Source of the DNA: an uncultured Chthonomonas sp.
GTDB taxonomy: Bacteria > Armatimonadota > Chthonomonadetes > Chthonomonadales > Chthonomonadaceae
Reading direction: 5' to 3'
Length of the DNA stretch: 35,111 bases
NCBI GenBank assembly: GCA_903821495.1
Contig: CAIJLM010000177.1
Coordinates: forward strand, 1-35,111
Translations under genes and position numbers: made by a program
Notes under the pieces: model-generated
Databases searched by the model: none
What the model saw: the letters and a program-made list of their open reading frames with translations, nothing else
What the model was told of the DNA's origin: nothing
Part shown: positions 1-35,111 of the stretch, one piece after another
Layout: each line of letters begins with the position of its first letter
Numbering within the stretch: the first letter of the stretch is position 1

Positions 1-70
1 AGCAGGAATTCGCCGCCTCTACGCCGAAAACACTCACACTCTATTTCGCTTCTGAGGAACGCTATCCGCT

Positions 71-3000
71 ATGAATCGAATCCTAAAACATAACCTAATT
101 CTTGGGACGCTCTTGCTCTGTTGCGCCCCGCTCTTCTCGCAGACAGCGCAACGGCAAGTTGTAAAACCTAAAGTACAGTACAACCGCGACGTGCGCCCGA
201 TTCTCTCCGCGAACTGCTTTCTCTGTCACGGCGCGGATTCGGGGGCGCGAAAGGCGGGTTTACGCCTCGACAGAGCGGAGTACGCCTACGCCGTGCGGAA
301 TGGCAGGTCGATAATTGCACGGGGCAAGCCTCAAAACAGCGAACTCATTAAGCGAATAAACGGCGTAGGCGGCATCATGCCCCCCGCTTCGCACAAAAAG
401 TTGACCCCGAAAGAGGCGGCGATTCTCACGCAGTGGGTGGCGGAGGGCGCGAACTACGAGGCGCACTGGTCATTTGTCCCGCTACCGCAGAGCGTTGCGG
501 TTCCGAAAGTCAAGAACACGGCGTGGTGTCGTAGCGAGATAGACAGGTTTATTCTTGCGAAACTGGAGCCTCTGGGGATAAGCCCTTCGCGTCCCGCCAC
601 TCCCGCCGACTGGTTGCGCCGTGTTTCCTTCGACCTTACGGGGCTACCGCCAACCGTTGCGGAGGCGGACGCTTTTCTAAAAGACAAAGCCTCGAACGCC
701 TACGAAAAGGTGGTAGATAGACTGCTCGCTTCACCGCGCTACGGGGAGCAGATGGCGGTTCCTTGGCTGGATGTGGGGCGATACGCCGACAGTTACGGCT
801 ACCAGAGCGACCTACTCTGCCCCACCTATCCCTATCGCGACTGGGTGATTAAAGCCTTTAACGACAACCTTTCGTATGACAAATTTGTCACCTATCAGGT
901 CGCAGGAGACCTCCTGCCAAACGCGACTCGTGAAACCCGACTCGCTACGGCGTTCAATCGCCTGCACCGCATGACGAACGAGGGCGGAAGCGTTTCGGAA
1001 GAGTGGCGCATGGAGGGGATAGCCGACAGAGTGCGTACTTTCGGGACAGCCTTTTTGGGGTTGACGGTGGAGTGCGCCCGGTGTCACGACCACAAGTACG
1101 ACCCTATCACGCAGAAGGATTTCTATTCGCTCTCCTCGTTCTTCAATAATATAGATGAGTATGGGATGTACGACCGCGCCGACATTGTGCCATCGCCGTC
1201 GCTACTTCTGCCTACCCCTGAGCAGGACAAAGAGGTTAAGCAGGCGTTGGAAGCGGTGAGCGCAAGCGAACAGAGACTCGCGCAGACCCGGCAAGAGCGC
1301 GAAAAAGCCTTTCAGGAGTGGCTGGGTAAGCGGCAATCTGTGACCCTACCGGACATAACAGGGAGATTCGATTTTGAGAAGTTCGAGGGAGGTCAGCTCA
1401 AGAATCTGGTCGGGAAAGATAATGGCGCGAAAAGCGACGAGGTTCCGCTGGTTCCGGGCAGAGCCGGGAACGCGGCGCAACTTGATGGCGAGAACAACGT
1501 CAACTTCCCCGCGCTCGGACGCTTCACCCGCCACACGCCGTTCACTATCTCCTTCTGGATGAAAGACCCGCGCAAGGTTCCGGGCTACGCTGTGGTATTT
1601 CAGGCGTGCGACGGAACGGACGCGGGACCACATGGCTATGACCTCCTTGTAGACGGTGGCAAACTCACGGCGCGGCTCTTCCGCCACTGGCCCGGCAACG
1701 CCATAGCGGTCAGCGCGAAAACGGAGGTTCCCAAAGACGCTTGGACGTATGTGACCGTAACCTACGACGGCTCCAGCAGGGCGAAAGGGCTACGTATCTA
1801 CGTCAACGGCAGACTCGGCGAACAGGAGATTGTGCGGGATAACAAGATGGTGAAGGGGAACGGTCAGCACACCCTTGTCTTCGGGCAGAAGTTCCGCGAC
1901 AAGGGCTTCAAAGGCGGACTGATTGATGACCTCTCTATCTTCTCGCGCGATATTTCACCCATTGAGGTGGCGCAACTCTGCGACGGCAGGTCTCTGTCAG
2001 AGGCTCTCGCCAACCCGCAAGCGCATACCGCCGAACTCAAAGAGTACTTCCTCTCCGCTATAGATAACGACACGCGTAAAGCCGCACAAGAACTCGCAAA
2101 CGCTCGCGCCAAACAGATTTCCGCTGAGGATGGGCAGTACGAAATCGCGGTGATGGAGGAGATGCCGCAGGTTCGCCCGACGTTCGTACTTGCACGCGGA
2201 CGCTACGACGCGCCGAAAACCGATGCGAACCGCGTAGACAGACACCTCCCCGCCTCTGTGCTTCCATTCCCCGCGAACATGAGGCGCGATAGGCTGGGCG
2301 TGGCGCAGTGGCTAACGCTTCCCAATCACCCCTTAACGGCGCGAGTGGCGGTCAATCGCTTGTGGGCGTTTCTGTTTGGGCGGGGCATTGTGGAGACTAC
2401 CGAGGACTTCGGCGTACAGGGAAGCCTGCCCACCCATCCCGAACTGCTAGATTGGCTCTCCCGCGATTTCATACAGTCGGGTTGGAACGTGAAGGGGCTT
2501 CTCAAGAAAATCGTGTTGTCTAGCGTCTACCGCCAAGCCTCCGCGCTTCGCCCCGACCTCAAGGCGCGAGACCCGCAGAACCTTCTGCTTGCGCGGGGAG
2601 CCGCTCATCGCCTGAAAGCGGAGGAGATACGCGATGTGTGTTTAGCGACTAGCGGTCTGCTGGATGCACGTATCGGAGGAGCGCCCGTAAGCCCCTATCA
2701 GCCCGGCGACCTGTGGCGTGAAAGCAACTCTATGAGTCCCGCTTATGTGCAAGGCAAGGGAAGCGACCTCTATCGTCGTAGCCTCTATACGGTTTGGAAG
2801 CGCACCGCGCCCATGCCGAACATGATTGCGTTTGACGCAGGGAGTAGGGAGGTCTGTATCGGGCGGCGACAGGCGACGAACACGCCGCTACAGGCTCTCG
2901 TTCTGCTGAACGACCCGCAGTTTGTGGAGGCGGCGCGGGTGATAGGGGAGCGCATTCTGAAGGAGGGGGGCGCAACTCTAGGAGAGCAGGTTCGCTTCGC

Positions 3001-3229
3001 CTTCCGACTTCTCGCGACCCGCGAACCCTCCGCGCAAGAGCGAACGCTTCTTGAAAAAATGTGTACTGAACAGCGTAACTACTTCGCGGAGAACCCTGAA
3101 GAGGCGAAAAAACTTCTTGCAATAGGGGAGCGTAAGGTGGACGCAACCCTCGCCCCCGTAGATTGCGCCGTCGCTACGGTTCTCGCACAGGCGATTCTGA
3201 ATCTCGACGCTACTATTTGGAAGCGGTGA
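71..3229 (+). CDS. PSD1 cytochrome c / DUF1549 / LamG / DUF1553 protein
   Basis: This is a large exported protein of 1052 residues. A signal peptide (about residues 1-24) is followed by a planctomycete-type cytochrome domain with a CFLCH haem site (C49, C52, H53). A DUF1549 domain follows (about 155-380) and contains a second CxxCH-like site, CARCH, near residue 335. A concanavalin/LamG domain sits at about 427-635, and a DUF1553 domain at about 740-960 carries the AVNRLW and [13 protein letters not shown] signatures. Known members always pair with a DUF1501 protein, and one lies 0.8 kb downstream on the same strand. The pair is thought to act outside the cytoplasm on polysaccharide or sulfated glycans, but the biochemistry is unsettled. 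The ATG is preceded by GAGGA about 11 bases upstream. Identification of the domains is secure; the substrate is unknown. Confidence 0.93.
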
Positions 3230-3394
3230 CCTAACCCCCGTCCCCTTCCCGAAGCGGGAAGGGGTGGCTCCGACTGAGTTGGAGCGACGCTACCTAGGCG
3301 TTGCCGTTAGGTTCAAAAGCATATTGTTGAACCGCCTTTCTATCGCATTAGCGGCACGAGTTCCCCCTTCCCGCATCGGGAAGGGGGCTAGGTC
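3230..3394. repeat. Left copy of composite REP-like direct repeat
   Basis: A 62 bp block (3230-3291) holds the palindrome CCCCTTCCCGaaGCGGGAAGGGG and ends GACGCT. A spacer and a second palindromic block (about 3327-3394) follow, the latter ending GGGAAGGGGGCTAGGTC. The same two blocks recur in the same order at 3756-3927. The 62 bp blocks are equally long and differ at 8 positions. Six of these lie in the palindrome, where the arms keep pairing. The DUF559 start codon follows this repeat directly. Confidence 0.85.
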
Positions 3395-3760
3395 ATGAAA
3401 GTCAAAAACATCATCTTGGGGCAGAAGGTCGCCGAGGCTAAAGTCATACTCGCCAAGCAGTTCCGAAGCGAAATGACTCCTGCAGAGGCGATACTCTGGA
3501 AGCGTCTGCGAGGTAGCCAAATCGCAGGGATGCACTTCCGCCGTCAGCAGATAATCGCAGGGTTTATCGCCGATTTCTACTGCCATGAGGTCGCTTTAGT
3601 TGTCGAACTAGATGGCGATACACACGAAAGCATTGCAGATGCGGAGCGCGATGCAGTATTTACGGGAAAAGGAATCCGCACCTTGCGCTTCTCTAACGCA
3701 GAGGTGTATCGCGATTTACCCGACGTTCTCAAGCGTATTCAAGAGGCTTTGACAACCTAA
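3395..3760 (+). CDS. DUF559 endonuclease-fold protein
   Basis: This is a 121-residue protein of the DUF559 family, which has a Vsr/restriction-endonuclease-like fold. It shows the family order: an N-terminal helix with MTPAEAILWKRLR, then the core FRRQQIIAGFIADFYC, then the acidic strand LVVELDGDTH, then the RTLRFSNAEVYRDL segment. Its length is normal for the family. The ATG begins directly after a repeat whose GGGAAGGGGG arm lies 7 bases upstream and can act as the Shine-Dalgarno sequence. The stop codon lies inside the next repeat copy. It sits between the two partner genes of the PSD1/DUF1501 pair, which suggests insertion. Function is unproven: DUF559 proteins are assumed to be nucleases, but no substrate is established. 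Confidence 0.88.
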   Translation: MKVKNIILGQKVAEAKVILAKQFRSEMTPAEAILWKRLRGSQIAGMHFRRQQIIAGFIADFYCHEVALVVELDGDTHESIADAERDAVFTGKGIRTLRFSNAEVYRDLPDVLKRIQEALTT

Positions 3761-3927
3761 CCCCCGTCCCCTATCCCTAAAGGGAAGGGGTGGCTCCGAC
3801 TGAGTTGGAATGACGCTTTGTCAGGTCTACCACGAGGTGAAATGCCTACCATTCAACCGTCCCGCTATCTCATTAGCGGCAGGCGTTCCCCCTTCCCGTT
3901 TCGGGAAGGGGGTTAGGGGGTTAGGTC
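3756..3927. repeat. Right copy of composite REP-like direct repeat
   Basis: This is the second copy of the 3230-3394 unit. The 62 bp block at 3756-3817 begins CCTAACCCCCGTCCCCT and ends GACGCT like the left copy. It is followed by the block at 3845-3927 that contains CTATCTCATTAGCGGCA and the GGGAAGGGGGTTAGG arm. The DUF559 stop codon (3758-3760) is inside its first bases. Confidence 0.85.
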
Positions 3928-3944
3928 GCCGTCAGGCGAAAAAC

Positions 3945-4035
3945 CTACCATTCAACCGTCCCGCTATCTCAATAGCGGCAGTGGTTCCCCCTTCCCGTTT
4001 CGGGAAGGGGGGTTAGGGGGCTAGGGGGCTAGGTC
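3945..4035. repeat. Third copy of the second REP-like block
   Basis: This block repeats 3845-3927 in tandem. It starts CTACCATTCAACCGTCCCGC, carries CTATCTCAATAGCGGCA and the CCCCCTTCCCGtttCGGGAAGGGGG palindrome, and ends CTAGGTC. The short open frame seen across 3810-4016 is only a translation of these repeats. The DUF1501 gene starts 27 bases later. Confidence 0.8.
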
Positions 4036-4061
4036 GAAATATCATGGAAAAGGTGAACACT

Positions 4062-5552
4062 ATGGACGAGTTCAATCCGCTCTCTCTCACACGCCGACAT
4101 TTTCTCTCCGGCTCCGCGCTCGGACTAGGCGCGATGGGACTGTCTAGCCTGATGGATGGCTCCGCCTCCGCAAGCGCGGCGAAAGACCAGCGTTTCGGAG
4201 GGCTGGCGGGCGTTCCGCACTATGCGCCGAAAGCGAAGCGCGTCATCTACCTCTGCCAGAGCGGAGGTCCCGCGCACCAAGACCTCTACGACTACAAGCC
4301 CCTGCTGAATGAAAAGCACGGCGAACAGCTCCCCGAATTCGTGCGGGGCGGTCAGCGACTGACGGGTATGAGCGCGAATCAGGCGAGTCTTCCGCTTGCA
4401 GGCTCCGCCTTCAAGTTCGCGCAACACGGCAAGGGCGGTATCTGGTTGAGCGAGGTCATCCCGCATATCGCCAAAATCGCCGATGAGATGTGCGTCGTCA
4501 AATCGCTATGGACGGAGGCGATAAACCACGACCCCGCGATAACCTTCATACAGACGGGTTCGCAGATAGCGGGACGACCTTCGATGGGTTCGTGGGCGAG
4601 TTACGGGCTTGGCTCAATGAACGAGAATCTGCCCGCCTTCGTCGTTTTGGTGACGGCGGGGCAGGGCGACCAACCCCTCTACTCGCGCCTGTGGGGAAGC
4701 GGTTTCCTCGATTCACGGTTTCAAGGGGTGCAGTTCCGCGCCGGTAAGGAGCCTGTTCTCTATCTCGCGAACCCCGGCGGAATCTCCGCGCAGTCGCGCC
4801 GCTCACTGCTGAATACGCTCGGCGCGTTGAACAAACTGCAAGAGGATAAAGAACTCGACCCAGAGATTGAGGCGCGTATGGCGCAGTACGAGATGGCGTA
4901 CCGTATGCAGACGAGCGTACCGGAGGCGACGGACGTTTCCAAAGAGCCGGAAGCGACCTTCGCAATGTACGGAGAGGACGCTCGAAAGCCGGGAACCTTC
5001 GCCGCGAACTGCCTTCTAGCGCGGCGGCTTGCAGAGCGCGGAGTGCGCTTTATTCAACTCTATCATCAGGGATGGGATCATCACGGCGGACTGCCGGGCG
5101 CGATGCGCTATCAGGCGCGACTGACCGACCAAGCGAGCGCGGCGCTAGTGACTGACCTGAAACAGCGGGGGATGCTAGACGATACGCTGGTGATTTGGGG
5201 CGGAGAGTTCGGGCGCACGAGCTACTCGCAGGGCAAATTGACGCGGGACGACTACGGGCGCGACCACCACCCGCGCTGTTTCTCGATGTGGATGGCGGGC
5301 GGAGGCGTGAAGGCGGGCTTCTCCTACGGGCAGACGGACGCTTACGGCTACAACGTCGCAGATAAGGACGGCAACGCCCTCAACCCCTCGAAAGATGTCT
5401 TCACGCCGGGCGTTGTTCACGTTCACGACCTGCAAGCCACGATAATGCGGCTACTCGGCGTTGACCACCTACGCCTCACCTACCGCACACAGGGGCGAGA
5501 CTTCCGAATTACAGACGTGCATGGTCATATCGTCAAGGATATTCTGGCGTAG
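4062..5552 (+). CDS. DUF1501 family protein, Tat-exported
   Basis: This is a 496-residue DUF1501 protein, which has an alkaline-phosphatase/sulfatase-like fold. It starts with a twin-arginine signal: LTRRHFLSGSALGLGAMG, ending near ASASAA. Family signatures follow: VIYLCQSGGPAHQDLYDYKP, the SLWTEAINHDPA and QTGSQIAGRPSMGSW region, LYHQGWDHHGG, VIWGGEFGRT and GRDHHPRCFSMWMAGGGVK. The histidine and aspartate residues in these motifs are the probable metal ligands. It is the usual partner of PSD1 proteins, here separated from its partner by the repeat-flanked DUF559 gene. An in-frame ATG at 4044 would add six residues; AAAGGTG six bases before 4062 favours the later start. Substrate is unknown. 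Confidence 0.93.
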   Translation: MDEFNPLSLTRRHFLSGSALGLGAMGLSSLMDGSASASAAKDQRFGGLAGVPHYAPKAKRVIYLCQSGGPAHQDLYDYKPLLNEKHGEQLPEFVRGGQRLTGMSANQASLPLAGSAFKFAQHGKGGIWLSEVIPHIAKIADEMCVVKSLWTEAINHDPAITFIQTGSQIAGRPSMGSWASYGLGSMNENLPAFVVLVTAGQGDQPLYSRLWGSGFLDSRFQGVQFRAGKEPVLYLANPGGISAQSRRSLLNTLGALNKLQEDKELDPEIEARMAQYEMAYRMQTSVPEATDVSKEPEATFAMYGEDARKPGTFAANCLLARRLAERGVRFIQLYHQGWDHHGGLPGAMRYQARLTDQASAALVTDLKQRGMLDDTLVIWGGEFGRTSYSQGKLTRDDYGRDHHPRCFSMWMAGGGVKAGFSYGQTDAYGYNVADKDGNALNPSKDVFTPGVVHVHDLQATIMRLLGVDHLRLTYRTQGRDFRITDVHGHIVKDILA

Positions 5553-5641
5553 GAGTTGGTTAGGAGGCGCTTATCTCAAATATGCCGTAGACTTCACAGG
5601 GCGAACTCTCAGCCTAACGCGATTCTGTAGGGTCTCTACTC

Positions 5642-6784
5642 CTACCAGTCGGCAACGCTACCGTCTGCCTCGTGGAACCATTCTCCCCCCAACTCTTCGG
5701 CATACTGATGTCGCTTCACTATCTCCGCCTCATTGGGAGTCACCCCAAGACCGGGCGCAGTGGGCAACTCAATATACCCGTCCACTACTTTCCAAGGCGA
5801 CTCTACCACATCCATCAGCCAGTCCGGACCGACGGTCTCTTGAATCAAGAAGTTGAGGGTTACGGCATCCACCTGAAGGCACGCGGCGAGCGCCACCGGT
5901 CCGATGGCGCAGTGAGGCATGGTATGGATGTAGTAGACCTCCGCCATATTGGCAATCTTCTTCAACTCGGTTATCCCGCCTGCATGAGATGCGTCAGGCT
6001 GGATGAAGGCGGCGGCTTGTTTCTCAAATATCTGTCGAAACTCCCAGCGACTAAGTAGACGCTCTCCTGTGGCGATGGGAAAGGGAACATGGTCGGCAAC
6101 CAGTTTGAGCGCATCTACATTGTCTTGTGGAACCGGCTCTTCGACAAACATCGGGCGCATACCCTTCAACTCATGACATATCTCTATGGCGAGCGCAGGA
6201 GCCATTTTGCCATGAAAATCGAAGGCTAGCTCAACCTCCTGACCGACCCAATCCCGCATAAGATAGGCGCGTCGAACGAACTCATCCACTACTGCGGGAG
6301 GCTCATGGGCGCGCCATTTACCGGAAGGTCCGCTCTTGAAAGCGGTGTAACCTCCCCGATTGCGAAGCGTGTCAAGGTGTTCCTTGGCTTTGGCAAGCCC
6401 TTCGTCGCTCATGTCGTTGATGCCCCAGTGTGCATAGACTCGCACTCTATCGCGCACTGCTCCGCCCAGAAGTGTATGGATAGGAACTCCAAAATGCTTT
6501 CCGGCAATGTCCCACAGCGCTTGATCTATGCCAGAGAGAGCGGACATTAGGACGTTGCCGCCACGAAAGAAAGCGGATCGATAGATGTGTTGCCAGTGAT
6601 GCTCAATGCGTAGAGGATCCTTGCCAACAAGATAGTCCGCCAACTCCTCCACTGCCGCCCATGTACTCTTAGGCTTGCCCTCCAGTGTGGTTTCGCCCCA
6701 TCCAACCAGACCCGAGTCGGTAGTGATTTTCACTAGCCGCATACGCGCTCTAGGAAAGAATTGCTCAATTTTTACGATTTTCAT
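5642..6784 (-). CDS. dgoD: D-galactonate dehydratase-type enolase-superfamily enzyme
   Basis: This 380-residue protein belongs to the mandelate racemase/muconate lactonizing family and resembles E. coli DgoD along its whole length. DgoD dehydrates D-galactonate to 2-keto-3-deoxygalactonate. Metal ligands are visible as D189 (AFDFHGK), E215 (VEEPV) and E241 (ATGER). H191 and H291 (MPHCAIGP) match the catalytic histidines of DgoD, all shifted by six positions. N-terminal landmarks are GWGETTLEGK and GIDQALWDIAGKHFGVP. It is the last gene of the minus-strand catabolic cluster, 78 bases after the PhyH gene. No strong Shine-Dalgarno sequence precedes the ATG. Related sugar-acid dehydratases share these residues, so the exact substrate is inferred. 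Confidence 0.88.
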   Translation of the reverse strand: MKIVKIEQFFPRARMRLVKITTDSGLVGWGETTLEGKPKSTWAAVEELADYLVGKDPLRIEHHWQHIYRSAFFRGGNVLMSALSGIDQALWDIAGKHFGVPIHTLLGGAVRDRVRVYAHWGINDMSDEGLAKAKEHLDTLRNRGGYTAFKSGPSGKWRAHEPPAVVDEFVRRAYLMRDWVGQEVELAFDFHGKMAPALAIEICHELKGMRPMFVEEPVPQDNVDALKLVADHVPFPIATGERLLSRWEFRQIFEKQAAAFIQPDASHAGGITELKKIANMAEVYYIHTMPHCAIGPVALAACLQVDAVTLNFLIQETVGPDWLMDVVESPWKVVDGYIELPTAPGLGVTPNEAEIVKRHQYAEELGGEWFHEADGSVADW

Positions 6785-6862
6785 AGTATTCGAGACGAAA
6801 TCTTCGCCGCTAACAGGTAGCGTAGAGACATCGCCCCTCCCTCCTTTTCGTGTAAAAGTGTC

Positions 6863-7726
6863 CTATCCCTCATCAAAGACTCGGGGGCGGAACTGGGTCT
6901 GAATCTCGTAGATAGAGCCTTGACTCTCTGGCATAGGGAGGGGAATTCGGATATCCATCGCCTTACTACGGTAGGAGCGCGTAGGCTCTCCACGAAGAAT
7001 CAGCGAGTCGAACTGGGCGATATCACTCACTCCGCGTAAGGGGAAAGCATCTACGGCGGCAAGTTCGATAAAAAGAATGCGCCGACGCTGTGCCGAGCGG
7101 TTTGGCGTAGCGGCATGGAGCGTTCGGCAGTGGTGAATGGAGATACTCCCTGCCTTGAGAGGTACAGGAACCGCTTGGCTCAGGTCAATCCGCTGTTTCC
7201 CCATATCGACTCCTCCTACAAAGACCCCTTCCTGATGATGATCGAGAACTAAGCCACGATGGGATCCCGGTATCATCAGCGTGCAACCGTTTTCAAGAAA
7301 ACTATCGTCCAACGCTATCCCTATCGCTAACAGGTCGTCATTGGAGTGCGGATAGAAGGCAAAATCCTGGTGCCACTCAATAGGAGACCCAAAGCCTGCG
7401 GATTTCATGTTGAGTTTGTTGCCATGAAGCCGAACCCCATTGCCAAGAAGAGCCTCCGCGGCATCGAGTATGCAGTCGCTCAAGGCAATTTTTGAAAATA
7501 TCGAGTGCAGGGACAAGGGGGTCTTGATGCGACGGACACGCGGCTCTATGGCAGAGTGTCCCGGCTCCATATCATAAACCTCATTATGGGACTGCACATT
7601 TCGAGAGCGCTCTACAAAGTCGTCAATGACGCGATGCGCCTCCGCAATGTCCTGTACAGGGATAACCCCTTCAAGGCTAAGAAAACCTTGTTCTAAATAG
7701 GTCGTTTTCTGATTAACGGTAAGCAC
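6863..7726 (-). CDS. Phytanoyl-CoA dioxygenase (PhyH) family protein
   Basis: This is a 287-residue Fe(II)/2-oxoglutarate dioxygenase of the PhyH family. The iron-binding HxD is seen in EWHQDFAFYPHSNDDLLA. The distal histidine is in HHCRTLHAATPNRS, followed by RRRILFIE, whose arginine would hold 2-oxoglutarate. The central loop ENGCTLMIPGSHRGLVLDHH is typical. The start is GTG, directly adjoining the stop codon of a decayed upstream frame, with AGGA about 10 bases before it. It lies between the cyclase and dgoD-like genes and presumably hydroxylates a small metabolite of that pathway. Substrate cannot be deduced. Confidence 0.87.
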   Translation of the reverse strand: MLTVNQKTTYLEQGFLSLEGVIPVQDIAEAHRVIDDFVERSRNVQSHNEVYDMEPGHSAIEPRVRRIKTPLSLHSIFSKIALSDCILDAAEALLGNGVRLHGNKLNMKSAGFGSPIEWHQDFAFYPHSNDDLLAIGIALDDSFLENGCTLMIPGSHRGLVLDHHQEGVFVGGVDMGKQRIDLSQAVPVPLKAGSISIHHCRTLHAATPNRSAQRRRILFIELAAVDAFPLRGVSDIAQFDSLILRGEPTRSYRSKAMDIRIPLPMPESQGSIYEIQTQFRPRVFDEG

Positions 7727-7969
7727 TTAGGGCGATCCTTTCTCAAACGCTAAGGCATTTTCCAGAGCTAACCGCTTCATTTGCAACTCGGTCAATATCT
7801 CATCCGAGGCGAAAAAGCGGAGCGCTCATCTGGGTGTGTTTCCGAATCGAGGCTCATTAAACGCTGGGGGTAGCGCCTGCAACGCTAATATCAGGCGGCG
7901 CACTGTAGGGGGCGCGCCCTGAAAGGATATTTTGGCGTGAGGGTAGGCTTGAGTTTCACCCTCCCTGTA
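7727..7969 (-). pseudogene. Decayed gene remnant between cyclase and PhyH
   Basis: On the minus strand one frame stays open from 7969 to 7727 except for a single TGA at 7826-7828. The 47 codons before the TGA read as a basic, proline-containing stretch that includes LILALQALPPAFNEPRF. The 32 codons after it read as an amphipathic segment with DEILTELQMKRLALENALAF and end in TAA directly before the GTG of the PhyH gene. The tight junction and protein-like composition suggest the 3' end of a former coupled gene. Its 5' part overlaps the end of the cyclase gene and has no convincing start. The family is not recognised; a chance frame is possible. Confidence 0.35.
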
Positions 7970-8615
7970 TCAACACAGGGCGACACCACGCCCCCGAATG
8001 CCCTTTAAGATTGATGGGTAGCGCCATAAAGGTCTGCGGCATAGGAAGCGCGTACACCTCTTCGGGTATATGCAACTCCTCCACTATCCAAATACCGCTC
8101 CCTAGCAGGATGGTATGCACCGCCGCGTCGTTATCGCCGTCCCACCCGCCGATGCCCCAGTGGTCTACGCCTAGCCCCCGCGCCCTCTTCGCCACAAGCC
8201 ACTCCGCGCAATCGGGAGTAAGGCGCGGGGACTGATAGAGCCACTTGCTCGTCCGTTCCCGAATGTCGCCCCACCCCGTCGCCATCAGGATAATACTATC
8301 CTTCGGCAGTTCCGCGGGAAGCGCCGCCGAGAGAAGTTCGGACGTAATTTTGCCCTGCGGCTCTATTCCGCGCAAGTCGGCGAGATAGGCGGAGCCGACA
8401 AACCCCTCTAGGGGCATCTCGTCAATGGGAGTTCCGCCCGCTATTTTATGTAGGGGCGCATCGATATGACTCCCTGTATGACTAGCGAGAGTCAGAGTCT
8501 CCCAACACCATGCCGCTCTATCGTGGCTCGAAGTCACCTCGGACTTCACCATCGGGTGAGCCGGACAGTTGGGCGCGGTGTGAAAAATAGGTTGTGAGAG
8601 GTCAATTAGTCGCAC
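7956..8615 (-). CDS. Cyclase / kynurenine formamidase-like hydrolase
   Basis: This is a 219-residue member of the cyclase family (PF04199), metal-dependent hydrolases that include bacterial kynurenine formamidase. The metal-binding signature HTGSHIDAPLH (residues about 46-56) matches the family consensus HxGTHxDxPxH, with a serine replacing the threonine. MRLIDLSQPI at the start and GVDHWGIGG are also typical, and the length is normal. The start is GTG with GGAG eight bases upstream. It lies 30 bases after the Gfo/Idh/MocA gene, so the two are probably cotranscribed. In a sugar-acid setting it may open a lactone or amide; the actual substrate is unknown. Confidence 0.87.
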   Translation of the reverse strand: MRLIDLSQPIFHTAPNCPAHPMVKSEVTSSHDRAAWCWETLTLASHTGSHIDAPLHKIAGGTPIDEMPLEGFVGSAYLADLRGIEPQGKITSELLSAALPAELPKDSIILMATGWGDIRERTSKWLYQSPRLTPDCAEWLVAKRARGLGVDHWGIGGWDGDNDAAVHTILLGSGIWIVEELHIPEEVYALPMPQTFMALPINLKGHSGAWCRPVLIQGG

Positions 8616-8645
8616 TGTTTGGACTCCATCTTTCTATGCGCTACG

Positions 8646-9656
8646 CTACCCCAGCGGTACAGTCACACGCCGCCCCTCAAGCGCAGATTCTATTGCGGCA
8701 AAGACCATCGCGAGGCTCTTGATGTTATCGTGGCACTCGCCCATCGGAGTCTGCCCCGTCTTCAAGGCGTTCAGAAAGTCTCGTAGAGACCCTGCAATCC
8801 CCTCATGCCCCTCTGCAACTTCGCCCTCAATGGCGAGGCACTTCGAGTGAAAACTTCCCGTCTCCTCCACAACATCCACATTCGGGGCGTGCGTCCCATC
8901 CCAAAGAGCGGTTCCGTTCGCGCCAACAGAGCGCCACTCCCCCTCCCATGAGGTGTGCTTGCCTTCGGAACACCAGCTCCCGCTATAGGTGTAGCGAATC
9001 CCGTTCGACATCTCGAAAATGGCGGTGGCGCAGGCGTTCCCTCGGTACCAACTCCACTCTGGATTAAACTCTTCGCAGTAGACCGATACCGCATCTGCGC
9101 CCGACAGATAGCGCGCCGCATCGAAGGTATGAATCGCCATATCGAGAATAAGCGGACTGGGCATCTCGTCGCGGAAGCCCCCAAAGTGCGCCCCAATGTA
9201 GAAGTCGGAGTTCAAAATGCCCAACTCTCCCAGATAGCGCGTAATAAGTTCGCGATAGGCTTTCAGCCTATTATTGTATCTTCGGCTCTGGCTCACCATG
9301 TAGAGTTTCCCTGTCCGCTCGGAGGTCGCCACCATCTTCCGAGCCTGCTCCATCGAAACTGCCATAGGCTTCTCGCCAATCACAGGAATACCCGCCTCCA
9401 GCGCCTGAACTGTCACTTCGCAGTGGGCTTCGGGGATGGTCACATCCACCACAAAATCGGGGCGTGTCTCCGCTATCGCTCTACCGAGGTCGTCTCCCGT
9501 GTAGATACCTGCGAACTCGTACTTTTCCGCCGCCTCTTTCGCCGCCTCCGAGCGAACATCCACCCAGCCCACAACCTCCGTTTCAGCGCAGTCCATGAGG
9601 TTCCCCCCCCACGCTCTGCCCATTCCTCCCGCCCCCACAATCACCGCCTTAAACAT
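8646..9656 (-). CDS. Gfo/Idh/MocA family NAD(P)-dependent oxidoreductase
   Basis: This 336-residue protein begins with a Rossmann fold, MFKAVIVGAGGMGRAWGG, containing the GxGxxG nucleotide site. The EKP motif of the family is in GIPVIGEKPMAVSMEQA, and the second-domain signature is LILDMAIHTFDAARYL with the usual D and H. These enzymes oxidise or isomerise sugars and inositols. A longer frame to 9686 exists, but the ATG at 9656 is preceded by GAGGAGAAG with ideal spacing. That Shine-Dalgarno lies inside the last codons of the upstream TerC gene, and the two genes overlap by 8 bases, which implies translational coupling. Confidence 0.9.
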   Translation of the reverse strand: MFKAVIVGAGGMGRAWGGNLMDCAETEVVGWVDVRSEAAKEAAEKYEFAGIYTGDDLGRAIAETRPDFVVDVTIPEAHCEVTVQALEAGIPVIGEKPMAVSMEQARKMVATSERTGKLYMVSQSRRYNNRLKAYRELITRYLGELGILNSDFYIGAHFGGFRDEMPSPLILDMAIHTFDAARYLSGADAVSVYCEEFNPEWSWYRGNACATAIFEMSNGIRYTYSGSWCSEGKHTSWEGEWRSVGANGTALWDGTHAPNVDVVEETGSFHSKCLAIEGEVAEGHEGIAGSLRDFLNALKTGQTPMGECHDNIKSLAMVFAAIESALEGRRVTVPLG

Positions 9657-10416
9657 TTTTCTTCTCCTCACTGTTCGCCTCGTCAATATCAGGCGTATCT
9701 AATAGGTGTACGGGATGTTTCGCCCGTCGCGTTATTTTCAGGTTCAGTATCTCCACAAAGACCGCAAAACCCATCGCAAAATAGGCGTACCCTTTAGGAA
9801 TATGAACGCCGCAACCCTCCATAATCAGGTTTGCGCCTATCAGCAGTAGAAACGAGAGGGCGAGCATCTTTACTGTGGGGTGCTTCTCTACAAAATGCCC
9901 GACGGGACCCGCAAAACCAATCATAAAAAACGTAGATATAACGACTGCGAGAATCATCACCTCAACCTGCTTCACCATGCCCACCGCCGTCACCACCGAG
10001 TCAATCGAAAACACGAAGTTTATTCCCACTATCTGCAATATCACCGCCTTGAAGTTCGCCTTCGCAGTTGTGGTAATATGTTCCTCGCCACTCTCCAACT
10101 TTTCGTGTATCTCATGGACGCTCTTCGCAATCAAAAAGAGTCCGCCCACAAGCAGAACAATATCCTGCCCGGTTCGCCCGAACAGGATGGGTTTTTGCAA
10201 GGAGAGTATCCACCCCAGCATCAACAGAAAGAGGATACGCGGTATCAGAGCGAGAATAAGTCCCAGTTTGCGTCCACGTTGCTGCTCTTCGGGAGGCAGT
10301 TTGCCAGAGATTATCGCAATAAAGATAATGTTATCTACACCTAGCACTATCTCCAGCGCGGTAAGTGTAAGAAGACCAATCCATGTTTCCGGTTTTGCAA
10401 GCCAGTCCAAATTCAT
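9649..10416 (-). CDS. TerC family integral membrane protein
   Basis: This is a 255-residue TerC/YgdQ-type protein with about seven membrane segments. Hallmarks are LEIVLGVDNIIFIAI near the N terminus and GINFVFSIDSVVTAVGM in the middle, each with the conserved acidic residue inside a membrane helix. Family members are linked to metal ion, especially manganese, export or to metal loading of exoenzymes. A GTG at 10455 would add 13 residues. The ATG at 10416 fits the start of homologues (MNLDWLAKPETW), so I prefer it. It heads the minus-strand cluster, divergent from the sigma factor gene. Its stop overlaps the next gene. Confidence 0.88.
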   Translation of the reverse strand: MNLDWLAKPETWIGLLTLTALEIVLGVDNIIFIAIISGKLPPEEQQRGRKLGLILALIPRILFLLMLGWILSLQKPILFGRTGQDIVLLVGGLFLIAKSVHEIHEKLESGEEHITTTAKANFKAVILQIVGINFVFSIDSVVTAVGMVKQVEVMILAVVISTFFMIGFAGPVGHFVEKHPTVKMLALSFLLLIGANLIMEGCGVHIPKGYAYFAMGFAVFVEILNLKITRRAKHPVHLLDTPDIDEANSEEKKNV

Positions 10417-10571
10417 AAAATCCAGTCCGCCATCTATATAGAGTAAAACTTTCACAATACTATACCCTCTCTCGCAATTTACGGGAACTCAGAATGAGGG
10501 AATCGCATTATAAGCAAGAGAGCCTCCCTCTATCCAAAGTCACGCGGGGGGAGCGTATAAGGGAGAATTCT

Positions 10572-11189
10572 ATGTCAGAGAACAGGCAAAACCAGAGAGA
10601 GACCGCCCAGTTTGAAGCCCTGCTTCTGCCCATTTTGCCAAAAGCCTACGGAACCGCCTATCACCTCACCCATAGCCGAGATGACGCGGAAGACCTCATA
10701 CAGGAAGCCTCCCTTCAGGCGTACCGCGCTTTCCACACCTTCCAAGCGGGAACTAACTTTCAAGCATGGTTTTTCAAGATACTCATCAACCTGTTTCGGA
10801 ACCACTGCCGAAAGCGGAAGCGAGAGCCGGAAATCGCCATCTTAGACGATGCGCCCGACCTCTACCTCTACACTCAGACCGCGCAAACAGGGCTACAAAA
10901 GAGCCACAATAACCCCGTCGAAATCGTTTTAGAGCGAATGAACGAGGCGCATATCCGCTGTGCGATTGCTGCGCTACCCGATGAGTACCAGATTGTCTGT
11001 ATTCTCTACTTCATCAACGAACTCGCCTATCAGGAGATAGCCGATATGGTAGGCGTACCCGTTGGAACCGTCCGTTCGCGTCTGCATCGCGGGCGCAAAA
11101 TCCTCCAAAAATCGCTGTGGCACGTCGCAGAAGAGGAGCATCTACTACCTATTACTAAAAAACTCTCTTACGAAGGGAACCCCGCATGA
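10572..11189 (+). CDS. ECF-type RNA polymerase sigma factor
   Basis: This 205-residue sigma-70 family protein has region 2 (AYGTAYHLTHSRDDAEDLIQ, then FQAWFFKILINLFRNHCRK) and region 4 (CAIAALPDEYQIVCILYFIN, then YQEIADMVGVPVGTVRSRLH). It is of the ECF type, made only of these two regions. The open frame extends to 10494, but AAGGGAG six bases before the ATG at 10572 sets the start. The next gene overlaps it by 4 bases and encodes a zinc-finger anti-sigma factor, so the pair is a classic sigma/anti-sigma switch. Target promoters are not identifiable here. Confidence 0.93.
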   Translation: MSENRQNQRETAQFEALLLPILPKAYGTAYHLTHSRDDAEDLIQEASLQAYRAFHTFQAGTNFQAWFFKILINLFRNHCRKRKREPEIAILDDAPDLYLYTQTAQTGLQKSHNNPVEIVLERMNEAHIRCAIAALPDEYQIVCILYFINELAYQEIADMVGVPVGTVRSRLHRGRKILQKSLWHVAEEEHLLPITKKLSYEGNPA

Positions 11190-11431
11190 ATCAACAAGAG
11201 CGCATAATAACGTGCGAAGAGACGTTTCGGCGTTTGGAAGACTATGTAGATAGAGAACTCTCCGCCGAAGAGATGGAGCGTGTGAGTCAACACCTCGCAG
11301 TGTGCGAAGGGTGCGCCCACGAGTTCCATTTTCAAGAGCGGACGCTTCAAGCGTTACGCAACCGTCTTCAACGAATCGCTATGCCGGCTACGCTACTCTC
11401 TCGCATCTCTCAGGCTCTCGCTCAAGAGTAG
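11186..11431 (+). CDS. Anti-sigma factor, zinc-finger (ZAS/HC2) type
   Basis: This 81-residue protein overlaps the sigma gene by an ATGA junction. It contains the zinc-binding anti-sigma signature HLAVCEGCAHEF (HxxxCxxC, residues about 35-46), preceded by a DYVDRELSAEEM helix of the usual kind. There is no membrane segment, so it is a soluble anti-sigma factor, perhaps redox- or ligand-sensing through its zinc site. Its 3' end overlaps the convergent pentapeptide gene by 10 bases. Confidence 0.88.
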   Translation: MNQQERIITCEETFRRLEDYVDRELSAEEMERVSQHLAVCEGCAHEFHFQERTLQALRNRLQRIAMPATLLSRISQALAQE

Positions 11432-12231
11432 AGAGACCTAAAGACTACCTCTTCTTCGGAAGAGATTCCCAATCGTTTGCAAAAGGCGAGGGGCAATACC
11501 GCATAGTTCGCCCGCAGAGTCGCCACATCCAGCAATACTCTACTATTTACCGAGACCTCCTCTAGCCCAACCGCTAGATGGAGGTCTCCGCACTGTAAAA
11601 AGGCGGTATTCAGCAAAATCGTTTCGGAAAGGTTCGCTTCGCGCACTACGGAGCGATGTAGGTTTGTCAGCGTCAAATCCGCTCCTGTGAAGTCGGCGGA
11701 GGTGAAATCAGAATCTCGAATCAGCGCCTGCGCCAGAGCCGCAAAACGGAAGTTCGCACGCGCCCCCTTCACTCTCACAAAGCGACTCCCGCCAAAGTCC
11801 GCTCCTGTCAGGCAAGCCCCCTCTAGCGTAACCCCCGTAAAGTCGGCAAACTGAAACTGCACGCTCTCCGCGTTCGCCCCGCTCAGGTTTGCAAACTCCC
11901 AAAGCGTTCGGCGTAGGCTCGCCCCCCGCAAATCCGCCCCTTGCAGGTCTGCGCCAAGAAACCGCGCTGTGTCCGCCTTCGCTCCCGCCAAACAACAGCC
12001 CTTCGCGTTCGTTGCGCTTAGGTCGGCTCCTTCGAGGTTCGCGCCGCTCAAGTTCGCGCCGCTCAAGTTCGCCCAACAGAGATTCGCGCCTTGCAGATTC
12101 GCGCCGCTCAGGTCTTGCTCCGCCAAATTCGCCCCGATAAGCGCGTACCCGGCAAGGTTCGCGCCGCGCAGGCTCTCTCCCTCTATCTCCGCTACTACCT
12201 CGCCCGTCTGTGTATGTCGTATCGTTATCAC
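11422..12231 (-). CDS. Pentapeptide repeat protein
   Basis: This 269-residue protein consists largely of A(D/N)LxX pentapeptides from residue 21 to about 230, for example GANLSGANLSGANLEGADLS. Such arrays fold as a right-handed quadrilateral beta-helix. The first ~20 residues (MITIRHTQTGEVVAEIEGES) form a short lead-in seen in many such proteins, and the last ~40 residues are non-repetitive. The start is GTG with GAGGG about six bases upstream. It is cytoplasmic, with no signal peptide. Function is unknown; some family members mimic DNA and protect gyrase, but nothing here shows that. Confidence 0.92.
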   Translation of the reverse strand: MITIRHTQTGEVVAEIEGESLRGANLAGYALIGANLAEQDLSGANLQGANLCWANLSGANLSGANLEGADLSATNAKGCCLAGAKADTARFLGADLQGADLRGASLRRTLWEFANLSGANAESVQFQFADFTGVTLEGACLTGADFGGSRFVRVKGARANFRFAALAQALIRDSDFTSADFTGADLTLTNLHRSVVREANLSETILLNTAFLQCGDLHLAVGLEEVSVNSRVLLDVATLRANYAVLPLAFCKRLGISSEEEVVFRSLYS

Positions 12232-12279
12232 AAAAGACCCTCTCTGGGTTGTAAAATTGGCTAGGAATCGGCTACAGTG

Positions 12280-12337
12280 ATTCGTGAAATGAGTTCAAAG
12301 CCCTTGTGAAACCGTCATACTATAGATACGTGAGTCA
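12280..12337 (+). repeat. Direct repeat copy 1 with promoter-like sequence
   Basis: A 57-58 bp stretch starting TTCGTGAAATGAGTTCAAAG matches 12740-12797 with about seven differences, nearly all transitions. It contains TTCAAA, 16 bases, then CATACT, a weaker form of the promoter in copy 2. No gene follows it on the plus strand. It lies in the 171-base gap between the pentapeptide and antitoxin-like genes. Confidence 0.8.
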
Positions 12338-12402
12338 GAGTGAAGTACCGCATCGTAAATAGTGGAAAATTGAAGAGTTTTCGTTCTTACCCCGCTCTTC
12401 CG

Positions 12403-12591
12403 TCATCCCTCGCTATGTTCCAACCGCGCTTGTTGAGCCATACGAGAGAGTAAATCCCCGCTAACGGCGAATTTTTCGCTCCACTGCTCTTCAGAGGCGA
12501 GTTCGTCCAGAATAACAGAGGCAATCGTGTCTTGCTCCGATTCTGGCAGTTGCGCGATACGTTGATATGCTTTTTCAAGTAGTTGGGTCAT
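12403..12591 (-). CDS. Antitoxin-like small protein, short C terminus
   Basis: This 62-residue protein starts MTQLLEKAYQRIAQLPESEQ, continues DTIASVILDELASEEQW and includes EKFAVSGDLLSRMAQQAR. It matches a common small antitoxin-like family of cyanobacteria and other environmental bacteria. Family members usually continue past the EH motif with a short basic tail that is missing here: the frame stops right after LEHSEG. No toxin gene is adjacent. The ATG at 12591 has AAAGGTG six bases upstream; an in-frame GTG at 12600 is less likely. A candidate minus-strand -10 (TACAAT, about 12635) is overlapped by the inverted repeat ACACT-N11-AGTGT at about 12626-12646. It lies between two direct repeats. 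Confidence 0.7.
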   Translation of the reverse strand: MTQLLEKAYQRIAQLPESEQDTIASVILDELASEEQWSEKFAVSGDLLSRMAQQARLEHSEG

Positions 12592-12739
12592 AGCGTTCAC
12601 CTTTTGCGAATATTGAGAAGCGTTTACACTCTATTGTACACAGTGTGGCTCGTTGGGCGACGGTTATGGTTCGGGCGTTTAGAGCTTTATAGGGCTACTC
12701 TGTTTCTCATTGCAACGCCATGGGTAGGGCGACATTACA

Positions 12740-12797
12740 ATTCGTGAAATAAGTTCAAAACTCCTGTAAAACCGTTATACTATAGATACGTAAGTCA
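12740..12797 (+). promoter_or_regulatory. Probable promoter of the SDR operon, in direct repeat copy 2
   Basis: This is copy 2 of the 57-58 bp direct repeat. It holds TTCAAA at 12754-12759 and TATACT at 12776-12781 with a 16-base spacer, about 60 bases upstream of the SDR start codon. Position and sequence suit a sigma-70-type promoter. Copy 1 at 12280 has CATACT instead. Confidence 0.5.
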
Positions 12798-12842
12798 TGC
12801 TTTAGTTCGATACCAACAAACCGATAATCACAAGGAGACAAC

Positions 12843-13634
12843 ATGAAGCGTTTGGAAGGCAAGGTCGCCATTATCACAGGGGCGGCGCAAGGACTGGGCG
12901 AGGCTATCGCCCATCGGCTCGCACAAGAGGGCTGTTTAGGGGTCGCGCTCGCAGACATTAACGGCGCGAAAGCGCAAGAAGCCGCCGAAAAAATAACGCA
13001 AGCGACGGGAACCGAGACGCTTGCCGTAGCCGTCAATATAACCGATGAGGCGCAGACCGACGCAATGGTGCAAGCCGTCCTCGAAAAATGGGGTAGGCTC
13101 GATATTCTCGTCGCCAATGCAGGCATCTTGAAGGCGCACGACCTCGTAGAGTTCCCCGCCGCCGAATGGCAAGCCGTCATCAACGTCAATCTGGTTGGCT
13201 ACTTTCTCTGCGCGAAGTCCGCCGCCAAAGCGATGATACCCAATCGAAGCGGCTCTATCATACAAATCAACTCCAAGTCGGGGAAGAAGGGTAGTTTTCG
13301 GAACAGCGCCTACGCCGCCAGCAAGTTCGGCGGTATCGGGCTTACCCAGAGTATCGCACTAGACCTCGCCCCGCACAACATTCGTGTCAACTCTCTCTGT
13401 CCGGGCAACCTGCTCGATGGAACCCTCTGGCAGGAGAGTCTTTTTGAACAGTATGCGCGTACCCAGAACCTTACGAAGGAAGAGGTGCGTCGTAAGTATG
13501 AGTCACAAGTGCCGCTAGGAAGAGCCTGTACCTACGAGGATGTGTGTCACAGCGTCGTATTTCTCGCCTCCGACGAGTCGAACTACTACACTGGGCAAGC
13601 CCTCAATATAGCAGGCGGACAAGAGATGAACTAA
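12843..13634 (+). CDS. Sorbitol-6-phosphate 2-dehydrogenase-like SDR
   Basis: This 263-residue short-chain dehydrogenase has the TGxxxGxG cofactor site (ITGAAQGLGEAIA), NAG (LVANAGILKA) and the catalytic S/Y/K set in INSKSGKKGSFRNSAYAASK. Beyond the general fold it shares distinctive stretches with E. coli SrlD: NLVGYFLCA, IIQINSKSGK, KFGGIGLTQSIALDLA, the GNLL loop, VPL-R-C-Y-DV and the GGQEMN end. SrlD interconverts sorbitol-6-phosphate and fructose-6-phosphate with NAD. AAGGAG precedes the ATG. It heads a three-gene operon ending at the terminator near 15.6 kb. The neighbours are not sugar-transport genes, so the true substrate may be another polyol. Confidence 0.85.
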   Translation: MKRLEGKVAIITGAAQGLGEAIAHRLAQEGCLGVALADINGAKAQEAAEKITQATGTETLAVAVNITDEAQTDAMVQAVLEKWGRLDILVANAGILKAHDLVEFPAAEWQAVINVNLVGYFLCAKSAAKAMIPNRSGSIIQINSKSGKKGSFRNSAYAASKFGGIGLTQSIALDLAPHNIRVNSLCPGNLLDGTLWQESLFEQYARTQNLTKEEVRRKYESQVPLGRACTYEDVCHSVVFLASDESNYYTGQALNIAGGQEMN

Positions 13635-13653
13635 CGTATCGGGGAAAATCGCC

Positions 13654-14934
13654 ATGAACCTTCGCCTCAAACTGCAAGCCTCGCTCATCACACGCATCCT
13701 TCTCATAGGGATACTGCTCTTCGCGCCATGCCTATCTCAAGCCGAAGAGTTCACCACCTATCGTCTCGACCTCGACATGATAGAGGTTCCATTTGAGTAC
13801 TATCAGCATCAGATACTCATTAAGGCGAAGATAAACGACACCGCAGATTTGACGTTTATGCTCGATACAGGAGCCACCTCCATCGTCCTGCATCACGGGT
13901 TAAAACTCAATCTGGAAAAGACGGGTACGACGGAGTTCAGGGAGGCGGAGGGAACCAATAAGGCGGACACTGTGAACCTTACAGAGGTCTCTTTCGGAAA
14001 CAGCGAGGGGCAGGCGCACGTTGGCAACCTGCCCGCGCTAGTCACCAACTTGGGGAGCCTCAGCAGGGCTTTGGGGCGCAAAATCGACGGAATAATGGGT
14101 ATTGCGGCGATTGCGGGCTATGTGGTAGAGTTCGACTACGCCAAGCGAGTGGCGAGGTTCTACCCCCGTCGAAAAAAGAACATTTCCAACAACAAACCCG
14201 ACAACAAAAAGACGTTTCTATTCACCCTAACCCCCATGAACCTAACCTCTAGCATCTCCGTAGTATCCATTAAAGGGAGACTGCACGAGAGTTACGACTA
14301 CGACTTCCTGTTCGATACTGGTTTTGGAGGTCATGTCACTATCGCGAACGCCCCTGCCACTGAATCGGGTATTCTTACCGACAAAACGCCGCGTGTAGAG
14401 GGCGGGGCGTATTCGCTCTCTCGTAAGTTCAACACCGCGAAAATACGCGCCCCCTATCTCAAAATAGGAGAGATTGACTATGCAGGACGCGCCGTTCAAG
14501 TAGACTTCCGCAACGGGGGCGAACAGGGGCTATTCGGGATTGTCGGGAACCGCTTCTTACAAAGTTACCGCGTCACCCTCGACTATGTACGCAAAAAACT
14601 GTGGCTAGAGCGTAACGACGACCCCGAAGACTTCGACGAAATCGAGAGACCCAGTTTTGGTATCGCGCTTCGTATGAGCGCAAGTTCGTATCGCGTGGAC
14701 AAAGTTACCGCGAAATCTCCCGCCCATGTTGCAGGGATACGCCCCGGAGATACCCTTGTCGCTATTAACGGCAAGCCGCTCGCCCAACTCACCCGCGAAG
14801 AGATATTTACGGCGATACACGCCCCAACCGCTGAAATGACCCTGACTATTGCGCCGGGCGTAGACCCCAACCTCGGCGTACAGTTCAAAGAGATGACTGT
14901 TCGCATGAAGCCCGGCGTTCCGCTGGACTGGTAG
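13654..14934 (+). CDS. Exported two-lobed aspartyl protease with PDZ domain
   Basis: This 426-residue protein has a signal peptide (about residues 1-30, ending SQAEE). It has two retropepsin-like lobes with active-site motifs FMLDTGATS (D71) and FLFDTGFGG (D221). A PDZ domain lies at about 340-400, with VTAKSPAHVAGIRPGDTLVAINGKPL. Two DTG motifs in one chain can form a complete pepsin-like active site without dimerisation. It probably acts in the periplasm, with the PDZ domain recognising C termini or exposed strands. It starts 19 bases after the SDR stop and is followed 13 bases later by the Uma2 gene, so all three are likely cotranscribed. Substrate is unknown. Confidence 0.87.
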   Translation: MNLRLKLQASLITRILLIGILLFAPCLSQAEEFTTYRLDLDMIEVPFEYYQHQILIKAKINDTADLTFMLDTGATSIVLHHGLKLNLEKTGTTEFREAEGTNKADTVNLTEVSFGNSEGQAHVGNLPALVTNLGSLSRALGRKIDGIMGIAAIAGYVVEFDYAKRVARFYPRRKKNISNNKPDNKKTFLFTLTPMNLTSSISVVSIKGRLHESYDYDFLFDTGFGGHVTIANAPATESGILTDKTPRVEGGAYSLSRKFNTAKIRAPYLKIGEIDYAGRAVQVDFRNGGEQGLFGIVGNRFLQSYRVTLDYVRKKLWLERNDDPEDFDEIERPSFGIALRMSASSYRVDKVTAKSPAHVAGIRPGDTLVAINGKPLAQLTREEIFTAIHAPTAEMTLTIAPGVDPNLGVQFKEMTVRMKPGVPLDW

Positions 14935-14947
14935 AGAGGAGAACACC

Positions 14948-15556
14948 ATGCCGCAAACCCTTACGCCCGCTCCCTATACTCACGAACCCCCGCCTAGTAC
15001 AATCAAGTGGACACGCCACCAGTGCAGAGCCATACAGGAGAGCGGAGTTCTTACAGGGCGCTATGAACTTATCGAAGGGGAGATAATAAGTAAAATGGGA
15101 CAGAAACGCCCTCACGCTTACGTCATTACACGTATTACGGCATGGCTTATCGCGCTGTTTGGCGAGGACTTCGTACAGTTCCAACTACCCATTCTGCTAT
15201 TAGGCGAAGATAACGAGATGAGCGAACCGGAGCCGGACGGCGCGGTATTGCGACAGCCCGCCGCCGCCTATCGGGACGAAACTCCCTATGCTTCTGAGGT
15301 ATTACTTGTGGTAGAGGTCTCAGATTCTACGCTCCGCTTTGACCAAAACACGAAGGCCGCGCTCTACTCACGCTCTGGTATTCCTGAGTACTGGGTGATA
15401 GACATTACAAAGCGGCAGGTATTCGTCTATCGCGAACCCGCGCCTAGCGGCTACCAGAGCGTCGCCGTCTACGCCCCCGACGAAGAGATTGCTACATTAG
15501 CCCGCCCAGAGCAGGCGATTCGCGTCGCCGACCTGCTTCCTCTCTTGAGCCTCTAA
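14948..15556 (+). CDS. Uma2 family (DUF820) putative endonuclease
   Basis: This is a 202-residue Uma2 protein with a PD-(D/E)xK-like core: GRYELIEGEIISKMG, EPEPDGAVL, then LLVVEVSDSTLRFDQNTKA, where D, E and K are the probable catalytic residues, and the family hallmark YSRSGIPEYWVIDI. The length is usual. AGGAG lies seven bases upstream of the ATG. These proteins are often numerous in cyanobacteria, Chloroflexi and Armatimonadota; their biological role is not known. It is the last gene before a strong terminator. Confidence 0.9.
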   Translation: MPQTLTPAPYTHEPPPSTIKWTRHQCRAIQESGVLTGRYELIEGEIISKMGQKRPHAYVITRITAWLIALFGEDFVQFQLPILLLGEDNEMSEPEPDGAVLRQPAAAYRDETPYASEVLLVVEVSDSTLRFDQNTKAALYSRSGIPEYWVIDITKRQVFVYREPAPSGYQSVAVYAPDEEIATLARPEQAIRVADLLPLLSL

Positions 15557-15588
15557 CCCATTTCTACATATAAAACAGAAGAAAAGTT

Positions 15589-15618
15589 GGGGAACACGCA
15601 ACCGTGTTCCCCTTTTTT
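15589..15618 (+). terminator. Rho-independent terminator of the SDR-protease-Uma2 operon
   Basis: A perfect 10-bp stem GGGGAACACG / CGTGTTCCCC with loop CAAC is followed by six T residues. It lies 33 bases after the Uma2 stop. A possible upstream start for the next frame at 15604 falls inside this hairpin, which argues for the later start of the DinB gene. Confidence 0.93.
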
Positions 15619-15768
15619 CTGTCATTCTATACAGGTTGGTTCGTTTTTCTGCACTCTCTTGCCGTATACCTTGGATATGTTGTAGTGAAAAGCGTAACCT
15701 CTCTCAAAAGAGGTTTTTACCGTTCCCTGAATACAGTTCAGCTGACCTTACTTGGAGAAAACCTACCC

Positions 15769-16254
15769 ATGTCGCTAATTGAACGCTACCGCGTCCTGTA
15801 CGAATACGAAAAAGACTGCAACCTGAAGATGCTCGCTATGCTCGAATCGGTTCCCGAAACTAGCCGTAGCGATACCCGATTTCAGCAGGCGGTCACGATT
15901 GCGGGGCATCTGGCGGCTTGCAGAGAGAACTGGCTAGACAATATGCAGGGAGAGGGCGCGAAACAGGTGGATTGGTTTGATGAGGCGTGCGTTTTCATCG
16001 AGTTACGCCCGCGTTTCGCCGCTCTTGAAGCCCAGTGGACAGCCTATCTCGCTACGCTTGACGATGCAAAGTTAGCGCTGGATTTCGAGTTCCCTATTGA
16101 AGAGGGCGACCGCTACTCCCTACGCACGGAGATACAGATAGTTCAACTTTTCGCTCACGCGCCCTACCACCGAGGGCAAATCGCCCTGCTGGTAGACCAA
16201 CTAGGCGGCGAAACTGTGGATACCGATTACGTCGACTGGGCTGTTTCTGGCTGA
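15769..16254 (+). CDS. DinB family protein
   Basis: This 161-residue four-helix-bundle protein belongs to the DinB/YfiT-like group. Metal-ligand histidines are visible in TIAGHLAACRENWLDNM and in the C-terminal hallmark LFAHAPYHRGQIALLVDQLG. The frame is open from 15604, but its first 50 codons run through the terminator hairpin and code for an unrelated hydrophobic stretch. The ATG at 15769 has GGAG about 11 bases upstream and gives the family's usual length. Related proteins are metal-dependent thiol transferases or are induced by DNA damage; which applies here is not visible. Confidence 0.85.
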   Translation: MSLIERYRVLYEYEKDCNLKMLAMLESVPETSRSDTRFQQAVTIAGHLAACRENWLDNMQGEGAKQVDWFDEACVFIELRPRFAALEAQWTAYLATLDDAKLALDFEFPIEEGDRYSLRTEIQIVQLFAHAPYHRGQIALLVDQLGGETVDTDYVDWAVSG

Positions 16255-16362
16255 TATTAGGGTTTCAGTAGCCGTTAAACGCTCCGAAAGGCGCGTTTCG
16301 GGAAGGAACCCATCGCCCTTGCTAATACGTAGTAGTAGTTAGCCCAAACAGAAAGATGTGTT
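16255..16362 (+). other. Leader of the MATE gene with possible hairpins
   Basis: The 108 bases between the DinB stop and the MATE start can form a paired element. GGGTTTC near 16260 can face GGAACCC near 16305, enclosing CGCTCCGAAAGGCG. A second weak stem GCTAA/TTAGC lies at about 16321-16343. It does not match any riboswitch class I know. Confidence 0.25.
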
Positions 16363-17820
16363 ATGCCCTCCCGACATTCCGAATCTCCTCCCAACGACGA
16401 AGAGATTCCTCAAGCGCCCCCCAAACCTCATACTCCCACAGCAAGCCCGTTCCTCTCTCAGCCCTCCACTCCGCGAGTTCTGCATCGTCAGGTGTGGCAA
16501 ATCGCCATGCCCGCCGTCGTAACCATGCTTCTGCAAACGGTGAACGGTTTGATGGATATGTTTTTTGTGGGGCATCTGCCTACTGGAAGAGAGGCGCTTG
16601 CGGCTACGGGTATCGGCGGAAGCGTTATCTTCCTGATGATTTCGCTTGCAATGGGCGTTGCGGCGGGAACGATGGCGTTAGTGGCGCGTTTTACGGGCGC
16701 TCAACAGCCCGAAAACTGCCGCTACGCGACGGGGCAGTCGCTCACTCTCTCTATTATTGTGGGTTCTGTGATGGGGGTGATTCTCTACTTCGGGCGCGAC
16801 GCGCTGTGCGGGGTTCTGCTCAACAGCAAATCGGACACCATCGCTCCCGCCCTCTGTAGTCAGTTTTTGGGCATGGCAATCACCGCGACTATCCCCATCT
16901 TCCTTATCAACGTTCTACAGTCGGCATTTCGCGGGGTAGGAGATACGCGCACTCCCCTTGTTATTACCAGCGCCATGATTGGCGTTCATATCCTGTGCAA
17001 CTGGCTCTTTATCTACGGTAACATGGGCTTTCCGCGTATGGAGGTGCGTGGCGCGGGGCTTGCGTTCGCTATCTCTCAATATCTCGGAACGGCTCTCTTC
17101 TTTGTGGCGCTGGTTCGACTCGCGCCACTTGGCGATGTTCTGAAAAAACAGTACCTCGCCCTCAGCAAAGAGTGGGTTGTGCGTATCTTGCGAATTGGCG
17201 TTCCCGCCTCCGTCCAAAACCTTGTGCGCGTCTCCTCTATGATGACCTTCAACGCGATGTTGGCGCGAGTGCCGGAGGGGGCGGCGGCAGTCGCCGCCTT
17301 ACAAATTGGAATGCGGACAGAAGCCCTCGCCTTTATGCCCGGCTTTGGCTATAGCGTCGCCGCGTCGGCTCTGGTAGGGCAGAGCCTCGGCGCGAAACTC
17401 CCCGACCGCGCCGAACGCTACGCATGGACGGCGAACCTTCAAGCGATTATTGTCATGTCGCTTATGGCGGTGTTCTTCTACACCTTCGCGAACCCAATCG
17501 CGGCTATCTTCGCTTCGGATGCGATGGTGCGTAAACTTGGCGTAGACTATCTCCACATCAACGCCTTCTGCGAACCTTTTCTCGCCACAGCGATGGTTCT
17601 GACGGGAGCCTTGCAGGGCGCGGGGGACACGGTGCGCCCCACCTACATCACCATCTTCACGATGCTTATTCTACGCACTATTGTCGCGAATATCCTTATG
17701 TTTCACCTCCACCTCCATACGCACGGAGCGTGGCTCACCATGGCGACGACAACCATATCGGGCGGAGTTCTCACCTTTATATGGTTCAAAATGGGGAGAT
17801 GGAAGAGTATCAAGGTATAA
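16363..17820 (+). CDS. MATE family multidrug/cation efflux transporter
   Basis: This 485-residue MATE transporter has about twelve membrane segments after a ~45-residue proline-rich cytoplasmic N-terminal extension. The two homologous halves are recognisable: the N half has QIAMPAVVTMLLQTVNGLMD and MFFVGHLPTGREALAATGIG; the C half has ILRIGVPASVQNLVRVSSMM. Loop sequences such as VLQSAFRGVGDTRTPL and LTGALQGAGDTVRPTYI are typical. It uses an ion gradient to expel organic cations or drugs. The start has only a weak Shine-Dalgarno sequence. The stop codon is embedded in the left end of a palindromic repeat element. Confidence 0.93.
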   Translation: MPSRHSESPPNDEEIPQAPPKPHTPTASPFLSQPSTPRVLHRQVWQIAMPAVVTMLLQTVNGLMDMFFVGHLPTGREALAATGIGGSVIFLMISLAMGVAAGTMALVARFTGAQQPENCRYATGQSLTLSIIVGSVMGVILYFGRDALCGVLLNSKSDTIAPALCSQFLGMAITATIPIFLINVLQSAFRGVGDTRTPLVITSAMIGVHILCNWLFIYGNMGFPRMEVRGAGLAFAISQYLGTALFFVALVRLAPLGDVLKKQYLALSKEWVVRILRIGVPASVQNLVRVSSMMTFNAMLARVPEGAAAVAALQIGMRTEALAFMPGFGYSVAASALVGQSLGAKLPDRAERYAWTANLQAIIVMSLMAVFFYTFANPIAAIFASDAMVRKLGVDYLHINAFCEPFLATAMVLTGALQGAGDTVRPTYITIFTMLILRTIVANILMFHLHLHTHGAWLTMATTTISGGVLTFIWFKMGRWKSIKV

Positions 17821-17993
17821 CCGCTTCTTTCACCCACCCCTTCCCAACCCTACCCCTTCGCAAGGGGCAGGGCGAATGCTCTGTATTCAAAGGCTTCCGC
17901 ACTCCTCAAAGGTCGGCGGAAAACGGGAGCATCCCAAAGTCTCCCCGTTGCGAAGGGGAGACTTAGAGGGGGTGGGCGCTAAAAGAAGCGGTT
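17819..17993. repeat. 175 bp element with terminal inverted repeats
   Basis: The element begins AACCGCTTCTTT then CCCACCCC. It ends with GGGGTGGG followed by AAAAGAAGCGGTT, the reverse complement of its beginning. Inside are two smaller palindromes (CCCCTTCGCAAGGGG and CTCCCCGTTGCGAAGGGGAG) and a core, 17871-17946, that recurs at 34791-34852. It fills the space between the convergent MATE and pilin-like genes and may also stop transcription. Confidence 0.75.
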
Positions 17994-18009
17994 GGTTTTA
18001 GCCCGTCGC

Positions 18010-18762
18010 CTAAGGAACGGGGGTATAGATGCCGCCTGAGTCGGGATAGGCGGGAGGGTTGCACTGGAAGGCGATACCGCGCTCCGTCATGTTCTTGGCG
18101 TGACCGTCCGCGAAGTAAGCCACGCGAACGGGTCCCTTCGAGTCGTGGCGCTGGTCAACGGGGCCCGTAGAAGCCGTCAACCAGCCCTGCGCTCCGTCAT
18201 TCGCCCCTAGGTGGAACGAGAAGACCTCCGCGCCCATGTACGTCTCGGAGGGAAGCGGAATAGCCGCCATCTTCCCGACTCGCATCATCACGGTATTCAG
18301 GCAGTAGCTCGTCTTCTCCACTTCCCACACCTTATGCCCTAGCGTGGGTTCGGCGGGAATCAGGTTCGCAGGCAACCCAACATCGCTCGGACACTTGTAC
18401 ATATCCGTGTTCTTGATGTATGGGTCGGAAAAAATAGTGGGGTCGTAGGCGACTTTGGTGTCTTTACGACGCGGACGGCAAGGCTTGCAGGGGAAGGGAC
18501 CCGCCGCTTGAACCTCCCATTCAGAGTTCGCGGCATTAGGCGAGTTGGTGGGCGGAAACTGCTCGTCGTTGTCTTGAACGTACATCATCCAAGCCATGCC
18601 GAGTTGCCGCACGTTGGAGACGCACGCCGTTTTGCGGGCGCTCTCACGCGCCTTTGCAAAAACAGGGAAGAGTATCGCCGCCAATATCGAGATGATGGCG
18701 ATAACCACGAGCAGTTCAATCAGGGTGAAGCCCGATTGCGTGGAGCGGTTAGGAGACTTCAT
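18010..18762 (-). CDS. DUF1559 type II pseudopilin-like protein
   Basis: This 250-residue protein has a prepilin leader and cleavage site, [20 protein letters not shown], with G before F-T-L-I-E, then [19 protein letters not shown]. The C-terminal half carries the H-X9-DG feature ([20 protein letters not shown]) that defines this DUF1559 subgroup, abundant in Planctomycetes and Armatimonadota. It would be processed by prepilin peptidase and assembled by, or associated with, a type II secretion/type IV pilus-like machine. The start ATG has AGAGG upstream. It lies 50 bases after the ABC ATPase gene and may share its transcript. Confidence 0.92.
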
Positions 18763-18812
18763 TTTAGAGACCTCTTTGTGTAAGATAAGACAGGCGCAGA
18801 AACCTTGCGCCG

Positions 18813-19475
18813 CTAAGGAACGAGGCGACCGTCGCGCAGAACAAGTTGCCTCTGCGTTGCGTTCGCGAGAGTCGGGTTGTGCGTCACCACGATAATGGTT
18901 AGCCCATCCCGATTGAGTTGATGAAAGAGTTGGAGAATCGCTTCTCCGTTTACACTGTCCAGGTTGCCCGTAGGTTCGTCAGCGAGGAGTATCTGCGGAC
19001 AGTTGATAAGAGCGCGGGCTATCGCCACCCGCTGCATCTCCCCGCCGGACAGCTGGTTGGGGCGATGATTTCGACGATGGGTCATACCCACCTTCTCTAG
19101 TAGCTCCTTCGCGCTCTCTTTCGCGTCTCTTTTGGAGAAGAGCGCGGGAAGGGTCATGTTTTCCATCACGGTAAGAGTCGGCAGTAAGCCGAAATGCTGA
19201 AAGACGAAGCCCACCTGTTCCCGTCGCATTCGGGTCAGTGCGCTATCGGAAAGTCCGCGTGTAGACTGTCCGTTCATCAAGAGTTCCCCGCTTGTGGGGA
19301 TGTCCATACAGCCCAAAAGGTGAAGCAGGGTCGTCTTGCCAGCGCCGGAAGCGCCCGTTATCGCGACGAAATCGCCCTTTTGCAGGTCGAAAGTTACGCC
19401 ATCTAGAGCGCGAACCTCCTCCACTCCTCGGTTATAGACCTTCGTAAGCTCCTGCGCGGAGACCAGTGTTTGCAA
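18813..19475 (-). CDS. ABC transporter ATP-binding protein, MacB/LolD type
   Basis: This 220-residue ATPase has Walker [10 protein letters not shown] (41-49), a Q-loop in [18 protein letters not shown], the signature [15 protein letters not shown] (142-156), Walker [13 protein letters not shown] (162-173) and the switch histidine H199. The sequence is of the MacB/LolD/FtsE kind, which serves mechanotransmission exporters rather than pore-type importers. It almost certainly powers the two FtsX-type permeases encoded just upstream. It is separated from them by a 171-base gap that contains a repeat remnant. Confidence 0.93.
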
Positions 19476-19646
19476 GTCCTCACCCCCGTCCCCTCTCCGC
19501 CCTCATCCTGCCCTGCGGGCATCTTTTCCCAATTCGGGAGAAAGACTTGTCTACAAGGCGGTCAGAGAGACTGTTTAGTCTAACTGACTTGGGCGCGGGG
19601 CGAATGTATTCGTAAATCTGCACCGCTTGTCGCGTATTGTAGATAC
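19476..19646. repeat. Intra-operon gap with REP-like fragment
   Basis: This 171-base gap sits between the second permease gene and the ATPase gene of one operon. Its left third (about 19483-19545) contains CACCCCCGTCCCCTCTCC and CCTGCCCTGCGGGCA, resembling the REP-like elements elsewhere in the window. The rest shows no gene. It may modulate expression of the ATPase relative to the permeases. Confidence 0.45.
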
Positions 19647-20816
19647 TCAGGTCGCGCGTATCGCCTCAATGGGGGAGAGCCGCGAAGCCCTCCACGCCGG
19701 AAGCAGACCCGCCACGCTACCAAGCGCCGCCGCTCCTACAAGACAGGCGAACATAACGCTGAGTTCAGGGTGAATAAGCGCCCCTGTAGGAGAGAAGGGG
19801 AGTTGGTTGCGAAGCCAGCCCTCCAAACTCTGCGCCCCCGCCAGCGCTACAACAACCCCAATCACGCCGCCAATAACACAAATCAGCGCCGTTTCCAGCC
19901 ATATCAGCCGAAAAATGTCGGACATGGAGGCTCCCGTTGCACGCATAACGCCAATCTCGCGAGTTCGCTCCGTGACCGCCATAAGCACGGTATTGCTCAC
20001 CCCCGCCCCCGCCACCAGAAGCGCCACAAGCGCGATACAGCCGAGTAGGAGGCGCGTACTGTTCACCATCCCCTGTATCGTTCGGAAGAGGTGGGTCAAG
20101 GGGACGATGTTCATCTCCATCCCCGCCTCGCACCCCCGCAACGCGCCCACCACATCGTCCATGCTATTCGGGTCTTGTAGGCGCACAAGAATATGGGTCA
20201 GTTGTCCCTGCCGCTTAAAGAGGCGTTGCGCGTCTGCGAGAGGCATATAGAAAAAGTTGTCGTCCGCCCCCTGCGTCGGCGCAAGAACTCCGCAGACTCT
20301 GCCCTTCACGCCCTCCAAGCCCGGTAAACTGTACTCCCGCCCCCTCTGCGCGTGCAGGTTTTTCGCTGCGGTTGCGCCGAGCATAATATCGCCTGTTTGC
20401 GCGGGAAGCGCCCCCTCAATTTTCCAAGCCCTCTTTACCGCCCGAATGTCGTCGTTAATACCGAGATAGACGGTCTGCTCTCCGTTCGCCCCGTAGAGCG
20501 CGTTCATAAAGACGGGCGCGGCGACGCTCACTCCCTGCGTTTTACGAACCTGCTCTAAGTAGCCCATTTTGAGATAGCAGGGCCAGCTCGCGCCGTGCAG
20601 AGCCATCGAAGCGGCATCGTAGGGACATCCCTTTGGAACGACGAGTACGTGCGCTCCTAGCCTATCCAGCTCGTCTCTCATGCCGTTTTGGTAGCCGCGC
20701 TGAAACGCGAGTAGGCTAAAGAGCGCCGCTACCGCTACCGCTACCCCCGCCATTGTGACGAAAGTGCGTAGTTTGCGCCGTAGCATATTCTGGAAAGCGA
20801 ACTTCGTAAATGTCAC
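19647..20816 (-). CDS. FtsX/MacB-type ABC permease (second)
   Basis: This 389-residue permease has one N-terminal membrane helix (about 17-38), a long periplasmic MacB_PCD-like domain, and three C-terminal helices (about 265-375). The C-terminal region holds the FtsX coupling signature MAVTERTREIGVMRATGAS. A conserved VVPKGCPYDAA motif begins the periplasmic domain (GCPYDAA at 63-69) and is also present in its partner. The start is GTG, four bases after the partner's stop. It probably forms a heterodimer with that partner and the downstream ATPase. The cargo is unknown; similar paired permeases occur in lipoprotein release, peptide efflux and some iron systems. Confidence 0.88.
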   Translation of the reverse strand: MTFTKFAFQNMLRRKLRTFVTMAGVAVAVAALFSLLAFQRGYQNGMRDELDRLGAHVLVVPKGCPYDAASMALHGASWPCYLKMGYLEQVRKTQGVSVAAPVFMNALYGANGEQTVYLGINDDIRAVKRAWKIEGALPAQTGDIMLGATAAKNLHAQRGREYSLPGLEGVKGRVCGVLAPTQGADDNFFYMPLADAQRLFKRQGQLTHILVRLQDPNSMDDVVGALRGCEAGMEMNIVPLTHLFRTIQGMVNSTRLLLGCIALVALLVAGAGVSNTVLMAVTERTREIGVMRATGASMSDIFRLIWLETALICVIGGVIGVVVALAGAQSLEGWLRNQLPFSPTGALIHPELSVMFACLVGAAALGSVAGLLPAWRASRLSPIEAIRAT

Positions 20817-20820
20817 TGCT

Positions 20821-21981
20821 TTAGTCCACCCGAATCGCTTCTACAGGTTGAAGGCGGCTCGCTTGCCATGCGGGGTATAGCCCTGCGCCTAGCCCAACGA
20901 TAATTCCCACCGCAAAGCACTGCTGAATCACCTCGCGGGAGAGGACTAGAAGCGTTTCGGAGGGAGCCAGCGGCACAAAAAGCCGCACCCCCATCTCCAC
21001 AAAACGCCCCGCCAACAGCGCTAAAACGATACCCAGAGCGCTTCCTATCGTCGTGAGCAAAAGAGCCTCAATAGCGAGGAGGCGGAACACCTGTCCGCGA
21101 GACGCGCCCACCGCTCGCAACACTCCGAGTTCGCGAGTGCGCTCTAGCACAGCGGAGAGCATGGTGTTGAAGACCGACAGCCCGCTAATACAGAGCGCGA
21201 GGACGGTTATCGCAAAAACCAGCGTTCGCACCGAGCCGACGAGGTTCAGGAAGGTTCCCATCATCTCCGCCATCGTCACCACCTGCGCCCCCTTCACCTC
21301 CTGCAAGCGCGTGGAAGCGTCGCCGATAAGCGTCGGGTCTTTTAGCCGAATCGCAACGGCGGTAATGCGGTCGGGCTGATGAAACATGGCTTGCGCGGTA
21401 GCGAGAGGCGCGAAAAACTGGCTATCGTCGCTAGTACCGCTCCGCTCTAGCACGCCGCACACGGTGAACTTACGTCCCGTTTCGGGGCTAAAGAAGGTGT
21501 CGCCTACCTCGCGAAGTTCGGCGTGAGCGGCTTCTGCGCCGAGTATCACCGAGTTTGCGTCTGGAAACCAGCGCGAACCCTCTTTCATCTTCCACCAAGG
21601 CTTTAGAGGGCGGACGCTCTCATCCACGCCTACCCAGAGGTCGGTGCGCCCTTCGGAAGGGCGCGGGAGAGTCGCCATCAACATCGGCGCGGCTATCGCG
21701 ACGGCGGAATCTTTTCGGACTGTCTTCACACTCTCGGCGGGGAGGGAGACATCCAGAGTTTTGCCTTTAAGAACACGCGCCGCCGCGTCGTAGGGGCAAC
21801 CGAGCGGAACCAACATCATCTGTATGCCCATGTTGTTCAGTTCGCGCCCTAAGCCCGCCTCGTAACCTCTGCCAAACGCCAACAGGCACGCCAACACGCC
21901 CACAGAGACCGCAACTCCCAGTAGAGTGAGCGCAGTGCGAAGGCGGCGGCGGGTCAGGTTGTTGAGCGCGAGGGTCAGCAC
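20821..21981 (-). CDS. FtsX/MacB-type ABC permease (first)
   Basis: This 386-residue protein is a paralogue of the next gene. It has an N-terminal helix (about 15-36), a periplasmic domain beginning MMLVPLGCPYDAA (GCPYDAA at 61-67), and three C-terminal helices with SAVLERTRELGVLRAVGASR between them. The end, YPAWQASRLQPVEAIRVD, is the standard MacB/FtsX tail. The start is GTG, four bases after the stop of the FMN-binding-like gene. The shared cysteine motif and close spacing indicate a duplicated gene pair forming one transporter. Confidence 0.88.
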   Translation of the reverse strand: MLTLALNNLTRRRLRTALTLLGVAVSVGVLACLLAFGRGYEAGLGRELNNMGIQMMLVPLGCPYDAAARVLKGKTLDVSLPAESVKTVRKDSAVAIAAPMLMATLPRPSEGRTDLWVGVDESVRPLKPWWKMKEGSRWFPDANSVILGAEAAHAELREVGDTFFSPETGRKFTVCGVLERSGTSDDSQFFAPLATAQAMFHQPDRITAVAIRLKDPTLIGDASTRLQEVKGAQVVTMAEMMGTFLNLVGSVRTLVFAITVLALCISGLSVFNTMLSAVLERTRELGVLRAVGASRGQVFRLLAIEALLLTTIGSALGIVLALLAGRFVEMGVRLFVPLAPSETLLVLSREVIQQCFAVGIIVGLGAGLYPAWQASRLQPVEAIRVD

Positions 21982-21985
21982 GAGG

Positions 21986-22639
21986 CTACGCCTTCTTCCA
22001 GATGTCCTGAACGGTCAACAGAACCATCAAGGTATGCAGTCCGCCCTGCACCGCATCTACCGATTTCAACGCTTTGGGGCTTATCTCTATCTGTTCGCAG
22101 TGGCATAGCCAGTCAGATTGAACCGTTTTGCCCTCAAAATACTTCAAGAAACCGGGGCTACGCAGAATCTTGGCGGTCTCGTCCGGTTCACGAAGACGCT
22201 GTATTTTCACGCCTACCACGCGGTTCGCGGTATCGGTTGCAAGAACCACCTCAATCGCGCCGTACTCGCCCTTCACGCGCCGCGCAACCACCACGCCGAG
22301 GGGAGTCTCTCCGTTATAGGCGCGGTGAATCTGTACGCCTGTCTCTTCGCCCGTAGGCTTGCGGTGTATCCGCTTCTCTATCTCCGTAGTATGTCGGCTA
22401 AGGGCTAGGAACTCTTCGCGAGTGGAGGTCGCCGTCGGAAAGAACTCCTTGAGGTCGCTGGCGGGATTGCGCCAAGGGCATAACCCCGAAGGCGCGTCGT
22501 ACTTTTTCGCTAAGGCGTTGGCGGACACATCCACCTCTTCCAGTTTTGGGGGCGCGGAGAGGCGCGGAACCGCTACCGCCAAAACGCCGCCTAAAAGCGC
22601 CGCCGACAACGCAACGCCAAAAAAGAGTCGGCTTCTCAC
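21986..22639 (-). CDS. Membrane-anchored FMN-binding-domain-like protein
   Basis: This 217-residue protein has an N-terminal membrane anchor (about 5-27) and an extracytoplasmic domain. Residues about 110-212 resemble FMN_bind domains: GEYGAIEVVLATDTANRVVG, then FLKYFEGK, then SVDAVQGGLHT. In flavinylated proteins the last motif is D-x-x-(S/T)-G-A-(S/T)-x-(S/T); here D195 and T203 fit, but the S/T-G-A core is QGG. WLCHCEQ (C179, C181) could bind metal. The start is GTG at 22639, overlapping the preceding stop as GTGA. A longer open frame to 22816 is rejected because it covers the lipoprotein gene. The assignment is by pattern only; it may have lost flavin binding. Confidence 0.6.
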   Translation of the reverse strand: MRSRLFFGVALSAALLGGVLAVAVPRLSAPPKLEEVDVSANALAKKYDAPSGLCPWRNPASDLKEFFPTATSTREEFLALSRHTTEIEKRIHRKPTGEETGVQIHRAYNGETPLGVVVARRVKGEYGAIEVVLATDTANRVVGVKIQRLREPDETAKILRSPGFLKYFEGKTVQSDWLCHCEQIEISPKALKSVDAVQGGLHTLMVLLTVQDIWKKA

Positions 22640-23010
22640 TGGTAGCGAATTCCTGTCGCAAGAACGGTGGGGTTCTCGCCATCGACTACCTTGCCGCTTG
22701 CCGTAATTTCGGTGTTGAGGGGTATCTCCGTGACGACGAACCCCGCCGCCTTCGCATCTATTTTCACGATACCGGACTTGTCTTGTAGTTTGAACCAACA
22801 GCCCGCGACAGGGCATTTCTCTATCATCGTCCCTTTTACAAGCACCGTTTTGCCCTTCGAGGCTTTTATCTCTTTTACGTTGAGGAGGGGGACGGAGGCG
22901 AGGGGAGCGCCCATCGTTTTCACCTCGGATTTATGACACCCTGCATTGAGCATGGCGACAATAAGGCATAGCGCTAACAGGGAAGACTTATTTGCTGGAA
23001 TCGTTTTCAT
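22636..23010 (-). CDS. OB-fold lipoprotein with CxxxxC motif
   Basis: This 124-residue lipoprotein has a signal peptide ending in lipobox LNAGC (C25). The rest (about 35-124) looks like a small OB-fold of the DUF4920/tRNA-anti-like kind: KGKTVLVKGTMIEKCPVAGC, then WFKLQDKSGIVKID and TEITASGKVVDGENPTVLAT. Two cysteines in CPVAGC (C66, C71) could bind metal or form a disulfide. GGCAGGAG lies six bases before the ATG. It is the first gene of the exporter operon and overlaps the FMN-binding-like gene by 4 bases, so it is probably the extracytoplasmic or outer-membrane partner of the transporter. Its ligand is unknown. Confidence 0.72.
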   Translation of the reverse strand: MKTIPANKSSLLALCLIVAMLNAGCHKSEVKTMGAPLASVPLLNVKEIKASKGKTVLVKGTMIEKCPVAGCWFKLQDKSGIVKIDAKAAGFVVTEIPLNTEITASGKVVDGENPTVLATGIRYQ

Positions 23011-23348
23011 AAAATCTCCTGCCTTTATAGGATAAGGGGCGGAATAGTGATAGGGAGGTTTCTATATCTTAATGGATGTTGCTTAAAGTTGCCTTAAATC
23101 TCTCTTAATTCTTTTTAATTTAACCTAATGCGCTACCTTCTTGGGTCAGGGGCTGAGGAGCCATCGCCTGTGAAAACCGCCCGTCCTAGGGACGGATTTT
23201 ACGGTCTTGATGGGAAGGCTTACCACTTCTCGGAAAGTCGTTTAGGAGTGGCTAGCCTATTGGCGGAGTTTGTATTAGGGCGCAGGTCTGCTTCAGAACG
23301 GAGCAGACCTGCGCCCTATCTCTTTGGCGTGTGAAGCCTCACGCTCGC
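23011..23348. other. Intergenic region with two hairpins
   Basis: No gene is visible in these 338 bases. The left 110 bases are A/T-rich and should hold the minus-strand promoter of the OB-lipoprotein operon, but I cannot fix the boxes. A small palindrome CCGTCC/GGACGG lies at 23181-23195. The larger hairpin at 23276-23318 is listed separately. Confidence 0.5.
23276..23318 (-). terminator. Strong hairpin after the SGNH gene
   Basis: Perfect 17-bp arms TAGGGCGCAGGTCTGCT and AGCAGACCTGCGCCCTA enclose a 9-base loop, 30 bases after the stop of the SGNH gene. It is not followed by a T-run on the minus strand, so it may be a processing or stability structure rather than a classical terminator. Confidence 0.55.
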
Positions 23349-24113
23349 CTAGCGCTTTACAGCGTCTTTCACAGAATCGAGGCTCTTTTCGGAGATGCCA
23401 AACCCGCGCAAAATGGCGTGCGCCATCAACTGATTCCCCGCAGGATTCATGTGTACGCCGTCCGAAGTGAGCAGGTTCTCCGCGCTCCCTGCGACGGCGC
23501 GGTAGGCGTGAATCGCTTTCTCGCACGCGCCGAACAGGTTCACGAACGCGCACTTGTGCGAACGGGCTATGTCGTGCAACGCCTGATTATAGGCGCGCAC
23601 TTTTGCGTTCTCTCTATTATCGAGGTCTTCGTGAATCACCGTCGCAGTCAAAATAACGACGCGAATTCCTTGCGCTTGAGCCGCCTCCACCATGCCCGTC
23701 ACCTTCTGGCGGTACTTCTCAATATCCACTCCGTTCGGGCCATCGCCTTCGGGGTGATTGTCGTAGAAGCCGTGCCACACATCGTTTACGCCGACGCTTA
23801 TCGTCACGAGGTCGGGCTTATGGTCAAGCACATCCCGCTGAAACCTATCCGACATATCGGTAGACTTGTGACCAGAGATGCCGGAGTTGATGATTTTGAT
23901 TTCGTTGGGGTAGAGCGCGTCAAGGTATTTTTGCATACGCCACACGTAACCGCCGGGCGCGCCGCCGCCTTGAGTGATACTATCTCCTAACGTAACAATC
24001 GTCTTCACCTCTTGCAGAAGTTTGGGCTTCTCCTCAGCGCGGACGGGCGCAATGGTAGCGCAAAGGCTTAGGGTAGCGACAACGCCCCCCAATAGGGACA
24101 AAAATGCTTTCAA
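23349..24113 (-). CDS. Exported SGNH/GDSL hydrolase
   Basis: This 254-residue protein has a signal peptide (about 1-26) and the SGNH blocks in order: block I VTLGDSITQGGG with the nucleophile serine, block II with G in INSGISGHKS, block III GVNDVW with N, and block V SDGVHMNPAG with the catalytic D and H. These enzymes are lipases, esterases or carbohydrate deacetylases; context with another esterase suggests deacylation of plant or surface polysaccharides. The start appears to be TTG at 24113, supported by AAGGAGAG four bases upstream and by a good signal peptide. It lies 12 bases after the esterase gene stop, so both are likely one transcript. Confidence 0.88.
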   Translation of the reverse strand: MKAFLSLLGGVVATLSLCATIAPVRAEEKPKLLQEVKTIVTLGDSITQGGGAPGGYVWRMQKYLDALYPNEIKIINSGISGHKSTDMSDRFQRDVLDHKPDLVTISVGVNDVWHGFYDNHPEGDGPNGVDIEKYRQKVTGMVEAAQAQGIRVVILTATVIHEDLDNRENAKVRAYNQALHDIARSHKCAFVNLFGACEKAIHAYRAVAGSAENLLTSDGVHMNPAGNQLMAHAILRGFGISEKSLDSVKDAVKR

Positions 24114-24125
24114 TGTTCTCTCCTT

Positions 24126-25133
24126 CTATTTCGCGGGCTTGATGGGATAGCCGCGCCATACCCACTCGAAGGCTTGTGGCAGCGTCTGCCCGACAACTTT
24201 GCCGTCAACATGATACGCCCCAGCCGCGAACACGTAGCGGTAGTGGTATTTTTTGGCTTTCAAAACCGCGGCAGTGCGATTGTTCGCCATCACCCAGTTA
24301 TGCAGGGTCTCTTCTCCGTCTTTATAACGGAGGTCGAACTCTCCTACCTCCATCCAGATACGAAGCGGTTTTCGCTTGCTCTGGGGAATAAGACGCTCGT
24401 GGTACTCCCAAGCGCCGTGCGGGGTTTCAGGGTTGGACGGGTACTGCTGATTGACGAACGTACCCGAATAACTCAGCACGCGATGATAGAGGTCGGGGCG
24501 ATACCACGCCATCGAGAGGGCGCACGCCGCTCCAGAGCTGCCGCCCATGGTCATGCGCGCGTCAGGGTTCTTTGTGAACGTCACGTTGTAGTCTTTTGCG
24601 ATTCGGGGCAAGACCTCCGTCTCAATATACTCGGCGTACAGCCCCGACATGGTGTCGTACTCAAGCCCTCGCTGGCTTCCTTGCGCGTCGTCTCCCCCCG
24701 AATCGAGCATCACGCCAACCATAACGGGCAGGCGATGGTCGGCTATCATATTGTCCAGAATAGTGGGCAGAATGTTAGACCCCATGCTGTCTTGCGATAC
24801 GAAGAACGGCGCGGGGGTTCCCTGAACGTACTGCTTTGGCACGTATACCGTCACTCTACGCTGATAGGGAACTACCCCCGGCGTGTGTTTACTGATACCC
24901 GTATATATTTTGCTATCGGTAGAGTTCAGCGTAAAATGATAGACTTCGCCTTTGGGAACATCGTCGCGCCGCTTGAGTTCGGGGGCGTTGGAGTAGGGCG
25001 GCGCTATGTTATAGTCTCCCTCATCCGAAGTGTCTATCGGGGGCGCTTTCTTCGTCGCCAGCGCAAAAGGTTGCGCTATCCCGCTTGCAAGTAGGCAAGC
25101 CGCCAAAATACCGCTCAACAGTCCTGTCTTCAT
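24126..25133 (-). CDS. Exported esterase of the PF00756 (esterase D) family
   Basis: This 335-residue alpha/beta hydrolase has a signal peptide (about 1-27). The nucleophile elbow is MTMGGSSGAACALSMA (GxSxG), preceded by YVEGTP-like strands RRVTVYVPKQYVQGTPAPFF. The acid residue is probably in EVGEFDLRYKDGE and the histidine in FAAGAYHVDGKVV. Enzymes of this group are feruloyl or acetyl-xylan esterases, or enterochelin esterases. The ATG at 25133 has AAGGAG five bases upstream; a GTG at 25139 lies too close to it. It pairs with the SGNH hydrolase downstream, suggesting de-esterification of polymer side chains. Confidence 0.88.
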   Translation of the reverse strand: MKTGLLSGILAACLLASGIAQPFALATKKAPPIDTSDEGDYNIAPPYSNAPELKRRDDVPKGEVYHFTLNSTDSKIYTGISKHTPGVVPYQRRVTVYVPKQYVQGTPAPFFVSQDSMGSNILPTILDNMIADHRLPVMVGVMLDSGGDDAQGSQRGLEYDTMSGLYAEYIETEVLPRIAKDYNVTFTKNPDARMTMGGSSGAACALSMAWYRPDLYHRVLSYSGTFVNQQYPSNPETPHGAWEYHERLIPQSKRKPLRIWMEVGEFDLRYKDGEETLHNWVMANNRTAAVLKAKKYHYRYVFAAGAYHVDGKVVGQTLPQAFEWVWRGYPIKPAK

Positions 25134-25139
25134 CTTCAC

Positions 25140-25466
25140 TCCTTCTTATGCCGCCATAATAGCGGGAGTCATCATCGTTAGCGCATTCTATCGCAAACCG
25201 CTCAGTTTTGCAAGGGCGGTAAGAGTTCAGGGTTACGGGAATCTTCACATAACCTCACCCACCCTCTCCTTCGCAAAGGAGAGGAGTCTTTGTGGTTTGA
25301 GATTAGGAAGTTTGGCGCGTTCTCTAGGGTGGTTTGCATTGTGCCTCTTTTTCGCGCCTTTTCGCGTTTTTCGCGGTAGAATCGCATTCTGCATCCCCAT
25401 TTCGCGGTTCATTCCCAAAAGAGTGAACTCTTACGCAAGGGGGCGAGTTTGCGGAATGGAGAGGGA
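25140..25466. repeat. Intergenic region with dispersed repeat (minus-oriented copy)
   Basis: These 327 bases hold no gene. At 25254-25286 a REP-like palindrome reads CTCTCCTTCGCAAAGGAGAG. From 25273 to about 25377 the sequence is the reverse complement of the window's last ~110 bases (35001-35111). Matching pieces are GCAAAGGAGAGGAGT at the start, TTTGAGATT, and the A/T-rich runs of CGCG and TTTTCGCG at the end. Confidence 0.7.
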
Positions 25467-26939
25467 TTAAACTCCCCGCATAAACTTCGCCGCCTCTTTG
25501 TCGTAGGTATGAAACGGGTTTTTCAGTTCGAGTTGGCGGTTGCGCTCAATGTAGACGGCATCCCAATCTATGAGGTAGCGCGCCCCCGTCGCCTCTAGCA
25601 GTTTGGATACGATGTAGCCTCGCCCTTTGGCGCGCGTGTTGTCGGGCGGGTTGTAGATGGCGTGTTCCACCTCTTCATCCGTCACCATGCGCCGCATTTC
25701 ACCCGCCGCCTCTAGCCCGTAAAATAGACCGGAAGAGGGGCTGATGTTGTGGTACTCAAGGTCTACGCTCTGCATAATATCGTCCTGCCACGAGACCCCA
25801 TTCTCCTCAATGAACCGACTGTAGAGGCGATGCTTGGCAGACCAGTCCAGCCTGTCCCATGTCGAAAGCGGGTCGCGCTCTAGGTCGTCCAGAATCCTCT
25901 CCCACTCCTGCAAAATCAGGTCGGTCTGCGCGTCCTTCTGGTGCATATAGCGCTTTGCGCTGTCCAGATAGCGGCGTTGGAGTTCAATCGCGGTAATCAC
26001 TGTTCCATTACGCATAGGAACCAACCACCGAAAAGTAGGGTCGCGAGAGACGTTCCGCAGGGTTTCCAGCGGGTCAGCCACCTCTATATCGGGCGGGACA
26101 ACCCCCTCTTCGATAAGGTGTAGCACGAGGCTTGTCGTACCCAGTTTGAGCCAGCAGGCGTACTCGCTCATGTTGCTCTCGCCAAAGAGAATGTGGAGGC
26201 GATGCAGGTTGCTATAGGAGTAGTAGGAGTCCCATTTGGGGTTGATGATAGCGCGGTTGAAGCGCACTCGCGAGGAGATGGTTTTGACGATGTGGTCGGC
26301 GCGTTGCGAGAGTTGGAAGTCCACTGTGGGGTCTATCTCCACGCCGTAGAAGTTGGAGACCCACACATAGTCCACCTCATGCTCGCTCACGGTCATAATG
26401 TTCGATTTGCTATTCGGGCGCGTGAGTTTGTGTCCCCCCACACGCCCTAGCCCTGCGAATATCTGACGGGTGACGAGGAAAGGGAGCAGATGAGCGAGGG
26501 CTTCATTGAAGAATCTATCCTCTATCTGCACAAGGTAGTTTTCGTGACAACCGAAGGTGTGTCCGCCGAAGTGGTCGATACTGTTGTTGTGAAAACTGAC
26601 CATCTCCTCCAGATTCAACTCTTTGAGAAGTTGTGCGAGGAGCATACGCCCAGCGCGGTCGTGCCGCACGATGTCCAGCAGGTCGGTGCATTCAGCGGTA
26701 GCGTACTCCTCATGGCTGCCTACCGCGTCGATGTAGAGCCGCCCGCCGTTCTTCAAAAATCCGCCCGCTCTGGCAGGCTCGAAGGCGTAGTCGCGGGCGT
26801 GCAGGTCTATCACGCCCAGTTTCTTTTCGTAGAACGCATAGTCCTTAACGTGTTCGACGACCTCCTCGGCGGTTCCTAGCGTCGAATCGCGCACCATGCA
26901 CCCAAACTCGGTCTCAATGCCAAAAATACGTTTCTCCAT
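25467..26939 (-). CDS. Pup ligase/depupylase family enzyme, closest to PafA
   Basis: This 490-residue carboxylate-amine ligase belongs to the PafA/Dop family, which attaches or removes the ubiquitin-like protein Pup. Typical blocks are MEKRIFGIETEFG (metal-binding E9), NGGRLYIDAVGSHEEYATAE with the catalytic D71, HTFGCHENYLV, LPFLVTRQI, LSQRADHI, LHILFGESNMSE, and a PafA-like C terminus YLIDWDAVYIE with KNPF. GSH-EYATAEC favours PafA over Dop, which has a HAHPEY form. It carries an insertion of about 40 residues before the FLKNGG strand and another before LSQRADHI, compared with actinobacterial PafA. GGGAAA upstream sets the start at 26939. No pup, proteasome or ATPase gene is in the window. 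Confidence 0.85.
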   Translation of the reverse strand: MEKRIFGIETEFGCMVRDSTLGTAEEVVEHVKDYAFYEKKLGVIDLHARDYAFEPARAGGFLKNGGRLYIDAVGSHEEYATAECTDLLDIVRHDRAGRMLLAQLLKELNLEEMVSFHNNSIDHFGGHTFGCHENYLVQIEDRFFNEALAHLLPFLVTRQIFAGLGRVGGHKLTRPNSKSNIMTVSEHEVDYVWVSNFYGVEIDPTVDFQLSQRADHIVKTISSRVRFNRAIINPKWDSYYSYSNLHRLHILFGESNMSEYACWLKLGTTSLVLHLIEEGVVPPDIEVADPLETLRNVSRDPTFRWLVPMRNGTVITAIELQRRYLDSAKRYMHQKDAQTDLILQEWERILDDLERDPLSTWDRLDWSAKHRLYSRFIEENGVSWQDDIMQSVDLEYHNISPSSGLFYGLEAAGEMRRMVTDEEVEHAIYNPPDNTRAKGRGYIVSKLLEATGARYLIDWDAVYIERNRQLELKNPFHTYDKEAAKFMRGV

Positions 26940-27106
26940 GATAATTTCCCTACTCGCTAATATCAAAATAGGCTTCCCCGTTATCCTACTTGCCTCCTAC
27001 GCCCCAACTCATACAGTAATTGTACTGGAATTCGGGGAATTTTGACTTATACCCTAAGAATCTATCCTTGCCTATCCAATTGCCAGTAGGCATAAGGCGG
27101 ATAACG

Positions 27107-27115
27107 TGATATAAT
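27107..27115 (+). promoter_or_regulatory. Extended -10 promoter upstream of the PEP-CTERM gene
   Basis: The sequence TGATATAAT is a perfect extended -10 (TGnTATAAT). TAGGCA at 27087-27092 gives a weak -35 with a 17-base spacer. It lies about 130 bases before the next plus-strand start codon, leaving a long leader. Confidence 0.5.
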
Positions 27116-27246
27116 AGATATTGTACAGGAAGAAACATACTTTTAGATTTAAATACCAATAGACATTCGATTTTTTGATGGGAATGCGATTAAGCTCAGG
27201 ATGGCTCTTAATCCGCTAGTTCCTACATATCAACTCTAACGGAGAA

Positions 27247-28188
27247 ATGGCACGTCTAAGCATGATTGACGCTACCACCCGAAAATTAAATAGGAGAAGC
27301 CGCGCCGCGCTCTCTGCCCTTACGCTACTACTCTTTACAGGAGTGGCGGGAGGCGCTATGGGGCAAGCCCCCCGACTTCCCAAAATAGGGGAGCCGTTAA
27401 GCGGGCGGCGGCTCGACTCAAGTAAGGTGTTGCCGTTCGTTCCTTGGACGCGCAAGGGTATGCCTCCCGGAGCCTACCTCGCCTCGCCAGCCGTTTCCAA
27501 AACAGACCTGAAAAACCAGTTAGAAAATAACCCCGAGCTGATGAAGAAGTACCTCCGCGTATTTCGGGGCAACACTCCTAGAGAGATAAGAAGCTACTTA
27601 GGCTCCCTTGAACTGATAAAACTGGAACGAGACACGCCTTTCAATGTCTACTACTGGCATAAGGACGGCGAAGGCTATAGAGCGCGGATGGTCAAAAAGG
27701 GAACCTACGTCTTTGTGGACGGTCAGGGCAAGCCTATTCTGGTTCAGGTATGTGGAAACCCGCTTCGCAATATCTTAGGGTTGCCTGAGCCGCTGAAAGG
27801 CGCTCAAAACACCTCTAGTATTCAAGAGTTTCTGGAAGATGAACCTCTGCCCCCCAGACGCACCGTCGTTCTGGACGAAATGCAGATGTTCGATATGGGT
27901 TCCATCCAACTGGTTGCGCCGAAAGCGCGTAACATTGACGTGGACATTCTTCCCAAGCCTAGCATAGGGCGCTTCGCCGCCGTAACGCCTGTGGTTCCGC
28001 CGATAACGCCGCCTGTTATTCCTAGCGTTGTCCCGCCGACGATACCGCCGCTGATTCCGCCTATCATTCGGCACGACCCGATACCGAACATCCCTGAGCC
28101 GGGAACAGTGACGCTCCTACTCACATCGTTGAGTTCAGGAATCGCGATTGGCGGTTCCGCCCTACGACGGCGTAAGCGACGTAAGTAG
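27247..28188 (+). CDS. PEP-CTERM sorted exported protein
   Basis: This 313-residue protein has a signal peptide (hydrophobic core about 20-35, ending AMGQA). Its C-terminal PEP-CTERM sorting signal has the parts PEPGT, a hydrophobic stretch (LLLTSLSSGIAIGG) and a basic tail RRRKRRK. A low-complexity spacer of P-P-(I/V) repeats (VPPITPPVIPSVVPP and following) precedes it at about residues 257-280. The middle shows no family I know. Such proteins are cut by exosortase and delivered to the envelope or an extracellular matrix. GGAG lies only two bases before the first ATG, so the in-frame ATG at 27262 is an alternative. Confidence 0.82.
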   Translation: MARLSMIDATTRKLNRRSRAALSALTLLLFTGVAGGAMGQAPRLPKIGEPLSGRRLDSSKVLPFVPWTRKGMPPGAYLASPAVSKTDLKNQLENNPELMKKYLRVFRGNTPREIRSYLGSLELIKLERDTPFNVYYWHKDGEGYRARMVKKGTYVFVDGQGKPILVQVCGNPLRNILGLPEPLKGAQNTSSIQEFLEDEPLPPRRTVVLDEMQMFDMGSIQLVAPKARNIDVDILPKPSIGRFAAVTPVVPPITPPVIPSVVPPTIPPLIPPIIRHDPIPNIPEPGTVTLLLTSLSSGIAIGGSALRRRKRRK

Positions 28189-28214
28189 TCCCGCGCCTGT
28201 AACTCTCTTCCTAC

Positions 28215-28255
28215 AGCAAAAATCCTCCCCGCGCTTGGCGGGGAGGATTTTTGCT
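28215..28255. terminator. Bidirectional terminator between convergent genes
   Basis: Perfect 18-bp arms AGCAAAAATCCTCCCCGC and GCGGGGAGGATTTTTGCT enclose the loop GCTTG. The A-run in one arm and T-run in the other make it work on both strands, serving the PEP-CTERM gene (+) and the lipoprotein gene (-). Confidence 0.95.
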
Positions 28256-28275
28256 TTGTAGAGGTGGTTACCACA

Positions 28276-28821
28276 CTAATGGCGGCGGCAGGAGTGCAAC
28301 GCCTTCCAAGCATGGTTCCATGCCTGTTCAGAGTAACCTATAATCCCAAAGTAGTCGGAAGAGCCATAAGCCGAAAAAGCGTTTTCCCAAGCCGTTTCCG
28401 CAAGCGCCACCTCGTTAGGGTCTGCATTCACGTCGTTCTCAGCGTCTTGAACCAGCGTTCCAGAAACGCCTAGGTCGCCCTGAGTGATGTCGCCGATAGC
28501 GTCGTTGATAACAGTGCGGTCTCCAGCGTCTACCTTGACCAGCTCCTTTACGGCTTTTACGTCGATATCGAAGACTCTCTTGCCGCCCTCAGCAGTCAGG
28601 TGCGTGTCATCAATCCAGTAATCGTCCTCTATCTCATCGCTGATTCGGGAGATGGCTTTTTTGATGTGGTTCGTGTCGCTTTTCGCCCATGTGTAGGAGG
28701 TCAGGGCATCGGTTAGTAGCGAAGTAGCATCCTGCTTGTAAGAGCGACATCCCGTGAGCATGAGCGCCAAAAGCGATGCGCCCGTAATGAGTAGATTGCG
28801 TTGGTGAAAGAGTCTCTTCAT
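28276..28821 (-). CDS. Lipoprotein of unknown function
   Basis: This 181-residue protein starts MKRLFHQRNLLITGASLLAL and has lipobox LTGC (C25). The mature part is acidic and probably mostly helical, with SLLTDALTSYTWAKSDTNHI and VALAETAWENAFSAYG. No domain is recognised. The open frame extends to 28896, but AGGAG eight bases before the ATG at 28821 and the signal sequence fix the start. It converges on the PEP-CTERM gene and shares its terminator. Confidence 0.75.
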   Translation of the reverse strand: MKRLFHQRNLLITGASLLALMLTGCRSYKQDATSLLTDALTSYTWAKSDTNHIKKAISRISDEIEDDYWIDDTHLTAEGGKRVFDIDVKAVKELVKVDAGDRTVINDAIGDITQGDLGVSGTLVQDAENDVNADPNEVALAETAWENAFSAYGSSDYFGIIGYSEQAWNHAWKALHSCRRH

Positions 28822-28896
28822 CAAAACTTCTCCTTGCCTGTGAGCTGGGATTGAATTCATTGGAAATCCCCGTAAAAGTACGCGATTCCTAAACAA

Positions 28897-29121
28897 AGTA
28901 TATCATAAACGCCGCCTACATTTCGCCTCGCCCTCAAAATAATAACTCCGGTTGCAGAGTTGTCTTTTTACGTTCCACGCCCCTTTTCGCCGATTTTGAG
29001 GAGAGTAGTAGGTATGGACATCCGCTTACAAAGGCGGAACCCAAAAAAGTCTGCGAATCTAGCGCTTTGCACAGTGACCTCTTCGCTGTAATTTGGCATA
29101 ACTACTATGTAGGTTCTTTCC
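28897..29121 (+). other. Intergenic region upstream of the riboswitches
   Basis: No gene is seen. It should contain the minus-strand promoter of the lipoprotein gene and the plus-strand promoter of the riboswitch transcript. A weak plus-strand candidate is TTGCAC, 16 bases, then TAATTT near 29068-29095. A small hairpin AACTC/GAGTT followed by TCTTTTT lies near 28945-28970. Confidence 0.35.
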
Positions 29122-29213
29122 CGCCCCCGATAAAGGGCAAACCAACCGCAAGGTTGGGACGCAAAGCGCACGGGTCTCGGCTTATTCTCTGAGATGGCCG
29201 CGCCGCCGAAAGG
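29122..29213 (+). ncRNA. Cyclic-di-GMP-I (GEMM-I) riboswitch, upstream copy
   Basis: The aptamer core matches the GEMM-I consensus. GGGCAAACC leads into a perfect stem CCAACC-GCAA-GGTTGG capped by a GNRA tetraloop, then GGGACGCAAAGC, then the second arm with CGGGTCT and GGCCGCGCCGAAA. A closing stem CGCCC (29122-29126) / GGGCG (29209-29213) fits P1. It is the first of two copies on the transcript of the subtilase gene. The 3' half of the second arm is less canonical than in the downstream copy. Confidence 0.88.
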
Positions 29214-29351
29214 GCGACAAAAGCGAAGAAACTTCTCTCTCTTTGGGAGATTTCTCCGGCTACTTCCTCGTCGGGCAGGTAAGGACAGATTAAATAACGT
29301 AGCCTTCTTGTTTCTAATGAGTAGGCTCGTTTCGTCACCATTCACATCCTT

Positions 29352-29446
29352 CGCAAGCGAAATGGCAAACCGCGCCGAAAGGACGGGACGCAAAGCCACG
29401 GGTCTAATGCGGTCATCGCAAAGACAGCCGGGCTACCGAAATTGCG
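29352..29446 (+). ncRNA. Cyclic-di-GMP-I (GEMM-I) riboswitch, downstream copy
   Basis: This is a canonical GEMM-I aptamer. GGCAAACC is followed by a GAAA-capped arm, GGGACGCAAAGCCACGGGTC, a variable hairpin, and AGCCGGGCTACCGAA. The ends CGCAA (29352-29356) and TTGCG (29442-29446) can pair as P1. Its 3' end is only 24 bases from the subtilase start, and GAGGGAG follows directly, so ligand binding could change access to the ribosome site. It begins about 140 bases after the first copy ends. Confidence 0.94.
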
Positions 29447-29470
29447 CTACAACGAGGGAGTCTTCAAATC

Positions 29471-31273
29471 ATGTTTCCACTAAGCGCCCGCAGGCGCAAT
29501 AACACGCCCGCAGACGACAAGCGCCCGATAGCGCCCCGCCGCTATGGGATTTTCCAGCGGGCTATGCAAGCCGTTACGCTTGCCTTCGTTTTGGGGGCGG
29601 CTCTACACGCTCTCCCCGTTGAAGCCAGCGAACTGTCTGGCAAAGCAGATAGTCTCCTAACAAAGAGAGCCTCTCAGAGGCTGAAAGTTGGCTCTACTGG
29701 GGTCATTGTCAGAATTAGCGTAGCTCTGACGGCGCAACGCGAAGCCGAACTGCGGAGCCTCGGTTGTCAGATATACCGCCGACTTCCGATAATCAAATCT
29801 GTCGCTCTGACTGCGCCAAACCGTAGCCTAAACCGCTTGGCGGCGCTACCCTACGTACAGCGACTCTCCGCAGACCTGATAGTAAGAAAGACCGATGCAT
29901 TCACCGATACGCACAGCATGGCTTCCAACGCATGGGCGTTGTATCCTAAGCTCGACCCGACACACGTACTCGTTGGCGTTGTAGATAGCGGAATCAACAA
30001 AGTCAATGACGTGCAGAACGTTGTAAAGTCGCTCTCCTTTATCGCGAACAACGCGAACTTGGGAGATGAGTGCGGGCATGGAACCCACGTCGCGGGCATT
30101 ATCAGCGGTTCGGGAGCCTCCTCTACAGGAACGGGCTTCACGCCCATTCGAGGAGTAGGGTACAACGCCTCTAGCCTCAAAGCCCCTCTTCTTGCCAGCC
30201 TCAAGGCGTTGGGAGCCGATGGAACGGGCAGAGTCAGCGATGTAGTCGCCGCAATGCAGTGGCTCCTTCTGGTTGCGAAACACGATAAGTCTGCCGGAGT
30301 GACGCTACCACCCGATGTGCGGGTCGTGTTGAACCTCTCTATTGGTCATCCCGTCGCGGAAAGCTACACAACAGACCCTCTCTGTCAAGCGTGCGAAGCG
30401 CTATGGCAAGCGGGCGCGGTTGTGGTCTGCTCGGCGGGTAACGATGGTCGCCTTCAAGATACGGTAGACCCGACTCTCGACAATGAAGGGTACGGAACCT
30501 CCTACGGAACTATCAACTCTCCCGGCAACGACCCCTACGTAATTACCGTAGGCGCAGTGAAGAATATGGACGGAAATCGGGCGGACGATAGGCTTTCGAC
30601 CTACTCTAGCCGAGGTCCTACGCGCCTTGACTTGGTATTGAAGCCGGATATCATTGCGCCCGGCAATAAAGTAGTCTCCGTAGACGCTGGCATTAACAGC
30701 GCGTCGAAGCTCTATAGTTGGCTACGAGGAGCCTATCCGGGCAACCTTGTTCCGCAGAGCGAATACTATAGCGGGACGAAAACGCTAACGCCCGCATACT
30801 ACAAGTTGTCCGGAACCTCTATGGCGGCTCCTGTTGTCTCGGCGGCGGTAGCGATGATGTTGGCGCAAAACATGACGCTAACGCCAGACACTATCAAGGC
30901 GCGACTGATGCTGACCGCCGATAAGTGGAACCTGCCGAATGGCTCCGCCGCCCCCTGCTCTTTGGGCGCGGGGTACGTGAATGTCCTTGCGGCGATGAGT
31001 AGCTCCGTTGTCGCTACGCAGAGCGCTCTCTCTCCCAATATGGTGCAAGACGCGCAGGGCAGTGTCTATATCTCCATAGACAGAGCGATATGGGGAACAG
31101 GCGTAACCGACCTGCGTGCGATATGGGGAACCAAAGCGATTTGGGGAACCACCACAAACCTTCTCTCCGCTAGCAAGGCTATCTGGGGAACGGGTGTTTG
31201 GAGCGATAGAGCCGTGTGGGGAGTCGACATCTTCGGCGCAGACTTTTCAAAGGCGGTCATTGGCGGAGAGTAG
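29471..31273 (+). CDS. Secreted subtilisin-like protease (S8) with IWG-repeat tail
   Basis: This 600-residue serine protease has a long basic N-region with one hydrophobic segment (about 34-50). An inhibitor I9-like propeptide (about 75-140) is followed by the subtilase domain. The triad is D172 (GVVDSGIN), H203 (GHGTHVAGIISG) and S450 (SGTSMAAP), with oxyanion N324 (AGNDG). The domain ends near residue 520. The tail (about 535-600) holds five short repeats of the form (D/K)(R/K)AIWGT: RAIWGTG, RAIWGTK, KAIWGTT, KAIWGTG and RAVWGVD. The function of the tail is unknown; it could bind cell surface or self-associate. Expression is preceded by two cyclic-di-GMP riboswitches. GAGGGAG lies 10 bases upstream of the ATG. 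Confidence 0.93.
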   Translation: MFPLSARRRNNTPADDKRPIAPRRYGIFQRAMQAVTLAFVLGAALHALPVEASELSGKADSLLTKRASQRLKVGSTGVIVRISVALTAQREAELRSLGCQIYRRLPIIKSVALTAPNRSLNRLAALPYVQRLSADLIVRKTDAFTDTHSMASNAWALYPKLDPTHVLVGVVDSGINKVNDVQNVVKSLSFIANNANLGDECGHGTHVAGIISGSGASSTGTGFTPIRGVGYNASSLKAPLLASLKALGADGTGRVSDVVAAMQWLLLVAKHDKSAGVTLPPDVRVVLNLSIGHPVAESYTTDPLCQACEALWQAGAVVVCSAGNDGRLQDTVDPTLDNEGYGTSYGTINSPGNDPYVITVGAVKNMDGNRADDRLSTYSSRGPTRLDLVLKPDIIAPGNKVVSVDAGINSASKLYSWLRGAYPGNLVPQSEYYSGTKTLTPAYYKLSGTSMAAPVVSAAVAMMLAQNMTLTPDTIKARLMLTADKWNLPNGSAAPCSLGAGYVNVLAAMSSSVVATQSALSPNMVQDAQGSVYISIDRAIWGTGVTDLRAIWGTKAIWGTTTNLLSASKAIWGTGVWSDRAVWGVDIFGADFSKAVIGGE

Positions 31274-31292
31274 CCAGTGGGGCTCCTGCCTT

Positions 31293-31333
31293 CTCCGCGC
31301 CTTAGAGAGAGGCGTTTTCTCTAAGGCGCGGAG
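31293..31333 (+). other. Long perfect stem-loop between subtilase and mini-protein
   Basis: Arms CTCCGCGCCTTAGAGA (31293-31308) and TCTCTAAGGCGCGGAG (31318-31333) are perfectly complementary over 16 bp with a 9-base loop. CCTG/CAGG flanks can extend it. No T-run follows, so it is not a typical terminator. It could be an RNA stability element or partial attenuator separating expression of the two genes. Confidence 0.8.
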
Positions 31334-31393
31334 ACAGGAATGGCTCTCAGGAAGATAGTTTAAAACAGAGTATTCAACGAAAGGCGATAGGTT

Positions 31394-31627
31394 ATGACAT
31401 CCATAGGGCGCAACAAGGTAGCGAGAGGTTTGCCCCTGCTGGCGACCGCTTGGCTCATCATAGCGTTCGCGTTTTGCGCCAATCCTGCTATTGGCAGGAA
31501 CGAGTTCGCTTCGGGACGTAGTAAGACAAAAGAGGGAACCTTGTGGAAGGGGGGCGTTAGGCGAGCGATACCGGGTAGTCGGGGCGGAGCCTATACTACT
31601 CCGCATCGGGTTATTTGGGGGAACTAA
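31394..31627 (+). CDS. Small secreted protein ending in an IWG motif
   Basis: This 77-residue protein has an N-terminal signal: GRNKVAR, then a hydrophobic core LPLLATAWLIIAFAF (about 13-27), with likely cleavage near CANPAIG. The remaining ~44 residues are basic and glycine/serine-rich and end HRVIWGN. That ending resembles the AIWGT repeats of the protease encoded 120 bases upstream, so this may be a substrate, adaptor or rudimentary copy of the tail. AAAGG lies about nine bases before the ATG. No family is recognised. The shared motif and signal peptide support it as a real gene, but it is short. Confidence 0.6.
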   Translation: MTSIGRNKVARGLPLLATAWLIIAFAFCANPAIGRNEFASGRSKTKEGTLWKGGVRRAIPGSRGGAYTTPHRVIWGN

Positions 31628-31642
31628 CTAGAGGACGATAAA

Positions 31643-31670
31643 GGAGGCGGCGATAACTTTCGCCGCCTCC
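31643..31670. terminator. Hairpin between mini-protein gene and motB
   Basis: Perfect 10-bp arms GGAGGCGGCG and CGCCGCCTCC enclose an 8-base loop, in the 76-base gap between convergent genes. There is no T-run on either side, so it is a probable but weak bidirectional terminator. Confidence 0.6.
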
Positions 31671-31703
31671 GTGTTGCGAATTCTAAAAGAGTAGGAAAAG
31701 CCT

Positions 31704-32597
31704 CTACTCGGTGGACGTATCTTTCTGGGACTCTTTCGGATTCTCTTTAGGCGCGTCGCTATTCTCCTGAACCTTATCCAAATCGAACGCCGATACTAAA
31801 ATACTCACGCGACGATTGGAGAAGTGAAACGGGTCGGACTTCGTTTTCAGTTTTCTGTCCGCATATCCTCGCACGGAGGCGATTTGGCTTGAAGACATCC
31901 CCGCGCCCTCCATTGAGCGGCGCGCCGCGTTCGCTCTGTCGGCGGAGAGTTCCCAGTTGGAGTATCCCCCCGCACGCCCTAGGGGGTGGCTGTCGGTGTG
32001 TCCCTCAATGACAATCGGGTTATGGACTGTCTTGAGTTTTTTCGCTATCGTCTCCAGAAGAAGGCTGGCGTGGTCTTTGAGATTTGCGCTTCCCGAATCG
32101 AAAAAGAGCGAAGTGCGCGTCTCAATCAGTTCAATGCGTAGCCCCTCCTTCGTTACCGACATCTCAATGCTATTTTTCAGGTCGTTTAGTTCGGGGATAC
32201 TTTTAATCTGCTCCACGAGCGAGTTTTTTACGGATTCCAGAAGTCTCTTGAGGCTTTCGCCCTCCGAATCGAGTATCTTTTTCGTGTTCGTCCCGTCCGC
32301 GTTCTTACCGCCATCGCGTGGTATGATAGGGGCGTTCATGTTCTTTTGAATATCAATAGTGGCGCCGCTATTGATAGGGCTAACGCCAACAGTCTTCATA
32401 AACCCGGCTTCGCCGCGAAAGAAGGAGGCTATCGCCTGTCTCTGGGGCTTGCTCAAACCCAAAATCCACATAACGAGGAAGAACGCCATCATCGCGGTAA
32501 CAAAGTCGGCGTAAGCGACCTTCCATGCGCCTCCGTGATGCGCGTGTCCGCCCGATTTCTTCTTGACTATTCGGATAGTCGCTTCTGTATTCGCCAT
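31704..32597 (-). CDS. motB: Flagellar motor stator protein MotB
   Basis: This 297-residue protein has a short basic N terminus with a histidine-rich patch (GGHAHHGG). A single membrane helix KVAYADFVTAMMAFFLVMWI follows, with the essential proton-binding D31. A linker leads to an OmpA/MotB peptidoglycan-binding domain (about 150-275) that contains FFDSGSANLKD, IEGHTDSHPLG, NWELSADRANAARR and FSNRRVSI. It anchors the stator to peptidoglycan. The last ~20 residues are charged and low-complexity (KENPKESQKD). It lies 26 bases after motA, with AGGTGAGAG upstream of the ATG. Confidence 0.95.
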   Translation of the reverse strand: MANTEATIRIVKKKSGGHAHHGGAWKVAYADFVTAMMAFFLVMWILGLSKPQRQAIASFFRGEAGFMKTVGVSPINSGATIDIQKNMNAPIIPRDGGKNADGTNTKKILDSEGESLKRLLESVKNSLVEQIKSIPELNDLKNSIEMSVTKEGLRIELIETRTSLFFDSGSANLKDHASLLLETIAKKLKTVHNPIVIEGHTDSHPLGRAGGYSNWELSADRANAARRSMEGAGMSSSQIASVRGYADRKLKTKSDPFHFSNRRVSILVSAFDLDKVQENSDAPKENPKESQKDTSTE

Positions 32598-32623
32598 CTC
32601 TCACCTACTCTTTTCTAGTCAAC

Positions 32624-33475
32624 CTACTTGCCCTTGAGCGACGATTCCATCTCGGCGAAGGTGGGGCGTATCTCCGGCTCGATATTTCTGCGTGCGAACT
32701 CCACCGCCGTTAGCGGCGCGTCGCCTCGCGCAAAGGAGAGTATGGCGTGCTTAATAGCCTGCATATACTGCCCTTCGGCGTTGACCTGCTCTTCCATCGC
32801 TGTCGCCATGGGTCCAAATACGCCGTAAGCCAACAGAATGCCCAGGAAGGTTCCTACGAGCGCCGCCGCGACGTGGTGTCCAATCTCGGCAGGTTCGCCT
32901 CCAATCGCGCCCATCGTAATAACAACGCCGAGAACCGCCGCGACGATTCCAAAGCCGGGCATCGCGTCGCCGACCTTCTGGGTTATCTGCGAGGGCTTTA
33001 GCGCAGAGTGGTGCGAGATTTCGAGGTCTATATCCATCATATCCGAGAGGTCGTAGTTCGAGACGGAGCCGGAGACGACCACCTTCATCGTATCGGCGAG
33101 AAACGCGCAGGCGTGATGATGATTGTGGAAGAACGGATAGGCGGAGAAGAACGAACTAGAGTGCGGGTTCTCGACGTGCTGGTCTAGCGCGACCAACCCT
33201 TCGCGCCGCGCCATCATGAACATATCGTAGAGCATTTTCAGGAGTTCCATGTACTTGGGCTTTGTGTAGGGGTTTCCCTTCAAAAGACCGATACCCGACT
33301 TTATCGTCGTGATAAGGGGCCCCATGCCGTTGGATACCAGTACGCTTCCTAGCGACGCGCCGCCAATGGTAATAAACTCTGATATCTGGATGAGAACGGC
33401 GATACTTCCGCCCGCCATCGTGTAGCCTAGTATGATACTTCCGAACACTACGCCAAAACCGATAAGTACGAACAT
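32624..33475 (-). CDS. motA: Flagellar motor stator protein MotA
   Basis: This 283-residue protein has the four membrane segments of MotA and the long cytoplasmic loop with MARREGLVALDQHVE, where charged residues contact FliG. The conserved proline motif is in GDAMPGFGIVAAVLGVVITM, and FLGILLAYGVFGPMA forms the last helix. Together with MotB it makes the proton-driven stator. The start has AGGAG nine bases upstream. The gene pair stands alone here, with no other flagellar gene in the window; a TPR gene is transcribed divergently. Confidence 0.95.
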   Translation of the reverse strand: MFVLIGFGVVFGSIILGYTMAGGSIAVLIQISEFITIGGASLGSVLVSNGMGPLITTIKSGIGLLKGNPYTKPKYMELLKMLYDMFMMARREGLVALDQHVENPHSSSFFSAYPFFHNHHHACAFLADTMKVVVSGSVSNYDLSDMMDIDLEISHHSALKPSQITQKVGDAMPGFGIVAAVLGVVITMGAIGGEPAEIGHHVAAALVGTFLGILLAYGVFGPMATAMEEQVNAEGQYMQAIKHAILSFARGDAPLTAVEFARRNIEPEIRPTFAEMESSLKGK

Positions 33476-33583
33476 GGGAGTAGGCTCCTACCTGTTGAAA
33501 TTTCCCTCCATGGGATTCCGCCGAACAGCGAAATATCGGTGAATTCAGGTAATTTCTACAGAGGCAAGCGGGCGGAATCGGGT

Positions 33584-33589
33584 TATAAT
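33584..33589 (+). promoter_or_regulatory. Consensus -10 box upstream of the TPR gene
   Basis: TATAAT lies in the A/T-rich part of the 248-base divergent gap between motA and the TPR gene, about 135 bases before the latter's start. No good -35 is seen, so the assignment rests on the -10 alone. Confidence 0.35.
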
Positions 33590-33723
33590 ATAGAAAATCA
33601 GGTAATTGTTCCAGTTTATTGAGTAACGAAAATTTCGGAGGTTTTCCCCTTCGCACACTAATCTCGCCCCCGTCACGCGCCGATAATCAAACCGAATTAG
33701 GTTCGCTCTCTTGGAGGATAATA

Positions 33724-34698
33724 ATGTCGCTATTAAGCAAAGTATGGAGTTTTGGGCGCAATGAGCAGTACGACCGCGCTCTGCGCCTCTTTGACCAAGG
33801 TTGTTATGAAGACGCAATCGTCGCTTTTGAGCAGGTAAACCCAGTAGGGCAGAATCGCCGCGACGCATTTACCGAGCGCTTGAGCCTGTTCTATATCGCC
33901 GAATCTTACGCGCACCTCGGTCAGAGCGCCCTGCAAGTTCAGCAGTGGGCGCGGGCGGAGGACTGCTACCGACACGCCCTCGCCATTCACCCGCACTACG
34001 CCGATTTGAACTTCAATCTCGCCCTCGCCCTCCGTCATCAAGGCAAGCGACAAGAGACGATAGATACCCTTATGACGGCTATCGCTATCAACCCGAACTA
34101 CGCCAAAGCCTACCTCTTGCAGGGCGTTGCGATGTACGAGAACGGGGAGTATGCGGAGGGGTTGGCGCAGATTCAGTCGGCTTTGGAGCAGGAGCCGGGA
34201 TACCGTAAAGACCTCTTCGAGCATGGAATGCAGTATCATTACGACGGTAATCACGCCTCTGCGGCTATCGTCTTTGATAAAATCTCGCTAACAGAGGTGG
34301 ACAGAATTCAGTTTCACCTACAGTTGGGAGCCGACCTTCTGCGACGTGGTTTCTACGCGCCCGCCGTTACGGAGTTTGAGAAGGCGTTGGAGATACAGCC
34401 CCGCTATGCCGACATCCGCAACTATCTCGGCGCGGCGTTTCATGCGATGGGCAGAACGCAGGACGCGATAGAGGCGTTTCGTCAAGCCCTTAGCGTAAAC
34501 CCGCGCTATATCGACGCGCTTCTGAACCTTGCCATTGTCTACCGAGATATGGGAGAGCGAGACAAGGCGCATAGACTGTTTGAGCAAGCCCTTAGCGTGG
34601 AGCCTCAGAACCCTATTGCGCTACAGAACCTGAAACGCGCTATAGAGCCGAACCTGGCTCTGAGTACGACAAAGCCCTCAGATAGGAGCGCGGCGTAA
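33724..34698 (+). CDS. Tetratricopeptide repeat (TPR) protein
   Basis: This 324-residue protein is built almost entirely of TPR units of 34 residues. Clear units include AEDCYRHALAIHPHYADLNF, FEKALEIQPRYADIRNYLGA, IEAFRQALSVNPRYIDALLN and HRLFEQALSVEPQNPIALQN. There is no signal peptide, so it is probably a cytoplasmic scaffold for protein-protein contacts. The frame runs to 33619, but GGAGG six bases before the ATG at 33724 sets the start. Being divergent from motAB, it may share regulation with them. Partners are unknown. Confidence 0.9.
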   Translation: MSLLSKVWSFGRNEQYDRALRLFDQGCYEDAIVAFEQVNPVGQNRRDAFTERLSLFYIAESYAHLGQSALQVQQWARAEDCYRHALAIHPHYADLNFNLALALRHQGKRQETIDTLMTAIAINPNYAKAYLLQGVAMYENGEYAEGLAQIQSALEQEPGYRKDLFEHGMQYHYDGNHASAAIVFDKISLTEVDRIQFHLQLGADLLRRGFYAPAVTEFEKALEIQPRYADIRNYLGAAFHAMGRTQDAIEAFRQALSVNPRYIDALLNLAIVYRDMGERDKAHRLFEQALSVEPQNPIALQNLKRAIEPNLALSTTKPSDRSAA

Positions 34699-34719
34699 CA
34701 GGCTACGCCTCTCTCTCCT

Positions 34720-35000
34720 ACCCTCTTCGCAGGGGGAAGGGAATGCGACCCCTCTCCAACCTCTCCCCGAAACGGAGAGAGGCGAATGCCGATGTCAGAA
34801 GGCTTCCGCGCTCCTCAAAAGTCGGCGAAAACGGAGTATCGCAAGTCTCCCCTTTGTGAGTAAGAGTTCAGCGCTTATGCCCGCGAAGCGAGTTCACTCT
34901 AGCAGGTAACTCTCGATGGTTTTCATCCGCCCTATTTCTCACTTGAAGTAGTAGACGAATAAGCGTTGAAATCCAAGAGTTACTTGGAAGGGTTATGGGA
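34720..35000. repeat. REP-like palindromes and second copy of the 17.9 kb core
   Basis: No gene is seen here. A palindrome CTCTCCCCGAAACGGAGAGA lies at 34771-34790. A core from 34791 to about 34852 (GGCGAATGC, AGGCTTCCGCGCTCCTCAAA, GTCGGCG, GTCTCCCC) matches 17871-17946. The following bases contain no recognised feature. Confidence 0.7.
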
Positions 35001-35111
35001 GTAAAAACCGCGAAACACGCGAAACACGCGAAAAAAATGCACCAAGCCCCAAACTTGGAACCACTCGCACAGGCTTCCCAATCTCAAACGACAAAAACTC
35101 CTCTCCTTTGC
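35001..35111. repeat. Dispersed repeat, plus-oriented copy, cut by window edge
   Basis: This is the reverse-complement partner of about 25273-25377. It starts AAAAACCGCGAAA with the 9-base tandem CGCGAAACA, and ends AATCTCAAACGACAAAAACT followed by CCTCTCCTTTGC. The repeat probably continues past the window end. Confidence 0.7.

Follow-up and report, generated by a model that had tools for sequence, protein, structure and literature searches.

Among tandem riboswitches built from aptamers of one class, those of the c-di-GMP-I class are the most numerous, with 347 doublets and 12 triplets (review, PMC9481103). The triple c-di-GMP-I riboswitch Bc3-5 of Bacillus thuringiensis has been tested and proved more stringent than fewer copies (PMC4759541). 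Recurrent tandem c-di-GMP-I riboswitches before a single gene family were described for the COG1305 transglutaminase-like enzymes of Bacillota (PMC12452182), and in Clostridioides difficile a c-di-GMP-I riboswitch controls the secreted protease PPEP-1 (ZmpI; PMC11477304). The locus analyzed here resembles all of these systems: as in Bc3-5 and other known tandems, at least two aptamers of this class lie in series, in the window probably on one leader; as in the COG1305 case, the arrangement recurs before one gene family; and as with PPEP-1, the target is a protease that is predicted to be secreted. The locus lies in a window of 35,111 nucleotides, which is the whole stretch of DNA analyzed and an entire contig of a 5.4-Mb assembly; relatives of this genome are named Armatimonadota, and MAGs of the same family are named Chthonomonadaceae. 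Taken as a whole, we consider it probable that the locus is a tandem c-di-GMP-I leader with one promoter that controls translation of a secreted S8 protease.

Aptamer pair and protease gene

A cmscan search of the entire 35-kb window against all Rfam families returned two matches above the cut-off, both to the c-di-GMP-I family RF01051 and both on the forward strand (Table 1). The sequence-only reading had placed two GEMM-I aptamers in series on one leader; the Rfam search bears out both aptamers with 58.9 and 75.9 bits against a gathering score of 35 bits. The motifs named there (GGCAAACC, a GNRA-type tetraloop, GGGACGCAAAGC and CGGGTCT) are all found in both aptamers, the tetraloop being GCAA in aptamer 1 and GAAA in aptamer 2. 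The coordinates proposed for the aptamers also hold, whereas the distance of 24 bases from aptamer 2 to the start codon has to be corrected to 30 bases (model end at 29440, ATG at 29471). The aptamers are 143 nt apart.

Table 1. Features of the tandem leader and the genes behind it (window coordinates).
Feature	Coordinates	Strand	Basis or remarks
Promoter-like pair GTGACC (29074-29079), 17 nt, CATAAC (29097-29102)	29074-29102	+	Candidate promoter just 5' of aptamer 1
P1 5' strand, aptamer 1 (CGCCC)	29122-29126	+	Pairs with 29212-29216; covariation across loci
c-di-GMP-I aptamer 1	29126-29210	+	RF01051, 58.9 bits, E 3.1e-9, model 1-87, full length
P1 3' strand, aptamer 1 (GGGCG)	29212-29216	+	Pairs with 29122-29126; covariation across loci
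Stem-loop behind aptamer 1	29224-29258	+	Related leaders have a stem-loop of other sequence here
RBS-complementary segment CTTCCTCG (RNA CUUCCUCG)	29263-29270	+	Best complement of the leader, pairs with CGAGGGAG; putative function
Second RBS-complementary segment TCCTTCG (with CGAGGGA)	29347-29353	+	Overlaps P1 of aptamer 2; putative function
P1 5' strand, aptamer 2 (CGCAA)	29352-29356	+	Pairs with 29442-29446; covariation across loci
c-di-GMP-I aptamer 2	29354-29440	+	RF01051, 75.9 bits, E 2.3e-13, model 1-87, full length
P1 3' strand, aptamer 2 (TTGCG)	29442-29446	+	Pairs with 29352-29356; covariation across loci
Ribosome-binding site (RBS) CGAGGGAG	29453-29460	+	Sequence; conserved in L064
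S8 subtilase, 600 aa	29471-31273	+	PF00082, 129.5 bits, E 2e-37; hydrophobic N-terminus, WG-repeat tail from about residue 541
Small ORF, 77 aa	31394-31627	+	Hydrophobic N-terminus, end HRVIWGN; counterpart in the same place at both other same-genus loci

Both aptamers retain the junction core, with GGC, GACGCAAAG and the pocket G equivalent to G20 of Vc2 (alignments, with Vc2 numbering counted manually). The cAMP-GMP (GEMM-Ib) riboswitches share the fold of the window aptamers and are distinguished by an A at the Vc2 G20 position (PMC9481103, PMC9262584), where both window aptamers carry G. The retained pocket G points to c-di-GMP rather than cAMP-GMP, and cAMP-GMP specificity of the window aptamers was rejected on this ground; from family membership, we infer that c-di-GMP is the ligand of both.

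The two aptamers differ in tetraloop and P3 receptor: GCAA is combined with a helical receptor side in aptamer 1, and GAAA with UCUAA in aptamer 2. The P1 helices vary in sequence between loci but retain their pairing, P1 being CGCCC:GGGCG in aptamer 1 and, in aptamer 2, CGCAA:UUGCG or UCGCA:UGCGA in most loci. A comparison of cognate with exchanged strands supports covariation of P1 (p 0.0015, in a set that includes related loci). In the window, P1 of aptamer 1 is predicted to be more stable than that of aptamer 2 (-10.8 versus -5.5 kcal/mol), which by the argument of PMC9262584 could give the two aptamers different sensitivities.

The catalytic triad of the S8 subtilase (D172, H203 and S450) is invariant among relatives, and conservation of the start codon and of the ribosome-binding site in the closest relative, L064, supports the start at 29471. 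The earlier proposal that the aptamer pair precedes a secreted protease with a WG tail is upheld by a predicted secreted S8 subtilase (PF00082) with a WG-rich C-terminus, and by the same pairing at 11 other loci. For the WG tail, AlphaFold2 returned low confidence and no confident structure. In each of the three same-genus loci (the window, L099:4938-5213 and L100:4847-5047), the protease is directly followed by a small ORF, which probably belongs to the protease operon. Its products have a hydrophobic N-terminus, an unalignable middle and a C-terminus reading HRVIWGN, PHRVIWGN or YHVLWGV, with a WG motif that matches that of the protease tail; possibly, the small protein is a substrate, a partner or a sorting motif.

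Recurrence of the tandem leader in relatives

Homologues of the protease were taken from whole genomes and GTDB contigs and scanned for c-di-GMP-I aptamers. Tandem aptamers directly 5' of WG-tail subtilases were found at 12 loci in eight genomes, 11 loci and seven genomes being additional to the window (L064/L099, L067/L105, L074/L121, L083, L094, L095/L145, L102, L104, L110, L111 and L142); four of the 12 belong to one MAG and two to another. A single c-di-GMP-I aptamer precedes WG-tail subtilases at six loci (L065/L100, L073/L117, L077/L156, L107, L112 and L113, the last two near a contig end). Many Armatimonadota paralogues in the scan lack a c-di-GMP-I aptamer, and none was detected before those Acidobacteriota homologues that were examined. 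One clade of the gene tree, of 19 rows and fully supported, includes the window; its proteases comprise 8 tandem, 4 single and 7 unassociated ones. That the tandem leader arose only once was rejected, as at least three changes of the tandem label are needed on well-supported branches.

The order of the two aptamer subtypes is conserved. In all eight loci that share the window's architecture, out of the 12 tandem loci, the loop of aptamer 1 is GCAA or GUGA and is combined with a helical receptor side, and that of aptamer 2 is of the GAAA type (AAAA in L111). Since these are two distinct subtypes conserved across loci, a recent duplication of one aptamer was ruled out. In a tree of the short aptamer sequences, firsts and seconds are not all grouped separately.

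In the tandem leaders at L067:2372-2462 (identical to L105) and L110:2876-2968, aptamer 2 has an A at the Vc2 G20 position (AAAAGCAAACC) and aptamer 1 a G, so that these leaders possibly receive a mixed c-di-GMP and cAMP-GMP input. A conserved ORF of about 62 aa (MWTLYDP...LWFLLEPTSPLTSR) lies between the aptamers in L094:2414-2754 and in the equivalent region of L095 (genomes G227 and G226). Three serial c-di-GMP-I-like cores occur at L091:2919-3182 (reverse strand), the middle one degenerate and the first with A at the G20 position. At L096:2586-2825 (reverse strand), a gap of 16 nt separates two c-di-GMP-I aptamers, of which the first has an enlarged P3, and an apparent terminator comes after the pair; the nearest of the long ORFs looks, by eye, like a PfkB-type sugar kinase.

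Leader anatomy and candidate modes of control

The aptamers share one strand, and in the window sequence a promoter-like motif was seen before aptamer 1 only. A strict consensus scan did not pick up this pair; similar elements (GTnAnn-17/18-CATAAT/TATAAT) precede aptamer 1 in several related tandem leaders. A transcript starting at this candidate promoter would form one leader RNA running through both aptamers into the protease gene, and probably on into the gene for the small secreted protein.

The leader contains two complements of the ribosome-binding site, the first located 3' of aptamer 1 and the second immediately 5' of aptamer 2, and both recur in relatives. The element right behind the post-aptamer-1 stem-loop is the best complement of the whole leader in the window, L064, L104 and L111, is tied for best in L102 and ranks second in L142. 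Shuffled spacers equalled the best complement at frequencies of 0.017 for the window, 0.017 for the next locus, 0.133 for L102, 0.023 for L104, 0.037 for L111 and 0.143 for L142, values that are not independent because the loci are related.

Leaders were folded with crude equilibrium models of secondary structure only. In free folding, UCCUUCG (or its counterpart), which lies directly 5' of aptamer 2, base-pairs with the ribosome-binding site in seven of the eight loci (six of the seven related leaders), with a pair probability of 0.78 in the window. Forcing aptamer 2 into its bound helices in whole-leader folds made the ribosome-binding site cheaper to open in five of six loci; in the window, the cost fell from 6.0 to 3.8 kcal/mol. 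Folds of aptamer 2 alone showed opening on binding in L110, L102 and L111, and an unchanged cost in the window (4.98 versus 4.90) and L064. The helix enclosing aptamer 2 in the window is not significant by itself, shuffled leaders closing the site equally well in 46% of cases. Forcing both aptamers led the spacer element to cover the ribosome-binding site again in most loci (pairing 0.95 in the window). By these models, aptamer 2 would open the ribosome-binding site, and aptamer 1 would tend to pass it to the spacer element.

In the explanation that we favor, binding of c-di-GMP by each aptamer would fix its own P1 helix. In the absence of ligand, the UCCUUCG strand just 5' of aptamer 2 could cover the ribosome-binding site; formation of P1 in aptamer 2 would take up part of this strand and favor opening, while aptamer 1 would act on the same output via the spacer behind it. 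On the folding models, expression switched on by c-di-GMP appears somewhat likelier than expression switched off. An OFF switch, in which c-di-GMP keeps the ribosome-binding site covered, would agree with the pairing to the spacer element when both aptamers are forced and has a precedent in PPEP-1, which is made at low c-di-GMP (PMC11477304); we find it doubtful nevertheless, given the opening by aptamer 2 in the whole-leader folds and the overlap of its P1 with the strand that covers the site.

An intrinsic terminator was rejected as the expression platform of the window, as no T-run terminator was found on the forward strand between 29126 and 29471. Together with the short distance from aptamer 2 to the start codon, this indicates that control is probably exerted at translation initiation. 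Transcriptional control by Rho-dependent termination or a weak spacer terminator could make use of the stem-loop that lies behind aptamer 1 in both the window and its relatives. Strong intrinsic terminators are present in the leaders of both G208 loci, thus the mode of control is not uniform among tandem leaders. For the window, however, we judge transcriptional control unlikely, since the T-run terminator is missing and the ribosome-binding site directly adjoins aptamer 2.

That aptamer 2 alone regulates the protease, aptamer 1 being a weakened remnant or a regulator of something else on the leader, is improbable: aptamer 1 has the lower score, single-aptamer leaders occur among relatives, and in G226 and G227 the small ORF between the aptamers means that aptamer 1 may there serve another gene, but aptamer 1 retains its core, pocket G, loop and receptor type and covarying P1 in all eight loci, and the short ORF in the window's spacer is not conserved.

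Under the favored explanation, with both aptamers acting on translation of the protease, a steeper response or two-step control, as had been suggested from the sequence, is plausible by analogy with described tandems (PMC9481103, PMC4759541). The differences in tetraloop and receptor type and in predicted P1 stability agree with different sensitivities no less well than with a steeper response. The two aptamers might even act with opposite signs on one ribosome-binding site, aptamer 2 freeing it and bound aptamer 1 releasing the spacer element CUUCCUCG to cover it again; with differing affinities, the protease would then be produced only at intermediate levels of c-di-GMP, a band-pass behavior that we regard as very improbable. 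With its two subtypes in fixed order, the leader offers a good natural test of whether tandem riboswitches steepen, broaden or band-limit a response.

Genomic context and comparison with known systems

The genome carries three c-di-GMP-I aptamers, namely the tandem pair and a single one before flgM (PF04316, E 9e-17). The flgM-associated aptamer is conserved in the genus, being found in this genome and in the other three (L098:6375-6462 on contig C399 of G000, L097, L093 and L092), and the anti-sigma-28 factor may be under c-di-GMP control. This second riboswitch makes a small regulon of motility control and an exported protease testable. Eleven GGDEF domains score over the cut-off in the genome, so c-di-GMP is presumably made. 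Through the tandem leader, c-di-GMP, which signals the change between a motile and a sessile lifestyle, would be linked to an exported protease in a phylum that has received little study. The window also encodes, at 25467-26966 on the reverse strand, a Pup-ligase/Dop family protein (PF03136), a component of the Pup-proteasome system, in Armatimonadota.

The arrangement differs from each of its closest counterparts. Bc3-5 has a terminator for each aptamer and lies upstream of cspABCDE, whereas in the window no terminator was seen and aptamer 2 lies right next to the ribosome-binding site; here the target is an S8 protease and the host belongs to Armatimonadota. PPEP-1 is a metalloprotease unrelated to S8 subtilases and is listed with one c-di-GMP-I riboswitch. 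The COG1305 case concerns another phylum and another gene family, and the main text of that survey mentions neither Armatimonadota nor peptidases (PMC12452182). In the literature searched, which covered few subscription journals, no c-di-GMP riboswitch was linked to subtilases in such manner or to Armatimonadota. The use of these aptamers had been called unusual by the sequence-only reading, and this applies to the S8 target with a WG tail, but neither to the tandem architecture, with 347 doublets on record (PMC9481103), nor to a secreted protease as target, given PPEP-1 (PMC11477304). Tandem c-di-GMP-I aptamers and a protease under such a riboswitch are known, and what seems new is the target gene, a WG-tail S8 subtilase, and the recurrence of the tandem leader before it.

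Follow-up and report, generated by a model that had tools for sequence, protein, structure and literature searches.

The protease gene, its tail, and the adjoining mini-protein

The region described here lies in a 35,111-nucleotide stretch of DNA (the window) from a 5.37-Mb metagenome-assembled genome of an uncultured Chthonomonas sp. (Armatimonadota). Two c-di-GMP-I riboswitch aptamers in tandem are followed by a subtilase gene, a hairpin, and a small ORF (Table 1). The 600-residue subtilase, which ends in ...DRAIWGTGVTDLRAIWGTKAIWGTTTNLLSASKAIWGTGVWSDRAVWGVDIFGADFSKAVIGGE, is laid out as a hydrophobic N terminus, a propeptide-like region, the catalytic domain, and a tail of WG repeats. Its PF00082 match lies above the cutoff, placing it in the S8 (subtilase) family; residues D172, H203, N324, and S450 occupy the expected S8 motifs, and a PDB sequence search led to the subtilisin-like 3afg. 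Peptidase_S8 was the sole Pfam match for the protease, while NCBIfam returned S8 relatives below threshold only. Two narrower identities were rejected on score, i.e., a T7SS mycosin (TIGR03921; 99.2 bits against a cutoff of 278.75) and an anti-phage subtilase (IetS/IteS; 49.5 bits against 900 in NCBIfam, with the PADLOC IetS models matching partly only). The protease is 79% identical to that of an Armatimonadetes MAG (L088, JAPLCR010000310.1).

Table 1 Features of the protease region in the window
Feature	Position	Strand	Evidence
c-di-GMP-I riboswitch aptamer, first of tandem pair	29126..29210	+	Rfam RF01051, 58.9 bits (gathering score, 35)
c-di-GMP-I riboswitch aptamer, second of pair; 3' end 30 nt upstream of the protease's start codon	29354..29440	+	RF01051, 75.9 bits
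Subtilase (peptidase family S8)	29471..31273	+	Pfam PF00082, E=2e-37, residues 165-486
C-terminal tail: five [RK]A[IV]WG units plus terminal Trp-less AVIGGE unit	31082..31270	+	Sequence
19-bp hairpin between protease stop and mini-protein ORF	31292..31334	+	RNA folding
Mini-protein ORF, 77 aa, N-terminal hydrophobic segment, C terminus PHRVIWGN	31394..31627	+	ORF; start region and C terminus conserved in G002
PHRVIWGN codons, one free tail-unit copy at the very C terminus	31601..31624	+	8/8 residues identical to G002, 3 synonymous changes
Hairpin just past mini-protein ORF	31643..31670		Terminator scan; terminator-like with T-run only for the opposite (MotB/MotA) strand

The five [RK]A[IV]WG units with which a first-pass annotation of this DNA had the subtilase end are present in the ORF at positions 31082 to 31225, together with a related VWSD unit. 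No Pfam or NCBIfam model matches the tail, and AlphaFold2 gave a pLDDT of 35 for the tail alone and of 30 for the protease aligned with one relative, values too low for the models to be of use. In the sister genome G002, at saturated dS, the tail is 86% identical to that of the window, against 87% for the catalytic domain and 59% for the signal/propeptide region, and it has one whole KAIWGT unit more, either by gain there or by loss in the window. By this comparison, the tail is under purifying selection and as conserved as the catalytic domain. Given its identity at saturated dS and the gain or loss of a whole unit, it is not the random low-complexity sequence for which the first-pass annotation had left room.

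That annotation also took the next gene to encode a 77-residue secreted protein ending in HRVIWGN. The ORF and its end are as described; "secreted" fits the products in three genomes of the genus only. In the two others that carry the protease, an ORF directly downstream likewise has a hydrophobic N terminus and ends in PHRVIWGN (G002) or DYHVLWGV (G001), so that the WG end is conserved in relatives, the identity of the whole mini-protein to that of the window being 32% and 20%, respectively. On this evidence the WG end is under purifying selection while the rest is diverging. The pattern HxV[ILV]WGx-stop occurred in only 2 of 61 genomes, each time right after the protease described here. Pfam gave no match in the mini-protein, and a homology search with its 77 residues returned nothing credible outside its own locus because conservation is limited to the end. 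Hairpins stand in the same place between the two genes in all three genomes of the genus (z scores, -3.7, -4.7, and -2.6), strong in the sisters and differing in sequence, and the hairpin may set the ratio of protease to mini-protein.

Other genes surround the pair. Just upstream of the protease region, positions 27247 to 28188 (+ strand) encode an exported protein that matches DUF6777 and bears a PEP-CTERM-like sorting signal, and positions 28276 to 28896 (- strand) encode a lipoprotein-like protein with no Pfam match whose place next to the protease is conserved across all three genus members. A link to the adjoining MotB/MotA genes as a conserved feature was discarded, these genes not lying beside the protease in G002 or G001.

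WG-tailed proteases and micropeptides across Armatimonadota

Relatives of the protease, collected at E <= 1e-40, were present in 30 of 291 genomes of the phylum, and the fetched loci held 52 proteases with Trp-unit tails. The units follow a hexapeptide-like consensus, [R/H/S/N/Q][A/V/I][I/L/V/M]W[G/A/S][D/N/T/S/E], with spacing that ranges from irregular (RAIWGT) to perfect hexapeptide tandems. Arrays comprise about 3 to 34 units and differ by whole units, the extreme being a tail with 34 Trp units in nearly perfect SALWGD tandems (G032, locus L087); the units of another tail (G046) are W[A/S]D variants. Read by eye, most tails close with a Trp-less unit of the form ...[AVIL]xG[DE]. WG arrays in viral contigs were low-complexity coincidences only, and a plasmid search yielded one ordinary S8 peptidase only.

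Outside the window's genus, the equivalents of the mini-protein are micropeptides of 15 to 26 residues without a recognizable signal peptide; those that directly follow a protease have 15 to 22 residues, with Shine-Dalgarno (SD) sites at or beside the protease stop. In G100, the SD sequence of MNLFMRMVRRIIWGE overlaps the protease stop and an intrinsic terminator comes directly after the micro-ORF, as a terminator also does after MKTTSPPKTGMIIRPRIIWGS in G124; the second protease of G100 is followed by MFKALFRILWGDLFGC, read from a TTG start immediately after the TAA stop. The peptides of G046 and G032 are MHTDETTCSTAVWVD (SD, AAAGGAG) and MENTANTSSAALVVCFSVLWND (GTG start; SD, AAGGAG). Two more belong to the same cluster and are nonadjacent, i.e., MAPVVTQLMFRIIHIIWGI (G081), which stands by itself with tandem c-di-GMP-I riboswitches on one side and a terminator on the other, and MFSPMPTQFHSKTGISNLRGNVFWGD (G218), which comes after a GGDEF gene located downstream of the protease. 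The second unit position is usually V or I in the micropeptides versus A in the tail units. The micro-ORFs, usually directly downstream, are apparently coupled translationally to the protease, and they are presumably translated. Because most equivalents of the mini-protein have no signal peptide, the partner of the protease need not be a secreted mini-protein. In G081, an IS200/IS605-type pair of TnpA-like and TnpB-like ORFs (L097, positions 3354 to 4901) separates the GGDEF/HD-GYP gene from the WG protease.

The association was quantified in the 420 nt downstream of each protease, on the same strand. With a strict motif that had been set before the final cases came to light, a WG-like ORF end followed 5 of the 52 WG-tailed proteases, compared with a mean of 0.12 (maximum, 1) in dinucleotide shuffles and with none of 52 on the reverse strand. 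The motif was widened once the G046, G032, and second G100 cases had been spotted by eye, and in this post hoc test it was found in 8 of 52 downstream regions versus 0.1 in shuffles and 0 on the reverse strand. The first-pass annotation, which had called for a search for S8 proteases of this kind with small signal-peptide proteins ending in IWG beside them, was thus borne out as to the pairing within Armatimonadota and not, outside the genus, as to the signal peptide. No directly downstream micropeptide was recognizable for the other 44 proteases. Since three of the eight cases come from a single genus and two others share a genome, independent lineages are fewer than cases; five genera are represented (the window's and those of G046, G032, G100, and G124). 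Across the 291 genomes, the bare motif [R/x]IIWGx-stop was not enriched over a reversed control, and the signal is therefore local to the proteases.

The peptide ends also track the repeat variant of their own genome (nine peptides, p=5e-5), and when the three cases selected by eye were removed, the true pairing of the six motif-found cases was the best of 720. Residues shared by peptide and tail have identical codons at 1/12 positions in the window genome, 0/6 in G100, and 3/12 in G001; in G081 the figure is 9/15, and a DNA-level copy is possible there. As synonymous codons often differ, the match is at the protein level and not simply a recent DNA copy. The idea of the first-pass annotation that the shared motif denotes a common partner or a functional pair gains from this tracking and from the recurrence in several genera; of a substrate or a sorting tag, its other suggestions, we saw no sign. 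Together, the comparisons provide good support for a putative Armatimonadota module consisting of a WG-tailed S8 protease and a small WG-ending partner.

Association with c-di-GMP signaling

Both aptamers in the window are full length over the covariance model (positions 1 to 87 of 87) and score above the gathering threshold, which makes them members of RF01051. The sister genome G002 also has a tandem pair and G001 has one aptamer; free RNA folding of positions 29105 to 29480 displayed no clear ON or OFF expression platform. The first-pass annotation had overlooked these aptamers, as well as the c-di-GMP enzymes encoded nearby in relatives. By a script with fixed distances, 16 of the 52 proteases were preceded by an aptamer, 11 of them by a tandem. 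Four more cases (L074, L095, L105, and L117), in which the aptamer is inside the stop-to-stop frame or farther upstream of a broken gene, bring the count to about 20 of 52, 13 tandem. A GGDEF/HD-GYP-type gene was found at 17 of 47 loci; with 9 to 19 GGDEF domains per genome, its chance occurrence in a 10-kb neighborhood was estimated, as a rough figure, at about 3%.

In many Armatimonadota genomes, c-di-GMP-I riboswitches precede flgM, which encodes the anti-sigma-28 factor (PF04316 confirmed), and this suggests that c-di-GMP directly controls flagellar gene expression via flgM riboswitches (loci L149, L151, L159, L209, L218, L220, and others). GGDEF genes and pilin-like genes also lie behind such riboswitches. 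Because the riboswitch class is common to all, the protease, flagellar control, and c-di-GMP turnover would come under one signal.

Several further genes were observed downstream of c-di-GMP-I riboswitches. In G037 and G207 (L229 and L216), these encode prepilin-like proteins (GFTLIEVLVA) or others whose ends are similar. In G062 (L211), two paralogous micropeptides of 30 to 31 residues, MRLRFALLALRAAHKMLTFASDMVAGPKAS and MRLRLAMLALKVAHRILTVASHMVESPSAAK, each with a strong SD site, are encoded about 180 to 430 nt after a riboswitch signature. A conserved 62-residue protein, MWTL[YF]DPL...RAPST..RLW.L.EPT.PL.SR, occurs after the riboswitch in G230 (L113/L224) and G231 (L367), in the former between two riboswitches that precede a WG-tailed protease.

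DISCUSSION

The matching of peptide and tail within a genome takes place at the protein level, which implies that one binding constraint governs both the tail units and the micropeptide. Homotypic strand pairing of the units would be the simplest constraint of this kind, with a common third partner nearly as good. We infer, from the sequences compared here, that the protease is probably exported, that c-di-GMP probably controls it, and that tail and micropeptide probably interact physically. The reading that we tentatively prefer, plausible if short of probable, is a c-di-GMP-linked secreted protease with tail units that bind among themselves or to one shared partner and with a micropeptide that serves as a single-unit cap or competitor. 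Its fuller version should be held a little more loosely still, i.e., that of a general c-di-GMP-linked Armatimonadota module in which a riboswitch-controlled secreted protease bears a homotypic Trp-strand array and a translationally coupled micropeptide of 15 to 91 residues, which coevolves with its own genome's repeat variant, offers one free unit that caps or blocks the array.

In such a mechanism, c-di-GMP would set the timing of protease and micropeptide production within the switch between motile and attached life, flgM being under the same riboswitch class. The tail units would then recognize one another as extended strands, or one common partner, a step of which we are less sure than of the c-di-GMP step. 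The micropeptide, with one unit, a free C terminus, and usually V or I in place of A at the second position, would occupy the same site, and this substitution may make the free unit a stronger binder than a tail unit. As cap or competitor, the micropeptide might limit tail assembly or prevent occupation of the tail before the protease has left the cell; in the window's genus, its signal-like N terminus would point to action outside the cell. Other observations count against this explanation. No micropeptide was recognizable directly downstream of 44 of the 52 proteases; micropeptides outside the genus are without a signal peptide, yet the tail is presumably exported; several riboswitch-linked proteases have no micropeptide, just as several micropeptide-linked ones have no riboswitch; and a common receptor is not indicated by any conserved third gene.

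A modest chance attaches to a common third partner, which corresponds to the binding partner or sorting tag of the first-pass annotation, with units and micropeptide binding one surface, secretion, or matrix component, the array providing multivalent attachment and the micropeptide modulating it. Own-tail matching is equally expected when both track one receptor, unit numbers vary as they do in multivalent binders, and a surface-held protease would be consistent with c-di-GMP control; against this, clustering of the neighboring genes yielded no conserved third gene or receptor candidate, GGDEF/HD-GYP being the only widely shared neighbor family. That the micropeptide is instead a cognate inhibitor, its end (and perhaps the tail units) lying in the active-site cleft like a propeptide C terminus so that cell or enzyme is shielded until export, seems unlikely. 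The subtilisin cleft does suit an extended hydrophobic peptide, the coupling to the protease stop is tight, and there is precedent for small inhibitors cotranscribed with a secreted protease, e.g., staphopain/staphostatin, which our loci resemble in that the gene of a small protein adjoins that of a secreted protease. Unlike staphostatin, however, the micropeptides are far shorter, look unfolded, and copy the protease's own tail unit; S8 inhibitors are usually folded domains rather than 15-mers, a propeptide-like region is already present upstream of the catalytic domain, and it would be left unexplained why the protease itself carries as many as 34 units.

Still less probable is an action of the micro-ORF in cis on the mRNA, in translation or termination control, the peptide itself being irrelevant. 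The proximity of terminators and hairpins would fit, as would the G081 micro-ORF placed between riboswitches and terminator, but the conserved part is the peptide end, matching the tail by amino acid and often not by codon, and at most loci the micro-ORF comes last, at the transcript's 3' end, with little left to regulate. We consider it very improbable that the Trp units of tail and micropeptide are sites of enzymatic modification or cross-linking (RiPP-like, e.g., W-x-D/N cyclophanes): many units do contain W-[G/A/S]-[D/N], which we take to resemble cyclophane motifs, and the micropeptides resemble short precursors, but T, V, I, S, or E often fills the third position and no conserved modifying-enzyme family lies near the loci. 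Inhibitor, cis-acting, and RiPP-like roles are possible ones that explain less than the cap-or-competitor reading. Equally slight is the probability that the WG ends are chance products, remnants of repeat arrays or random ORFs. The lack of genome-wide enrichment of the bare motif would agree with chance; the strong local enrichment only beside proteases, the micro-ORFs' own start sites and SD sequences, the purifying selection on the mini-protein end, and the own-tail matching all argue against it.

The nearest working analogue is PPEP-1 (Zmp1, CD2830) of Clostridioides difficile, a secreted metalloprotease under a class I c-di-GMP riboswitch whose adhesin substrates have its cleavage motif in repeats at their C termini (PMC11477304). 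The two systems share a short motif repeated C-terminally and would also share a secreted protease under c-di-GMP-I riboswitch control and a motile-to-sessile context in which the signal acts on flagellar genes too. The present enzyme is, in contrast, an S8 serine protease, and the repeats are in the protease itself, with one unit in the micropeptide, rather than in adhesins; no adhesin partner was recognized, and a PPEP-1-like adhesin-releasing module was accordingly rejected. With S8 subtilases (PF00082) the protease shares the catalytic domain and active-site motifs; its WG-unit tail fits no Pfam or NCBIfam model. Two aptamers in series are likewise a feature of the tandem c-di-GMP-I riboswitches cataloged in PMC9481103 (347 doublets), where the arrangement is suggested to make the response sharper, for lifestyle changes of the all-or-nothing kind; the main text of that paper makes no mention of Armatimonadota, proteases, or peptidases.

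The S8 domain and the riboswitch are already known, while the pair of tail and micropeptide appears to be undescribed: in the open-licence literature searched, we found no papers on Trp hexapeptide subtilase tails, their micropeptide, or Armatimonadota c-di-GMP riboswitches, nor the trio that the module joins, i.e., c-di-GMP riboswitches, a putatively exported protease with its own Trp-motif tail, and micropeptides. Peptides of 15 to 26 residues are normally skipped by genome annotation. The matching of micropeptide and tail within each genome predicts a physical interaction that is directly testable, and the module would provide a handle on the change between swimming and surface life in a poorly studied phylum.
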